From Smithellaceae bacterium (lineage in GTDB: Bacteria > Desulfobacterota > Syntrophia > Syntrophales > Smithellaceae), in NCBI GenBank assembly GCA_030690945.1, contig JAUYFM010000020.1:1-52194 (forward strand): 52,194 nucleotides of DNA, in the 5' to 3' direction. The position numbers and the translations under genes are program-made. The notes under the pieces are model-generated. The model was not told the DNA's origin. It saw only the letters and a list, made by a program, of their open reading frames with translations, and ran no database searches. How positions within the stretch are numbered: position 1 is the stretch's first letter; each line of letters starts with the position of its first letter. Shown piece by piece: positions 1 through 52,194 of this stretch.

Positions 1-98
1 AAAGAGCTACCGGCTCAGGGAGGCTTCTAAAAGACTTGCGTTAGAAAAGAAAAACAACTAAATAAAACTCCGTTCTGCCGACACTGGGGTGGGGGATT

Positions 99-755
99 TT
101 GACCCGGCCACGGATGGGGGATTTTCAAGTGGCCATCCGGGGCGCCGGGACGGATCATGAAAACGTTGACCGGTTTGAGCAGAAACTGGAGGAAAACATT
201 AACAAACTGAGCGAAGAAATCCGGACGGAGGCCTATCAGCCGCGCCCGATCAAACGGACTTACATCGATAAGCCCGGAAGCCGGGAGAAGCGACCGTTGG
301 GTATTCCCACAGTCAGGGATCGTGTAGTTCAGTCGGCCATCCGGCTGGTTATAGAACCGATCTTCGAGCGGCAGTTTCGACCTCACAGTTATGGATTCAG
401 ACCGAACAGAGGATGCAAGGATGCCCTGCGGGAAGTCGAAAGGATGCTGAAGGCCGGCTATACCCACGTCGTGGACGCCGACCTGAAAGCCTACTTTGAC
501 AGCATACCGCATGGCAGACTGATGCAGGACGTTCAGAGGTATATTGCCGATGGACGACTGCTGAAACTGATCGAGAGCTTTCTTAAACAGGATGTTCTGG
601 ATGGTTTGGCCAAGTGGACACCGGAGACGGGAACGCCACAAGGCGCGGTTATCAGTCCGTTGCTTGCCAACCTCTACCTTCATCCGGTAGATCAAGCGAT
701 GGAGGAGGCGGGATATACCATGATCCGACGTTTCCGATGCTGGACGGATGGATAA
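99..755 (+). pseudogene. Group II intron reverse transcriptase, N-terminal fragment
   Basis: The 218-residue frame reads as the RT0-RT4 part of a group II intron-encoded maturase. Visible blocks are KRPLGIPTVRDRVVQ, the FRPHSYGFRPNRGC block, the DADLKAYFD block and the GTPQGAVISPLLANLYL block. The frame ends just where the catalytic YADD box should come (the last residues are IRRFRCWTDG), so the polymerase active site is missing and the gene is dead. The first 15 or so residues do not resemble the family, so the 5' end is also damaged. The missing middle is followed in another frame by the maturase C-terminus, showing an internal deletion with a frame change near 728-735. Just upstream (about 86-140) are two imperfect copies of a GGGGGATTTT-containing unit of unknown origin. 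Confidence 0.9.
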
Positions 756-930
756 GGCGTCGACTGCGCAGCATTTTGCGGCAACACAGCAAAGGGAACA
801 AAGGAATCAGTGGCAATATGGATCATTTTCGCTGGCCAGATAAATTCTTTCAGGAGCTTGGGCTGTTTAGTCTTGAGGACGCCCATGCTCTGTTGCTCCA
901 GTCCTCAAGGCCCAAGGAGGTAAAACCACT
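731..930 (+). pseudogene. Group II intron maturase C-terminal remnant
   Basis: In a different frame from the RT fragment, the sequence encodes the maturase tail: WIRRRLRSILR, then HFRWPDKFFQELGLFSLEDAHA, which matches the usual WIRRRLR...WPN.YF...GLFSL end of group II RTs. The region between the RT core and this tail (YADD, thumb/X domain) is deleted. The frame happens to stay open through the RNA domains to about 1030, but that extension is not protein-like. Together with the fragment before it and the RNA domains after it, this is one decayed intron. Confidence 0.85.
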
Positions 931-937
931 AACTGGA

Positions 938-1006
938 GAGCCGGATGCGGGAAATCCGCCAGTCCGGTTCGGAGGGAGGGGAGGCGAAAGCCTTTCCTAC
1001 CCCTAT
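938..1006 (+). ncRNA. Group II intron domains V and VI
   Basis: Positions 938-970 fold into a domain V type hairpin: GAGCCGGA (938-945) pairs with TCCGGTTC (963-970), with an inner GC stem around a GAAA-type loop and a small bulge. It is followed by a domain VI-like hairpin (about 976-1005, AGGGG...CCCCT outer and AGGC-GAAA-GCCT inner, with an unpaired A in TTCCTA). The intron 3' end is probably at about 1006 (...CCCCTAT). The ribozyme core looks intact although the encoded protein is broken. The 5' intron domains were not identified. Confidence 0.75.
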
Positions 1007-1095
1007 AGTTTCCTTTCGTCAGTCCGGTAACGGGACTAAATGCATCTTGTTGGGCAAATCCGACTTCCCTCTCTCGTGTGCCCGGATGGCCATCT

Positions 1096-1266
1096 TCATG
1101 TGGTCATGTGGTCATACAGACGAATCGTTATACGCTTGTCTTTTTTAAGTGTGTTATTTGCCGCTGCCTTAATCGATTCTATTTCTTTTTTTGATGGCGT
1201 AGCAAGCTTCATCTTGCCCTTTTCTAAAGCATCTAGAATATCTTTTTCTTCTTTATCGTATTTCAT
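1096..1266 (-). pseudogene. BrnA/CopG-type antitoxin, C-terminally truncated
   Basis: The minus strand encodes a 56-residue protein beginning MKYDKEEKDILDALEKG and reaching KKDKRITIRLYDH before an abrupt MTT stop. The N-terminus and the DKRITIRL strand are typical of the CopG/ribbon-helix-helix type antitoxins paired with BrnT-like toxins, which normally continue for about 25-30 residues with a helix pair after this strand. That part is missing, so DNA binding and dimerisation are probably lost. The break lies close to the 3' end of the intron remnant. The ATG follows AGGAG and overlaps the 3' end of the toxin frame by 14 bp, the usual toxin-then-antitoxin order. Confidence 0.7.
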
Positions 1267-1417
1267 TTTGATTCTCCTGTTCTTCTTTGTACAGCTTTGT
1301 TGCTTTCCTGCTGGGTATTATTGTTTTTAAAAAAATGTAATCCTTTTCAACGACATATGGAACGACATAAATATAACTTTCGACAACTAAATATTGGAGA
1401 AGAACTGACGATGGCAA
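1253..1417 (-). pseudogene. BrnT-like toxin, C-terminal fragment
   Basis: The open frame of 54 codons has no good start. From about residue 11 it reads VVESYIYVVPYV, then IFLKTIIPSRKATKLY, which is the C-terminal signature of small BrnT/DUF4258-like toxins (a YVYLVPFV strand followed by the FLKTIIPSRKATK motif). The N-terminal half with the catalytic region is absent; upstream sequence in this frame is closed by a stop at 1418-1420. It overlaps the antitoxin start, so the pair was once an operon. Family assignment rests on motif recognition only. Confidence 0.6.
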
Positions 1418-1466
1418 TCAAAATGATCACTGCGGGCTGCGGATCAAGCTCATAAAAAAATTTAGA

Positions 1467-1973
1467 TCACATACCGTCAATAATTGCCTTCCTTTTTTGT
1501 TCGTATTCTTTGTCGGTTATGAGACCTTCTTCTTTAATCTTTTTTAACTCTCTTAATTTTTGCACGTATCCCGAAGGGTCGGACATCTTTGGCTGCGTTT
1601 CTAAATTGGGATAAGTTGGGACGCTTTGTAATGTTTTTTCAGCAATTGGTTGTCCACTTTTTTCTAGTTCAAATACATATTCATATGGATAATCGTAAAG
1701 CCATGGCCATGCTAAAACTGGTGGGCCAATAATTCTCATAGGGTTAAAATCAGTTTTTTTAATGGTAATTATCTTGTCTTTATATCCTTCTTTGTACAGT
1801 ATAAATGTTCTGCTAGCATTACCCTCTTCTCTATCCCAGTGCATATAAGGCGTAAATCCTTTTAATACATCCCCCTCATAAATCTTTGCCGCTGATGGTA
1901 AGGTTCTAATATACGTGGTGCTTGCGCAGCCGAATAGAATAAGCATAGACGAAACAATCATTAGGTACTTCAT
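1467..1973 (-). CDS. Lipoprotein with C-terminal SHOCT domain
   Basis: This 168-residue protein has a lipoprotein signal (hydrophobic segment ending LILFGCAS, Cys at residue 16). Residues about 20-110 resemble a PEGA-like beta domain (PSAAKIYEGDVLKGFTPY, then a strand-rich stretch and LAWPWLYDYPYEYVFEL). Residues about 136-168 form a SHOCT module (KLRELKKIKEEGLITDKEYEQKRKAI), a short helical hairpin often found at protein ends. It is the last of three minus-strand genes for exported proteins. The DNA for the SHOCT part is nearly identical to that of the next gene upstream. Function is unknown; an envelope location is likely. Confidence 0.8.
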   Translation of the reverse strand: MKYLMIVSSMLILFGCASTTYIRTLPSAAKIYEGDVLKGFTPYMHWDREEGNASRTFILYKEGYKDKIITIKKTDFNPMRIIGPPVLAWPWLYDYPYEYVFELEKSGQPIAEKTLQSVPTYPNLETQPKMSDPSGYVQKLRELKKIKEEGLITDKEYEQKRKAIIDGM

Positions 1974-2018
1974 TTTATTCCTCCTAAATAGGTTGTTAGT
2001 TCAATACGGTATTGAGGT

Positions 2019-3266
2019 TTATATACCGTCAACAATTGCCTTCCTTTTTTGCTCGTATTCTTTGTCGGTTATGAGACCTTCGTCTTGCATCTTTTTTAAC
2101 TCTCTCAATTTCTGAGCGGATTCTGAAGATCCGGAATTATTTTTTTTAACTTCTGCCTCGGTTTTTTTAAGATGATTAAGTTTTGTTGTTTCGACAGAAC
2201 GCACCGGGAGTATTCTGAAATAATCACTATAATTCAATGGGTACATGCTTATTTTGCCGTCATTAAAATTGATGATACCAGCGCCAGCACGAAGTCCTGA
2301 TTTACCTCTTTCAGAAGTCCATAAATAAGCGCAACTTATATCAATCAATACTGTAATGACACCAATATTCCAATCACTTGCACATTTTGATGGTCTTGAT
2401 TTACTACTATCATATAATTCGAACAATTCATGTTGTGCTGGCATGCGCCAATCTTTGTGTCCACCACCACGGTAAAGTTCACAATAATTTTGTACACTGT
2501 TCCAATCAATATCTACTTCATTGTCCTTATCTGCCCACATCAAGCTGGTCTTTGTATCTAGCACCGTTCCATTGTTATATGCGATGAAACGACCGTCCCG
2601 GCCAATTTCCTTTATCTCGGAGACAGACTGTGATCCTCCCAAAGCAGTTTTTATTTTGTCATCATTCAGTAACATGCTCAAATATAATCGTGCAGCATAA
2701 TCAGTGGACACAACCGATCCGTCTCCAGATCCTATATTCTTGTGAGATACGGATGTGCTGGCAAGTTCATTTCCTTTTTCATCATAAATCCGTAAATCCG
2801 CATTGATGAAAAAACCGACAGTCTTGTATGAATCACCTTTCCATTCGCGGAGGGTTATTATTGCTATTCTTTTCGCACCTATCTGTTTAAGATTTTCAAT
2901 GACAGCCTTATGATCATCAGCAAAATGTGTAGGAAGAGATTTCGCTTGTATTCCGACACGCATTAACCCCGACACTACGGCTGACGCAATGTCTTCTGAT
3001 AGTGGTTTACCGCTTTGAGTATTCACATTCCAAGGATTTCCAAATCCCGCTCGTATGGTGCCGGTGTAAGTGGGTGATTTCTCACCATAAACAACATATG
3101 GACGTTGATCGTGAACGCTCACCGACAGAGAATAATCTGTTTTATACTCAACTCTTGGCCATGCTGTTGTATAATCAGATTTCTGCCCTATAGCTAAAAA
3201 CGCAGCGAAGACAGATGTTGGTATAAAACATAATATCATTATCATAGTTGCTATTTTTACGAACAT
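2019..3266 (-). CDS. Secreted protein with DUF1566-like and SHOCT domains
   Basis: This 415-residue protein has an N-terminal signal peptide (hydrophobic to FAAF, about residue 21). Residues about 40-200 resemble YajG-like envelope domains (SVSVHDQRP, GFGNPWNV, ADLRIYDEKG). Residues about 225-355 carry the DUF1566/Lcl C-terminal pattern (GRFIAYNNGTVLDTKTSLMW, WNSVQNYC, DWRMPAQHELFEL, ending RILPVRS). The last 33 residues are a SHOCT hairpin. The gene sits 9 bp after the lipoprotein gene at 3276 and 45 bp before the SHOCT lipoprotein gene at 1467, so the three are probably co-transcribed. Role unknown. The composition is AT-richer than the metabolic regions, which fits acquired DNA. Confidence 0.8.
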   Translation of the reverse strand: MFVKIATMIMILCFIPTSVFAAFLAIGQKSDYTTAWPRVEYKTDYSLSVSVHDQRPYVVYGEKSPTYTGTIRAGFGNPWNVNTQSGKPLSEDIASAVVSGLMRVGIQAKSLPTHFADDHKAVIENLKQIGAKRIAIITLREWKGDSYKTVGFFINADLRIYDEKGNELASTSVSHKNIGSGDGSVVSTDYAARLYLSMLLNDDKIKTALGGSQSVSEIKEIGRDGRFIAYNNGTVLDTKTSLMWADKDNEVDIDWNSVQNYCELYRGGGHKDWRMPAQHELFELYDSSKSRPSKCASDWNIGVITVLIDISCAYLWTSERGKSGLRAGAGIINFNDGKISMYPLNYSDYFRILPVRSVETTKLNHLKKTEAEVKKNNSGSSESAQKLRELKKMQDEGLITDKEYEQKRKAIVDGI

Positions 3267-3275
3267 AATAGTAAT

Positions 3276-3887
3276 TTACCTCCTCGGCATATAGCCAGTT
3301 TCATCCAAATTATTTTCGATATTTTCTAACCATGATAGTGTTCCGGGATATCTGACTACTTTCGATTTATCGCTGTTTAGGGGCATGATTTTGTAATCTG
3401 GCGTTACTCTCATAAACCACTGAGCTTGTTCAGGGCTAACTAGATCTAAATATATCACTACATCATATTCAGCTATTATCTTCTTGACTACAGGAATTGG
3501 ATAATTGTCCTCAATAAGAGTTACTTTATCAAATATTTTTCTCTGATCTATAAGATCATACATAGTACTGTTCGATGCTACTAGAATTTTTCCTATATAA
3601 TCACTTAATTCCTGTTTAGGGTTACCTGTCTTTTTTACTCCCAAAGCAACGAAGGTTTCAAATGTTGGAATGACTACCGCGGCAGTACCGCCGCGTTTTT
3701 TTTGGATAGGAGTTATTTGCGATTTTATGTCACATAGGTCAATTTTTTGAGCGTTTAGAGCCTCTTCTGGTGAATGAAAATTTTGACCCTTGTATTTATA
3801 GGTATTACCGCAGCCCATCATTAACAGTAGCACAACAAAACAAAACGACAGCTTGAACAAGCGTAATTTTACATTAGTCATTTGCAT
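3276..3887 (-). CDS. Hypothetical lipoprotein
   Basis: This 203-residue protein has a basic N-terminus, a hydrophobic stretch and a lipobox (LLLMMGC, Cys about residue 26). The mature part begins with NTYKYKGQNFHSPEEALNAQK and contains a Rossmann-like alternation of strands and helices (AAVVIPTF, KILVASNSTMYDLI, VVIYLDLV). I do not recognise the family. It leads the three-gene exported-protein operon. An internal Met before KLRLF gives an alternative start a few codons downstream. Confidence 0.7.
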   Translation of the reverse strand: MQMTNVKLRLFKLSFCFVVLLLMMGCGNTYKYKGQNFHSPEEALNAQKIDLCDIKSQITPIQKKRGGTAAVVIPTFETFVALGVKKTGNPKQELSDYIGKILVASNSTMYDLIDQRKIFDKVTLIEDNYPIPVVKKIIAEYDVVIYLDLVSPEQAQWFMRVTPDYKIMPLNSDKSKVVRYPGTLSWLENIENNLDETGYMPRR

Positions 3888-4073
3888 ACGTTCATGCTCT
3901 CTTCAGTAATGTAATATATGATTATTTGTAAAACTTTTAGTTTTGTATGTCAATTAATAATAACAAAAATGTCATATTTTGTGTCGAATGTTTATCGTCA
4001 ATTGTAAACTGTTTGTTACGGATTGACGCTTATTCGAAGTGTTTGATTAGCCGCCCATTCAGAGGAGGCGCCG

Positions 4074-4120
4074 AAAGCGTAGCGGATAATGGTTCCGCTA
4101 GGCGCTTTATATGTTATGAG
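4074..4120. repeat. attC-like hairpin with flanking 10-bp inverted repeat
   Basis: AAAGCG-TAGCGGA (4074-4086) pairs with TCCGCTA-CGCTTT (4094-4108), interrupted by an extra GG at 4101-4102, around a 7-base loop. Beside it lies ATGTTATGAG (4111-4120), whose exact reverse complement CTCATAACAT is at 4701-4710, on the other side of the gene at 4126-4689. A hairpin with extrahelical bases next to a GTT/AAC core is what integron attC sites look like. The second core box that a functional attC needs was not found, so this is only a candidate or decayed site. Confidence 0.35.
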
Positions 4121-4125
4121 CCGCT

Positions 4126-4689
4126 TCAATCCAGTCTGAGAAACACTTGGGCGGTGCCATTTGGCTGCAAATTCCAATACTTGCTGTTCTCTGGCACCAA
4201 CCTGCCGTCAACAATGGGAAACTTAAAGACTTCCGATTCAATTTGTTTCAAAAGTGAGACCTTTTCGTAAGCCAAGACTTCAAGCTTCTGCCGGTCAGTT
4301 TCTATTGAAGGATTCAGGTGGTGGTAGTCGTCACGCTTTCCCCATAGCGACAGGAACTTTGTTTTGATACTCTCTGACATGAATTGCCGGGTCTCCAACT
4401 TCGCGACGTTCTCTTCAAAACTCTTCTTCGGTTTCCAACCGTTCTTGTCACAAAGAAACTTGACGATAGTTTCACCGACCGCTTGAGACAGGGCAATAGA
4501 GCCGTAATAGTGACCGTCCCGAAAGAGAAGAGTACACTCCGCCGAAACGGGCGCGAATTCCGTGAGAGGAACTATTCCGTGCGGCTTTACTCGCAGATAA
4601 CGTTCCACACGAGCTGAAAGGGTCTGCTCGAACTCTTGCTTGATACCATCCTCGGTAAACACTCTCTGCATGATTTCTTGAGCATCCAT
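4126..4689 (-). CDS. Hypothetical protein, possible HEPN-like fold
   Basis: This 187-residue cytoplasmic protein lacks a signal or membrane segment. Its middle is mainly helical (SIALSQAVGETIVKFLCDKNG, then ENVAKLETR). Its C-terminal half contains KRDDYHHLNPS, which includes an R-x4-H arrangement of the sort seen in HEPN RNase domains, followed by a long helix (KLEVLAYEKVSLLKQIESEVF). I do not recognise a named family, and the HEPN idea is only motif-level. The gene stands alone between the 10-bp inverted repeats, like a one-gene cassette. Its own strand reads gene, then the CTCATAAC core, then the hairpin, the order expected for an integron cassette. Confidence 0.6.
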   Translation of the reverse strand: MDAQEIMQRVFTEDGIKQEFEQTLSARVERYLRVKPHGIVPLTEFAPVSAECTLLFRDGHYYGSIALSQAVGETIVKFLCDKNGWKPKKSFEENVAKLETRQFMSESIKTKFLSLWGKRDDYHHLNPSIETDRQKLEVLAYEKVSLLKQIESEVFKFPIVDGRLVPENSKYWNLQPNGTAQVFLRLD

Positions 4690-5072
4690 GTCTTTATTCC
4701 CTCATAACATTTAATATGCGTGCCACGTAAAATCTGGCTTTTTGTGCAAAATCGGTTTCGGGAATGATTGGATATCTATACAAAATCTTATTTAAAATCA
4801 AATAAATATTAATTATTGTATTCCACAAAAGGTCCGTATTATCAGCAAACGCGTAACACGTTTTTTATGGGTTTTTGGGCAAAATGTCATTACTTCTTTG
4901 CTTCTGTCAGATGCTTCCATTTTTAGCTAAATAGAGTCGTACATGTTCCATTACAATGCTTCCACCCGGCAGGGCACAAACCACCTAATAACCTGACCAC
5001 CTGAAGGTGGCACGAGGTCACACGAGGTGGCGAGATTGCACGAATCGCATGCGAGCCGGCATTGATTTTTCA
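4690..5072. other. Intergenic stretch with a 23-bp molybdoenzyme scrap
   Basis: No gene seen. Positions 4958-4980 are a perfect 23-bp copy of the last coding bases of the molybdopterin oxidoreductase gene (original at 7178-7200), in the same orientation. After it come short repeats around ACGAGGT at 5011-5033. The first 200 bp are AT-rich. Confidence 0.7.
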
Positions 5073-5390
5073 TTACGATAATGCCTCTACCCGGCAGGGC
5101 ACAAAGCGGTGCATGGGCGTGCCGAACTGATCCCGGTGCGTGTTTTTGGTGAGGCGATTAACGTTGGCGCCGTATTTGACGCCGTTGTAAACCATGCCGA
5201 AGCCATGAGGAATCACCACGTGGCCTTTTCGCGCCGTCTCCGTCACTTCCAGTTCGACCTCTTTCTGGTCCTTTCGATCATAACAGGCATCCTGCCCTTC
5301 CAGGGCATAGATATCCCGGCGGGGGGTGAACCCTTTAAGATAGTCCAAAATTCTATAGGCCGCTTTTTCCAGCGTAAGTTTCAGGGTCAT
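5073..5390 (-). pseudogene. Molybdopterin oxidoreductase 3' fragment fused to unknown N-terminus
   Basis: This is a 105-codon frame. The last 57 residues (from VELEVTETARKGHVVIPHG to HRFVPCRVEALS) are nearly identical to the C-terminus of the full-length oxidoreductase at 7171-9408, and the DNA is about 90 percent alike over some 180 bp. The first 48 residues (starting MTLKLTLEKAAYRILDYLKG) do not match that gene and I do not recognise them. A free-standing C-terminal cap of a molybdoenzyme cannot bind the cofactor alone, so I treat it as a duplicated scrap. It lies 64 bp downstream of the flavoprotein gene and would be read by the same operon. Confidence 0.75.
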
Positions 5391-5453
5391 GATGCTTTAC
5401 TGATCGTATTCAATCTATTGGTCAGCCATGATGATTCGCCAGGTCTTTGGACT

Positions 5454-6026
5454 TTACTTTGCTAATTCAGCGCCCGTGGCATAGGCCTTATCCATAATGT
5501 CCTGGCTGCTCTTTGCCGAATCCAGGTTCGCCATGCCTCCGGCGGCAATGCGCCCCTCAACCTTGAAGCCCAGAAAACCGAGGACACCTTCATGCAGGTC
5601 GAACGATGATGCAAATAAACCGGTTTCCGGCTGTCCCTGGGAATACACGGTTACGGCCTTTTTCCCTCTTATTTTGTTTCTGAAAGCGCCCGGTTGGCCA
5701 TCCTTGAGATACAACAGTGCAAAAAGCCGGTCGATAAAAGTCTTGGTCTGACCGGTTATCTGGAACATGAAGACCGGCGTCCCGATTACAATCGCATCGG
5801 CGCTGAAGATTTCATCATAAAGCGGAGCCATGCCGTCCGTCTGCACGCATTTTCCTTCCGGCGTCTGGCATTTGTAGCAGGCTTGACATCCCCGGATGCC
5901 CAGCTCATTGAGATTAAATATCTTTGTTTCCGCACCGGCCTCGGATGCACCGCGCAAAACCTCTGTGACGATGGCGGTGGTATTGCCTTTCTTTCTTGGG
6001 CTCCCTACAAAACCTACGACTTTCAT
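5454..6026 (-). CDS. Iron-sulfur flavoprotein / NADPH-dependent FMN reductase family
   Basis: This 190-residue flavodoxin-fold protein has the N-terminal FMN phosphate loop GSPRKKGNT (residues 8-16). Residues 47-60 give C-x2-C-x2-C-x6-C (CQACYKC...C), the compact 4Fe-4S motif of archaeal-type iron-sulfur flavoproteins. TPVFMFQITGQTKTFIDR is the usual second flavin-contact segment. Such proteins shuttle electrons between ferredoxin and small acceptors. It is the last intact gene of the MarR-regulated operon and starts 13 bp after the ferredoxin gene, so it probably accepts or donates electrons for the molybdoenzyme. The physiological partner is inferred from context. Confidence 0.85.
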   Translation of the reverse strand: MKVVGFVGSPRKKGNTTAIVTEVLRGASEAGAETKIFNLNELGIRGCQACYKCQTPEGKCVQTDGMAPLYDEIFSADAIVIGTPVFMFQITGQTKTFIDRLFALLYLKDGQPGAFRNKIRGKKAVTVYSQGQPETGLFASSFDLHEGVLGFLGFKVEGRIAAGGMANLDSAKSSQDIMDKAYATGAELAK

Positions 6027-6039
6027 TGTTTTTCCTCCC

Positions 6040-7131
6040 TTAACTTTTCATTTTAGCGGCTGCCTGTTTTTGGATTAACTCCTTAAAACTTCTGGGGGGT
6101 TCGACAAAATCGGCGCGTGATACGAGGGTTATGGCCTCCGTGAGGCAGTGGTAAACGCAAACGCCGCAACCAATGCAGCGCCCCAGCTCTATTTGGGCTT
6201 TATCTTCGACGATTGTAATAGCGTCCATCTGGCATCTTTCTACACAGTCTCCGCAACCGGTACAGCTGTCTGCGTCAAGTGCCGCCTCGAAATTACTGGA
6301 GACGCTTCTGACGGGATCGCCGAAGCGATAGACTCCCTGCAGAATTCCACAGCAGCAGGTGCAGCAGTTGCATATGAAGTCAATGCGCTCTTGCGTGTTG
6401 CTGGATGTATGGATCAGGCCGGCCTCGGCACTTTTCTTCAAAATCTCCAGGGCTTCCGTTTTGCTGATCTCACGGCCAAACCCGCGTTCCTTGACAAATT
6501 CAGCGAAAGGACCCAACTGGAGACAGACGTCATCCGGGTATTTGCAACCCTTGTCCAACAGCCGTTTTTCATGGCGGCAATAACAGGTAGATACAGTGAT
6601 GGGTGAATTGTCTGCGATGTATTTACTGGCAACTTCAAACGGGAATACATTCGTTGTCGCCGTCAGAGTTTGCTCGATCGGAATCACGCGCGCCATGTGG
6701 ATAGCCGCCTCTTCAGCAAATGGAGATTTGGCGTCTTCCTGAGGTATGCTTGCATGAAAATAGGCATCGAAAAGACGGGCCAGTTCTTTTGCACGCCCGG
6801 TTACTTCACCTTTCATGAATTGCAGCTCGAAGATGCCGGGGACGAGTTGAAGCAGCTTGTACCATTGCTCCCCATTGCGTGTGCTGGAATAAATTAATCC
6901 TTTATCGGCCATCTCGTCGAGCATGCGTGCCACGCGAACGGCATCCAAACCGAGCCTGCCGGCCAGTTTGCCTGGAGATTCCGGAGCCATCGGCGAGAGA
7001 TTGACAGCCAGATGTGCCTCCTCTTCCGTAAAGAGGGACTTGAGCAAAGTCTCGAGTTCCGGGCTTCTGCGGCTGCCATACCCGATGAGATTGAAAATAT
7101 CTGCCAGTTGATCATACAATTTATCTGCCAT
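6040..7131 (-). CDS. 4Fe-4S ferredoxin protein with winged-helix-like N-terminus
   Basis: This protein has 363 residues. Residues about 30-95 resemble a winged helix (ESPGKLAGRLGLDAVRVARMLDEMADKGLI). The middle is Cys-rich (STCYCRHEKRL...C...C around residues 180-205, and FICNCCTCCCGIL around residue 257). Two classical 4Fe-4S motifs follow at about 290-330 (CTGCGDCVERC and CIGCGVCVYHC). It is an electron-transfer protein rather than a plain regulator. The gene lies between the molybdoenzyme (39 bp upstream) and the flavoprotein (13 bp downstream), which suggests it carries electrons between them. The winged-helix part may be structural. Confidence 0.85.
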   Translation of the reverse strand: MADKLYDQLADIFNLIGYGSRRSPELETLLKSLFTEEEAHLAVNLSPMAPESPGKLAGRLGLDAVRVARMLDEMADKGLIYSSTRNGEQWYKLLQLVPGIFELQFMKGEVTGRAKELARLFDAYFHASIPQEDAKSPFAEEAAIHMARVIPIEQTLTATTNVFPFEVASKYIADNSPITVSTCYCRHEKRLLDKGCKYPDDVCLQLGPFAEFVKERGFGREISKTEALEILKKSAEAGLIHTSSNTQERIDFICNCCTCCCGILQGVYRFGDPVRSVSSNFEAALDADSCTGCGDCVERCQMDAITIVEDKAQIELGRCIGCGVCVYHCLTEAITLVSRADFVEPPRSFKELIQKQAAAKMKS

Positions 7132-7170
7132 TGGTATCCTTTACCTCAGTTGTTTGCGTTTTTTTCGACA

Positions 7171-9408
7171 TTAAACCGCTTCCACCCGGCAGGGCACAAA
7201 GCGGTGCATGGGCGTGCCGAACTGATCGCGGTGCGTGTTCTTGGTCAGGCGGTTCACGTTGGCGCCATATTTGACGCCGTTATAAACCATGCCGAAGCCA
7301 TGAGGAATCACCACGTGGCCTTTTCGCGCCGTCTCCGTAATTTCCAGTTCGATTTCTTCGCTGCCAGCTTCAGTCGTCACTTTGACCTGCTGGCCGTCTT
7401 TTAGATTGAGGACCTGTGAGTCTTCGGGATGCATAGCCAGCGTGCAGGCTCGCTTGCCTTCGTTCCATGCGGGATCGCGCATCAGCGTGTTGGCGTTGGT
7501 GGAAATATGCCGTCCCGCCATGAGGATGAGCGGAAATTGGGGAGGCATGACCAGCGCCGCTTCTTCCCTTGTCACCTCAATACTTTTCAGTTCGTCGAGC
7601 AGTTCCGGAATATAGAGGTCGATTTTACCGTCCTTAGTCTTGATTTCCGCAAAGCTCTTTTCCGGATCGACCTTTCCCACCCAGATGCCTTCTGGGTGAT
7701 CGACAATCTTCTGAAAGATTTCCTCACCGAGCGTTGGCCCCGGTGTATACCCGGCTCTTGCGGCATTTTCATGGAAGGATTTAGGAGCAACCTGCAGCAT
7801 ACCCCATAAAGCCGCAAGGTGCACTGAACCCATGGCTTTGCCCAGTGTTTTGCCCAGAATAAAAGGCATGCTCTTTAATGCTTTCGGCTCCGTCATGGCG
7901 TATTCCATCAGGGCTTTGGCAAAAGCGGCGTGGCTCTCGTAGGCGGCCTGATAGAGACTTTCGGGAATCGGCGGGATCAGCCCAAGCTTGTCGGCAAGCA
8001 GCAGATCGATTTCGCCTTGTTCGAGCTGCTCTCCGTCCGGTTCGATGATCGGCCGGCGCATCTGAAAATAAATGCCGGGATAGGTCATGGGAAAAAAGGT
8101 GCCGTCCCAGGATTCGTAACCGGTACGCGACGGCAGGACGTAGTGGGATAGAGCGGCTGTTTCCGTCATGGCGATTTCCGCTGTGACCAGAAGGTCCAGA
8201 CGCTGAAATGCTTTTTCATAAGCGGTTGTGTCTGCATAGGAGCGCAAAGGATTCAAACCGGTGACAAAGACCGCCCGCAGCCTCTCGGGATGATCGGAGA
8301 GAATTTCTTCCTGTATGACATTGGGCGGGAAGGCACCGCAAACCGGGAAGGAATTCGTGGTCACGGTACGCCAGACTTTGGGGTCTCGTTCATCCGTATG
8401 GGACCCGAGGGGCATCATATGACCGGGAATGATATTGCCGCCGGGCATGCAAAGCCTGCCGCAGATAGACTGAAGGATGACGATCAGATAAGAATTCAGA
8501 CCACTGTGGCGTCCCATGAAAATACCCAGATCATAACGCAGGGATGATTTGCGTGTTGCATAAAGCCTGGCGACTTCGCGGACCTGGTCAAAGTCCAGTT
8601 CGCAAATCTTAACGGCGGCGCGCGCATCGAAATTTTCAAAATAGGATTTAACCTGATCAAAACCCGACGTGCGGTTTGCCAGGTAATCCTGGTTCTCCCA
8701 GCCTTCTTTCAGGATAATGGAAATCATCGCCTTGATCAGCAGAGCGTCCGTGCCGGGACGGATGGGTAAATGAATGTTGGCAATCTTTGCGGTTTCAGAC
8801 AGGCGCGGATCAACGACAATCAGCACTTTATCCGGATCTTTGGAAAGACGCTGGAGCTGCCGCGGCGCCTGGGGGATCTGGTGGCTCTGCATGCCATTCC
8901 AGCCGAATGTCAGAAGAACATCGGTATTATGGACATCCGGTCCATCATGCAGGTATTGTTTTCCATGTGTGCGTCCGCACACCCAGAAAGCCCCGGCAAA
9001 TTCCTGCGCCAGGGCGTTGTACTGGTACTGCGAACCCAGGCCCCGCATCAGGCGCACGCCGAAAGCCGCTTCAAAATGGCAGCCTTGGCCGCCGCCACCC
9101 ATGTAGGCAAAGGAGCGCGGGCCGTACTGACCGATAATGCTTTTGAGTTTGGTTGCGATTTCATCGATAGCCTGATCCCAGGAAATGCGCTCAAATTTAT
9201 CCCCAACCTTTTTTAAAGGATATTTCAGGCGGTCGGCGTTGTGCTGATGATAGGCGATGTTCATGCCCTTGCGGCAAAAATAGCCTTCGCTCCTGGCGTT
9301 TGACTTGTCAGGCTTCACTTTAACAATGCGGTTATTTTCCACCTCGACTTCGAGGCCGCAGTTCTGTGCGCAAAGTACACATCCGGTTTTATGAATCGTT
9401 CCCATCAT
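7171..9408 (-). CDS. Molybdopterin-dependent oxidoreductase (DMSO reductase family)
   Basis: This 745-residue protein has an N-terminal 4Fe-4S site C10-x2-C13-x3-C17-x27-C45, the conserved YPLKKVGDKFERISWDQAIDEI segment, GGGGQG, and a likely molybdenum-ligand Cys in FWVCGRTHGKQ (about residue 145). IVVDPRLSETAK and PIRPGTDALL are cofactor-binding signatures. The C-terminal molybdopterin-dinucleotide domain has MHPEDSQVLNLKDGQQVKV. No Tat signal is present, so it is cytoplasmic. The substrate cannot be told from sequence; homologous families act on formate, polysulfide, nitrate or organic substrates. It is expressed after the MarR gene with 47 bp between. Its last 60 or so codons are duplicated at 5073-5260, and its final 23 bp again at 4958. 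Confidence 0.88.
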   Translation of the reverse strand: MMGTIHKTGCVLCAQNCGLEVEVENNRIVKVKPDKSNARSEGYFCRKGMNIAYHQHNADRLKYPLKKVGDKFERISWDQAIDEIATKLKSIIGQYGPRSFAYMGGGGQGCHFEAAFGVRLMRGLGSQYQYNALAQEFAGAFWVCGRTHGKQYLHDGPDVHNTDVLLTFGWNGMQSHQIPQAPRQLQRLSKDPDKVLIVVDPRLSETAKIANIHLPIRPGTDALLIKAMISIILKEGWENQDYLANRTSGFDQVKSYFENFDARAAVKICELDFDQVREVARLYATRKSSLRYDLGIFMGRHSGLNSYLIVILQSICGRLCMPGGNIIPGHMMPLGSHTDERDPKVWRTVTTNSFPVCGAFPPNVIQEEILSDHPERLRAVFVTGLNPLRSYADTTAYEKAFQRLDLLVTAEIAMTETAALSHYVLPSRTGYESWDGTFFPMTYPGIYFQMRRPIIEPDGEQLEQGEIDLLLADKLGLIPPIPESLYQAAYESHAAFAKALMEYAMTEPKALKSMPFILGKTLGKAMGSVHLAALWGMLQVAPKSFHENAARAGYTPGPTLGEEIFQKIVDHPEGIWVGKVDPEKSFAEIKTKDGKIDLYIPELLDELKSIEVTREEAALVMPPQFPLILMAGRHISTNANTLMRDPAWNEGKRACTLAMHPEDSQVLNLKDGQQVKVTTEAGSEEIELEITETARKGHVVIPHGFGMVYNGVKYGANVNRLTKNTHRDQFGTPMHRFVPCRVEAV

Positions 9409-9455
9409 TGATCCTTTCTCCGGTTGTCTTACCGGATGTCTGATGTGCGTCTTTG

Positions 9456-9878
9456 CTAACGCTGGTTGCTAAGACGCAGTTTTTTAATGATGCCGTGAAG
9501 ATCACGCTTTTGTTCGTCGGTTAAAACTTGCAGAAACTCGGTATTTGCGGCAGCGATCACCCGGGTGGCTTCCCCGCTCATCGCTTTGCCCTTCTGGGTT
9601 AAATGAATATGGATGGATCGCCGGTCGTCGGGATTGCCTTTGCGTTCGATAAATCCTGCGGCTTCCAGGCGATCCAGAATGCCTGTGAGGGTTGCGCTGT
9701 CGAGTTCCGCTCTTTTGCCCAGTTCGCTCGATGTGATCTGATCTTCCTCGTCGAGAAAACCCAGTATCATGGCCTGAACGGAAGTAAGATTCAATTCGGA
9801 AACCTTCTGAGCCAGAAAGCGGCTGCTCAGTTGATAGGTCTTGGCAAACTGAAAGAAAATGCAATCTATTTCCCGCAT
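9456..9878 (-). CDS. MarR-family transcriptional regulator
   Basis: This 140-residue winged-helix protein has the MarR layout: an N-terminal dimerisation helix, LTSVQAMILGFLDEEDQITSSELGKRAELDSATLTGILDRLEAAGFIERK as the HTH, and the wing signature NPDDRRSIHIHLTQKG. It is the first gene of the molybdoenzyme operon and probably represses it, binding near its own promoter, where two direct GCATACAAG repeats lie. MarR proteins usually respond to small ligands such as aromatic compounds or oxidants. The ligand here is unknown, but it may be the substrate of the oxidoreductase. Confidence 0.9.
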   Translation of the reverse strand: MREIDCIFFQFAKTYQLSSRFLAQKVSELNLTSVQAMILGFLDEEDQITSSELGKRAELDSATLTGILDRLEAAGFIERKGNPDDRRSIHIHLTQKGKAMSGEATRVIAAANTEFLQVLTDEQKRDLHGIIKKLRLSNQR

Positions 9879-9895
9879 AAGATTATGAAATCATC

Positions 9896-9949
9896 CTTGT
9901 ATGCAATTTACTTGTATGCGAGGGTAATAAAGAAAAATCATTTTGTCAA
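9896..9949 (-). promoter_or_regulatory. Promoter and candidate operator of the MarR operon
   Basis: On the minus strand TTGACA (9944-9949) is followed after 17 bp by TACCCT (9921-9926). Directly downstream of the -10 are two direct repeats GCATACAAG (9911-9919 and 9896-9904) with a 15-bp period. They lie between the promoter and the MarR start at 9878, where an autorepressor would bind. The repeats are exact; their function is inferred. Confidence 0.6.
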
Positions 9950-9969
9950 TCTTTTTATAATGACTTTTA

Positions 9970-10257
9970 TTATGACCTCATATGGCAATTCAGCCCCCAG
10001 CGGCTGAGTGCAACGAGCGCCGTGGCCACAGGGCCTCCGCATTGTACGGCCAGATTGGTAAATTCACATTTTACGTCGGGTGGCGGATAAGCAGGGATCA
10101 GGCCGATATAATCCAGCGAGCACTGGCCGATACCGAAGACAAGGGGTATTTCAATCACGGAATTTTCCTTTCCTTCCGCACCTTCAATGCCACGCAAAAC
10201 AGGAAATGTGAAAATAAAAAAGCCGGTAAATAATAAAAATATTGATAAGTATTTCAA
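9970..10257 (-). pseudogene. PfkB-family sugar kinase, N-terminal fragment
   Basis: This is a 95-codon frame. Residues about 41-92 match the N-terminus of ribokinase/PfkB proteins (FGIGQCSLDYIGLIPAYPPPDVKCEF, then QCGGPVATALVALSRWGL). The frame stops right after LNCHMRS, losing more than 200 residues including the GAGD catalytic motif. The first 35 or so residues are hydrophobic (MKYLSIFLLFTGFFIF) and look like a read-in from unrelated DNA rather than a kinase start. It is a non-functional remnant. Confidence 0.7.
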
Positions 10258-10325
10258 TTGGCTATAATAAGAACGCCAGAAAAAGTTCTCAAAATATTTC
10301 TGATCGGAAATTAAGGAACTTACCT

Positions 10326-10403
10326 ATGCCCGCTCCGCAAATTATTTTTGATCTGATCGAACGATTGACCCCGGAAGAAATCGACATTGTGGAAAAACAA
10401 TAA
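10326..10403 (+). pseudogene. Short restriction-methylase-tail-like ORF
   Basis: This 25-residue frame, MPAPQIIFDLIERLTPEEIDIVEKQ, has AAGGAA upstream of the ATG. Its end (LTPEEIDIVEK) resembles the LTEEEIKIVEG tail of Eco57I/type IIG methylases, which also occurs in the two fragments at 10492 and 10883. The last 40 bp reappear at 10761-10800. It is probably a scrap and not a functional peptide. Confidence 0.35.
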
Positions 10404-10410
10404 CGCGGAT

Positions 10411-10491
10411 GTAGGGGCGCGGTCTTCGCGCCCTTCATTCAATATGGAGCGGATGCCCCGGTGGAACAGGGCGGGAATACCCCGCCCCTAC
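10411..10491. repeat. 81-bp inverted-repeat element, copy 1
   Basis: The element begins GTAGGGGCGCGG and ends CCGCCCCTAC, i.e. GTAGGGGC/GCCCCTAC terminal inverted repeats around a GC-rich interior. It codes for nothing and has the form of a MITE-like short interspersed element. A closely similar copy is at 10801-10882. Confidence 0.65.
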
Positions 10492-10625
10492 AATCAGCCA
10501 AAACTGGCCATGAACAAACATTAATCCAGCGCCAGATTGACGCGGCCGACCGGCAGATTGACAAGCTGGTTTATGAACTTTATGACCTGACAGAAGAAGA
10601 AATCAAAATCGTCGAGGGCACATAA
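10492..10625 (+). pseudogene. Restriction-modification methylase 3' fragment, copy 1
   Basis: The frame ending at 10625 reads AKTGHEQTLIQRQIDAADRQIDKLVYELYDLTEEEIKIVEG, the typical C-terminus of type IIG/Eco57I-like restriction-modification enzymes (the IDATDRQIDKLVYELYGLTEEE tail). Nothing of the catalytic body is present. It starts directly after an inverted-repeat element. Confidence 0.7.
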
Positions 10626-10628
10626 AAC

Positions 10629-10750
10629 GTAGGGGCTGTTCCCCGAACAGCCCGATCATTTCATGGCGATAAACGGCGCATTCGGGGATAACCTAAATCC
10701 TGATGCCCTGTGGACAAATACAATCGGCGTGTTTGGGAAACACGCCCTAC
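10629..10750. repeat. 122-bp inverted-repeat element, copy 2 of the type
   Basis: It starts GTAGGGGCTGTTC and ends GTGTTTGGGAAACACGCCCTAC. The ends are inverted relative to each other (GTAGGG.../...CCCTAC), and each contains a local hairpin (CTGTTC..GAACAG and GTGTTT..AAACAC). The interior differs from the 81-bp copies. It sits between the two methylase-tail fragments. Confidence 0.55.
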
Positions 10751-10800
10751 AAAACGGAACCCGGAAGAAATCGACATTGTGGAAAAACAATAACGCGGAT

Positions 10801-10882
10801 GTAGGGGCGCGGTCTTCGCGCCCTTCATTCAATATGGAGCGGATTCCCCCGGTGGAACGGGGCGGGGTGATCCCGCCCCTAC
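10801..10882. repeat. 82-bp inverted-repeat element, copy 3 of the type
   Basis: It is nearly identical to 10411-10491 in the first 45 bp, with GTAGGGGC/GCCCCTAC ends. It is preceded by the same 40 bp and followed by the same methylase tail as copy 1, so the whole block (about 10361-10625) has been duplicated as a unit. Confidence 0.65.
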
Positions 10883-11016
10883 AATCAGCCAAAACTGGCC
10901 ATGAACAAACATTAATCCAGCGCCAGATTGACGCAACCGACCGGCAGATTGACAAGCTGGTTTATGAACTCTATGACCTGACAGAAGAAGAAATCGCCAT
11001 CATGGAAGGCAACTAA
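10883..11016 (+). pseudogene. Restriction-modification methylase 3' fragment, copy 2
   Basis: It reads AKTGHEQTLIQRQIDATDRQIDKLVYELYDLTEEEIAIMEGN and stops at 11014-11016. It is nearly identical to the fragment ending at 10625, apart from the last residues. A longer open frame from 10663 runs through the repeat elements, but that extension is not protein-like. No catalytic domain is present. Confidence 0.7.
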
Positions 11017-11110
11017 ACATAGACCCCTTGTTCTGTCGTTTGCTGAATGCTCTGAAACGCTCCTGGTGGGATGACTTATGCAAGCAAGTGCTGGTGTTGC
11101 GAATCCACAA

Positions 11111-11139
11111 TTGACAAAGTTCATATTGCTTGGTAAATA
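11111..11139 (+). promoter_or_regulatory. Sigma-70-like promoter for the thiM operon
   Basis: TTGACA (11111-11116), a 17-bp spacer and TAAATA (11134-11139) lie immediately before the TPP aptamer, so transcription would start at about the first aptamer base. Confidence 0.65.
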
Positions 11140-11148
11140 AAAAACCAA

Positions 11149-11233
11149 ATTCGGGGTGGCAGGAGGATTTGCTCCTGTCTGAGATTATACCCGTTGAACC
11201 TGATCTGGGTAATGCCGGCGTAGGGAGAAATAA
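11149..11233 (+). ncRNA. TPP riboswitch (THI element)
   Basis: The conserved TPP aptamer pieces are present: TCGGGGTG near the 5' end, CTGAGATTATACCC, GAACCTGATCTGGGTAATGCC and GTAGGGA at the 3' end. It precedes thiM and is followed by an intrinsic terminator, so it should shut off thiM-thiE when thiamine pyrophosphate is abundant. GGAGAAA (11224-11230) at its 3' edge can pair with TTTCTCC (11250-11256), which would disrupt the terminator stem, a plausible antiterminator. Confidence 0.93.
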
Positions 11234-11243
11234 AGATGACTTT

Positions 11244-11281
11244 AAACCCTTTCTCCTTGCAATGGCGAAGGGTTTTTTATT
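11244..11281 (+). terminator. Riboswitch-controlled intrinsic terminator
   Basis: AAACCCTT (11244-11251) pairs perfectly with AAGGGTTT (11268-11275), followed by a T-rich run. It lies between the TPP aptamer and the thiM start at 11308, the expression platform position. Confidence 0.85.
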
Positions 11282-11307
11282 TTGAGAACGAAACAGGAGA
11301 GAGAGTT

Positions 11308-12111
11308 ATGAAGATTACTGGAGCGGAGATTTTCAAATCAGTTGAAGATATTCGGGCGACGAGCCCGCTGATTCACAACATCACCAATTATGTGGTGATG
11401 AACAACACCGCCAATGCGCTTCTGGCGATCGGCGCGTCGCCCGTGATGATCCACGCGGAAGAAGAAGTGGAAGACATGGCAGCGATAGCCTCCGCGCTGG
11501 TCATCAATATCGGCACGATCAGCGCCCCCTGGGTAAGGGGAATGTTCAAGGCTTTTGCCAAAGCCAGATCCAAAGGCGTGCCCGTGATCATCGATCCGGT
11601 CGGCGCGGGGGCGACTCCTTATCGGACACGCACAATTCGCGATCTGATCAGTGCCGGTCAGCCGACGATTATCCGGGGCAATGCCTCCGAAATTATGGCG
11701 CTTATTGACGATAAGATGCAAACAAAGGGTGTCGACAGCACGGCGGGGTCGAATGAAGCGGTTCATGCGGCGCAAAGCATCGGTGAAAAACACAAATGCG
11801 CCATCTGCGTCAGCGGCGCTGTGGATTATATCGTTTTCGAAAACCGGATTGTGAAAGTGGCCAACGGCCATCCGATGATGACGAAAGTGACGGGATTGGG
11901 TTGCACGGCCACCGCGCTGTGCGGTGCGTTTGCCGCCGTGGAAAACAATCCTTTGGTGGCGGCTGCTAAAGCGATGGCGGTGATGGGCATCGCCGGAGAA
12001 ATGGCCGCTTCCCGATCGGCGGGTCCCGGCTCACTGCAAATGCATTTTCTGGATATTCTGTATCGGCTGACGGAAGATGATATTACCCGGCATTTAAAAA
12101 TAGAGGAGTAG
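11308..12111 (+). CDS. thiM: Hydroxyethylthiazole kinase
   Basis: ThiM phosphorylates 4-methyl-5-(2-hydroxyethyl)thiazole for thiamine salvage. I choose the ATG at 11308 (MKITGAEIF) because it has an AGGAGAGAG ribosome site and gives a normal length of 267-268 residues. An in-frame ATG at 11236 lies inside the terminator and would add an unrelated 24 residues. Family motifs are SPLIHNITNYVVMNNTANALLAIGASP near the N-terminus, IIDPVGAGATPYRT in the middle and VTGLGCTATAL (ATP site with the conserved Cys) near residue 190. It is followed after 2 bp by thiE. No thiD lies between them, unlike many thiM-thiD-thiE operons. Confidence 0.95.
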   Translation: MKITGAEIFKSVEDIRATSPLIHNITNYVVMNNTANALLAIGASPVMIHAEEEVEDMAAIASALVINIGTISAPWVRGMFKAFAKARSKGVPVIIDPVGAGATPYRTRTIRDLISAGQPTIIRGNASEIMALIDDKMQTKGVDSTAGSNEAVHAAQSIGEKHKCAICVSGAVDYIVFENRIVKVANGHPMMTKVTGLGCTATALCGAFAAVENNPLVAAAKAMAVMGIAGEMAASRSAGPGSLQMHFLDILYRLTEDDITRHLKIEE

Positions 12112-12113
12112 TC

Positions 12114-12734
12114 ATGCGTGGTGTTTATCTGGTGACAGACCGCGGCCTGTGCCGCAATAGACCTTTGCCGGAGATTATCCTGCAAGCGGTGCAGGGCGGT
12201 GCAGCTTATGTCCAGTTACGTGAAAAGGACTTGCCGACGCGTGCTTTTGTGGAAGAAGCGATGGCCGTCAAAAATATTTTACTTCCTTTTAATGTTCCCC
12301 TGATCATCAACGATCGAATCGATGTCGCTTTGGCCTGCGGCGCGGATGGTGTGCATATCGGGCAGGAGGATATGCCCTATTCGACAGCCCGTAAACTGAT
12401 AGGGAAAAACGCCATCATCGGTCTGTCGGTTGAAACCTGGGAAGACGTCGAGGCAGCCCAAAGGCTGGATGTGGATTATATCGGCGTTAGCCCCGTATTT
12501 GCCACGCCGACCAAGACGGACACTAAAGAGCCCTGGGGATTGGAAGGTCTTAAAAAAATAAAATCCTTCAGCCGCCATCCTATTGTGGCCATTGGCGGGA
12601 TCAATGAATCCAATACCCGGGCTGTCGTAGAGGCAGGCGCCGATTGCCTGGCGGTTGTCTCGGCGATCTGCGCAGCGGATAGCCCTGAGATGGCAACGCG
12701 TAAAATATTGAATCTCATTCAAACATTAAGATAA
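12114..12734 (+). CDS. thiE: Thiamine-phosphate synthase (copy 1)
   Basis: This 206-residue TIM-barrel enzyme joins hydroxymethylpyrimidine diphosphate and thiazole phosphate to thiamine phosphate. Motifs: YVQLREKDL for the pyrophosphate site, LIINDRIDVALACGADGVHIGQEDM, YIGVSPVFATPTKTDT and PIVAIGGI. The ATG is 2 bp after thiM, so the two are co-expressed under the first TPP riboswitch and form the salvage branch. A second, quite different thiE is in the thiazole operon at 36559-37206. Confidence 0.95.
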   Translation: MRGVYLVTDRGLCRNRPLPEIILQAVQGGAAYVQLREKDLPTRAFVEEAMAVKNILLPFNVPLIINDRIDVALACGADGVHIGQEDMPYSTARKLIGKNAIIGLSVETWEDVEAAQRLDVDYIGVSPVFATPTKTDTKEPWGLEGLKKIKSFSRHPIVAIGGINESNTRAVVEAGADCLAVVSAICAADSPEMATRKILNLIQTLR

Positions 12735-13118
12735 CTAGTAGCTACTTGCAAAAGTCTGCATTCTGTCATTTCGACCGAAGGGAGAAATCTTTTCAAAGAT
12801 ATTAAAGATTTCTCAGTCACTTCGTTTCTTCGAAATGACAACTTATTTTCACAGGTAGGCACTAGCATCTTTTTTTTCCTGCGGCGAAAAACGGGTAATA
12901 GCTCTTGACAAAATCCATCTGAGAAATTACTACTACAACAATAGTGTTTTTGTAATCCCGCTGTTGCGGGACGAGCGTCAATTCTCCGCAGCTTGCTCGT
13001 GATATAATGACGTTCATTTCATACCTCGACAGCGAGCTCGCGAGGTGGTTGATTAAATCGAAATGTTCTCGTGTTTTGGAAATTTGACTTGGAAGGTTAA
13101 AAAGCGGTAGAAAAACGA
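12735..13118. other. Intergenic region with a 77-bp inverted-repeat element
   Basis: Positions 12764-12840 begin TGTCATTTCGA and end TCGAAATGACA, with internal AGAAATCTTT/AAAGATTTCT pairing. This is a near-palindromic interspersed element that could also stop transcription after thiE. A related partial sequence (AAAGATTTCTC...CGAAATG) occurs near 38005-38033. The remaining 280 bp hold no gene I can support. Confidence 0.55.
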
Positions 13119-13496
13119 ATGCGTTTGAAAATACCAAAAAATCTAATCACCTATGCCGTTTTACTTTTCTACGTTTTTACGCCTATGCTCGACAGCGTGA
13201 TATGCACCGACTGTGCAGGTCATGCTCCTTTTCAGGGCGAGACAACCATCAGCCACATGAAGACCTCTCATGTTGATGTGAGCTATTCCAAAAAAAATGA
13301 GACACAATCAGGTTCCGCCACGGAGCAGGGTCATCAATTTTTCTGTTCGATCTGCGCCAATGTCCTCATGGGTACGGAAGCATCTTCTGTCAATCCGTCT
13401 ATCATCGTAGCGCAATGTGAGAACCCACGCGCCTTGCCTGCGATCTCCGAACTTCATTATTCCATCGATAAACCGCCTCAGAATCTCTTCGTATAA
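13119..13496 (+). CDS. Small secreted Cys-containing protein before the first efflux operon
   Basis: This 125-residue protein has an N-terminal membrane/signal segment (NLITYAVLLFYVFTPMLDSVI). The mature part has two Cys pairs, CTDC and FCSIC, plus several His (GHAPF, SHMKTSHVD, GHQFF), and it ends DKPPQNLFV. Small proteins of this layout (DUF2946-like) commonly sit first in metal efflux operons, but I am not sure of the family. It lies 94 bp upstream of the TolC-like gene, and a similar protein precedes the second efflux operon at 20474. A periplasmic metal-binding or sensing role is inferred. Confidence 0.65.
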   Translation: MRLKIPKNLITYAVLLFYVFTPMLDSVICTDCAGHAPFQGETTISHMKTSHVDVSYSKKNETQSGSATEQGHQFFCSICANVLMGTEASSVNPSIIVAQCENPRALPAISELHYSIDKPPQNLFV

Positions 13497-13590
13497 GTCA
13501 TTTCTTTGCAGAGACATTTCAACCGGCCTTCTACTTAAATCCTGCTGAAATACCTGCATCTAATATCATTTTTTTATACGAGGTGAATTA

Positions 13591-14820
13591 ATGCGACGTT
13601 TTATGATTACGATGTTTTTAATGCTTTTTCTTGTTGCCCCGGCCTATCCGATGACTGTCGAAGAGGCTGTGCAGCATGCCCTTAAGCAAAACCCCGGCCT
13701 CCAAACTCTGCGGCTCGAAGAAGATATTGCCGTGGGCCAGCTTGAAAAAGCGCGGCTTCTTCTAATCAGTAACCCGACGATCGGAGGCAATATCTCCAAT
13801 AAGGACAAACCGGAGGAGGAAGGCGGCGGCGCGTTTACCAATTATGGATTCAAACTCTCCCAGGAATTCGAGGTTGCAGGGCAAAGGGGCACAAGAATTC
13901 ATATGGCGGAAAAAGAGCTTGCCCGCGTGCAATCCGGAATCAAGGACAGAGAAAGGGGTTTGATTTCGGATACTAAAGATGCATTTACCAAAGTGTTGGC
14001 GTTAAAAAAGAAAAATGGACTGACCCGGGAGATTGTTCAACTGAAAGAAGAGTTGCTGGGTTTAACAAAGATCAAATTTCAGGCAGGCGATATTTCCGGT
14101 CTTGACGTGAACCTCGCAGAAGTTGAGTTGAGCAAGGCCAAGCGAGACCTCCTCCTGAACGATAGGGAATACCGGGAATCGCTTTTTACCTTACAGGGAT
14201 TCCTTGGATTATCACCGGACCGGTCTTTTACCCTTGAGGGCGATTTGCCTTCAGAAGCGCCGTCATTGCCTGATAGAGCGGCCCTTCAGGAGAAAGCCTT
14301 TGCCCTGCGGCCGGACGCCAGGGCAACCGTATTGGCGGTGGAGAAAACCAAGGCCGCGCTAAAACTGGCAAAAAAGGAAATCATCCCGAACATAACGCTC
14401 TCCGGATTTTACGACCGCGACGAGCTGAGAAATGCCGTAGGCCTGGAGATATCCATTCCCATTCCCCTTTTTGACAGGAAGCAGGCGGAGAAGAAAGAAG
14501 CCTATGCAAAAGCTGAAGGAGCAAAGATAAAGTCCGCCGGACTGAAAAAAACGATAGAGCGCGAAGTCGAGCAGGCTTACAGTGATCTTGCCTCAGCTAT
14601 TGAGGAGCTAACACTTTTCAAAAAAGAAATCATTGTAAAAGCCGCAGAGAACTTGAATCTCCTGAATCTGGCCTTCAAGGAGGGGAAGGTCGGCTTCTTC
14701 GAAGTGCGGCTTGCTCAGAGGGATACGATTGAGGCGCAGTTTGCCTATATTGAAGCACAGACTCGAACACAGCTAGCGGTGAATGCGATAGAAAAGACCA
14801 TAGGGAGAACACTGAAATGA
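13591..14820 (+). CDS. TolC-family outer-membrane factor (CzcC/CusC-like), operon 1
   Basis: This 409-residue protein with a signal peptide (ending YPM) is the outer-membrane channel of a tripartite metal efflux system. It has the duplicated helical OEP repeats: TVEEAVQHALKQNPGLQTLRLE at the start of the first repeat and GLEISIPIPLFDRKQAEKKEA beginning the second, with long coiled helices between. It overlaps the adaptor gene by 4 bp (ATGA), so translation is coupled. Confidence 0.9.
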   Translation: MRRFMITMFLMLFLVAPAYPMTVEEAVQHALKQNPGLQTLRLEEDIAVGQLEKARLLLISNPTIGGNISNKDKPEEEGGGAFTNYGFKLSQEFEVAGQRGTRIHMAEKELARVQSGIKDRERGLISDTKDAFTKVLALKKKNGLTREIVQLKEELLGLTKIKFQAGDISGLDVNLAEVELSKAKRDLLLNDREYRESLFTLQGFLGLSPDRSFTLEGDLPSEAPSLPDRAALQEKAFALRPDARATVLAVEKTKAALKLAKKEIIPNITLSGFYDRDELRNAVGLEISIPIPLFDRKQAEKKEAYAKAEGAKIKSAGLKKTIEREVEQAYSDLASAIEELTLFKKEIIVKAAENLNLLNLAFKEGKVGFFEVRLAQRDTIEAQFAYIEAQTRTQLAVNAIEKTIGRTLK

Positions 14821-16055
14821 TCAAACAAAATAGAAATAGAGCAAAGCAGGGACTGCTTGTGGGCATCTTTCTTCTTTTGGGATTTGCCATCCTGATCGTG
14901 GGATGCGGAAAAAAGGAAGCACCGGAGGAAGGAAAAAAGGCAGTTGTGGCGGAAAAGAAGGAATCCGGCCACAATGAAAAAAAGGAAGAGCATGGTGTCG
15001 TCACGCTGTCGCAGGACATGCAGAAGTCTTCAGGGATAGAAGTCAAACCGGTGGCCATGGAAGAAGCGGCAATCCCCATTACGGCGACGGCTGTCATCGA
15101 GATGAACATGGACAGAGCCGCCAAGATTAGTCCGCGGGTAACAGGGAAGGCTGTCAGAAGCATCGTGTCTCAGGGTGACCGGGTGAGGGCGGGACAGGCT
15201 CTTGCCTATCTCGACAGTGTGGAGCTCGATCAGATATGGAGCGATTATCGCAAGGCGCAGGGGAAAGTAGAGCTGGCCAGGAGAAACCTCCAGCGGGAGG
15301 AAACCCTGTTTCTAAAGAAGATCTCCCCCGAAAAAGATGTGCTGAAGGCCAGGCAGGAGTTGGGAGAGGCAGAGGCGGATATTAACTTTGCCCAGGAGCG
15401 TTTCCGGCTTGTCGGCGTCGATGTTGCGCAGTTTGCTGCAACCAAGGGCAACGGCAGCCATCCCCTTGTGCCGGTTACATCACCGGTAGGCGGGATCGTG
15501 ATAGAAAAGACGGTTACCCAGGGCGAGGTTGTCAGCCCTGAAAAAACGCTCTTTCTGGTGGCGGATCTCTCAACACTTTGGGTGGTTATCGATGTCTATG
15601 AAAAAGATATGTCCCGCCTCAAGGTCGGCACAGGTGTGAAGGTGTCGGTCACAGCCTTTCCGGATAAGGTATTTCAAGGAAAGATATCCTATATTGCCGA
15701 TGTTGTGGATGAAAAGACAAGAACCGAAAAAGCACGGGTGACCATCGACAATGCAGGCGGCCTGCTTAAGCCCGGTATGTTTGCATCCGTCCTTATTGAA
15801 ACAAGAAACGTTAAGGGCGAGCGGCTCATCGCTGTTCCGGAAGAGGCCGTGCAGATAGACGGTAGAGCGCGCTTCGTCTTTGTTCGGGTCTCTCCCGATA
15901 AATTCAAGAGAAGAGATATCGAGACAGGAAGGTCACTTGGAAAAAGCCTGGAGGTTACAGTGGGGCTTAAGGAGGGCGAGGTGATCGCAGTTAAAGGCGC
16001 CTTCACCCTGAAATCGGAACTCAAAAAAGGCGAACTTGAGGGGGATGCACACTAA
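14817..16055 (+). CDS. Periplasmic adaptor subunit (CzcB/CusB-like), operon 1
   Basis: This 412-residue membrane-fusion protein has a lipobox (FAILIVGCGKK, Cys about residue 26) after a hydrophobic stretch, then a Lys/Glu/His-rich linker that could bind metal. The barrel-sandwich halves are around KAVRSIVSQGDRVRAGQALAYLDS and SPVGGIVIEKTVTQGEVVSPEKTLF, flanking a helical hairpin (ELARRNLQREETLFLKK). The beta-barrel follows (DLSTLWVVIDVYEKDM). It links the inner-membrane pump to the TolC-like channel. Its stop overlaps the pump start by one base. Confidence 0.9.
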   Translation: MIKQNRNRAKQGLLVGIFLLLGFAILIVGCGKKEAPEEGKKAVVAEKKESGHNEKKEEHGVVTLSQDMQKSSGIEVKPVAMEEAAIPITATAVIEMNMDRAAKISPRVTGKAVRSIVSQGDRVRAGQALAYLDSVELDQIWSDYRKAQGKVELARRNLQREETLFLKKISPEKDVLKARQELGEAEADINFAQERFRLVGVDVAQFAATKGNGSHPLVPVTSPVGGIVIEKTVTQGEVVSPEKTLFLVADLSTLWVVIDVYEKDMSRLKVGTGVKVSVTAFPDKVFQGKISYIADVVDEKTRTEKARVTIDNAGGLLKPGMFASVLIETRNVKGERLIAVPEEAVQIDGRARFVFVRVSPDKFKRRDIETGRSLGKSLEVTVGLKEGEVIAVKGAFTLKSELKKGELEGDAH

Positions 16056-19000
16056 TGCTGGAAAAAATAATTGCCTATACTTTGAAACAAAAAGGGATGG
16101 TTATCTTTCTGTCACTTTTAATCATCGCGGCAGGCGTCTATTCCTATTCAACATTGCCGATCGATGCTTTTCCGGATGTAACCAACATTCAAGTTGAAGT
16201 CATCAGCCACGCCGACGGCCTGTCGGCCATAGAGATTGAGAGAAATGTCACTTACCCGATTGAGATGGCCATGCGCGGTTTGCCGGATATCGAACAAATT
16301 CGTTCGGTCACCAAGTTCGGCCTCTCCATCGTAACCATAGTATTCAAAGATAATGTCGATATTTATTTTGCGCGACAGTTGGTATTTGAACGATTGGCGG
16401 AAGCCCGGGAAAAGGTTCCTAAAGGCGTTGAAGTTGCCATGGGACCAATCGGGACGGCAATGGGTGAGATCTATCAGTATACTCTTGAAGGGAAAATGCC
16501 GACGGCCCCCCTGCAAAAAATATCCTACCTGACCAACCTGAGAACAATTCAAGAGTGGATTATTACCCCGCAGTTAAAAAGTGTTGCCGGGGTGAATGAA
16601 ATAAATTCTTACGGCGGATACTTCAAGCAATACCAGGTGATTGTATCGCCTGCAAAATTAGTGAATTATGGCATATCGGTTGACGATGTGTATTTGGCCA
16701 TTGGCAACAATAATCAAAACGTTGGTGGTAATATTCTGGAGCGGAATACAGATCAATATATCGTTCGTGGTGTCGGCTTGTTAAAAGATATTAGTGACAT
16801 AGAAAACATTGTGCTGAAATCGCAAAAAGGAACACCAACATATGTGAGGGATGTTGCCGAAGTAAAGATTGGCGAGGCCGTGCGGATGGGTGCGGCGATG
16901 AAAGACGGTAAGGATGAAGCCGTCGGTGGAATCGTCATGATGCTGCGCGGCGAAAACAGCCGTGACGTTGTTCGCCGGGTAGCCCAAAAAGTTAAGGAAA
17001 TGAATGAGAACAATATGCTTCCGGACGGCGTCAAGATTGTTCCTTATTACGACAGAAGCGATATTGTGAACGCGAGCGTAGGCACGGTAAACAAAGCTCT
17101 GGTCGAAGGCGCTATTCTGGTTCTGATCGTCCTGTACCTCCTGCTGAATAGTTTCCGGGGCAGTCTTGTCGTTCTCATAATATTGCCACTATCTTTACTG
17201 GCCACGTTCATTGTGATGAAACTGGTTGGCATCAGCGCGAATCTGATGTCGCTCGGCGGCCTGGCGATTTCCATCGGCATGATCATCGACACGACGATCA
17301 TTCAGGTTGAGAATGTTCAACGGCATTTAAGTGAAGAGATGGGAAAGCATCCAAAATTATTGACGGTCCTTAAAGCCGTGATGGAGGTCAGAAAACCGAG
17401 TATCTTCGGTGAAATGATTATTGCCATCACGTTTATCCCGATTCTTTCCTTATCCGGAATTGAAGGGAAAATGTTCGGACCACTGGCTACAACTGTTACT
17501 CTCGCTCTTCTTTCATCATTGTTACTCTCCATATTCGTTGTTCCGGTTCTCTGCAGCCTCTTTCTGAAACCACAACCGGAGAAAGAAAGCTTCATCATGC
17601 GATATGCCAAGAAAGCTTATTTGCCGCTTCTGGGATACGCCATGAACAAGAAAAAAGTAATCTTAAGCATTGCCGGCGTTTTCCTGGTGATTTCACTGTT
17701 TCTAATCACCCGATTGGGGACGGAGTTTATCCCGACGATGGATGAAGGCTCGTTTGATATGGATGTGGCCATGCTTCCCGGTGTTTCACTGGCGACAGCA
17801 ATGGAAGTAAATCAACGCGCCGCTCAAAAACTGAAGCAGTTTGATGAACTGGATATCGTGGTATCGCGTACCGGACAAACCGGTGTTGCCCTGGATACCC
17901 GGGGTTCGGATAAAACCGGGTATGTTGGAATATTCAAACCAAAGAGTGAATGGAAACGGGATATTTCGAAAGAAGAATTGACCAATGAAATGCGTAAGTC
18001 ATTGGAGTCGATAGCAGGGATCAGTTTTGGTTTCAGCCAGCCGATCCAGTGCCGGATTGATGAGCTTATTGCCGGAACTCGCGCGCAACTGATCGTTAAG
18101 CTGTTTGGTGAAGACATTGACGTGCTCGCCGCCAAGTCGGCTGAAATCGCGAAAGTGCTTTCTTCCATCAAGGGGGGGACCGACCTGGCGACGGAAAAGG
18201 TGTCGGGGCAACCGTATCTGACGGTCAGCATAGACCGGGCGAAAATTGCCCGGTATGGTCTGAATATCAGCGATGTTCAAAGTGTCATTGAAATAGCGGT
18301 TGCCGGGAAATCTGCTTCCAAATTTTATGAAGAGAACCGCAGCTTTGATATAACCGTTCGTCTGCCGGAAGAAAAAAGAAATTCTCTCGAAGCGATCAAA
18401 AACATATTGGTCACCACAAAATCGGGAATGAATATTCCGCTCGAACAATTAGCGGATGTGAAGCTGATTGAAGGGCCGGTTCAAATAAGCCGTCAGGATG
18501 GAAATAGAAGAATCGGGATCGAAATGAATATCAGCGGCAGAGATATCGGCAGTTTTGTTGCAGAAGCAAAACAAAAGATAAATGAGAAAGTTAAGCTGCC
18601 GGCCGGTTATTATCTGACCTGGGGCGGACAATTCGAGAATCAAGAGCGCGCGATGAACAAACTCATGATCATCGGACCTGTTGCCGTAGGACTTATCCTG
18701 CTTCTCCTGTTCGTTACGTTTCGATCGATCCGCTTGTCACTGCTGGTCATTTCCAATCTGCCTTTTGCGTTAATCGGAGGCGTATTTGCTCTCTTTATTT
18801 CCGGACAATATTTGTCTGTTCCGGCGTCTGTGGGTTTCATCGTCTTGTTCGGCGTTGCCGTTTTAAACGGACTTGTGCTGGTGTCGCGCATCTCGCAATT
18901 GCGAGATGAGGGACTTGATTTGCAAGAAGCAATTAGAAAGGGAAGTCTGGATCGATTACGACCGGTATTGATGACTGCATTGATCTCTATTTTCAGTTTG

Positions 19001-19159
19001 ATCCCGATGTTACTTGCCAGTGGTATGGGTTCTGAAATTCAAAAACCGCTGGCAACAGTCGTCGTGGGGGGATTGATTACTTCAACTTTACTTACACTGT
19101 TAATTATTCCAGCGGTTTACGGTTGGTTTGAAAAGAGAAAAGTTGAAGAAGAAATGTAA
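16055..19159 (+). CDS. Heavy-metal RND efflux pump (CzcA/CusA family), operon 1
   Basis: This 1034-residue proton-driven inner-membrane pump of the HME-RND class has FPDVTNIQVEVISHADGLSAIEIERNVTYPIE near the N-terminus and two sets of transmembrane helices (about 335-530 and 865-1025). The TM4 signature is ISIGMIIDTTIIQVEN, with a single acidic residue where CzcA-type pumps have a DFG.IVDGAV pattern. QPIQCRIDELIAGTRAQLIVKLFG resembles CzcA-like rather than CusA-like sequence at the periplasmic substrate site. Metal specificity cannot be decided from this. A PII-like gene follows after 48 bp. Confidence 0.92.
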   Translation: MLEKIIAYTLKQKGMVIFLSLLIIAAGVYSYSTLPIDAFPDVTNIQVEVISHADGLSAIEIERNVTYPIEMAMRGLPDIEQIRSVTKFGLSIVTIVFKDNVDIYFARQLVFERLAEAREKVPKGVEVAMGPIGTAMGEIYQYTLEGKMPTAPLQKISYLTNLRTIQEWIITPQLKSVAGVNEINSYGGYFKQYQVIVSPAKLVNYGISVDDVYLAIGNNNQNVGGNILERNTDQYIVRGVGLLKDISDIENIVLKSQKGTPTYVRDVAEVKIGEAVRMGAAMKDGKDEAVGGIVMMLRGENSRDVVRRVAQKVKEMNENNMLPDGVKIVPYYDRSDIVNASVGTVNKALVEGAILVLIVLYLLLNSFRGSLVVLIILPLSLLATFIVMKLVGISANLMSLGGLAISIGMIIDTTIIQVENVQRHLSEEMGKHPKLLTVLKAVMEVRKPSIFGEMIIAITFIPILSLSGIEGKMFGPLATTVTLALLSSLLLSIFVVPVLCSLFLKPQPEKESFIMRYAKKAYLPLLGYAMNKKKVILSIAGVFLVISLFLITRLGTEFIPTMDEGSFDMDVAMLPGVSLATAMEVNQRAAQKLKQFDELDIVVSRTGQTGVALDTRGSDKTGYVGIFKPKSEWKRDISKEELTNEMRKSLESIAGISFGFSQPIQCRIDELIAGTRAQLIVKLFGEDIDVLAAKSAEIAKVLSSIKGGTDLATEKVSGQPYLTVSIDRAKIARYGLNISDVQSVIEIAVAGKSASKFYEENRSFDITVRLPEEKRNSLEAIKNILVTTKSGMNIPLEQLADVKLIEGPVQISRQDGNRRIGIEMNISGRDIGSFVAEAKQKINEKVKLPAGYYLTWGGQFENQERAMNKLMIIGPVAVGLILLLLFVTFRSIRLSLLVISNLPFALIGGVFALFISGQYLSVPASVGFIVLFGVAVLNGLVLVSRISQLRDEGLDLQEAIRKGSLDRLRPVLMTALISIFSLIPMLLASGMGSEIQKPLATVVVGGLITSTLLTLLIIPAVYGWFEKRKVEEEM

Positions 19160-19207
19160 GCGGCTGTGGAAATAGTTCACAGGCCACCCATCCATAAGGA
19201 GGATGAT

Positions 19208-19549
19208 ATGAAAGAGATAAAGGCAATCATCAGACCGCTCAAATTGTGGGATGTAGTCGAGGAACTTAAAGGAATTGAAGGACTGCCCGGTGTGACGGTA
19301 TCGGAAATCAGAGGGTTCGGCAAAAGCAGAGCGAAAAACGCAAAAGATAAAGTTGTTTACGAAATGGTGGAATTTGTTCCACGCATCCAATTAGAAGTTG
19401 TTGTCAATGATGAGATGGTGGATGCGGTTGTCAACGTCATTCAGAAATATGCTCATACCGGCAATACGGGTGATGGAAAAATCTTTGTGGTTAATGTCGA
19501 AGAAACCATAAAGATCAGAACGAACGAAAGAGGCCCTGACGCAATTTAG
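19208..19549 (+). CDS. PII-like protein associated with the RND pump (PII-NG type)
   Basis: I choose the ATG at 19208 (MKEIKAIIRPLKLWDVVEEL), which has AAGGAGGATGAT upstream and gives 113 residues, the normal PII size; an in-frame start at 19166 adds an unrelated leader. The nucleotide loop TGNTGDGKIFVVNVEETIKIRTNERG is conserved. The T-loop is short and altered (RGFGKSRAKNAKDKVVYE): the Gln of KGFGRQKG that helps bind 2-oxoglutarate and the uridylylated Tyr are absent. Divergent PII proteins next to czcA/cusA genes are a described group (PII-NG). A role in sensing nucleotide or metal state to regulate the pump is inferred. Confidence 0.85.
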   Translation: MKEIKAIIRPLKLWDVVEELKGIEGLPGVTVSEIRGFGKSRAKNAKDKVVYEMVEFVPRIQLEVVVNDEMVDAVVNVIQKYAHTGNTGDGKIFVVNVEETIKIRTNERGPDAI

Positions 19550-19570
19550 CCGTGCAGAAAAGGAGAGAAA

Positions 19571-20173
19571 ATGCAAAAAGTAATAATTAGTGTGTTTATA
19601 GGCGTAATGAGCCTTGTTTTGTTAGGGTGTGGCGCTACGGCAAAGACCATTAAACAAAAAACGCAAAGCGAACGTGTCGGTGTTTTTACAGAGATCAAAA
19701 ATGCCGAAGCACCTGCCCAGGGCTTTGCTGTTCTGACGATTAAAGCGACCATCAAGACTCATCTTGAAGGATATTACCTCCTTGAGTCAAAAGACTCTAG
19801 TCATGGGAAGTCCGGCTATCCGTTCCTGATCAATATTGACGGACAGGCAGTCACCTGGACGGCTGTCGGGCAAAAAGAAAGCGTGCCGCTCTACGATCAG
19901 GATGGGAAGACAAGCCATGATCCCGATGCAGGGGAGGGCATCAAATATATTCTGGAGAAAAAGATACAACTGCGTCCAGGAACACACAAAGTACTCATCG
20001 GATTGTCTGCCGATAACTATTTCAGGGAAGTTGAAATAACGTTTAAGGAAGGGTACGCAGCCAGACTTGAATTTAAGCCTGTTTACAACAACAAATCTTC
20101 TCCTCACAGGATTCCCACTTTTAAGAAGGGTATAAAAGAATATGAGGTCTATTTGGACAACACACGCATTTAA
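19571..20173 (+). CDS. Hypothetical lipoprotein of efflux operon 1
   Basis: This 200-residue protein has a lipobox (MSLVLLGCGAT, Cys about residue 20). The mature protein is beta-rich (AVLTIKATIKTHLEGYYLLES, YPFLINIDGQAVTW, LRPGTHKVLIGLSADNYFREVEITFKEG), consistent with a small immunoglobulin-like or PEGA-like envelope domain. It starts 21 bp after the PII-like gene and is the last gene of the operon; a stable hairpin follows. I do not recognise the family. Confidence 0.7.
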   Translation: MQKVIISVFIGVMSLVLLGCGATAKTIKQKTQSERVGVFTEIKNAEAPAQGFAVLTIKATIKTHLEGYYLLESKDSSHGKSGYPFLINIDGQAVTWTAVGQKESVPLYDQDGKTSHDPDAGEGIKYILEKKIQLRPGTHKVLIGLSADNYFREVEITFKEGYAARLEFKPVYNNKSSPHRIPTFKKGIKEYEVYLDNTRI

Positions 20174-20182
20174 TGCGGGAAA

Positions 20183-20204
20183 GCGGAGAGAGGACACTCT
20201 CCGC
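20183..20204 (+). terminator. Hairpin after efflux operon 1
   Basis: GCGGAGAG (20183-20190) and CTCTCCGC (20197-20204) form a perfect 8-bp stem with a 6-base loop, 9 bp after the lipoprotein stop. There is no clear T-run, so it may be a transcript-stabilising or Rho-assisted structure. Nothing else is seen up to 20473. Confidence 0.45.
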
Positions 20205-20473
20205 CGGCGCCTCATTAGTAAGGGCTTGCGGCATATTGAAACAGGGAAAATGATTAATACATGTATCAGGGCGCGTCCAAGGGAACACCCTTGCCTTTAA
20301 AATCATGACGCTGTGCACAGGATGCAAACATCGATGGGGGGAGCGGACTCCGTTCACGTAGAGGCCACATTATCCGTGTGGTCAAGATTTTCTTGACATA
20401 CAAGATCGTTTTGTCCTATGTTCTCACGCACAAAAAGGCAGTTCTTATCAAAAAAAGACGGACTGGAGCAGGT

Positions 20474-20842
20474 TTGAACCAGAAATTTAGAAAAATAATT
20501 GCATTGACTTTGGTAGCAGTGATGGCCTGCCTTTCCATTAATACCGTCTTTTCTGTTGCCCATGCGATTGAAGAAGCAGGTTTTTCCACTCCGCACACGA
20601 TAAAGATCGGTTTCTTGCATATCGAAACCTCCGGCCATTGCCAGGCTTGCCCCACTGACGACCACCCCAGCACCGACCATGACCATTTCAGTTGCGACCA
20701 CCATACCTCTATGTCTTTTGTTGCTCAAGTGGCTTATCGTCGTCCTGTATCGATAGGATTCCTTCATGCCAACGTAGAGCCTTTTCAATTCATCCCCGAA
20801 GTCTATCTGGACAAATTCATCCCCCCGAAGAACCTCGCCTGA
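20474..20842 (+). CDS. Small secreted His/Cys-rich protein before the second efflux operon
   Basis: The probable start is the TTG at 20474 (LNQKFRKIIALTLVAVMACLS), because GGAGCAGG lies just upstream and it puts the signal peptide at the N-terminus; an ATG at 20378 would add 32 basic residues before it. The mature part carries a clear metal-binding-like stretch, HCQACPTDDHPSTDHDHF, then CDHHTS, and ends FIPPKNLA, recalling the PPQNLFV end of the protein at 13119. Periplasmic metal handling is inferred. It is separated from the TolC-like gene by a 112-bp mobile repeat. Confidence 0.6.
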   Translation: MNQKFRKIIALTLVAVMACLSINTVFSVAHAIEEAGFSTPHTIKIGFLHIETSGHCQACPTDDHPSTDHDHFSCDHHTSMSFVAQVAYRRPVSIGFLHANVEPFQFIPEVYLDKFIPPKNLA

Positions 20843-21074
20843 AGGGCTGATGCGCTGTTCGTGCGTCCGCAATAGCACTCTGTCTGCGTCATTGCACGTA
20901 CTGTTATGTCCAGATTCCGATTCTATCGTCACTTAACATACATAATTGTGTCAGTGGACTGTTTGCTATCCAGGGTTGCAGCGGCATCTCTGCATGCGTA
21001 TTCCCTTGTGGGTAACCGGAGGAGGCATAAGGGGCTTTTAGCACAGTTGCGTCAAATGGATATCCGTCCAGTTA

Positions 21075-21186
21075 TACCAAGTTGCATTCAAAGGGTAACA
21101 AATCAATGTAGTCCGAACCTTTAGGTTCGCGTGTTTAACGGGTCTAAAGACCCATACTACTGTTGACTTTTGACGGCGACTTGGTA
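21075..21186. mobile_element. 112-bp MITE-like element, copy 1
   Basis: It starts TACCAAGTTGCATTCAAA and ends GGCGACTTGGTA, so the outer TACCAAGT/ACTTGGTA ends are inverted repeats. It is flanked by TTA on both sides (21072-21074 and 21187-21189), a target-site duplication. The interior has two small palindromes, AACCTTTAGGTT and GGGTCTAAAGACCC. The second copy at 29346-29457 has exactly the same length. No coding capacity; it would need a transposase in trans. Confidence 0.8.
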
Positions 21187-21215
21187 TTACGCTAAATTCA
21201 ATCAGGGAGGTACAA

Positions 21216-22523
21216 TTGAAACAGACTGTTTTGAAACGATTAACGAATGTCGTTGCAATGGCGGCATTAATTTGTGCAGTAACGGCGCCACTCCAGGCAG
21301 AGGAACGAGCCGTCACCCTGCCGGAAATCATGGCAATCGCTACGGAGAACAACGGTGATTTGAAGGCACTCCGCGAAGAAGCCGGGATCGGTGAAGCCGG
21401 AAAAATCAAGGCTGGTCTTTATCCTAATCCGGTGTTGGATCTGGACGGTGCAACCGGTGCCATTACCGGTAGTCCGTACGAGAACCGCTTATCCATCGGC
21501 GTATTCCAGGAATTTTTGATTGGTGGCAAACGGGGGAAACGGCTGGCCGTGGCTGAATCTGAACTGATGAGGTTCGGCAGCCGGATCAAGAATGCGGAAC
21601 GTCTGCTGTTGCTGGAGGTGAAGACAGGGTTTTACGATCTTCTTCTTGCGGAAAACCGCCTTGAGCTGGCGCACAAGTTCCGTGAACTGAACAACCAACT
21701 CCTGCAGATAACCAAAGAGCGGCTGGCTGCCGGTGATATTGCGGAACTGGACGTTAACCTGGCTAGAGTGGAAACCGCCCGTAGTGAAGGACGAAAAATC
21801 GAAGCGGAGCGCGAGGTTGTCCCGTCACGCCAGCGGCTTCTCGCTCTTATGGGGGTGACTGCTTTGACCGATCTGAAAATTGCCGGCTCTCCGGCGACGA
21901 AACCGTTTGTTACAAATCCTACGGAACTCAAGGCTCTGGCCCTGAAAAACCGTCCCGATCTGCAGGCGTTGGCATCGGAAAAGAACAAAGGAGAGGCGGA
22001 ACTCACCCTGGCTCAGGCCGAGCGGCTGCCCAACGTAACGGCAGGGATTGCCTTCAGCCGTGAAAGGTCGCTGATCTCCGTCGGCGGCGGTATGGATGAT
22101 AGGTCCACCGACTATCTGATCGGGCTGAAACTCTCAGTCCCGATTCCGTCCTTTGATCGGAATCAGGCCGGCATAAAAGAAGCCCAGACAAGAAAAAGCA
22201 GCGCTGAAATTCGACAGGCGTCTGTCCGGCAGAGTATTGAGCGAGAGGTGGAGGCTGCGCATGCGCGACTTGCCGCTACGGAAAAAGCGGCTAACATCTA
22301 CGCCAAGGAGATACTTCCGCAACTCACTGAAAACCTTAAGCTGGTACAGGAGGCTTATCGCTTGGGCGAGGTTGGAATTTTGGCGGTGATTGAGGAACAG
22401 AAGAAATTTGTCGAGGTGAATGACGCTTATCTCACTGCGCTTTACAATCGAAACAGTGCGGTCGCAAAATTGGAGGCTGCCGTGGGAGTTGAATTGAAAA
22501 AAGAAGACGGAGGAAATAAATGA
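21216..22523 (+). CDS. TolC-family outer-membrane factor (CzcC/CusC-like), operon 2
   Basis: This 435-residue protein starts at a TTG with GGGAGG ten bases upstream; no ATG fits. The signal peptide ends at LQAEE. OEP repeats begin VTLPEIMAIATENNGDLKALREEAG and GLKLSVPIPSFDRNQAGIKEA, followed by long helices. It is the outer-membrane channel for the second tripartite efflux system. Its end overlaps the adaptor start by 4 bp. Confidence 0.9.
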   Translation: MKQTVLKRLTNVVAMAALICAVTAPLQAEERAVTLPEIMAIATENNGDLKALREEAGIGEAGKIKAGLYPNPVLDLDGATGAITGSPYENRLSIGVFQEFLIGGKRGKRLAVAESELMRFGSRIKNAERLLLLEVKTGFYDLLLAENRLELAHKFRELNNQLLQITKERLAAGDIAELDVNLARVETARSEGRKIEAEREVVPSRQRLLALMGVTALTDLKIAGSPATKPFVTNPTELKALALKNRPDLQALASEKNKGEAELTLAQAERLPNVTAGIAFSRERSLISVGGGMDDRSTDYLIGLKLSVPIPSFDRNQAGIKEAQTRKSSAEIRQASVRQSIEREVEAAHARLAATEKAANIYAKEILPQLTENLKLVQEAYRLGEVGILAVIEEQKKFVEVNDAYLTALYNRNSAVAKLEAAVGVELKKEDGGNK

Positions 22524-24049
22524 GCACCTGTAAAACTGCCATGAAGTACATGGGAATATTGCTGATTCTGCTTTTCATGCTGACCGGCTGCAATCAAAAG
22601 AAACAGGACTCTGCCGCTGCCGGAGACAAGACCGAACCGATTCGGGTCACCGCCTATTCCGCCAAGAGTGAACTGTTTATGGAGTATGATCCGCCGGTGG
22701 TCGGAAAAAAGACGGGCTTTCTCATTCATCTCACCAGACTGATTGATTTCAAACCGGTCACGGAAGGGGGGCTGAAACTCGTATTTACCCCTGCCGCCGG
22801 TGAGCCTGAAACATTTACTTTGTCTGCGCCGACTCGGGCTGGAATCTATAAGATCGATGCTGCCTTTGGCAAACCGGGAAAATATTCACTGAAACTTATT
22901 ACCGACGGGAAGGGATTCGGTGACGAAATTACGGTTTCCGAAGTACAAGTGCTGAACAAGGGCGAGAAGCCTGCCGACGGATATTCCGGTGGTGGCGGTT
23001 CAATTGCCTATCTGAAGGAACAGCAGTGGGTCGTGGACTTCATGGTTGCCCAGCCGGTCAAGAGAGACTTGGGTAGCTTCGTTACCACCACGGGGGAGCT
23101 TGTGCCGGTGTCGAACGCCGAGGCAACGGTTGCCGCACCGCTTTCCGGTATTATCTCGACAACCAAGCAACTGCCGTTCATCGGCAAAAAGGTGGCAAAA
23201 GGTGAAGTCGTAGCCATGATCGATCCGCCGATCAGACCGGACGGCGGGATTGGCCAGTTGGAAGCGGCCTATGCTGAAGCAAAAAACAGGGTTGCGCTTG
23301 CGCAAAAGGAGTACGGCCGGGCAACGCGGCTCCATGAAGCCAGAATTGCACCACTGAAACGGGTCGAAGAGGCAGAAATGACTCTTTCCAGTGCGCGGGC
23401 GGCGCTTGAACCCCTGGAGAAAGCGATGGGGAGTGTCCAGGGCGAAGGTGGTGGCAGGATTGCGGTGCGCGCGCCGGTGAGCGGCACGGTGGTCGAAGTG
23501 ACTGCCGGAGCGGGTAAAGGAGTGGAGGCAGGACAGTCGATCCTGCGTATCGTCAATACCAGCACCCTCTGGCTCAAGGCCAATATTCCCGCCACCGAGA
23601 TTGGCGCTACCGGAAAATCGCTCAACGCCACCTTCACCGTTGCCGGTCTGACTGAGAAATTTAAACCATCGCGGTTGGTGTCGGTCGGCGACATGCTCGA
23701 TCCCCAGACCAGAACTCTGCCGGTATTTTTCGAGGTTCCCAATCCCTCCGGGCGCCTCAAGGTTGGACTGTTCGCCAATGTTTCCCTCCGCATCGGTTCT
23801 GTTATCGGGGCGTTGGCCGTCCCGAAGGACGCCCTGATTGAAGATGAGGGGCGCTGGTTCGTATTTATCCAGACTTCGGGAGAGGCGTTTGACAGGCGGG
23901 AGGTGAAGACCGGCGTCGAAGATGGCGGCTTTGTCCAGATCAGCAGCGGTCTCAAGGGGGACGAGCGGGTAGCCACCCGCGGCGCCTACTACGTCAAACA
24001 GGCCGAGTCCGCCGCCAAGGGCGGCGCTGATCAGGGTCACGGCCATTAA
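22520..24049 (+). CDS. Periplasmic adaptor subunit with extra N-terminal domain, operon 2
   Basis: This 509-residue protein is about 100 longer than the adaptor of operon 1. A lipobox (LLFMLTGCNQ, Cys about residue 25) is followed by an extra beta-rich domain at about 40-150 (KSELFMEYDPPVVGKKTGFLIHLTRL, TLSAPTRAGIYKIDAAFGKPGKYSLKLI) that resembles FixH/Ig-like envelope domains. The membrane-fusion core then runs VAAPLSGIISTTKQLPFIGKKVAKGEVVAMIDPP to RAPVSGTVVEVTAGAGKGVEAGQSILRIV, and the barrel follows. A His/Gly tail (GGADQGHGH) may bind metal. The pump follows after 11 bp. Confidence 0.88.
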   Translation: MSTCKTAMKYMGILLILLFMLTGCNQKKQDSAAAGDKTEPIRVTAYSAKSELFMEYDPPVVGKKTGFLIHLTRLIDFKPVTEGGLKLVFTPAAGEPETFTLSAPTRAGIYKIDAAFGKPGKYSLKLITDGKGFGDEITVSEVQVLNKGEKPADGYSGGGGSIAYLKEQQWVVDFMVAQPVKRDLGSFVTTTGELVPVSNAEATVAAPLSGIISTTKQLPFIGKKVAKGEVVAMIDPPIRPDGGIGQLEAAYAEAKNRVALAQKEYGRATRLHEARIAPLKRVEEAEMTLSSARAALEPLEKAMGSVQGEGGGRIAVRAPVSGTVVEVTAGAGKGVEAGQSILRIVNTSTLWLKANIPATEIGATGKSLNATFTVAGLTEKFKPSRLVSVGDMLDPQTRTLPVFFEVPNPSGRLKVGLFANVSLRIGSVIGALAVPKDALIEDEGRWFVFIQTSGEAFDRREVKTGVEDGGFVQISSGLKGDERVATRGAYYVKQAESAAKGGADQGHGH

Positions 24050-24060
24050 GGAGATAAATC

Positions 24061-27000
24061 ATGCTCGATAAAATAATTCGTCTGGCTCTGAGTAACCGGC
24101 TGATCGTCGTTGTGGCGTCACTGCTGGTCCTGGTGGTCGGTACCTATATAACTATGAAGATGCCGGTGGATGTACTGCCGGACTTGACCGCACCGACGGT
24201 TACCATTATTACCGAAGCTCACGGCATGGCCACGGAAGAGGTGGAGTCGATTGTTACCTATCCTATTGAAGGCGCTGTAAACGGCTCTAGCGGTGTGCGC
24301 CGGGTCCGATCTTACACGGTTGCCGGTCTTTCCACGGTCTGGGTCGAGTTCAACTGGGGGACCGATATCTACCGGGCCCGCCAGGTTGTGAACGAAAAGC
24401 TACAGGCCTTGACCGGCGTCCTGCCGGTTGATGTGGTTCCTCAACTGGCGCCGATCTCCTCAATCATGGGGGAGATCATGCACGTAGCCCTGGTCAGCGA
24501 TCAACATACCACCATGGAGTTGAAGGAAACCGCCGACTTCGTGGTGCGCAAGCGGCTCCTGGCAGTATCGGGAGTTTCCCAGGTTTCCAACATTGGCGGT
24601 GACACCCGCCAGTACCAGGTGGAACTTGACCCGCAACGTCTGCATGCGTTCGGCGTTACGGTGGGACAAGTGATAACAGCTCTCAAAGGGGCCAATGAAA
24701 ATTTTGCCGCCGGCGTCATGAAGAAAACCGGCCAGGAGTATCTGATCCGGGGTATCGGCAGAGTCCGCACCACAGCCGATCTGGAACAGGTTGTAGTGGC
24801 CGCCAGGGGGGGTGTGCCGGTGCTGGTCCGTGATGTGGCGCGGGTTGTTATCGGCCCGGCCTTCAGATATGGCGACGCTTCGGCCAACGGCAAGCCAGGG
24901 GTGGTAATTTCGATCCAGAAACACCCGGATGCAAACACCCTTGAGTTGACCAAACGACTGGAGGTAAAGCTCGCGGAATTGCAGAAGAGCCTGCCTGCCG
25001 GCATGAAGCTGGAGACTGACATCTTCCGGCAGTCCGATTTCATCGAGCGGGCTATCGACAACATCAAAAAGGTACTTACTGAGGGGTCGGTGCTGATTAT
25101 CGCCATTCTCTTCCTCTTCCTGGGGAATATGCGAACCACCCTCATTTCTATTACCGCCATCCCGCTTTCGCTGCTGTTTGCTATCTTTACCCTCAAGATT
25201 TTCGACATCTCCATCAACACCATGACTCTGGGGGGGATGGCCATTGCCATCGGGGTCATTGTCGATGACGCTATTATTGATGTGGAAAACGCCTTCCGGA
25301 GGCTGCGGGAAAACCGGCTGAAACCGGAAAACCTGCGGTCCCCGGCGGGCACGGTGATCTTCGAGGCTTCGAAAGAGATCCGTTCCTCCATTGTCAATGC
25401 CACCATGATCATTCTCATGGTCTTCTTACCCCTCTTTTTTCTCTCCGGGGTCGAGGGTCGGCTGTTACGACCCCTTGGCATTTCCTACATGGTCTCCATC
25501 GGCGCGTCGCTGATTGTCGCCTTGACCGTTACCCCGGCCCTCTGCTCTTACCTGCTCCCACGGGCCAAATGCCTTGATCGGGGGGAGGAGAGTCTCGTCG
25601 TCCGCTGGTTGAAACGCCTCTATCGCCCCATGCTCAATCTGGCGGTTACCTGGCCGAAACTGGTGATTGCGGGATCGATTGTGGCCTTTATCCTGGCCAT
25701 GATCCCGCTGTCCATGACCGGTCGCTCCTTTCTTCCCCCTTTTAACGAAGGGGCGTTGACGGTGGTTGTCGTCACCTCGGCGGGAACCTCACTGGAACAG
25801 TCGGCAGCCATTGCCCTGGAGGTAGAAAAAAAGCTGCTGGCCCACCCGAACATTAAGAAGACGGCCCGCAGAACCGGGCGGGGTGACATGGACGAGCACG
25901 GCAAGGCGGCAAGCATGACGGAGATTGAGGCCAAGCTCGATATGAAGGAGCGTAAGCTTGGCGATGTTATGGCGGAACTGCGCAAATCAATGGCCGGCAT
26001 GCCGGCCACCATTACTTTCGGTCAGCCGATTGGCCACCGGATCGACCATATGCTCTCCGGCACCATGGCCAATATTGCCATCAAAATCTACGGTCCGGAA
26101 CTTTACCGGTTGCGGAGTTCGGCGGAAGAGATCAGAGGCGCCATAGCCGATGTGCCCGGCCTTGCCGACCTGTCGGTGGAACAGCAAAAGGATATTCCGC
26201 AGATCCGAATCATCCCCGACCGGGCGCAGATGGCCCGCTACAATCTCACCATGTCCGGCGTAGCAGAGGCAATGGAGGCCGCCACCGCCGGCATGACAGT
26301 AACCCGTACCCTTGAAGGCGATCGGGGGTTCGATGTGGTGGTGAAGTTCCCCGATACTGCCCGCAACAGTACCGGCGCCATAGAAAACGTCATGATCGAC
26401 ACCCCTGTCGGAGTCAAGATTCCGCTTTCCGCGGTGGCTCGGGTCGTCTCCGCCAAGGGGCCGAATACCATTACCCGGGAAAATGCCCAGCGCAAGATTG
26501 TTGTTCAGGCAAACGTGAGTGGTCGTGATCTGCGCAGTGTCTTTGATGATGTCCAGAGCCGCATAGAGCAGAAGGTTAAGCTCCCGGTGGGATATTACGT
26601 GGAGTATGGCGGACAGTTTGAGAGCGAGGCCGAGGCGACCCGGACAATCGGCCTGTTGAGCTTGGTTTCGTTGCTCTTCATTATTTTGATTCTCTATATT
26701 GAGTTTCGCTCTTTTAAAGACGCTTTCCTGGTCATGGTCAACCTGCCGCTCTCTTTCATCGGCGGGATAATTGCCGTCTATTTCACCTCCGGGGTCATCA
26801 GCGTTGCTTCGCTGGTGGGTTTTATCACCCTGTTTGGCATCGCCACGCGCAACGGCATTCTGCTCATTTCTCACTACAAGCACCTGATGGAACATGAGGG
26901 AAAAAGCCTGCAGGAGGCTGTGCTGCAGGGCTCGATGGAGCGGCTCAGGCCGGTCATTATGACTGCGCTGGCAGCCGGCCTGGCGCTGGTGCCGTTTGCC

Positions 27001-27141
27001 TTCTCGGCGGATAAGCCGGGCAACGAGATTCTCTCGCCGTTGGCGATAGTAATTATCGGGGGGCTGATTTCATCCACTGTGCTCAATATGGTGGTGCTGC
27101 CGTCACTCTATCTGAAGTTTGGCAAAGAAAAACAGGGGTAA
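24061..27141 (+). CDS. Heavy-metal RND efflux pump (CzcA/CusA family), operon 2
   Basis: This 1026-residue HME-RND pump has the N-terminal LPDLTAPTVTIITEAHGMATEEVESIVTYPIE. The TM4 signature AIAIGVIVDDAIIDVEN contains three acidic residues, unlike pump 1 (SIGMIIDTTIIQVEN). The periplasmic site reads QPIGHRIDHMLSGTMANIAIKIYG, again different from pump 1, so the two systems probably export different metals. The higher GC content than operon 1 suggests a separate origin. A GC-rich terminator follows. Confidence 0.92.
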   Translation: MLDKIIRLALSNRLIVVVASLLVLVVGTYITMKMPVDVLPDLTAPTVTIITEAHGMATEEVESIVTYPIEGAVNGSSGVRRVRSYTVAGLSTVWVEFNWGTDIYRARQVVNEKLQALTGVLPVDVVPQLAPISSIMGEIMHVALVSDQHTTMELKETADFVVRKRLLAVSGVSQVSNIGGDTRQYQVELDPQRLHAFGVTVGQVITALKGANENFAAGVMKKTGQEYLIRGIGRVRTTADLEQVVVAARGGVPVLVRDVARVVIGPAFRYGDASANGKPGVVISIQKHPDANTLELTKRLEVKLAELQKSLPAGMKLETDIFRQSDFIERAIDNIKKVLTEGSVLIIAILFLFLGNMRTTLISITAIPLSLLFAIFTLKIFDISINTMTLGGMAIAIGVIVDDAIIDVENAFRRLRENRLKPENLRSPAGTVIFEASKEIRSSIVNATMIILMVFLPLFFLSGVEGRLLRPLGISYMVSIGASLIVALTVTPALCSYLLPRAKCLDRGEESLVVRWLKRLYRPMLNLAVTWPKLVIAGSIVAFILAMIPLSMTGRSFLPPFNEGALTVVVVTSAGTSLEQSAAIALEVEKKLLAHPNIKKTARRTGRGDMDEHGKAASMTEIEAKLDMKERKLGDVMAELRKSMAGMPATITFGQPIGHRIDHMLSGTMANIAIKIYGPELYRLRSSAEEIRGAIADVPGLADLSVEQQKDIPQIRIIPDRAQMARYNLTMSGVAEAMEAATAGMTVTRTLEGDRGFDVVVKFPDTARNSTGAIENVMIDTPVGVKIPLSAVARVVSAKGPNTITRENAQRKIVVQANVSGRDLRSVFDDVQSRIEQKVKLPVGYYVEYGGQFESEAEATRTIGLLSLVSLLFIILILYIEFRSFKDAFLVMVNLPLSFIGGIIAVYFTSGVISVASLVGFITLFGIATRNGILLISHYKHLMEHEGKSLQEAVLQGSMERLRPVIMTALAAGLALVPFAFSADKPGNEILSPLAIVIIGGLISSTVLNMVVLPSLYLKFGKEKQG

Positions 27142-27146
27142 TTGAC

Positions 27147-27178
27147 GTGCCCCTCCTCTCATCCCGGGGGAGGGGCAC
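27147..27178 (+). terminator. Terminator of efflux operon 2
   Basis: GTGCCCCTCC (27147-27156) pairs perfectly with GGAGGGGCAC (27169-27178), 5 bp after the pump stop, followed by a weak T-rich stretch (GATGTTTTAG). Confidence 0.7.
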
Positions 27179-27250
27179 GATGTTTTAGTTGTACAGCGCT
27201 ACGGAAATAAAATAACCATAAACGGATAAAATCTGGTATGTTGGCATATA

Positions 27251-27354
27251 CCGTTGCCGCTGTAAATCTTGCCAGGGAGTACAACGTTACGCTTTCAGGC
27301 TATGTGCGCAACAACTCCGGTTTCGTGTATTCCGGTGAAGCCCGGTTGATATGA
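27251..27354 (+). pseudogene. fdhD 3' fragment
   Basis: The frame ends TVAAVNLAREYNVTLSGYVRNNSGFVYSGEARLI and a stop. This is the last 34 or so residues of FdhD, very close to the intact copy at 47649-48461 (AAAVNLAREYNVTLLGYVRNNAGFVYSGEDRLI). There is no start and the catalytic Cys region is missing. The rest of 27179-27480 holds no gene. Confidence 0.85.
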
Positions 27355-27480
27355 GGATTTCCGTTACTTCCGATTAGTCCGTAATCTTCATTTCTTTAAA
27401 CCGATCACCGCACTTATGCACCTGTCCGGTTTTTTCCGATCCGTTCCGGTGGCGTAAACAAAAATAATAGGGAAGACAAA

Positions 27481-28479
27481 ATGCATAATGAACGAATCGA
27501 ATTATGGCGGCATCATCACACATTTAATGTTGAAAAAAAGGCGATAGAAACGCGAACCTTAATTGTTGTGATCATTACCTTTATCACAATGGTCGCTGAA
27601 ATATTATTTGGCTGGATTTCAAATTCAATGGCATTGCTGGCTGACGGCTGGCATATGGGCACGCATGCCTTTGCTTTGGGAATATCCCTGATCGCATACA
27701 TTATGGCAAGAAAGTACGCAAAGGATCATAGCTTTACATTTGGAACATGGAAAATTGAAATTTTAGGCGCATACACAAGCGCCATTGTACTTGGCCTGGT
27801 TGGCGTGATAATGATTTTTTCGTCTATCGAAAGAATGATTAGTCCGTTGAATATTCATTATAATCAGGCCATATTTGTGGCGGTCTTAGGTTTCTTGGTT
27901 AATCTTGTCTGCGCAGTTATCCTCAATAGCGGTGGTCATTCCCATGGACATGAGCACCATTATCGTCAAGAAGATGAACATGCCGATCATAAGCATCATC
28001 ATGAAGATTTGAATTTGAAATCGGCATATTTACATGTTGTGGCAGATGCATTAACTTCCGTATTGGCCATCGCGGCTTTACTTGGCGCAAAATATTATGA
28101 GCTCAATTGGCTTGACCCGTTTATGGGAATTGTCGGCGCCGGTTTAATTATTCGCTGGTCATTTCTATTGTTGAAGGATAGCGGCGGTATTTTGCTGGAA
28201 CGTGAAATGGATAATCCCGTAGTTAATGAAATAAAAAAAGAAATTGAATCCGATGGAGATTCGAAAATAAGTGACTTGCATATCTGGAAAGTAGCGCAGG
28301 ATAAATACGCCTGTATCGTGTCTTTGGTCGCAGCAAAAAAGTATTCCATTGAAGAGTATAAAACGAGACTAAAAAATGTACATGAATTGGCTCACGTAAC
28401 AATCGAAATTAATGAATGTAAAAATGAGGGGACTTTTCGTCATGTTGAGACACAAGAAGAAAAAGGAACGCGATGTTGA
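27481..28479 (+). CDS. dmeF: Cation diffusion facilitator, DmeF-like (Co/Ni efflux type)
   Basis: This 332-residue CDF transporter has the N-terminal WRHHHTFNVEKKAIETRT, typical of the DmeF subgroup. Six TM helices follow, with the metal site in MALLADGWHMGTHAFALG (TM2) and HVVADALTSVLAI (TM5). A His-rich cytoplasmic loop (SHGHEHHYRQEDEHADHKHHHED) lies between TM4 and TM5, and a C-terminal cytoplasmic domain (SDLHIWKVAQDKYACIVSL) closes the protein. It exports divalent metal by proton exchange, adding a third metal exporter to the region. The symbol is by subgroup resemblance. Confidence 0.85.
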   Translation: MHNERIELWRHHHTFNVEKKAIETRTLIVVIITFITMVAEILFGWISNSMALLADGWHMGTHAFALGISLIAYIMARKYAKDHSFTFGTWKIEILGAYTSAIVLGLVGVIMIFSSIERMISPLNIHYNQAIFVAVLGFLVNLVCAVILNSGGHSHGHEHHYRQEDEHADHKHHHEDLNLKSAYLHVVADALTSVLAIAALLGAKYYELNWLDPFMGIVGAGLIIRWSFLLLKDSGGILLEREMDNPVVNEIKKEIESDGDSKISDLHIWKVAQDKYACIVSLVAAKKYSIEEYKTRLKNVHELAHVTIEINECKNEGTFRHVETQEEKGTRC

Positions 28480-28681
28480 GCAAGAGTATTCAGCCAGCCA
28501 GTTTGTTGCCAAGCTTCGCAGGCTGGCGGATAGTATTGAACAAGGCAAAGTTTTTCGCATACAGGTAGCAGGCGAACGTGTTACCGTTCCGCCCGATGCC
28601 ATAATTAATATTGAACATGAGCGGGAAGATGGCACAGAAGAAATCGAATTTCAAATCAAGTGGCCCATTGTTAAACAATAA
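28442..28681 (+). CDS. Amphi-Trp domain small protein
   Basis: The start is placed at the ATG at 28442 (MLRHKKKKERDVEQEYSASQF), inside the end of dmeF and preceded by GAGGGG; an upstream ATG at 28412 is also in frame. The product is 79 residues. The segment VAKLRRLADSIEQGKVFRIQVAGERVTVPPDA...IEHEREDGTEEIEFQIKWP has the amphi-Trp domain pattern (helix, then strands ending in a conserved KW). Function of this domain is not established. The 38-bp overlap with dmeF suggests translational coupling. Confidence 0.75.
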   Translation: MLRHKKKKERDVEQEYSASQFVAKLRRLADSIEQGKVFRIQVAGERVTVPPDAIINIEHEREDGTEEIEFQIKWPIVKQ

Positions 28682-28843
28682 GACATCAAGTAAGAAGCCG
28701 AAGCGACGGCCTATTCGCCGCAAAGAGGATACCCCTTGACAGTCTTTTGAAATAGATGGTACGAGATAAACAATTTTGCAGGTACAATTCGGAAACAATA
28801 ACCTTATGCATCGCTAAAAATACAATTAAGGAGGAAATGAAAA

Positions 28844-29152
28844 ATGCCAGTTAAACCAAGTGAGACGGAAGAAGAATTTTTTGCCCGCAAGGAATATGAG
28901 CGGTTGAGAAAAAGTCAAGAGGATAGCCAAAAGAACCTTGCCGCTGATCAGCGTGCAAAAGAAAAAGAATTGCATTATATGAAGTGCCCCAAATGCGGCA
29001 TGAACCTTGTGGAAATCGACTATAAAAAAATAAAGGTCGATAAGTGTTCAGAATGTGAAGGTATTTGGCTTGATGCCGGCGAAATAGAGATGGTGGTGCA
29101 GATGGATAAAGGCAGTCTGGACAAGCTCTTCAGCGTTTTTTCACGGAGTTGA
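28844..29152 (+). CDS. TFIIB-type zinc-ribbon small protein
   Basis: This 102-residue protein has a charged helical N-terminus (EEEFFARKEYERLRKSQEDSQKNL), then a zinc ribbon: MKCPKCGMNLVEIDYKKIKVDKCSECEGIWLDAGEIEMV. The CPxCG...CxxCxGIWLDAGE pattern is the zf-TFIIB domain of small bacterial proteins. AAGGAGG precedes the ATG. Its neighbours are metal efflux and terC genes. Role unknown. Confidence 0.85.
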   Translation: MPVKPSETEEEFFARKEYERLRKSQEDSQKNLAADQRAKEKELHYMKCPKCGMNLVEIDYKKIKVDKCSECEGIWLDAGEIEMVVQMDKGSLDKLFSVFSRS

Positions 29153-29295
29153 TTTACACTGATCATAACATTATGAAAGTCATCGAAAAATGGAATGGAG
29201 TACTTTCTCAGGCAACAGGCGGAGGAGCCATGCCCCTGATTGATTTGGATCATGTAGCAAAAAAGATTATACCTTAAAATGAAGGAGGCCCTGCT

Positions 29296-30237
29296 GTGAC
29301 CTCCTTCTGGGTGACGCTTGCCGTGCTGTTCGGCGTGGGTGTTTATACCAAGTCGCATTCAAAGGATAACGAACCAACGTAGTCCGAACCTTTAGGTTCG
29401 CGTGTTCAACGGATCTAAAGACCCGAACTACTGTTAACATTTGAATGCAACTTGGTATTACTACTTCTACGGCCAATCCAAGGCGATGGAATTTTTTGCC
29501 GGTTATCTCATTGAATACTCTCTGAGCATCGACCATTTATTCGTATTTATGCTGATTTTCCGCTTTTTCAAAGTGCCGCATGAATATGAACACAAAGCCT
29601 TGTTCTGGGGAATCTTGATGGCGCTTGTGACACGCGCCGTCTTCATCTTTGCGGGCGTTGCGCTCATCAATACCTTTAGTTGGGTCATGTATGTTTTCGG
29701 GGCTTTCCTGGTTTTCACCGGCATCAAGATGGCGCTCAACAAACAAACGGAAGTTCATCCCGACCGGAATATCGCGATAAAGCTTTTGCGCTTCTTCGTC
29801 CCCGTGACAAAACAATTTTCCGGCGCCAAATTTTTTATTGTTAAGCGCGGGGTGCGATTTGCCACACCGATGCTGGCTATCCTTGTGGTACTGGAAACAC
29901 GGACATTCTGTTCGCAATTGATTCCATTCCAGCCGTGTTGGCTATCTCCAAAGACCCTTTTATCGTTTATACATCCAACGTCTTTGCGATTTTAGGTCTG
30001 CGTTCTCTATTTTTCGCGATTTCCGGTTTGATGAAATTATTCCACCTTCTGCATTACCGCCTGGCGGCGATCTTGAGCTTTGTCGGCGTAAAAATGCTCA
30101 TTGAAGATTTTTTCCATGTGCCCGTTGCAGCTTCCCTGATGGTGATTGCCTCCATTCTGGTCGTATCGATTGTAACATCCATTATTTTGCCGGGAAAAGA
30201 AGAAGGTGAAGTTCCTCAGGTAGCGATGAAGAAGTAG
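29296..30237 (+). pseudogene. terC: TerC-family membrane protein, interrupted
   Basis: It begins at GTG 29296 after AAGGAGG (VTSFWVTLAVLFGVGVY), is cut by a 112-bp element at 29346-29457, then resumes YYFYGQSKAMEFFAGYLIEYSLSIDHLFVFML in the same gene. Removing the element and one TTA copy restores a continuous frame (GVGVYYFYG). A second lesion near 29897-29900 (GAAACACGGAC, where ET-T-DIL is expected) shifts the frame by one base. The downstream frame then continues DILFAIDSIPAVLAISKDPFIVYTSNVFAILGLRSLFF to a normal end. TerC proteins are multi-TM proteins linked to tellurium or metal handling. With two lesions it is probably dead. Confidence 0.88.
29346..29457. mobile_element. 112-bp MITE-like element, copy 2, inside terC
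   Basis: Same length and ends as 21075-21186: it starts TACCAAGTCGCATTCAAA and ends TTTGAATGCAACTTGGTA, flanked by TTA at 29343-29345 and 29458-29460. This copy has longer, better-matched terminal inverted repeats (about 18 bp). Interior palindromes GAACCTTTAGGTTC and TCTAAAGA are conserved. The insertion splits the terC frame after the GVGVY codons. Confidence 0.88.
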
Positions 30238-30751
30238 CGTCTTTTTAAAGGTGACTTTTCAAGCGCATCGCAAAACCAGTTGAAAAGATGGGTAGGTAAT
30301 ACCGGCCAATGCCAAATTCCACCGGGAAGACGGCCTGCTTCTGGCCGAGGGCATGAAAGTCGTGTAAGAATGAAGAGAATACGAAAAGTAATGGCTTGTG
30401 CCTGGGCAGGCGGCTATTAATATCGAAAATGATATTGATTCAACTTTAGGAAAGAGAAATTGCTGCGTCTCCCCGAAGAAGATGCAGCTATATCCACCTC
30501 AATCATACTATAAAACGTTAGCCAACCCTGCAAAATTATCTTGACAAAATTTGACTCGACGTTTAATCACTACTAAGAGAATAGTAATTAAAGTAATATT
30601 AGTTCAGGTGTGCAATAGTCAACGATAGCATCATACTGCAAAAAAGAGATGCTATTCAAAAGTAGCGGTAAGCTGAACTCATTGTCTCATCCTGATTTAT
30701 TCCCGGGGGAAATTAATCCTCATAAAACTAATCTGCAGGAGTTAAAAATAA
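30238..30751. other. Intergenic region with leader structures before bioB
   Basis: No full gene. A short frame (about 30308-30367) reads NAKFHREDGLLLAEGMKVV and stops; it may be another 3' scrap but I do not recognise it. ATAGCATC (30625-30632) and GATGCTAT (30648-30655) can form a leader hairpin upstream of bioB. Confidence 0.4.
30541..30596 (+). promoter_or_regulatory. bioB promoter with a motif shared with the transglutaminase promoter
   Basis: TTGACA (30541-30546), 17 bp, TAATCA (30564-30569). Overlapping the -10 and running downstream (30569-30596) is ACTACTA-N4-AATAGTAATTA-N-AGTAA, which recurs with identical spacing at 50913-50940. It could be an operator for a common regulator. Confidence 0.5.
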
Positions 30752-31732
30752 ATGTTCTGGAGTGAACGTGCGCAAAGAATTCTTCAGGGAATTCACTTAT
30801 CGCGTGATGAAGCGCTAAGGTTACTGATGTCCAGCGATGATGAGCTGCTCGAATTGCTTAACGCCGCTTTCACGATTCGCAAACATTACTTCGGACGCGC
30901 GGTCACCATTCATGTCATCCAAAATGCGAAGAGCGGATTATGCAGCGAGGATTGTGCTTTTTGCAGTCAGGCCGGCGGCGCGAATACGGATTCGCCTCGT
31001 TATGCGTTGCAAAAGGTGGAAGAGCTTGTTGAAGGTGCGCGCGATGCACATCGCCTGAAAGCGATGCGTTACTGCATCGTAACAAGCGGCAAGTCGCCCG
31101 AAACCGAAGAACTTGATATCATCTGCGAAGCGGCACGGCAGATCAAGAAAGAAGTTCCGATTCAAATTTGTGTGTCACTCGGCCTATTAACAGTCGGGCA
31201 GTCGCTGAAACTGAAAAAAGCCGGTGTGGACCGTTTCAATCATAATCTGGAATCTTCGGAAAGATTTTATCCTTCCATCTGTACGACACACAGTTTTGCC
31301 GACCGTAAGAGAACGGCCGAAATTGTCAAAGCTTCCGGGATGGAACTTTGCAGCGGCGGCCTGATCGGCATGGGTGAATCGCTGGAAGATCGCGTGGAGA
31401 TGGCCTTTGCTTTGCATGAAGTTGAGGCGGATTCCATTCCGCTGAATTTTCTCGATCCACGTCCGGGAACCGCTTTGGAAAACTTAACTCGGCCTTCACC
31501 TGCCGATTGTTTGCGAACGCTCGCCATGTTTCGCTTTGTCCATCCGGATAAAGAGATTCGCGTGGCCGGCGGAAGGGAAGCCTGTCTGGGTTCTATGCAG
31601 GTATTGTCTCTTTATCCGGCAAACTCGATATTTACCAAAGGGTACCTGACCACACCTGGCCAGGGATATGAAGAAGATATGGATATGATTGCCAAGGCCG
31701 GATTTCATGTGACGGACTGGACTGCGGCATAA
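30752..31732 (+). CDS. bioB: Biotin synthase
   Basis: This 326-residue radical SAM enzyme inserts sulfur into dethiobiotin. The 4Fe-4S motif is C64-x3-C68-x2-C71 (CSEDCAFC). The 2Fe-2S ligands are also visible: Cys in RYCIVTSG, Cys in IQICVSLG, Cys in MELCSGGLIGMGE and the conserved Arg in IRVAGGRE. GAGTT precedes the ATG. No other biotin genes are in the window. It heads a rightward run with a PP-loop ATPase gene (31 bp later) and hydE. Confidence 0.95.
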   Translation: MFWSERAQRILQGIHLSRDEALRLLMSSDDELLELLNAAFTIRKHYFGRAVTIHVIQNAKSGLCSEDCAFCSQAGGANTDSPRYALQKVEELVEGARDAHRLKAMRYCIVTSGKSPETEELDIICEAARQIKKEVPIQICVSLGLLTVGQSLKLKKAGVDRFNHNLESSERFYPSICTTHSFADRKRTAEIVKASGMELCSGGLIGMGESLEDRVEMAFALHEVEADSIPLNFLDPRPGTALENLTRPSPADCLRTLAMFRFVHPDKEIRVAGGREACLGSMQVLSLYPANSIFTKGYLTTPGQGYEEDMDMIAKAGFHVTDWTAA

Positions 31733-31763
31733 GTGGTAAGAATATTAAAGGTAATAGATTATC

Positions 31764-32777
31764 ATGAACATAAATAAAAAGGCGGTGGCCCTTCTCTCCG
31801 GGGGGTTGGACAGCACGCTGGCCGTCAAGTTAATGATTGACCAAGGCATCGATGTCACGGCCATCCATTTTACAAGCGTCTTTTGCAACTGTTCGCCCAA
31901 AACAGCGGGCTGCAAAATGCACGCCCGCAAAGTAGCCGAAGAATTTGGAGTTCCCATTCATGTCATCCACAAAGGGATGGATTACATCAATATGGTGGAA
32001 AACCCGCCGCACGGCCACGGCAGCGCCATCAACGCCTGCATCGATTGCCGTATCTACATGCTGCGGAAGGTCAAAGAGATGATGCCTGAGCTGGGAGCTT
32101 CTTTTGTAATCACGGGAGAAGTCCTTGGACAACGTCCCATGTCCCAGCAGCGCCACACGATTCGCTTGATCGAAAAAGAAAGTGGGTTGCAGGATCTGAT
32201 CCTCCGCCCCCTTTCGGCGCAGCATTTTGACCCGACGCTTCCGGAACGCGAAGGCATTGTCGATCGGGACAAATTGCTCAACATCTCCGGGCGCAGCCGC
32301 AAGGAGCAATTCGCGCTGGCGGAAAATCTGGGTGTCAAGGACTACCCCTGTCCCGCCGGTGGATGTCTCTTGACCGACAAAGTTATTGCCGCCCGTCTGC
32401 GCGATCTGTTTGATCACACATCCGATTACAGCCACACCGATTTGGTGCTGTTAACACTTGGCCGTCACTACCGGCTGCACCCTGATCTCAAGATTATCCT
32501 GGGGCGCAACCAGGAAGAAAATAAACGCCTTTTCTCTCTGGTCAAAGATGAACAAAGTATTTTTGAACCGGATGATTTCCGCGGGTCGACGATTCTAACT
32601 GTGGGCCGTCTGGATGCAGCAAGAGAAGCGACGATGGGTGAGATGATCGTTTCGCACAGTCAGGATATCAAACCATCGTATCAGGTTAAGAAAACAACAT
32701 ATCCCGATGGCAACTCAATGCTATTTGAAGCACAAAGACAACCCCGCGAAACATGGGATCATCTGCGCTTGGGTTGA
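31764..32777 (+). CDS. PP-loop ATPase, ThiI/MnmA-like with NFACT-R-like tail
   Basis: This 337-residue protein has the pyrophosphatase loop ALLSGGLDSTLAVK (residues 9-22) and a Cys-rich segment CNCSPKTAGCKMHARKVAEEFG, then ACIDCRIYMLRKV. FVITGEVLGQRPMSQQ is the adenylation-site pattern of tRNA thiolation enzymes. YPCPAGGCLLTDKVIAARLRDLF opens a C-terminal region that resembles DUF814/NFACT-R. These enzymes activate a carbonyl or uridine for sulfur transfer. The target may be tRNA or a cofactor; placement between bioB and hydE does not decide it. It is not classical ThiI, since no THUMP domain is seen. Confidence 0.75.
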   Translation: MNINKKAVALLSGGLDSTLAVKLMIDQGIDVTAIHFTSVFCNCSPKTAGCKMHARKVAEEFGVPIHVIHKGMDYINMVENPPHGHGSAINACIDCRIYMLRKVKEMMPELGASFVITGEVLGQRPMSQQRHTIRLIEKESGLQDLILRPLSAQHFDPTLPEREGIVDRDKLLNISGRSRKEQFALAENLGVKDYPCPAGGCLLTDKVIAARLRDLFDHTSDYSHTDLVLLTLGRHYRLHPDLKIILGRNQEENKRLFSLVKDEQSIFEPDDFRGSTILTVGRLDAAREATMGEMIVSHSQDIKPSYQVKKTTYPDGNSMLFEAQRQPRETWDHLRLG

Positions 32778-32792
32778 AAAACAGGATTTATT

Positions 32793-33848
32793 ATGAATGA
32801 AGAAGAAATTATTGACTGGCTGCGCGAAGAAGATGAACAGAAACTGGAGACGCTCTGGCAGCGGGCTAATGAAACACGCATTGCCCATGTGGGCGATCAG
32901 GTCCATCTGCGCGGCCTGATCGAAATATCCAATATCTGCGCCAGGCGTTGCGGCTATTGCGGCATCAGCGCCGATAACCGTCAGATTGAACGCTATCGCA
33001 TGACCGAAGAAGAGATTATGGATTGCGTGCAGAAGGCCGTTGGCTTTGGCTATGGAACCGTCGTCATGCAGGCGGGCGAAGACTACGGCATTACGCGGGA
33101 ATGGATGGCCCATATCATCCGCCGGATCAAGGCCGAAACATCCCTTGCTGTGACCTTGAGCCTCGGGGAACGGCCGGCCGAGGATTTAATGGCCTGGCGT
33201 GAGGCGGGCGCCAACCGGTATCTCATCCGTTTTGAGACTTCCAACCGAATCCTTTATGATCGGATTCATCCGCCTTTGGGAGACAATCCATCGGACCGCT
33301 TTGCAATTCTTGCGAATCTAAAAAAGCTGGGTTACGAAGTGGGCAGCGGCATCATGATCGGCATTCCCGGCCAGATCTACGAAGATCTGGCCCGCGACAT
33401 ACTGGCGTTTCGCAAATTGGATCTCGACATGATCGGTGTCGGCCCATTCATTCCTCACCCTGAAACACCTCTGGGGCAGTGTTTGCCGGATGCTTCAGTG
33501 GATGAACAGGTGCCGAACACTGAAAAAATGACGTATAAAGTTATTGCCCTGACGCGTCTGGTTTGCCCGGAAGCAAATATCCCCAGCACAACGGCTTTGG
33601 CCAGCCTCAACAAGACCGATGGTCGCGAACTGGGTCTCATGCGCGGCGCTAATATCGTGATGCCGAACCTGACGCCGCCGCAGTATCGAGTGATGTATGA
33701 AATCTATCCCAACAAGGCATGCATCAACGAAACGTCCGAGGCCTGCGCCTCCTGCCTTTCCATGCGCATCCTTAATATCGGACGAGCCGTGGGCAGTGGG
33801 CAGGGTGGGAGGTTAAAACGCAATATCCCAATGTCTACAATGACGTGA
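32793..33848 (+). CDS. hydE: [FeFe]-hydrogenase maturase HydE-like radical SAM protein
   Basis: This 351-residue protein has the radical SAM motif C49-x3-C53-x2-C56 (CARRCGYCGI) after RGLIEISNI, as in HydE. Near the C-terminus C310-x7-C318-x2-C321 matches the second cluster site of some HydE proteins. MPNLTPPQYRVMYEIYPNKACI is highly typical. HydE helps build the 2Fe subcluster of [FeFe]-hydrogenase; hydF and hydG are not in the window. The 3' end overlaps thiF (convergent) by 14 bp. A 3' fragment of this gene recurs at 37636-37818, and the two copies diverge right after RLKRN. Confidence 0.88.
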   Translation: MNEEEIIDWLREEDEQKLETLWQRANETRIAHVGDQVHLRGLIEISNICARRCGYCGISADNRQIERYRMTEEEIMDCVQKAVGFGYGTVVMQAGEDYGITREWMAHIIRRIKAETSLAVTLSLGERPAEDLMAWREAGANRYLIRFETSNRILYDRIHPPLGDNPSDRFAILANLKKLGYEVGSGIMIGIPGQIYEDLARDILAFRKLDLDMIGVGPFIPHPETPLGQCLPDASVDEQVPNTEKMTYKVIALTRLVCPEANIPSTTALASLNKTDGRELGLMRGANIVMPNLTPPQYRVMYEIYPNKACINETSEACASCLSMRILNIGRAVGSGQGGRLKRNIPMSTMT

Positions 33849-34449
33849 TACGGCTACAGGCATACTCCAGAATCACATCGGCCTGTTTCGCTGCGGCGAT
33901 GTTTACCCTTGGCGATAGCGCAGGTTTCGTTGTGATATCAGATTGCAGATCACCGATGATGATCAGGTTTTCCTTGATACGATGTATTCTAATATCGTCA
34001 CTTTGCCCGTATCCGCCCAGTCCGGAAACGGAAACGATCAATTTATTAAGCGGTAAAAGCGCGGCGACCAGAGAGCTCTTTATTTCCGGCCGGTCAAGGC
34101 ACTCGGCTACAACATCGCAATCGATGAACAGGCTCGCAAAGTTATTTTCATCCAGGCGGATCGCTGCAATCTCAAGATCGATTAACGGATTGATTCGCAG
34201 GAGATTCAGCTTCAGGGCTTCGACTTTGACCATTCCCACCTGATCTGCAAAATAAAACTGCCGGTCCAGATTTCCCGGTTCAATCCTGTCGAAATCCACG
34301 ATTTTCAGCTTTTGAAATCCCGATCGGATGAGGTTTGCCGCGCAGTTGGAGCCCAAACCGCCCGCGCCGGCCAGGCCGATCTTTATCCCCTGAACCTTGC
34401 GGAGATGATCGCTGCCGATTTTTGAAATTAATGCGTCTCGAAATATCAT
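33835..34449 (-). CDS. thiF: ThiS adenylyltransferase
   Basis: The ATG at 34449 (MIFRDALISKIG) lies 2 bp after the thiH stop and is preferred; a TTG at 34467 would overlap thiH. The product is 204 residues, the short ThiF type. The nucleotide-binding IKIGLAGAGGLGSN is at residues 22-35, then KIVDFDRIEPGNLDRQ for ATP/Mg contact, and ECLDRPEIK with a candidate catalytic Cys. It adenylates the ThiS C-terminus so sulfur can be loaded. Last gene of the thiazole operon; its 3' end overlaps hydE tail to tail. Confidence 0.9.
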   Translation of the reverse strand: MIFRDALISKIGSDHLRKVQGIKIGLAGAGGLGSNCAANLIRSGFQKLKIVDFDRIEPGNLDRQFYFADQVGMVKVEALKLNLLRINPLIDLEIAAIRLDENNFASLFIDCDVVAECLDRPEIKSSLVAALLPLNKLIVSVSGLGGYGQSDDIRIHRIKENLIIIGDLQSDITTKPALSPRVNIAAAKQADVILEYACSRITSL

Positions 34450-34451
34450 AG

Positions 34452-35564
34452 TTAAATAGGACACCAATCACTTAAAATAGGATCGTATCCTTTATCCCGG
34501 AGGCTTACAATCATTTCCGCGATGCTTCGATGATCGGCGATCTCGAACTGGCGAAAGGCATCGTACTGACCGCCCGTGGCGATACGTTCGCCGACGCCGG
34601 TTGAGGAACCTGCCGATAAACGGGTAATTCCCAATGGCACGAGGTTATCTCTGAGTTGCGAGTTTTCCCGTGTGGAGAGGGATATCCCCAGCCTGGGCAG
34701 GAAAAGCCGTAAGGCGATGATGATCTGGACCAGATCCTTGTCGCTGACTATCGAGAGTGGCTTGAACTTTCCTGCGTGGGGTCTCAATCTCGGAACCGAA
34801 ACGCCAATTTCCACGTCCGGGAATCTATCCTGAAGGTAGTGTGCATGCAGCCCTGCAAAGAAGACTTCTTTTCTCCAGTCGCTCAGACCAAGCAGCGCAC
34901 CGATCGTCACTTGCCGCATCCGGCATCCGGCCCCTCGTTCCGGGGCCGCCAGTCTGAATCTGAAATCCTTTTTTGGGCCGCTTTGGTGAATCCGGTCATA
35001 AATCTTCTCGTCATAGGTTTCCTGATAGATGGTGAGTCCGTCGACGCCCTGGGCCACCAGGCTTTCGTATTCGGCTTCCGTGAGGGGATACACTTCGATG
35101 GCGATGGAATGAAAATAGCGTTTAAGAATTCCGACACAGTCCCGAAGATAGGCGACGGGGCTTTCTTTCCGCGATTCGCCCGTCAGGAGGAGGATGTGCC
35201 GCAGTCCCGTTGCGGCGATGAAGGCGGCTTCCCGCTCGACTTCCTTCAGAGTAAGCTTCGTCCGTGCGATGGGGTTCTTCGCGTTGAAGCTGCAATAGAG
35301 GCACTGATTGTCGCAATGGTCCGATACATACAGCGGCGTATAAAGTTGAATCGTTTTGCCGAAATGACGCAGGGTCGTCTCATGCGCCTTTTGGGCCAAA
35401 GGCTCCAGATGCTTTCCGGCCGCAGGCGAAAGCAGGGTCAGGAAATCCATGAGTCCCATGTTTTCGCGAGTCATGGCCCGTTCGACATCACGATCCGACA
35501 GGGCGCCGAACAGGTTGATGAAGTCTATATCTTTGTTTTTGCAAAAGGTGTCGTAAAAATCCAT
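34452..35564 (-). CDS. thiH: 2-iminoacetate synthase (tyrosine lyase)
   Basis: This 370-residue radical SAM enzyme cleaves tyrosine to dehydroglycine for thiazole formation. The cluster motif is C84-x3-C88-x2-C91 (CDNQCLYCSF). LRHILLLTGESRKESPVAYL and DGLTIYQETYDEKIYDRIH are characteristic of ThiH and HydG; the C-terminus ends before the extra HydG cluster domain, so ThiH is the right call. Dependence on ThiH instead of the oxidase ThiO agrees with anaerobic life. Its ATG overlaps the thiG stop. Confidence 0.93.
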   Translation of the reverse strand: MDFYDTFCKNKDIDFINLFGALSDRDVERAMTRENMGLMDFLTLLSPAAGKHLEPLAQKAHETTLRHFGKTIQLYTPLYVSDHCDNQCLYCSFNAKNPIARTKLTLKEVEREAAFIAATGLRHILLLTGESRKESPVAYLRDCVGILKRYFHSIAIEVYPLTEAEYESLVAQGVDGLTIYQETYDEKIYDRIHQSGPKKDFRFRLAAPERGAGCRMRQVTIGALLGLSDWRKEVFFAGLHAHYLQDRFPDVEIGVSVPRLRPHAGKFKPLSIVSDKDLVQIIIALRLFLPRLGISLSTRENSQLRDNLVPLGITRLSAGSSTGVGERIATGGQYDAFRQFEIADHRSIAEMIVSLRDKGYDPILSDWCPI

Positions 35565-36355
35565 TATGCGCTCTTATGGTCATCCCTGAGAAAACCCGTT
35601 AACGGTGAAGAGGCGCTGGCCCGTATGGATTCTTCGGGCAGGCCGCTTAAGTAAGCGCGCCTTCCCGCCTGCACGGCCATACGGAATGCCCTGGCGATTT
35701 CCACGGGGTTTCCGGAGACGGCAATGGCCGTATTGACGAGCACCGCCGCGCATCCCATCTCCATGCAGATGCAGGCATCCGAAGGTTTGCCCAGTCCGGC
35801 ATCTACAATAATCGGCGCTTTGATTTCATGGATCAGGATCTCCACGAGTTCTTTGGTTCGTAAGCCCCGGTTCGATCCGATAGGCGAACCCAGCGGCATC
35901 ACCGCCGCTGCGCCGCAATCGGCAAGCCTTCTGGCGACGGACAAGTCCGGGCTCATGTAGGGAAAGACGACAAATCCCTCCTTTACCAGCGTTTCCGTCG
36001 CCTTCAGTGTTTCCAGATTATCAGGGAGGAGGTACTTGCTGTCCGCCACAACTTCCACCTTGATCCAGTTACCTGCACCACTGGCTTTGGCGAGGCGGGC
36101 AATGCGAATGGCTTCATCGGCATTTCTGGCGCCGGAGGTATTGACCATGACCCTGCATTTGGGAGGGATGTAATCCAGAATGGATTCCACGGGCGCGCTG
36201 CTGTCCACCCTTCTTAAGGCAACCGTTGTGACATCAGCGTCAGCCGCCACCAGCACATCCTGCATCATCCGGTTGCCGGAGTATTTTCCCGTGCCGACAA
36301 ACAACCGGTTGTTGATTTCAACGTCCCCGATTTTCAAAATATCTTCCACTTCCAT
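35564..36355 (-). CDS. thiG: Thiazole synthase
   Basis: This 263-residue TIM barrel forms thiazole phosphate from deoxyxylulose phosphate, dehydroglycine and ThiS thiocarboxylate. Motifs are [51 protein letters not shown] (with the Schiff-base Lys), [14 protein letters not shown] and [13 protein letters not shown]. It follows thiS by 3 bp and overlaps thiH, so the whole operon is translationally coupled. Confidence 0.95.
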
Positions 36356-36358
36356 TGC

Positions 36359-36562
36359 TCATCCTCCTCCGACAAAACTGATGATTTCGATCTGATCATG
36401 TTCCCGTACGTAAACGGTTGCCCATTTCTCCCGGGGGATGATCTCAAGATTGACTTCCATGACGACCCTTTCCGGTACGAGCCCTTTTCCCGTGACGAGT
36501 TCCTGTAAATTGATGGTCCCTTGAGAAAGAACCACATTCTCACCGTTAATCCGAATGTTCAT
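36359..36562 (-). CDS. thiS: Sulfur carrier protein ThiS
   Basis: This 67-residue ubiquitin-like protein starts MNIRINGENV and ends SFVGGG. The terminal Gly-Gly is adenylated by ThiF and converted to a thiocarboxylate. Length and the strand-rich sequence fit ThiS well. It overlaps thiE by 4 bp (ATGA). Confidence 0.93.
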   Translation of the reverse strand: MNIRINGENVVLSQGTINLQELVTGKGLVPERVVMEVNLEIIPREKWATVYVREHDQIEIISFVGGG

Positions 36563-37206
36563 ATCCGCATCCCCTTACGGCTCATTAATTTCTCCTTATA
36601 CCAATTCACTTGGGCCGGGATATCCGCAGCCTGCATGATATCGCGAATCAAGGCCACGCGTGTCGCCCCTGTGGAAAGAACGATATCCAGATTGGCCGCA
36701 TGGATACCGCCGATCAGGAAAACGGGTTTCACCGCCGCTTGGAGAAGGGATTTTACATGGCCGGTTCCGATGGAATAGTCTTTTGTTTGTGTGGGAAAGA
36801 CAGGGCCAAAGGCGAGGTAATCGACATCCGCTTCGTTTCCATGACGGAATTGCTCCGGAGAATGCGTGGACAGGCCGATGATCTTGTCCGGTCCGACAAT
36901 GCGGCGCACCTGTCCAATCGGATAGCGCGCCATGTCTTCCTGTCCCAGATGGACGCCGTCCGCGTCGAGTTCGCAGGCAAGATGGGGATCGTCATTGATG
37001 ATAAAGACAACACCGTTTTTTCTGCACAGAACGCCCAGGGCCTTGCCCAGACTGACAAGCTCTTCGCGGGACCTCTGCTTTTCCCGCATTTGCAGGATAT
37101 CGATGCCGCCGGCAATGGCCTGTTGTGCAATAGACACAAGCGGCTTGCCCATGCCGTATTCTTCAGTGAGGACGAGATAAAGACGGTGATCCGAAGTGAT
37201 TTGCAT
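36559..37206 (-). CDS. thiE: Thiamine-phosphate synthase (copy 2)
   Basis: This 215-residue barrel has ILQMREKQRSREELV, FIINDDPHLACELDADGVHLGQEDM, YLAFGPVFPTQTKDYSIG and PVFLIGGIHAANLD. It is clearly diverged from the copy at 12114-12734. It is first in the de novo thiazole operon, right after a TPP riboswitch and terminator, so it couples the thiazole made by ThiSGHF. The start ATG at 37206 lies very close to the terminator T-run. Confidence 0.93.
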   Translation of the reverse strand: MQITSDHRLYLVLTEEYGMGKPLVSIAQQAIAGGIDILQMREKQRSREELVSLGKALGVLCRKNGVVFIINDDPHLACELDADGVHLGQEDMARYPIGQVRRIVGPDKIIGLSTHSPEQFRHGNEADVDYLAFGPVFPTQTKDYSIGTGHVKSLLQAAVKPVFLIGGIHAANLDIVLSTGATRVALIRDIMQAADIPAQVNWYKEKLMSRKGMRI

Positions 37207-37210
37207 AAAA

Positions 37211-37248
37211 TAAAAAAACCCTTATGGCTTGGTATCAAGGCATAAGGG
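37211..37248 (-). terminator. Riboswitch-controlled terminator before thiE
   Basis: On the minus strand CCCTTATG pairs with CATAAGGG (plus-strand 37241-37248 and 37219-37226), followed by seven T. It lies between the TPP aptamer and thiE. Confidence 0.88.
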
Positions 37249-37261
37249 GTGATTCACTCTT

Positions 37262-37356
37262 GCAATCCCTCCGCCGGTATAACCCGGATCAGGTATTGAG
37301 GGTCTTCCGCTTTTTCCGCGGAACTCTCAGGCCGAAAACACGACCTCCCCTTATGC
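37262..37356 (-). ncRNA. TPP riboswitch of the thiazole operon
   Basis: Minus-strand sequence contains AAGGGGAGG near the 5' end, GCCTGAGAGTT, then CCTCAATACCTGATCCGGGTTATACCGGCGGAGGGA, the conserved TPP aptamer (the last element is quoted in parts: ACCTGATCCGGGTTA, CCGGCGGAGGGA). GCATAAGGGG at the aptamer 5' end (plus-strand 37347-37356) can also pair with CCCCTTATGC in the terminator arm, a likely antiterminator. It regulates thiE-thiS-thiG-thiH-thiF. Confidence 0.93.
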
Positions 37357-37447
37357 GTTTGTGAATGCTTCATAACCATATCTTTCATTTCCTGTCAATA
37401 ACCGGGTTTTCAATGGCTGGTAGATCGGCGCGTTAGCTGTGTCATCT

Positions 37448-37632
37448 TTATAGTGAATACTGTTCAGGACGCCTAATCACAAATGAATCAAGGTTGTCTT
37501 CCATTGAGAAGACGTAAGCATTCATGATAACCGGTCGCGTAACTCCCATATCTGCTCCGATTGCCATCCACAATGTTGCGATGTTGACGAGGGCCATACC
37601 CATGAATAGCACAAGCAGAATCGATATTCTGG
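37448..37632 (-). pseudogene. Membrane-protein C-terminal fragment, unrecognised
   Basis: The minus strand has an open frame ending at 37448 that reads ARISILLVLFMGMALVNIATLWMAIGADMGV, then TRPVIMNAYVFSMEDNLDSF, with one clear TM-like stretch and no start or ribosome site. It abuts the hydE scrap on the other strand at about 37635. The sequence composition looks like real protein, so it is probably the surviving 3' end of a membrane protein gene. I do not recognise it. Confidence 0.4.
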
Positions 37633-37635
37633 CGG

Positions 37636-37818
37636 ATGATGCCCAACCTGACGCCGCCGCAATATCGGGTGATGTACGAAATCTATCCCAACAAGGCGTG
37701 CATCAATGAAACGTCAGAGGCTTGCGCCTCCTGTCTTTCCATGCGCATCCTTAATATCGGACGAGCCGTGGGCAGCGGGCAGGGTGGAAGGTTAAAACGC
37801 AATTTACGAAGGCATTGA
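37636..37818 (+). pseudogene. hydE 3' fragment
   Basis: It reads MMPNLTPPQYRVMYEIYPNK, then CINETSEACASCLSMRI and SGQGGRLKRN, nearly identical to the end of intact hydE (33658-33824) at protein level and about 93 percent at DNA level. After RLKRN the two copies differ (LRRH here, IPMSTMT in the gene). The radical SAM half is missing, so it is not functional. From 37819 to 38066 no gene is seen; 38005-38033 resembles part of the palindromic element at 12764. Confidence 0.88.
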
Positions 37819-38066
37819 TAGATATTTCAGGGAATTATATACTTGATTAACCCAAGTCGGTGGGTATCTTTTTCTTGTTTGCGTAAACATTTGCTAAATC
37901 ATCAATTTTTATTTTGAATTTCGTCCCATGGTTTCTTAGCGCGGAGCCAGCTCCTTTAAACCGGTCACTTCGATTAATCGGAGTCTTTCATCAGAAAACT
38001 TTAAAGATTTCTCGGCGCTTCGCTCCACGAAATGGTAAAGAGTATAAAAATATTCGCAGATATCAA

Positions 38067-38300
38067 TTAATTACCCAAAGGCCTGATTTCTTCTATTTCT
38101 ACTTTGTTCAACAGAGCAGCTTCAATTTTACTTTGGATTGTAGGATCAAAGCGCAAACAGATTCCGCAATCCGAACTGATATGCTTAGGTATGGGAATCA
38201 GTTTATGCGACACGCCTTCCTGCTTGAGAATTTTCTCCGCTTTCAGGGCGTAACTTACTGCTTTGAAGAGCATTACAAAATATAGCGGCTGTTCTTTCAT
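38067..38300 (-). CDS. DUF3343 protein (putative Se/S carrier-like)
   Basis: This 77-residue protein begins YFVMLFKAVSYALKAEKILKQEGVSHKLIPIPKHISSDCGICLRF. The KxVxxALKAEKxLKxxGxxxKLIPxPRxxSSDCGxCxRF pattern is DUF3343, a family often found next to selenium-metabolism YedF and thought to carry sulfur or selenium on its Cys. The DCGIC Cys pair is intact. It overlaps yedF by 4 bp. Confidence 0.88.
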   Translation of the reverse strand: MKEQPLYFVMLFKAVSYALKAEKILKQEGVSHKLIPIPKHISSDCGICLRFDPTIQSKIEAALLNKVEIEEIRPLGN

Positions 38301-38911
38301 GGTATGAGTAACCGCCCTGCCTTGCTCATGATTCCGGCAATATCATACATATTCGATACAACGCCTGCGCCTAATTGCTCTTTAGCCTCAAAATAATTCA
38401 GGCAAGTGCCGCAAACAAGCAGCACTACACCGGCCGCCACCAGCTCTTTTAAATCATCAAGCACTTCGGATTCCTGCAAAGCGAGCTTAACACCAGTGTT
38501 ATAGAATATCATGATATCTGGTTTTTCAGTCTGTGCGGCGATGGTATGAAGAAATGTTTTGATCAAAACATGTCCGAGTTCATCATTGCCCCGTCCCATT
38601 TTGTCTGCGGAAATTACAATGACAAAAGGTCCGGATTGCGCAGGCGCAGCGCCACACGACGGAGCAAACCCTTCTTTTGCCGGAGTTGCACTCGTCTTCC
38701 GTATAAAATGTACTTCGTAAGTGCCATTACTTTTCTTTTCAATTCGCACATCGCAGCTCAGTTTTTCGCCTAAACGCTTGATATTTTCCAGAGCTGTATC
38801 GTTATCGACAATCACCACAACTCGATCATTAGATTCTATCGCCTGTTTAGCCAGGACAACGGGCTGAGGACAGATTAATCCCCTGGCATCAACTATCTTC
38901 GTATCTTTCAT
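38297..38911 (-). CDS. yedF: YedF, sulfurtransferase-like selenium metabolism protein
   Basis: This 204-residue protein has an N-terminal TusA-like domain with the CPxP active site (DARGLICPQPVVLAKQAI). After a linker with CGAA comes a DsrE-like domain (PFVIVISADKMGRGNDELGHVLIKTFLHTI, VLLVCGTCLNYF) with a conserved Cys pair, the usual YedF fusion. It is associated with selenium-using anaerobes, but its biochemical step is not settled. It lies between the double-cubane protein and DUF3343. Confidence 0.9.
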   Translation of the reverse strand: MKDTKIVDARGLICPQPVVLAKQAIESNDRVVVIVDNDTALENIKRLGEKLSCDVRIEKKSNGTYEVHFIRKTSATPAKEGFAPSCGAAPAQSGPFVIVISADKMGRGNDELGHVLIKTFLHTIAAQTEKPDIMIFYNTGVKLALQESEVLDDLKELVAAGVVLLVCGTCLNYFEAKEQLGAGVVSNMYDIAGIMSKAGRLLIP

Positions 38912-39005
38912 TTGATAACCTCCATTTACTTAACTGTTTAAAAAGGCAGCAGCCGGTCGTGCTGACCATGAACCAATATCAACTCTTTCGATGATCATAA
39001 AAACT

Positions 39006-40172
39006 TTACTTTTTCGGTATTATTTCTAACAGGGCTTCCACACGGGTGCGGATCTGCTCCACATCTCCTTGTGAATAATCTGTTTCGATTTTGAGGAAGG
39101 GTAGCTTGTGTTTACTTGTGACGTACTCTTTGATTTTGTGGGATTCCACATTGTAAGAATGACACGCATGTAGAACCACATCGACAATGACGTCCGGATG
39201 AAAACGCGCAATCAATTTGTCGAGTTCCAAAAGTCTACGGCTATTCGGCGTCATGCAGGAACAGGGCAACTCCAGATACCGGCGCGAGAGAGCGGCATAG
39301 GGATCGGATGTTCCTTCAGTAATAGCATTATTGTAGGGTTTCATTCCCGTGCAGGAATCCAGTGCTACAATGACCGCGCCCGCTTCTTCAATGATTTTAA
39401 AAACTTTGGTTGCGTCGCCGCCTACCGGGCAGCCTGTGACTAAAACCCTGGGCGACGTTGCATGTCCATGATAGATACCATCGGCAACACGTTTTTCCAG
39501 CTTGGCGATGCAACTGTTAAGCAATGGCAGCATATCTTGAGTCGTCGAAGCCTGGCCCAAATATGTAAGGTCATATAGTTCGATCCAGGAGACAACAGAC
39601 GGCTTATGAGCGGCAAAATCGAATATTTTGTTCATGAGAAGGTTTTTTTTATTGGTAGCCTTGATTTCCTGTTCCACATCCTTGTCGTCTATTTTGCGGC
39701 CAAAAGTTGTCTCCAGAAACCCTTTGAGTTTTTTGATCATGACCGTCCAGTTATCCAGGGCTTCCTTTTGATCAGGGAGTTGGGGCAGATCCATCACATG
39801 CATCGGCTTGATGTCCGAGATTAGCTCGAACATTTTTTTCTTGCCATCACAGGTCGTTTCGGCAATCACCGCCTCCGATATTGAGAAAAATGGACAGGTG
39901 TCTGTTTTAATAAAGCCATAACTGGATTTAATGAGCGGACAGAGATTTGCCGGCAGCACGGTTTCCGCCGCTTCAATGGTCTTATTCGCAAATGCGCACA
40001 AAACAGCAGGTGCTGCATTGGCAGCCCGGATCAACTCCAACGGGGCATAACAGCAATAAATTCCTACAATATTCTTTCCTTTTTCTCTCTGTTCCTGAAG
40101 ATAACCCAAGGTACGTTTTGTTGCTTCACCTGCAAAACCGTCATTAACTAGTGGTTCGACTCCTGCTTCCAT
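39006..40172 (-). CDS. Double-cubane-cluster 2-hydroxyacyl-CoA dehydratase-like reductase
   Basis: The start is set at the ATG at 40172 (MEAGVEPLVND), which has AAAGGAG 8 bases upstream; the frame extends 9 codons further but reads through the ribosome site. The product is 388 residues of the HgdB/YjiM family: GIYCCYAPLELIRAANAAP, NLCPLIKSSYGFI, TDTCPFFSISEAVIAETTCDGKKKM, VTGCPVGGD and HACHSYNVES supply cluster Cys. This subgroup can carry a double-cubane 8Fe-9S cluster and does low-potential reductions, needing an ATPase activator that is not nearby. It precedes yedF by 94 bp in a cluster seen in many anaerobes. Confidence 0.85.
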   Translation of the reverse strand: MEAGVEPLVNDGFAGEATKRTLGYLQEQREKGKNIVGIYCCYAPLELIRAANAAPAVLCAFANKTIEAAETVLPANLCPLIKSSYGFIKTDTCPFFSISEAVIAETTCDGKKKMFELISDIKPMHVMDLPQLPDQKEALDNWTVMIKKLKGFLETTFGRKIDDKDVEQEIKATNKKNLLMNKIFDFAAHKPSVVSWIELYDLTYLGQASTTQDMLPLLNSCIAKLEKRVADGIYHGHATSPRVLVTGCPVGGDATKVFKIIEEAGAVIVALDSCTGMKPYNNAITEGTSDPYAALSRRYLELPCSCMTPNSRRLLELDKLIARFHPDVIVDVVLHACHSYNVESHKIKEYVTSKHKLPFLKIETDYSQGDVEQIRTRVEALLEIIPKK

Positions 40173-40200
40173 AATGATTACTCCTTTGTATAATTTCATT

Positions 40201-40217
40201 TATCGGATGCACCGATA
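40201..40217. promoter_or_regulatory. Palindrome upstream of the double-cubane gene
   Basis: TATCGG-ATGCA-CCGATA is a perfect 6+5+6 palindrome 29 bp before the start codon at 40172. It may be an operator or an mRNA 5' hairpin. Confidence 0.4.
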
Positions 40218-40236
40218 TATTATTTTTTAGCATATA

Positions 40237-40290
40237 TCCAATAGATAATAGTTATGCTATGCGAAGTATTATTACTTTTATCTATTTGGA
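40237..40290. repeat. Long imperfect inverted repeat in the divergent intergenic region
   Basis: TCCAATAGATAA (40237-40248) faces TTATCTATTTGGA (40278-40290), one base different in length, and pairing continues weakly inward. It lies between the leftward double-cubane operon and the rightward Rrf2 gene. The rest of 40173-40556 has no supported gene; a minus-strand frame at 40338-40490 (ending LSGDIIESDENIC) may be a relic. Confidence 0.4.
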
Positions 40291-40493
40291 TGAACTAGAG
40301 GAATTAGAGAGATATTAGGGGTAAATTCATTACTCTATTAGCAAATATTCTCGTCGCTTTCGATAATATCGCCGGACAACTTCATGTGGAAGTAAATCGC
40401 GCCTATGGGAGAACTCTGGAGATAATCTTGGATGGGATAGTCAACCAATATTTTAAATCGGTGTGACTTAAATAGAGGCATAAAAATATTTTC

Positions 40494-40534
40494 TTGACAT
40501 TGGCCGCTAATTATAATATCTACCATTCCAATGG
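40494..40534 (+). promoter_or_regulatory. Promoter and palindrome of the Rrf2 gene
   Basis: TTGACA (40494-40499) and, 17 bp on, TATCTA (40517-40522) make a plausible promoter. CCATT-CC-AATGG (40523-40534) is a perfect palindrome right after the -10, a position suited to autorepression by Rrf2. Confidence 0.45.
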
Positions 40535-40556
40535 AAAACATAGAGATTGAAAAATC

Positions 40557-41000
40557 ATGAAACTCTCGACCAAAGGGCGCTACGGTGTCCGACTTATGCT
40601 GGATCTTGCCGCCCATTATGGCGAACGTCCGGTTTTTTTAAGAGAGATATCTGAGAGAGAAGATATCTCGGAAAAATATCTCTGGCATTTGATTAATCCC
40701 TTAAAGTCTGCTGGATTAATTAATTCGACAAGGGGGGCGCACGGTGGGTATGCATTGGCTAAAGCGCCTTCTGACATAACCGTCAAAGATATTTTTGAAG
40801 TTGTCGAAGGGCCTATCTGTCTGGTCGATTGTGTGGGGAAGCCTGCAGCCTGCAAACGATCTGACTTTTGTATTGCCCACGATTTGTGGGGGGATGCATC
40901 AAGAGTGCTTGCTGAAACGCTTGCAAAAACAACCCTTGCCTCACTTTTAGTACGGCAAAAAGACAAGAAACAGCGCCATGCAGCAAATTACGACATTTAA
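40557..41000 (+). CDS. Rrf2-family transcriptional regulator
   Basis: This 147-residue winged-helix protein starts MKLSTKGRYGVRLMLDLAAHYGERPVFLREISERE, the Rrf2 signature, with the wing segment STRGAHGGYALAKAPSDITVKDIFEVVEG. Four Cys (PICLVDC, AACKRSDFC) could bind an Fe-S cluster as in IscR, but spacing differs from IscR. It lies 305 bp before a cysteine/methionine gene cluster, so control of sulfur amino acid genes (as by CymR) is plausible. Inference only. Confidence 0.88.
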   Translation: MKLSTKGRYGVRLMLDLAAHYGERPVFLREISEREDISEKYLWHLINPLKSAGLINSTRGAHGGYALAKAPSDITVKDIFEVVEGPICLVDCVGKPAACKRSDFCIAHDLWGDASRVLAETLAKTTLASLLVRQKDKKQRHAANYDI

Positions 41001-41141
41001 CTGAACGGTTTGGCAATGAATTTAAAATTAATAAAACTGAATAACGCTACACAAATAATGTGTTGTTGCATGGAAATGCGAAATTCCTGGAAATGGGGAG
41101 ATTCGTTCATGTAGAATTGAATCATCATAGTAACTGAAGAT

Positions 41142-41189
41142 AACCCACCACCCGGAATTTAGAATTCATTCCGGATGGTGGGTTTTTTA
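41142..41189 (+). terminator. Strong intrinsic terminator between Rrf2 and metY
   Basis: AACCCACCA-CCCGGAAT (41142-41157) pairs with ATTCCGG-ATGGTGGGTT (41167-41182), followed by TTTTTTAA. It may end the Rrf2 transcript or act as an attenuator in a metY leader. A second hairpin AGTTTCAG/CTGAAACT (41200-41207, 41220-41227) follows. Confidence 0.8.
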
Positions 41190-41305
41190 ATGAGACCCAA
41201 GTTTCAGAAACGCAGTGTACTGAAACTTGCTGGTCGAATTATCCCCGAAGCGAAGCGGAGTGGGATTATCTAAAAATTTAAAGCAACTTAAGGAGGAAAC
41301 AAAAA

Positions 41306-42595
41306 ATGACACAAAGAAGACTGGAAACATTAGCGGTACACGCGGGGCAGGAAACGCCCGATCCCACAACAGGCGCAAGAGCGGTGCCGATTTACAGGAC
41401 ATCGTCATTCGTATTTAAGAACACCGAACATGCGGCGAATTTATTTGCCCTGAAAGAACTGGGCAATATCTATTCGCGACTGACAAACCCGACGAATGCC
41501 GTCCTGGAAGAACGCATCACGCAACTGGAAGGCGGCGCCGCCTCCGTTGTCGTGTCATCCGGCACGGCGGCCATTTTTTACGCCATCATTACGATCGCGG
41601 AAGCGGGCGATGAGATTGTCTCGGCAAACAATTTGTACGGTGGAACCTACACGCAATTTGATGCCATTCTGCCGAAACTCGGCATCAAGACGATCTTTGT
41701 TGATCCGCATGAACCGACGAATTTTGAAAAAGCCATCACGCCGAAAACACGGGCGTTGTTTATCGAAACCATCGGCAATCCGGTGCTGGATTTTACGGAT
41801 GTAAAAGCAGTTGCCGATATCGCCCACAAACACGGTATCCCGTTGATCGTCGATGCCACCTTTACCACGCCGTATCTGCTGCGTACCATCGAATACGGCG
41901 CGGACATCGTGGTCAATTCGCTGACCAAGTGGATCGGCGGACATGGCACGGCCATTGGCGGTGTCATCACGGACGCCGGAAAATTCAACTGGAGAGGCGG
42001 AAAGCACAAATTGTTCACGGAGCCGGACAACAACTACCACGGTTTGCGCTGGGCGCTTGATCTGCCGGAAGCTCTGGCCCCTATCGCTTTTGCTCTGCGT
42101 GTGCGGACGGTGCCGCTTCGTAATCTGGGCGCATCGCTTGCGCCCGACAGCGCCTGGACATTTTTGCAGGGCGTGGAAACGCTGCCGCTTCGCATCGTAC
42201 GGCACAGTGAAAATGCGCTTGCCGTTGCCCAGTATCTGAAAAAGCATCCCAAAGTTACCTGGGTGCGGTATCCGGGGCTGACGGATGATCCGACCTTTCC
42301 GACGGCATCGCAATATTTGAAAAAAGGTTTTGGCGGCGTGGTCGTTTTTGGCGTGAAGGGCAGCTATGACGCAGCGCTCAAAATTATCAGCAACATCGAA
42401 TTATTTTCTCATCTGGCCAACGTCGGCGATGCCAAGAGCCTGATTCTGCATCCGGCAAGCACATCTCATTCGCAGCTTTCCGAAAAAGAACAGCGTGAAG
42501 GGGGATTGACACCCGATCTTATTCGGCTGTCGATTGGGATTGAGCATATTGATGACATTATTGAGGCTTTGGATGGTGCACTGGCGAAAATCTGA
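41306..42595 (+). CDS. metY: O-acetylhomoserine sulfhydrylase
   Basis: This 429-residue PLP enzyme has the family start RRLETLAVHAGQETPDPTTGARAVPIYRTSSFVF, SSGTAAIFYAI, NNLYGGTYTQF, the PLP Lys in NSLTKWIGGHGTAIGG, and HPASTSHSQLSEKEQREGGLTPDLIRLSIGIEHIDDI near the C-terminus. The insertion-containing length (about 430) fits the MetY type rather than MetB (about 385). It makes homocysteine from O-acetylhomoserine and sulfide. AAGGAGG precedes the start. Confidence 0.93.
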   Translation: MTQRRLETLAVHAGQETPDPTTGARAVPIYRTSSFVFKNTEHAANLFALKELGNIYSRLTNPTNAVLEERITQLEGGAASVVVSSGTAAIFYAIITIAEAGDEIVSANNLYGGTYTQFDAILPKLGIKTIFVDPHEPTNFEKAITPKTRALFIETIGNPVLDFTDVKAVADIAHKHGIPLIVDATFTTPYLLRTIEYGADIVVNSLTKWIGGHGTAIGGVITDAGKFNWRGGKHKLFTEPDNNYHGLRWALDLPEALAPIAFALRVRTVPLRNLGASLAPDSAWTFLQGVETLPLRIVRHSENALAVAQYLKKHPKVTWVRYPGLTDDPTFPTASQYLKKGFGGVVVFGVKGSYDAALKIISNIELFSHLANVGDAKSLILHPASTSHSQLSEKEQREGGLTPDLIRLSIGIEHIDDIIEALDGALAKI

Positions 42596-42692
42596 TACGC
42601 CATGCTGAGTGCCTCGAATTGGAAAATGAAATTAGATCAATAATGGCCGATGAAATCATTTCCTGAACCACCGGCTATGAAAGGAGAACAAA

Positions 42693-43619
42693 ATGAAAAT
42701 TTATAAAGACATTACCCAAACTATCGGCCGCACGCCTTTGGTTAGTTTAAATCGGATGACCCAGGGGATTGGAGCCCGGGTTGTATTAAAACTGGAGTCT
42801 TTCAATCCCTTGTCCAGCGTTAAAGACCGCATCGGCGTTTCTCTGATCGAAGACGCCGAAAAAAGAGGCGTTATCAAAAAAGATTCCGTCCTCATTGAAC
42901 CGACAAGCGGTAACACCGGCATTGCGCTGGCCTTTGTGGCGGCATCGCGCGGCTATCGGCTGATCCTGACGATGCCGGACACCATGAGTCTTGAACGCAG
43001 GCAGCTTCTGCAAATCTTCGGCGCAGAATTGGTATTAACGCCTGGCGCAGAAGGCATGCCCGGAGCCGTAAGAAAAGCAAAGGAGCTGGCGGAGACAACA
43101 CCGGGCGGCGTTTTACTGCAACAGTTTGAAAATCCGGCCAATCCCGAGATTCACCGGAAAACGACTGCTGAAGAAATCTGGGAAGATACCGACGGCAAGG
43201 TCGATATCCTGATTTCCGGCGTCGGCACCGGTGGCACGATCACCGGTGTTGCCGAAGTCATCAAAGCGAGGAAGAAAGACTTCCGGGCGATTGCCGTCGA
43301 ACCGGAGGCATCGCCGGTACTATCCGGCGGCGCGCCGGGGCCGCACAAAATTCAGGGAATCGGCGCAGGATTTGTACCCGGCGTCCTGAACAAAGATATC
43401 ATCGACGAAATTGTGAAGGTTTCCAACGACAACGCCGGTATTACTGCGCGGCGACTGGCCCGTGAAGAGGGCATCCTGGCTGGAATCTCCAGCGGTGCGG
43501 CGCTCTGGGCGGCCATAGAAGTTGCCCGCAGGCCGGAAAATGCCGGGAAACTGATCGTAGTTATTATTCCCGACACGGGTGAGCGATATCTTTCCACCTG
43601 GCTATTTAAGGAGCAATAA
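42693..43619 (+). CDS. cysK: Cysteine synthase
   Basis: This 308-residue PLP enzyme has [12 protein letters not shown], the PLP Lys in [62 protein letters not shown], and [20 protein letters not shown]. It makes cysteine from O-acetylserine and sulfide. It lies 97 bp after metY with its own ribosome site (AAAGGAG). Confidence 0.95.
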
Positions 43620-43715
43620 ATTAACAGGGCAAAATTTTCATATCACCGATCTATCCGAGGTCTTAATGGAGAACGAATAGATACTTTTTCAAAGATGAAA
43701 AGGAAAGGAAGCAAA

Positions 43716-45074
43716 ATGAATTACTACAACAATGTTATTGAGGCCATCGGTCGCACGCCACTGATTAAGCTCTCCAAGATCGGTGCGGGGCTTCCGGTAA
43801 CGATTCTGGCCAAAGTGGAATCCTTCAATCCCGGTGGTAGTGTTAAAGACCGAATCGGGCTGGCGATGATTGAAGATGCGGAAAAAAGAGGGTTGCTGAA
43901 ACCGGGTGGTACGATCATCGAGGCAACCGCCGGCAATACAGGTGTTGGTCTGGCGCTGGTGGCAGCGAGCAAAGGCTATCGATGCATTTTCGTTATGCCG
44001 GATAAGATGAGTGAAGACAAGGTCGATCTCCTTAAAGCCTATGGTGCGGAAGTCGTCATCACACCGACTTCGGTGCCACCGGATTCGCCGGAGAGTTATA
44101 ATGGCGTTGCCGAAAGGCTGGCTCGGGAAATCCCCGATGCTTTCCGTCCCAACCAGTTTAGCAATCCGAAAAATCCTGAAGCACATTACCTGACCACCGG
44201 GCCGGAAATCTGGAAAGATACGGACGGCAGGGTTGACGTGTTTGTCGCGGGCATGGGTACAGGCGGCACTATTTCCGGCACGGCAAAATATTTAAAAGAA
44301 CAAAATCCGAATATTACGGTCGTTGGAGCAGATCCGCTCGGTTCGATTCTGTCCGGCGATTCACCTCATTCCTATCGGGTAGAGGGTATTGGCGAAGATT
44401 TTGTGCCTGCCACTTTCAATCGCCAAGTGATCGATGACATGGTTCGGGTCAGTGATATTGAATCTTTCTCTATCGCCCGTAGGCTGGCTAGGGAGGAAGG
44501 CCTACTGGTGGGAGGGTCCGCGGGGACGGCCGTGGCCGCGGCATTGAAATACGCGCTGCGTCTTGCCCCGGGAAAGATAGTGGTTGTTCTTCTGCCGGAT
44601 ACGGGACGCAACTACCTGACCAAAATATTTTCCGATTCCTGGATGCGGGAAAACGGATTGCTACAAAATAATCCTGAGCTTGTTACGGCCGCGGATGTGA
44701 TCCGGTTTAAAGGCGGTGTGCATGCCTTGTTGTCCGTCCGTTCCAGTGATCGGGCCATCCGGGCCGTGGAGCTGATGGAACAATATGATATTTCGCATGT
44801 GCCCGTGATTGATCAGGGTTGTGTAGTCGGCAATTTGAACGAGGTGACGCTTGTCAAGCTTTTAAATGACGGGCTTGACCTCAATGAAACAGAAGTAGCC
44901 CAGACGATGAGCCGGCCGCTGCCGCAGGTGGATGAGGCCATTGACATTGCAGAGCCGTACCGTTTACTTCTTTCCGGTCATGGAGCCGTCATCGTGACAA
45001 AAGCCAACATCCCTTACGGCTTCCTTTCCAGAATCGATCTGGTCAAATACTGGACTAAGAATGTTCGGAAGTAA
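43716..45074 (+). CDS. Cystathionine beta-synthase with CBS domain pair
   Basis: The start is set at ATG 43716 (MNYYNNVIEAIGRTPLIKL), with GGAAAGGAAG upstream; a start at 43695 would place the ribosome site inside the gene. The 452-residue product has a cysteine-synthase-like catalytic core (PLP Lys in NPGGSVKDRIG, ATAGNTGVGLAL, GMGTGGTISGTAKYL) and, from about residue 335, two CBS repeats (ALLSVRSSDRAIRAVELMEQYDISHVPVIDQG, and DEAIDIAEPYRLLLSGHGAVIVT). This layout marks cystathionine beta-synthase: serine (or O-acetylserine) plus homocysteine to cystathionine. With the next gene it gives reverse transsulfuration. Confidence 0.9.
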   Translation: MNYYNNVIEAIGRTPLIKLSKIGAGLPVTILAKVESFNPGGSVKDRIGLAMIEDAEKRGLLKPGGTIIEATAGNTGVGLALVAASKGYRCIFVMPDKMSEDKVDLLKAYGAEVVITPTSVPPDSPESYNGVAERLAREIPDAFRPNQFSNPKNPEAHYLTTGPEIWKDTDGRVDVFVAGMGTGGTISGTAKYLKEQNPNITVVGADPLGSILSGDSPHSYRVEGIGEDFVPATFNRQVIDDMVRVSDIESFSIARRLAREEGLLVGGSAGTAVAAALKYALRLAPGKIVVVLLPDTGRNYLTKIFSDSWMRENGLLQNNPELVTAADVIRFKGGVHALLSVRSSDRAIRAVELMEQYDISHVPVIDQGCVVGNLNEVTLVKLLNDGLDLNETEVAQTMSRPLPQVDEAIDIAEPYRLLLSGHGAVIVTKANIPYGFLSRIDLVKYWTKNVRK

Positions 45075-45145
45075 TTATTGGACAGAATAATCTTCCCCAT
45101 CGGTAGGACAAACACCGCGTGGGAGAAAAATGTTTGGAGAAAAAA

Positions 45146-46300
45146 ATGAAATTTAACACAAGAGCAATTCATACCGGTCAGGACGCTGATCCGACAACCG
45201 GCGCAACAATACAGCCGATTCATCCTTCGTCAACTTTTACACAGGAGGAAATCGGAAAATTTAAGAGTTATGAATATTCACGTTCGGGCAACCCTACGCG
45301 CAAGGCTTTGGAAACCTGCCTGGCATCTCTGGAAAACGGAAAATATTGTTGCGCATTCTCTTCGGGAATGGCCGCTATTTCTTCTGTTTTGTCCTTATTG
45401 GTTCCCGGCGATCATGCGATTGCCACGGAGGACCTTTATGGCGGCAGTTACCGCATATTTGAGTGGTATCGTACGCATTACGGAATAAATTTCACCTATG
45501 TCAATGGCAATGATTCGGATAATTTTGCACGGGCCATCACGCCCGCGACAAAACTTATCTGGATTGAAACGCCTTCCAATCCATTGACACATATTGTGGA
45601 TATAGCGGCCGTTGCGAAGATCTGCCGTGATTATTCTGTGTTTCTGGTTGCGGATAATACGTTTGCATCACCTTATCTGCAACAGCCGCTTATACTTGGC
45701 GCGCGGATTGTTGTTCACAGCACGACCAAATATATCAACGGCCACTCGGATGTCGTCGGCGGCGCCGTCATTACGAATGATTTGGAAATACAAAAGGCGC
45801 TGGGCTACTATCAAAACATGGCGGGCGCCGTGCCAGGCCCGTTTGATTGCTGGCTGACTCTGCGCGGTTTGAAAACGCTGAGTGTGAGAATGAAACAGCA
45901 TCAGGCAAATGCCCTGCAGATAGCTACTTTTTTACGGCGTCATCCTTTTGTGGAAGCGGTTCATTATCCGGGCCTGCCGGATCATCCGCAGCACGATCTG
46001 GCCAAAAAACAAATGAGCGGCTTCGGTGGAATGGTCAGTTTCCGGATTCGTGGCGGAAGGGAAGAAGCCAATCGTTTTTTTAAAAGCCTTAAAGTCTTTT
46101 CCTTTGCGGAGAGCCTTGGCGCGGTGGAGTCGTTGGCCTGCTATCCCGCCGTGATGACACACGCGGCCATACCGAAAGAAAAACGGGAAAAACGGGGGAT
46201 TACCGATGGGACGATCAGGCTATCCGTAGGGATTGAAGATAGCGAAGATCTTATCAACGATCTGATGAATGCACTAGACGTCGCGCAAAGAACAGCCTGA
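45146..46300 (+). CDS. Cystathionine gamma-lyase / gamma-synthase
   Basis: The start is ATG 45146 (MKFNTRAIHTGQDADPTTGATIQPIHPSSTF), with TTGGAG upstream; the earlier GTG at 45119 reads through that site. The product is 384 residues. PLP Lys lies in HSTTKYINGHSDVVGGA; YSRSGNPTRKALE and SLGAVESLACYPAVMTHAAIP are typical. The conserved Glu in FAESLGAVESL is shared by lyase and synthase, so direction is not decided by sequence. Next to a beta-synthase it most likely acts as the lyase, giving cysteine. Confidence 0.88.
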   Translation: MKFNTRAIHTGQDADPTTGATIQPIHPSSTFTQEEIGKFKSYEYSRSGNPTRKALETCLASLENGKYCCAFSSGMAAISSVLSLLVPGDHAIATEDLYGGSYRIFEWYRTHYGINFTYVNGNDSDNFARAITPATKLIWIETPSNPLTHIVDIAAVAKICRDYSVFLVADNTFASPYLQQPLILGARIVVHSTTKYINGHSDVVGGAVITNDLEIQKALGYYQNMAGAVPGPFDCWLTLRGLKTLSVRMKQHQANALQIATFLRRHPFVEAVHYPGLPDHPQHDLAKKQMSGFGGMVSFRIRGGREEANRFFKSLKVFSFAESLGAVESLACYPAVMTHAAIPKEKREKRGITDGTIRLSVGIEDSEDLINDLMNALDVAQRTA

Positions 46301-46439
46301 GAGCGGGCTGGAATCTAAAATCATCTCCGGACGCAAAAGTTGTGCCGGAACCGTCGGCACGGGAACTGGAAATATTGCGCGCCATTGATGTGACGGGCAT
46401 GCTGAGAAAAAATAATAAACAATTATAGGAGAAAATAAA

Positions 46440-47321
46440 ATGAGTTCAAATAGGTATGAATTGAATCTTCAATTGGCGCAAATGCTCAAAGGCGGCGTCA
46501 TCATGGATGTCACAAATGCCCTCCAGGCCAAAATTGCCGAGGAAGCGGGAGCCGTTGCGGTTATGGCCCTGGAGCGGGTTCCCGCCGACATCCGCAGAGA
46601 CGGAGGTGTGGCGAGAATGTCCGATCCCGCGATGATCGAGGAAATAAAAAAGAGCGTGACCATTCCGGTTATGGCTAAGGCGCGCATTGGACATTTTGTA
46701 GAGGCGCAAATTCTCGAAGCATTGCAAATCGATTATATTGACGAGAGTGAAGTCCTCACTCCTGCTGATGAGGAATGCCACATCGATAAAAGCAAATTCT
46801 CCATTCCCTTTGTCTGCGGCGCCCGCAACCTGGGCGAAGCTATGCGCCGGATCTCTGAAGGTGCGGCCATGATCCGCACGAAAGGTGAAGCGGGAACGGG
46901 GAATGTCGTGGAAGCCGTGCGTCATATCCGGGCCATCAATCGCGAAATCAGGATTCTGGCGGGAATGCCTGTGGAAGAGGTCACTGGATTTGCCAAGACT
47001 AATGGCATTCCGTACCATTTGGCAATCGAGGTACGGCGGCTGGGACGCCTGCCTGTGGTCAATTTTGCCGCCGGCGGTATTGCGACTCCGGCGGATGCCG
47101 CCCTCATGATGCAGCTGGGCTGTGATGGGATCTTCGTTGGTTCTGGTATTTTCAAATCCGACAATCCCGAAGCGCGGGCACGGGCGATTGTCAAGGCGGC
47201 GGCCTTTTTCAATGATCCGGCAAAAGTTCTGGCAGCATCAACCGCTATCGGCGAAGCCATGCCGGGTCTGGAAATATCGCAACTTCCGTCTGAGCAACTC
47301 TTGGCAGGACGAGGATGGTGA
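46440..47321 (+). CDS. pdxS: Pyridoxal 5'-phosphate synthase subunit PdxS
   Basis: This 293-residue barrel enzyme has the hallmark [39 protein letters not shown]-like block (here from [13 protein letters not shown]), [19 protein letters not shown] with the first Schiff-base region, [20 protein letters not shown] and [30 protein letters not shown]. It builds PLP from ribose 5-phosphate, glyceraldehyde 3-phosphate and ammonia. The glutaminase partner pdxT is not adjacent. It would supply PLP to the four enzymes encoded just upstream. The 139 bp before it contain a stop-ended frame (SARELEILRAIDVTGMLR) of unknown origin. Confidence 0.95.
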
Positions 47322-47648
47322 CAGCTGATTATTAGGGAGTACAGCAAGAAATTGGTGAACGTGTGAGAATACTTATCGTATCGGGATTGAATCTCTTCGG
47401 GTCATATTCCCCGAAGCTTGCTGCGGGGTAGTTCATTGGTTCAGGCCACGGCCCCTGGCCGCAAGGTGAAGTTCTGCTACAGGATTGATTAAAACAGCAA
47501 TGTAAATTACCTGTCTACAATTCTCTTTAAATCAACGATTGTTTTCATTAATATAATAATGTAGTTTGCAGTCTGCAGGATGTGGATGCGCTGCAAAAGA
47601 CGATAAAAGCTAATGCAGTACCTGTTTTGCGTGGAAGGTAAATCAAAT
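47322..47648. other. Intergenic region before fdhD
   Basis: No gene seen. It is AT-rich from about 47490, and any fdhD promoter would be here, but I cannot place one with confidence. An inverted CTTCGGG/CCCCGAAG motif occurs at about 47395-47418. Confidence 0.4.
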
Positions 47649-48461
47649 ATGAATGGGAAAAACATGGATGAAAGATTGTTCGCTAATTTTGACGTAAAAG
47701 AGATTTCCTCCGATAACGGCGTGACTTTTCTGCGCGATAGAGAAAAAGATGTCATCGGCGAGATATCACTGAAAATCTATATTAACGGCACAGAATACGC
47801 GTCACTTTTGTGTCTCAATCAGTTAACCGAAGAACTGGCGCTGGGTTTTCTCTACAGTGAAGGTGTCATCGACACAATCGAAGATCTTGCCGACATCTCC
47901 TATAACGAGCGTCTCTTTGCCGTCATGATCAATCTTGTTCCCGGAAGGTTGGTCGAAAAGTGTGAGAGTCTGCGCAGTGTAACCTCCGGCTGCGGAAAGT
48001 GCTTTACCTATATCAATCCTCTCAAGCACGAAAAATTTCTGCCTGTCGCCAATCAGGATAAATTTTCCATCCACGATATTCTGAATGCCATGAAAGAATT
48101 CGAGCGGCAATCGGAGATTTACAGGAGCGTGGGCGGTGTGCATAGCGTTCTTTTCCGGCACAAAGACTTTTCCGTTTTCAATGAGGATATCGGACGGCAT
48201 AACTGCTTTGACAAGATCGGCGGTGTACTCCTGAAAAACAATAAAATGGCGCTGGTTGAAACCGGAATGCTGTTTGTCAGCGGGCGGGTTTCCTCAGAGA
48301 TTATCACCAAGGTCATACGCCTGGGTGTTCCGGTTTTGGTTTCCCGATCAACGCCCACGGCCGCCGCCGTCAATCTGGCCAGGGAATACAACGTCACGCT
48401 ATTAGGCTATGTGCGCAATAACGCCGGCTTCGTCTATTCCGGTGAGGACCGGTTGATATAA
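47649..48461 (+). CDS. fdhD: Formate dehydrogenase accessory sulfurtransferase FdhD
   Basis: The start is placed at ATG 47649 (MNGKNMDERLFANFDVKEI) with GGAAGG upstream; an ATG at 47613 is also in frame. The product is 270 residues. The catalytic Cys pair is C115-G-K-C118 in TSGCGKCFTY. GGVHSVLF, NEDIGRHNCFDKIGG, FVSGRVSSEIITKV and SRSTPTAAAVNLAREYNVTLLGYVR are family signatures. FdhD passes sulfur from IscS to molybdenum cofactor of formate dehydrogenases. The molybdoenzyme at 7171 may be a client, though it is far away. The C-terminus recurs as a scrap at 27251. Confidence 0.93.
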   Translation: MNGKNMDERLFANFDVKEISSDNGVTFLRDREKDVIGEISLKIYINGTEYASLLCLNQLTEELALGFLYSEGVIDTIEDLADISYNERLFAVMINLVPGRLVEKCESLRSVTSGCGKCFTYINPLKHEKFLPVANQDKFSIHDILNAMKEFERQSEIYRSVGGVHSVLFRHKDFSVFNEDIGRHNCFDKIGGVLLKNNKMALVETGMLFVSGRVSSEIITKVIRLGVPVLVSRSTPTAAAVNLAREYNVTLLGYVRNNAGFVYSGEDRLI

Positions 48462-48860
48462 AGAGCCCCTTTCTTTCCATTAGTTTCGAAATCTTGATTT
48501 AGAATTATTTGACCAGCTTTAAAGACTATGTCAGCGACTACCTATTTATTATAAATTGTAAGTATCAGCGTATCTTCTTCAAATTGAAGCAACCAGGTAA
48601 TCGATAGTTTTTTTCAAGTCTATATAGTCGTTATTTTGCGTTAAACCGATTTTCACTGAAGACTATTCTACTTTCTCCACACAATATTCTCCATTTTTAA
48701 TTGGGCTATTTATGAAAATATCAATATATACAGTATGTTGTGTTTTGGCATATCATATGCAAACCCACTGGTATCGTTCCACGGATCAGTTTGGCCATGG
48801 CATTACGACGGTGAAACAATTTGTGAGCAAAAAATTAAAAAATATTTTAGGAGGTTCAAA
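48462..48860. other. Intergenic region, nothing clear
   Basis: AT-rich, no gene supported. The only longer frame here, from 48735, is the out-of-place upstream extension of the secreted protein that really starts at 48861. Confidence 0.5.
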
Positions 48861-49136
48861 GTGAAAAAGACAATGAAAACAAAACTGGCAATCGGAACTT
48901 TTGCGGTAGCGCTGGGGGTGGCATTTTTATTGCCGCAGCCAAGTCATGCAACCGATGCTGATGTTCAGGATTATCTCTGGGGGGCGGCCGAGAAAGTCGA
49001 AAAATTGGCAAACGGTAGCGAGATCAGGTATTACAAAAGTAATGCAGAGAGCGTTGAAATGTATCGGGTTGTTGAAGTTCAAAAGGATGGAGCGGTCATC
49101 TTTAAGAAAGTTATTTTAAAGGCTGAGACGTATTAG
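48861..49136 (+). CDS. Small secreted protein, unrecognised
   Basis: I choose the GTG at 48861 because AGGAGGTTCAAA lies just before it and the signal peptide then begins properly (VKKTMKTKLAIGTFAVALGVAFLLPQPSHA, cleaved after HA). The mature part is about 60 residues: TDADVQDYLWGAAEKVEKLANGSEIRYYKSN and a strand pair (MYRVVEVQKDGAVIFKKVIL). The family is unknown to me. It is probably periplasmic and monocistronic, with a hairpin downstream. Confidence 0.7.
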   Translation: MKKTMKTKLAIGTFAVALGVAFLLPQPSHATDADVQDYLWGAAEKVEKLANGSEIRYYKSNAESVEMYRVVEVQKDGAVIFKKVILKAETY

Positions 49137-49222
49137 CTCACAGGCTGGTGACCATTACTTATGATATGTCGTTGCCATTTCATATGATAATATTACATGG
49201 CAAATGAAAACGAGCCTCCGAA

Positions 49223-49283
49223 ACGAAATGAACCCCGTCTGCCATTGCTTTAATTTCAGCATTGGCGGGTGGGGTCATTTCGT
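49223..49283 (+). terminator. Long hairpin between the secreted protein and the HD-GYP gene
   Basis: ACGAAATGA-A-CCCC (49223-49236) pairs with GGGGTCATTTCGT (49271-49283), one base bulged, and pairing continues inward through CTGCCA/TGGCGG. A pyrimidine-rich run (CTTCCCTTT) follows. It probably ends the upstream transcript. The ends resemble the TCATTTCGA-type palindromic element at 12764. Confidence 0.55.
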
Positions 49284-49364
49284 CTTCCCTTTAGTCGGAA
49301 TGAATGATATTTATCCACGTGAGGATGCAGGATTTGTCATTGCCGATGATAGGAGATTTGTCCG

Positions 49365-50639
49365 ATGGTGCCTGATTCACGAATTCACAAAAAATTGATT
49401 ACTCGACTGATTCTGGTTTGGGCTGCACTTTCCCTTGTGATAGGGGCTGCGGTTTATTTTATCGAAATCAGGAAGATTGACTCGTATGTCGGCAGGATGG
49501 CAACGGAAGAATCCCGAGGCTTTGTCAAGGTCATGCAGGATTATCTTACAGGCCCTCAAACTGGTCAACGCGAACAGTTAATCCAAGAGAGCCAGAGGCA
49601 TATTCAGAAGGAACACTTCATCGCGGTGGAACTCTACGATGGGAACAAGCAGAAGATCATCGAGATGCGCCATCCCGAAGGGGAGGTCATTGAGGAAAAA
49701 ATCAAGAAACATGGTCTCTCCCCTTTCATGGATAAAGAGGTTCACTACGAAAAATTCTATGGTCGTGCCGGACAGATTTATGTCTTGATCCTGGCCCCCC
49801 TGAAGACGGAGAACAATTCGATTATCGGCTACTTAAACGGCATTTACAAAGTGACTGCCGAAACTATGGCGGAGATTAGGAACCGCATTGTTTTTTCCTT
49901 GCTACAGGTGGTACTCATCATCTTTCTGACGACTGCTGTGATCTATCCGATTGTGCTGATATTGAACAAAGGGCTGCTTCGATTGACGACCGACCTGTCC
50001 CACGCCAACATTGGGATGCTTAAGGTACTGGGAAGCGCCGTCGCAAAAAGAGACAGCGATACCAACCTCCACAATTACAGGGTTACAATCTACGCTGTCC
50101 GTCTTGCCGAATCGACAGGTATAAAAAAGGAAGACATGCAGGCCCTGATCAAGGGATCTTTTCTTCATGATGTTGGCAAAATAGCCATTAGCGACAATAT
50201 TCTGCTCAAACCGGGGAAATTGACGGATGAAGAGCTTGCCAACATGAAGACCCATGTGCGTCATGGCATCGATATCATCGGTCATTATGCGTGGTTAAAA
50301 GACGCAGCCGATGTTGTCCTTCATCACCATGAAAAATTTGACGGTACCGGTTACGGGGCGGGACTTAAAAATACCCACATCCCTTTAAACGCCAGAATAT
50401 TTGCCATTGCGGATGTCTTTGACGCCCTTACCTCCGAACGACCCTATAAGAAAGCATTTTCTCTGATCGCAGCGATGGATATCATGCATGCTGGTGATGG
50501 TAGTCATTTTGATCCTGACCTTCTCGCTGTGTTCGATACTATTGCCGAACAACTTCATGCCAACGTGAGCCGCGCCGATGGAATAACACTGGAGATAGCC
50601 TTGGACGAGATAGTCGACCGATATTTCAAGACGTCATGA
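49365..50639 (+). CDS. Membrane-bound HD-GYP domain protein (c-di-GMP phosphodiesterase type)
   Basis: This 424-residue protein has one TM segment at about 10-32 (LITRLILVWAALSLVIGAAVYFI) and another at about 178-203, with a periplasmic sensor region between. The cytoplasmic HD-GYP domain at about 225-400 shows LHNYRVTIYAVRLAE, FLHDVGKIAISD, MKTHVRHGIDII, VVLHHHEKFDGTGYGAGLK and ARIFAIADVFDALTSERPYKKAF. HDxGK and HHE..DGTGYP-like motifs are complete except for Gly-Ala in place of the usual Pro. It is likely to degrade cyclic di-GMP in response to an envelope signal. AGGAG lies 9 bp before the ATG. Confidence 0.92.
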   Translation: MVPDSRIHKKLITRLILVWAALSLVIGAAVYFIEIRKIDSYVGRMATEESRGFVKVMQDYLTGPQTGQREQLIQESQRHIQKEHFIAVELYDGNKQKIIEMRHPEGEVIEEKIKKHGLSPFMDKEVHYEKFYGRAGQIYVLILAPLKTENNSIIGYLNGIYKVTAETMAEIRNRIVFSLLQVVLIIFLTTAVIYPIVLILNKGLLRLTTDLSHANIGMLKVLGSAVAKRDSDTNLHNYRVTIYAVRLAESTGIKKEDMQALIKGSFLHDVGKIAISDNILLKPGKLTDEELANMKTHVRHGIDIIGHYAWLKDAADVVLHHHEKFDGTGYGAGLKNTHIPLNARIFAIADVFDALTSERPYKKAFSLIAAMDIMHAGDGSHFDPDLLAVFDTIAEQLHANVSRADGITLEIALDEIVDRYFKTS

Positions 50640-50694
50640 TTTATAAGTAGCGAGAAAAAAGAAGGCAGGCAGTAAGGCTTGTGGCACAGTTTAC

Positions 50695-50790
50695 ATGAAA
50701 GGCAGCATTGTCCACATAACCGATGATGGTGTTTATTTGTGCATCGGCAGTAAAGATGGTGCCTCGGTCGGTCAGGAACTGGCAAACTGA
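50695..50790 (+). pseudogene. Fragment of a beta-barrel-like domain
   Basis: A 31-codon frame, MKGSIVHITDDGVYLCIGSKDGASVGQELAN, looks like the start of a small domain seen at the ends of envelope proteins (a G.VV.ID...IYL.IG...GV..G pattern). No ribosome site is visible and it stops abruptly, so it is probably a relic. Confidence 0.4.
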
Positions 50791-50814
50791 AAAGACTTGA
50801 AATGATCAGCAATG

Positions 50815-50853
50815 AAGCGGATTACCCCGGACCATCTTGGGTAGTCCGCTTTA
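50815..50853 (+). terminator. Intrinsic terminator
   Basis: AAGCGGATTACCC pairs with GGGTAGTCCGCTT (one G-T pair) around a short loop, followed by TATT. It separates the HD-GYP region from the next promoter. Confidence 0.65.
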
Positions 50854-50893
50854 TTGCCTGGATATTCCAAAATCCGTTCATGAACAATTATTC

Positions 50894-50940
50894 TTGACAG
50901 ATAATCTTATATACTACTATACTAATAGTAATTATAGTAA
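50894..50940 (+). promoter_or_regulatory. Promoter with shared motif before the transglutaminase gene
   Basis: TTGACA (50894-50899), 18 bp, TATACT (50918-50923). ACTACTA-N4-AATAGTAATTA-N-AGTAA (50913-50940) overlaps the -10 and matches 30569-30596 before bioB with the same internal spacing. Confidence 0.55.
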
Positions 50941-50961
50941 ATGAAATTGAAGGAGTTGCGT

Positions 50962-51972
50962 ATGTTACTGAAAAGAATAACTCATTACATTTTTGTGCTG
51001 GCCGTTTTACTTATTTTTCCACTCGAAGTAATGGCCAGACCGGTCGAGGTGATCTTCAAACTGAATCTCAAAGCTCCTGAAAACAGCAAGGATGTTCGTA
51101 TCTGGATTCCTTATCCAGTCACGGATGAAAATCAGATTGTCAGCCATGTGAAGATTGACGGAAATTACACATCTTCCGGTGTTCAAAAAGAGAAAGTTTT
51201 CGGGAATTCAATCCTCTATGCGGAGTGGAAAAATCTGGGGCAGGAAAGGATCTTGACCTATACCTTCACCGTCGACAGAAAAGAAATCGTCAGAAAAGAC
51301 TTTCCCCAGCGGGAAACGGCACTGGACCGAAAACTGTTTGAACCCTATCTCGCGTCAACCAGTCTTGGACCAACGAGCGGCAAAGTAAAACAGCTTGCAC
51401 AAACGATTACCGAAAAAGAAACATCAACCCTTGGCAAGTCCAGAGCCATCTATGATTGGATCGTGGACAACATGTATCGGGACCCGAATATCAAAGGCTG
51501 CGGATTCGGACGCGTAGAGCAACTGTTGATAAGCCTGGGAGGCAAGTGTGGTGATATTTCATCGGTATATATAGCTCTGGCAAGGAGTGCCGGTATCCCG
51601 TCCCGCGAGATTTTTGGCATCCGTATTCCCAAGGGCAAGGAAGGCGAGATGACGAAGGCGCAGCATTGCTGGGCGGAATTCTATCTATCCGGATATGGTT
51701 GGGTCCCCGTTGATCCAGCCGATGTAAGAAAGGCTATGCTGGAGAAGAAATTGCAATTGGGCCAGGAACTGGAAGTAAGAGAATATTACTTTGGTGCTGT
51801 AGATAAGCAGCGGATCGCCTATGGGACGGGGAGGGATCTGATACTTGATCCTCCACAAAAAGGTGAACCTCTGAATTATTTCATGTATCCTTATGCGGAA
51901 GTGGACGGCAAGACCATCGACGACTTGTTCGGATTCGACCTGGGTTATACCATCACCTTTAAGGAATTATAA
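50962..51972 (+). CDS. Secreted transglutaminase-like cysteine protease fold protein
   Basis: The ATG at 50962 (MLLKRITHYIFVLAVLLIF) has GAAGGAG upstream and starts a clean signal peptide ending near VMARP; a start at 50941 would place that site inside the gene. The product is 336 residues. An N-terminal beta region precedes the transglutaminase core, with the triad Cys in LGGKCGDISSVYIALARSAGIPSR, His in KAQHCWAEFYL and Asp in WVPVDPADVRKA. Bacterial members act as peptidases or amidases in the periplasm. The substrate is unknown. It stands alone under its own promoter. Confidence 0.88.
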   Translation: MLLKRITHYIFVLAVLLIFPLEVMARPVEVIFKLNLKAPENSKDVRIWIPYPVTDENQIVSHVKIDGNYTSSGVQKEKVFGNSILYAEWKNLGQERILTYTFTVDRKEIVRKDFPQRETALDRKLFEPYLASTSLGPTSGKVKQLAQTITEKETSTLGKSRAIYDWIVDNMYRDPNIKGCGFGRVEQLLISLGGKCGDISSVYIALARSAGIPSREIFGIRIPKGKEGEMTKAQHCWAEFYLSGYGWVPVDPADVRKAMLEKKLQLGQELEVREYYFGAVDKQRIAYGTGRDLILDPPQKGEPLNYFMYPYAEVDGKTIDDLFGFDLGYTITFKEL

Positions 51973-52194
51973 CATCCGCCACCGATGATAAGCATGTCAT
52001 TAAAAGCAGTGCGTGATATAATAAACCTTGAGGGGGTGATTAGATACCAGGCAACACTACTGTCCGGAATAACCGACAATTAAGATTTGTAAAAGGTTAA
52101 CATATTTCACGAAAGATGCAATTTATGTTTGTCTTCGACTTGAAAACGCATAGCGGAATCTGTAAACCTTCCCGAAGAATATTTCAGGGAAGGA
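51973..52194. other. Window end, no gene seen
   Basis: No supported gene. CACTACTGTCCGGAATAAC at about 52056-52074 is reminiscent of ends of some insertion sequences, but nothing in the window confirms it. Confidence 0.3.

Follow-up and report, generated by a model that had tools for sequence, protein, structure and literature searches.

The terC membrane-protein gene in the 52,194-bp window that we analysed (contig C53 of a 3.15-Mb Smithellaceae genome in 69 contigs) is split by a MITE, a 112-bp non-coding element that lies between two copies of a TTA target duplication. We infer, with a probability of about three in four, that an IS630-type transposase moved this element by cut and paste into a TNA site of the gene. 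A sister genome retains the empty allele, and many further copies with the same kind of ends are present in this genome.

The terC element has the typical structure of a MITE. Its left end (TACCAAGTCGCATTCAAA) and the complement of its right end (TACCAAGTTGCATTCAAA) agreed at 17 of 18 bases, with one mismatch, and the pairing of the two ends extended to 26 nt at 88%. The single-strand fold reached z scores of -5.6 with DNA parameters and -6.6 with RNA parameters, and none of 200 shuffles folded as well. At its gathering threshold, Rfam gave no match to the element. Translation from GTG 29296 yields 28 residues before a stop within the element, and no copy carries a transposase of its own. All 30 complete copies in the genome are shorter than 500 bp (99-148 bp); 14 aligned copies were 94% alike. 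The initial annotation had described a non-autonomous mobile repeat of 112 bp with 18-bp inverted ends and a TTA on both sides, and this description is well supported by the ends, the copies and the duplicated target. The coordinates of the features are collected in Table 1.

Table 1. Features of the interrupted terC gene and of the MITE copies in the window
Feature	Position	Strand	Basis or remark
terC pseudogene (PF03741)	29279..30237	+	Pfam match, frame comparison with relatives
Junction of ~107-bp loss relative to intact relative, at 4-bp AAAA repeat	29276..29282	+	removes gene start
One-base loss relative to intact relative	29298..29298	+	comparison with 97%-identical gene
TTA target duplication, left copy	29343..29345	.	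flank comparison, empty site
112-bp MITE, subfamily alpha, splits terC	29346..29457	+	copies, ends, flanks
Left terminal inverted repeat, 18 bp	29346..29363	+	
Internal hairpin 1; no 18-bp tip insert here, present in some other copies	29385..29400	.	
Internal hairpin 2; tip bare here, 18-bp insert in some other copies	29410..29425	.	
Right terminal inverted repeat, 18 bp	29440..29457	-	
TTA target duplication, right copy	29458..29460	.	flank comparison, empty site
One-base loss relative to intact relative, the frameshift of the initial annotation	29898..29898	+	97%-identical gene, frame change against 12 proteins
Second window copy of the MITE, subfamily beta, TTA/TTA flanks	21075..21186	+	upstream of 435-aa ORF 21216-22523

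Searches of the genome at the DNA level and by end pattern yielded 35 places. Thirty contained complete copies and were measured; the other five (L041, L042, L048, L068 and the end of contig C33) were incomplete or composite and did not enter the counts. Ends with up to three mismatches occurred 35 times in forward and 31 times in reverse orientation, while the reversed control pattern gave none in either. The same kind of ends bounded all 30 complete copies. Their bodies were in 25 cases that of the terC element (112, 130 or 148 bp), in two cases of a 143-bp type, in one case 121 bp and in two cases 99 bp long. Equal 3-bp flanks were found in 29 of the 30 (TTA in 12, TAA in nine, TGA in four, TCA in three and TCG in one), so that 28 of these 29 conformed to TNA. 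The exception with unequal flanks was a diverged 148-bp copy (TAA/TCA). Because the middle base varies between copies and agrees within each copy, the flank lies outside the element and is a TNA target duplication. The initial annotation had named two outcomes that would speak against it, an absence of further copies and a TTA that belongs to the element in every copy; instead, copies are numerous and the middle base is variable, which rules out the flank as element sequence. A plain TA duplication with outer bases equal by chance is also ruled out, because it would require eight bases at the empty site, where the 97%-identical relative has a single TTA.

Two ORFs of the window, 29441-29995 and 29935-30237, matched TerC (PF03741) above the Pfam cut-off, and this genome had no TerC match besides these. 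The search covered 59 genomes, counting the present one; 50 had a TerC match, 48 of them over the cut-off; most carried an open frame across the whole domain, with a few partial ones (G008, G028, G030 and weaker matches). When the element and one TTA were removed, the joined flanks matched 29 of 35 terC loci through the junction. Most of these matches carried one gap, which in the best of them (97.2%, genome G015) is the base loss near 29298. The G015 gene has a single TTA at the junction and an intact 317-codon frame, and thus represents a natural empty allele in a sister genome. Frames were also compared with intact proteins of relatives, of which 12 out of 30 loci were counted as well oriented (L205, L208, L210, L213, L214, L215, L218, L222, L224, L226, L229 and L230); many of the others gave an antisense frame from the automatic frame choice, and the count also omits L202, L221 and L225, which aligned in the correct orientation at 33-46%. 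Nine of the 12 proteins aligned also to the left of the element, where L210, L214 and L218 had no match. Seven of the nine shared exactly one codon across the element and two overlapped by four codons, and all 12 changed frame again at about 29899.

Compared with G015, the terC gene of the window carries four lesions: a loss in the start region, a missing base near 29298, the MITE and a missing base at 29898. The loss near 29282, of about 107 bp, removes roughly the first 30 codons together with the likely start, and the missing stretch is present in the frames of other relatives too. GTG 29296 is thereby ruled out as the native start. The one-base loss that had been noted near 29898 could be placed at that very position by the comparison with the 97%-identical gene. 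The further statement that removal of the element with one TTA restores the terC frame is correct locally, as the seven proteins with one shared codon indicate, but does not extend to the whole gene, where three further lesions persist. Because of these three lesions besides the MITE, terC in the window is a pseudogene.

The gene might already have been dead when the MITE landed, which would make the element a harmless late guest, a reading compatible with an IS630-type mover. We give it a little less than an even chance. The three other lesions in the same gene are in its favor, as is the ratio of replacement to silent changes, which was 5:3 on the branch of this genome and 2:6 on that of the sister, counts too small for significance and taken after exclusion of 60 gapped codons and three unpolarised changes. 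However, the lesions carry no relative dates, and in apparent age the terC copy does not stand out from its subfamily. The insertion may have started the decay or may have fallen into a dead gene. It is also conceivable, although very improbable, that the two one-base losses are errors of sequencing or assembly, which would leave the insertion and the larger loss as the genuine changes. The assembly is fragmented into 69 contigs, and the sequence was taken as deposited. Yet two such losses fall in one short gene together with two other lesions, neither lies within a long run of a single base, and the neighboring long ORFs (1026, 332 and 326 aa) are open.

The 25 copies with the same body included two tight subfamilies. 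That of the terC copy contains three mutually identical copies; a single substitution, located in hairpin 2, separates the 112-bp terC copy from them. The subfamily of the second window copy includes identical sets of four and of three copies. Identical copies within the subfamilies mark a recent multiplication, and together with the empty site in the sister species they are in line with the initial description of the insertion as recent, although movement and timing are deduced from similarity between copies and carry no date. A 435-aa ORF (21216-22523) starts about 30 bp downstream of the second window copy, next to ORFs of 509 and 1026 aa; the latter two resemble parts of an RND efflux system. 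This MITE copy could influence expression.

Similar ends are found well beyond this genome. An exact scan with a degenerate end pattern through a genome collection of 84,980 species returned 70 stretches. The titles of the assemblies concerned read Syntrophaceae, Smithella, Smithellaceae, Deltaproteobacteria or delta proteobacterium, and in one case Desulfobacterales; viral contigs gave no match to this pattern. In the examined loci, such ends bounded bodies of 65 to 256 bp. We distinguished 113 end pairs, 109 from relatives and four from this genome. The 3-bp flanks were equal in 82, all of them TNA, and unequal in the other 31, of which 13 had T.A on both sides. Some of these 31 pairs are probably mispaired. 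By its ends and its TNA duplication, which recur around different bodies, the terC element can be counted as one of a large Smithellaceae MITE set. It offers, at the level of a single gene and with a natural empty allele, a case for a MITE set that extends across a family of mostly uncultured syntrophic bacteria.

The search for full-length elements with the same ends, which the initial annotation had proposed as a route to the transposase, did not succeed within this genome, where ends with up to three mismatches belonged to short elements, incomplete copies or contig ends. No insertion sequence with TACCAAGT ends was found in this genome, although one could lie unseen in the breaks of contigs C33 and C63. 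A looser end pattern, TNA-TTCCAA, occurred at contig edges in two relatives, as expected for multicopy elements, and led to elements of 1112 bp in sister genomes. In these elements, an N-terminal ORF (170 aa, winged helix) overlaps a DDE ORF of 192 aa, with PF13592 and PF13358 matched. The DDE ORF exceeded the cut-off of the IS630 family model NF033545 in both of the two cases tested. In the test for an IS630-type DDE transposase, PF13358 was found in L328 and L331 and NF033545 above its cut-off in L328, L331 and L359; a further element type of 1124 bp also matched NF033545. In L350 and L351, two candidate copies from sister genomes, both reading frames are open throughout. Five IS630 copies had both ends, and their flanks were TAA/TAA in three, TTA/TTA in one shortened copy and TGA/TTA in one. 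The 2-bp TA duplication that characterizes IS630 elements was not seen in these copies. Five MITEs of 122-123 bp with the same TTCC ends carried, on both sides, TGA, TAA, TAA, TTA and TTA.

An IS630-like element with ends of the TACC class was found in G025, where it was detected at the protein level, with the DDE ORF profile, rather than through its ends. The right end of this element, L353, precedes a TAA and agreed with that of the terC element at 16 of 18 bases, while 200,000 random 18-mers reached at most 13. Taken together, these observations suggest the following course of events. A DDE transposase of the IS630 family, encoded by an insertion sequence that is absent from the assembled genome as searched, would have recognized the MITE ends and excised the element. 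The excised element would then have been joined to a TNA site in terC, and filling of the staggered cut by the host would have left one TTA on each side. Several findings weigh against this account. A profile built from three sequences gave no IS630 match at E 0.001 in this genome and matched in only 10 of 51 family genomes, whereas the MITEs spread wider. L353 is damaged: runs of N interrupt it, its left flank lies at a contig end, and its pieces scored E values of 9.3e-4, 3.6e-16 and 2.6e-5 against NF033545, all below the family cut-off. The unequal flanks of one of the five IS630 copies and of the 31 end pairs above, as well as those of a 250-bp pairing of TTCC-type ends (L302), also count against it. 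Single TTCC-type ends that resemble the IS630 elements of the relatives occur in this genome at L062 701-783 (C56:48276) and L068 701-772 (C63:78495), where their starts precede MITE copies by 64 and 53 bp. From this resemblance, they are possible remnants of the partner.

The TNA duplication is typical of the IS1031 group of the IS5 family. A transposase of a different family, such as this group, might therefore move the MITE, and the likeness to the IS630 ends would then be convergent or due to chance. This alternative is unlikely, although the duplication itself agrees with it and PF13340 was matched in one of 59 genomes, G025, which is also the home of the IS630-like L353. The other 58 genomes, including this one, gave no PF13340 match; within 3.1 kb around the match (L131), no TACC or TTCC end with fewer than two mismatches was present; and the IS630 elements combine similar ends with TNA flanks. 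An IS5-type transposase with PF13340 was accordingly rejected as the candidate mover. Transposases with PF01609 were rejected as well, as no paired ends were located around a transposase at the 30 loci scanned, out of 94 places matched in 51 genomes, a sample that covered one of the four places in this genome. L269 and L287 showed single ends with one mismatch each and no partner. The one exact end, in L286, is part of a distinct MITE that neighbors an unrelated insertion sequence. That insertion sequence (L286 1324-2615, in G024) is bounded by perfect inverted ends of 19 bp and contains a 318-aa ORF that matches PF01609, and it adjoins the MITE-like element.

The terC element is a MITE of a known kind, and the three-base TNA duplication is unusual for an IS630-type mover. 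The RUP element of Streptococcus pneumoniae, in the available part of the source, is described as a MITE thought to be moved in trans by IS630-Spn1; it resembles the terC element as a 107-bp non-coding sequence in many copies whose ends are common with an IS630 insertion sequence (PMC2229807). Compared by description, RUP targets contain TA (PMC2229807), whereas the terC MITE duplicates TNA and its partner was not found in its own genome. The Correia or NEMIS elements of Neisseria, according to the same partial account, occur in forms of about 107 and 155 bp that differ by an internal segment, with terminal inverted repeats and TA at the termini (PMC2229807); described side by side, the terC MITE family changes in steps of 18 bp at the tips of either hairpin and duplicates TNA. 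Chunjie of Geobacter uraniireducens is likewise reported, in the accessible text, as a gene-interrupting MITE of variable size in dozens of copies, but it is 235 bp long, and the likeness is one of description and not of compared ends (PMC10969869).

Published IS630 members count against an IS630-type mover in that they duplicate TA and not TNA, so far as the available text goes (PMC2170065, PMC8533490). ISY100 of the IS630 family belongs to the transposase family of the presumed partner and moves by cut and paste, yet 34 of 39 of its products were TA duplications where the terC MITE has TNA (PMC2170065, in part). Sailor, of the DD82E type, was described in the available portion as duplicating TATA instead of TA, so the duplication is variable within the IS630-Tc1-mariner group; the likeness is by description, with four bases in Sailor and three in the terC MITE (PMC8533490). 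Neither an IS630 element with a TNA duplication (PMC12795559 and PMC9330008 included) nor a Smithella MITE was found in the open-licence literature, which was covered mostly at the level of listed entries. In that literature, joint text matches of IS630 and TNA referred to tna as the name of an operon. Since the described IS630 members duplicate TA and the duplication here is TNA, the presumed IS630 partner would be a variant. This points to IS630-type transposases that leave TNA where described members leave TA, and the spacing of strand transfer may shift within one transposase family.

The variation in length among copies with the terC body involves an 18-bp palindromic unit, with the consensus CGYGTGACCTTYAGGTTA, that is present or absent at the hairpin tips of otherwise identical MITE copies. 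Among the 25 same-body copies, 17 had bare tips; the insert was confined to hairpin 1 in two copies and to hairpin 2 in four, and a further two had it in both hairpins (the copies listed for the unit are L049, L051, L063, L064, L039, L067, L053 and L061). Filled L049 was identical to bare L040, L044 and L062 at all 112 other positions. The same held for L063 against L045, L046, L058 and L060, and for L067 against L069. The unit also occurred within other MITE bodies, in other palindromes and in its own center, giving rise to nested forms. Within 400 kb sampled from this genome, the unit core had 21 matches with up to two mismatches, against none for the reversed control, and 17 units had paired arms (unit loci L378, L379, L382, L384, L385, L390, L391, L393 and L394). 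At 10 of these 17, the flanks paired at 7-8 of 8 positions, compared with 6.5% of random places. The window itself contains no such unit.

Outside this genome, the core was matched 18 times, against two for the control, in 517 kb of family loci that had been chosen for MITE ends. A 391-kb sample from 20 relatives contained eight paired units; a single genome accounted for seven of these, partly as an 18-bp tandem array, as seen at L430 of relative G024. No paired unit was found in 297 kb from 20 genomes of other families of the order. REP and REPIN sequences, in the part of the source that was available, are short palindromes tied to a RAYT transposase (PMC3116915); they come into consideration as a comparison for the 18-bp unit alone. 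We tentatively suggest, at slightly under even odds, that the MITE family carries a second, smaller mobile or copied unit, in view of its exact presence or absence at hairpin tips, its fit into unrelated bodies and its nesting within itself. If this is true, a copying process would use the hairpin tips as its target, and perhaps also as its template, and would be recorded by filled and empty tips on identical MITE backgrounds, and the unit would bear on the spread of very small repeats.

Elsewhere in the window, two TPP riboswitches scored above the Rfam gathering score, at 11142-11244 on the forward strand and at 37250-37361 on the reverse strand, and a match to a group II intron (Rfam Intron_gpII) was located at 936-1006, near the left end.
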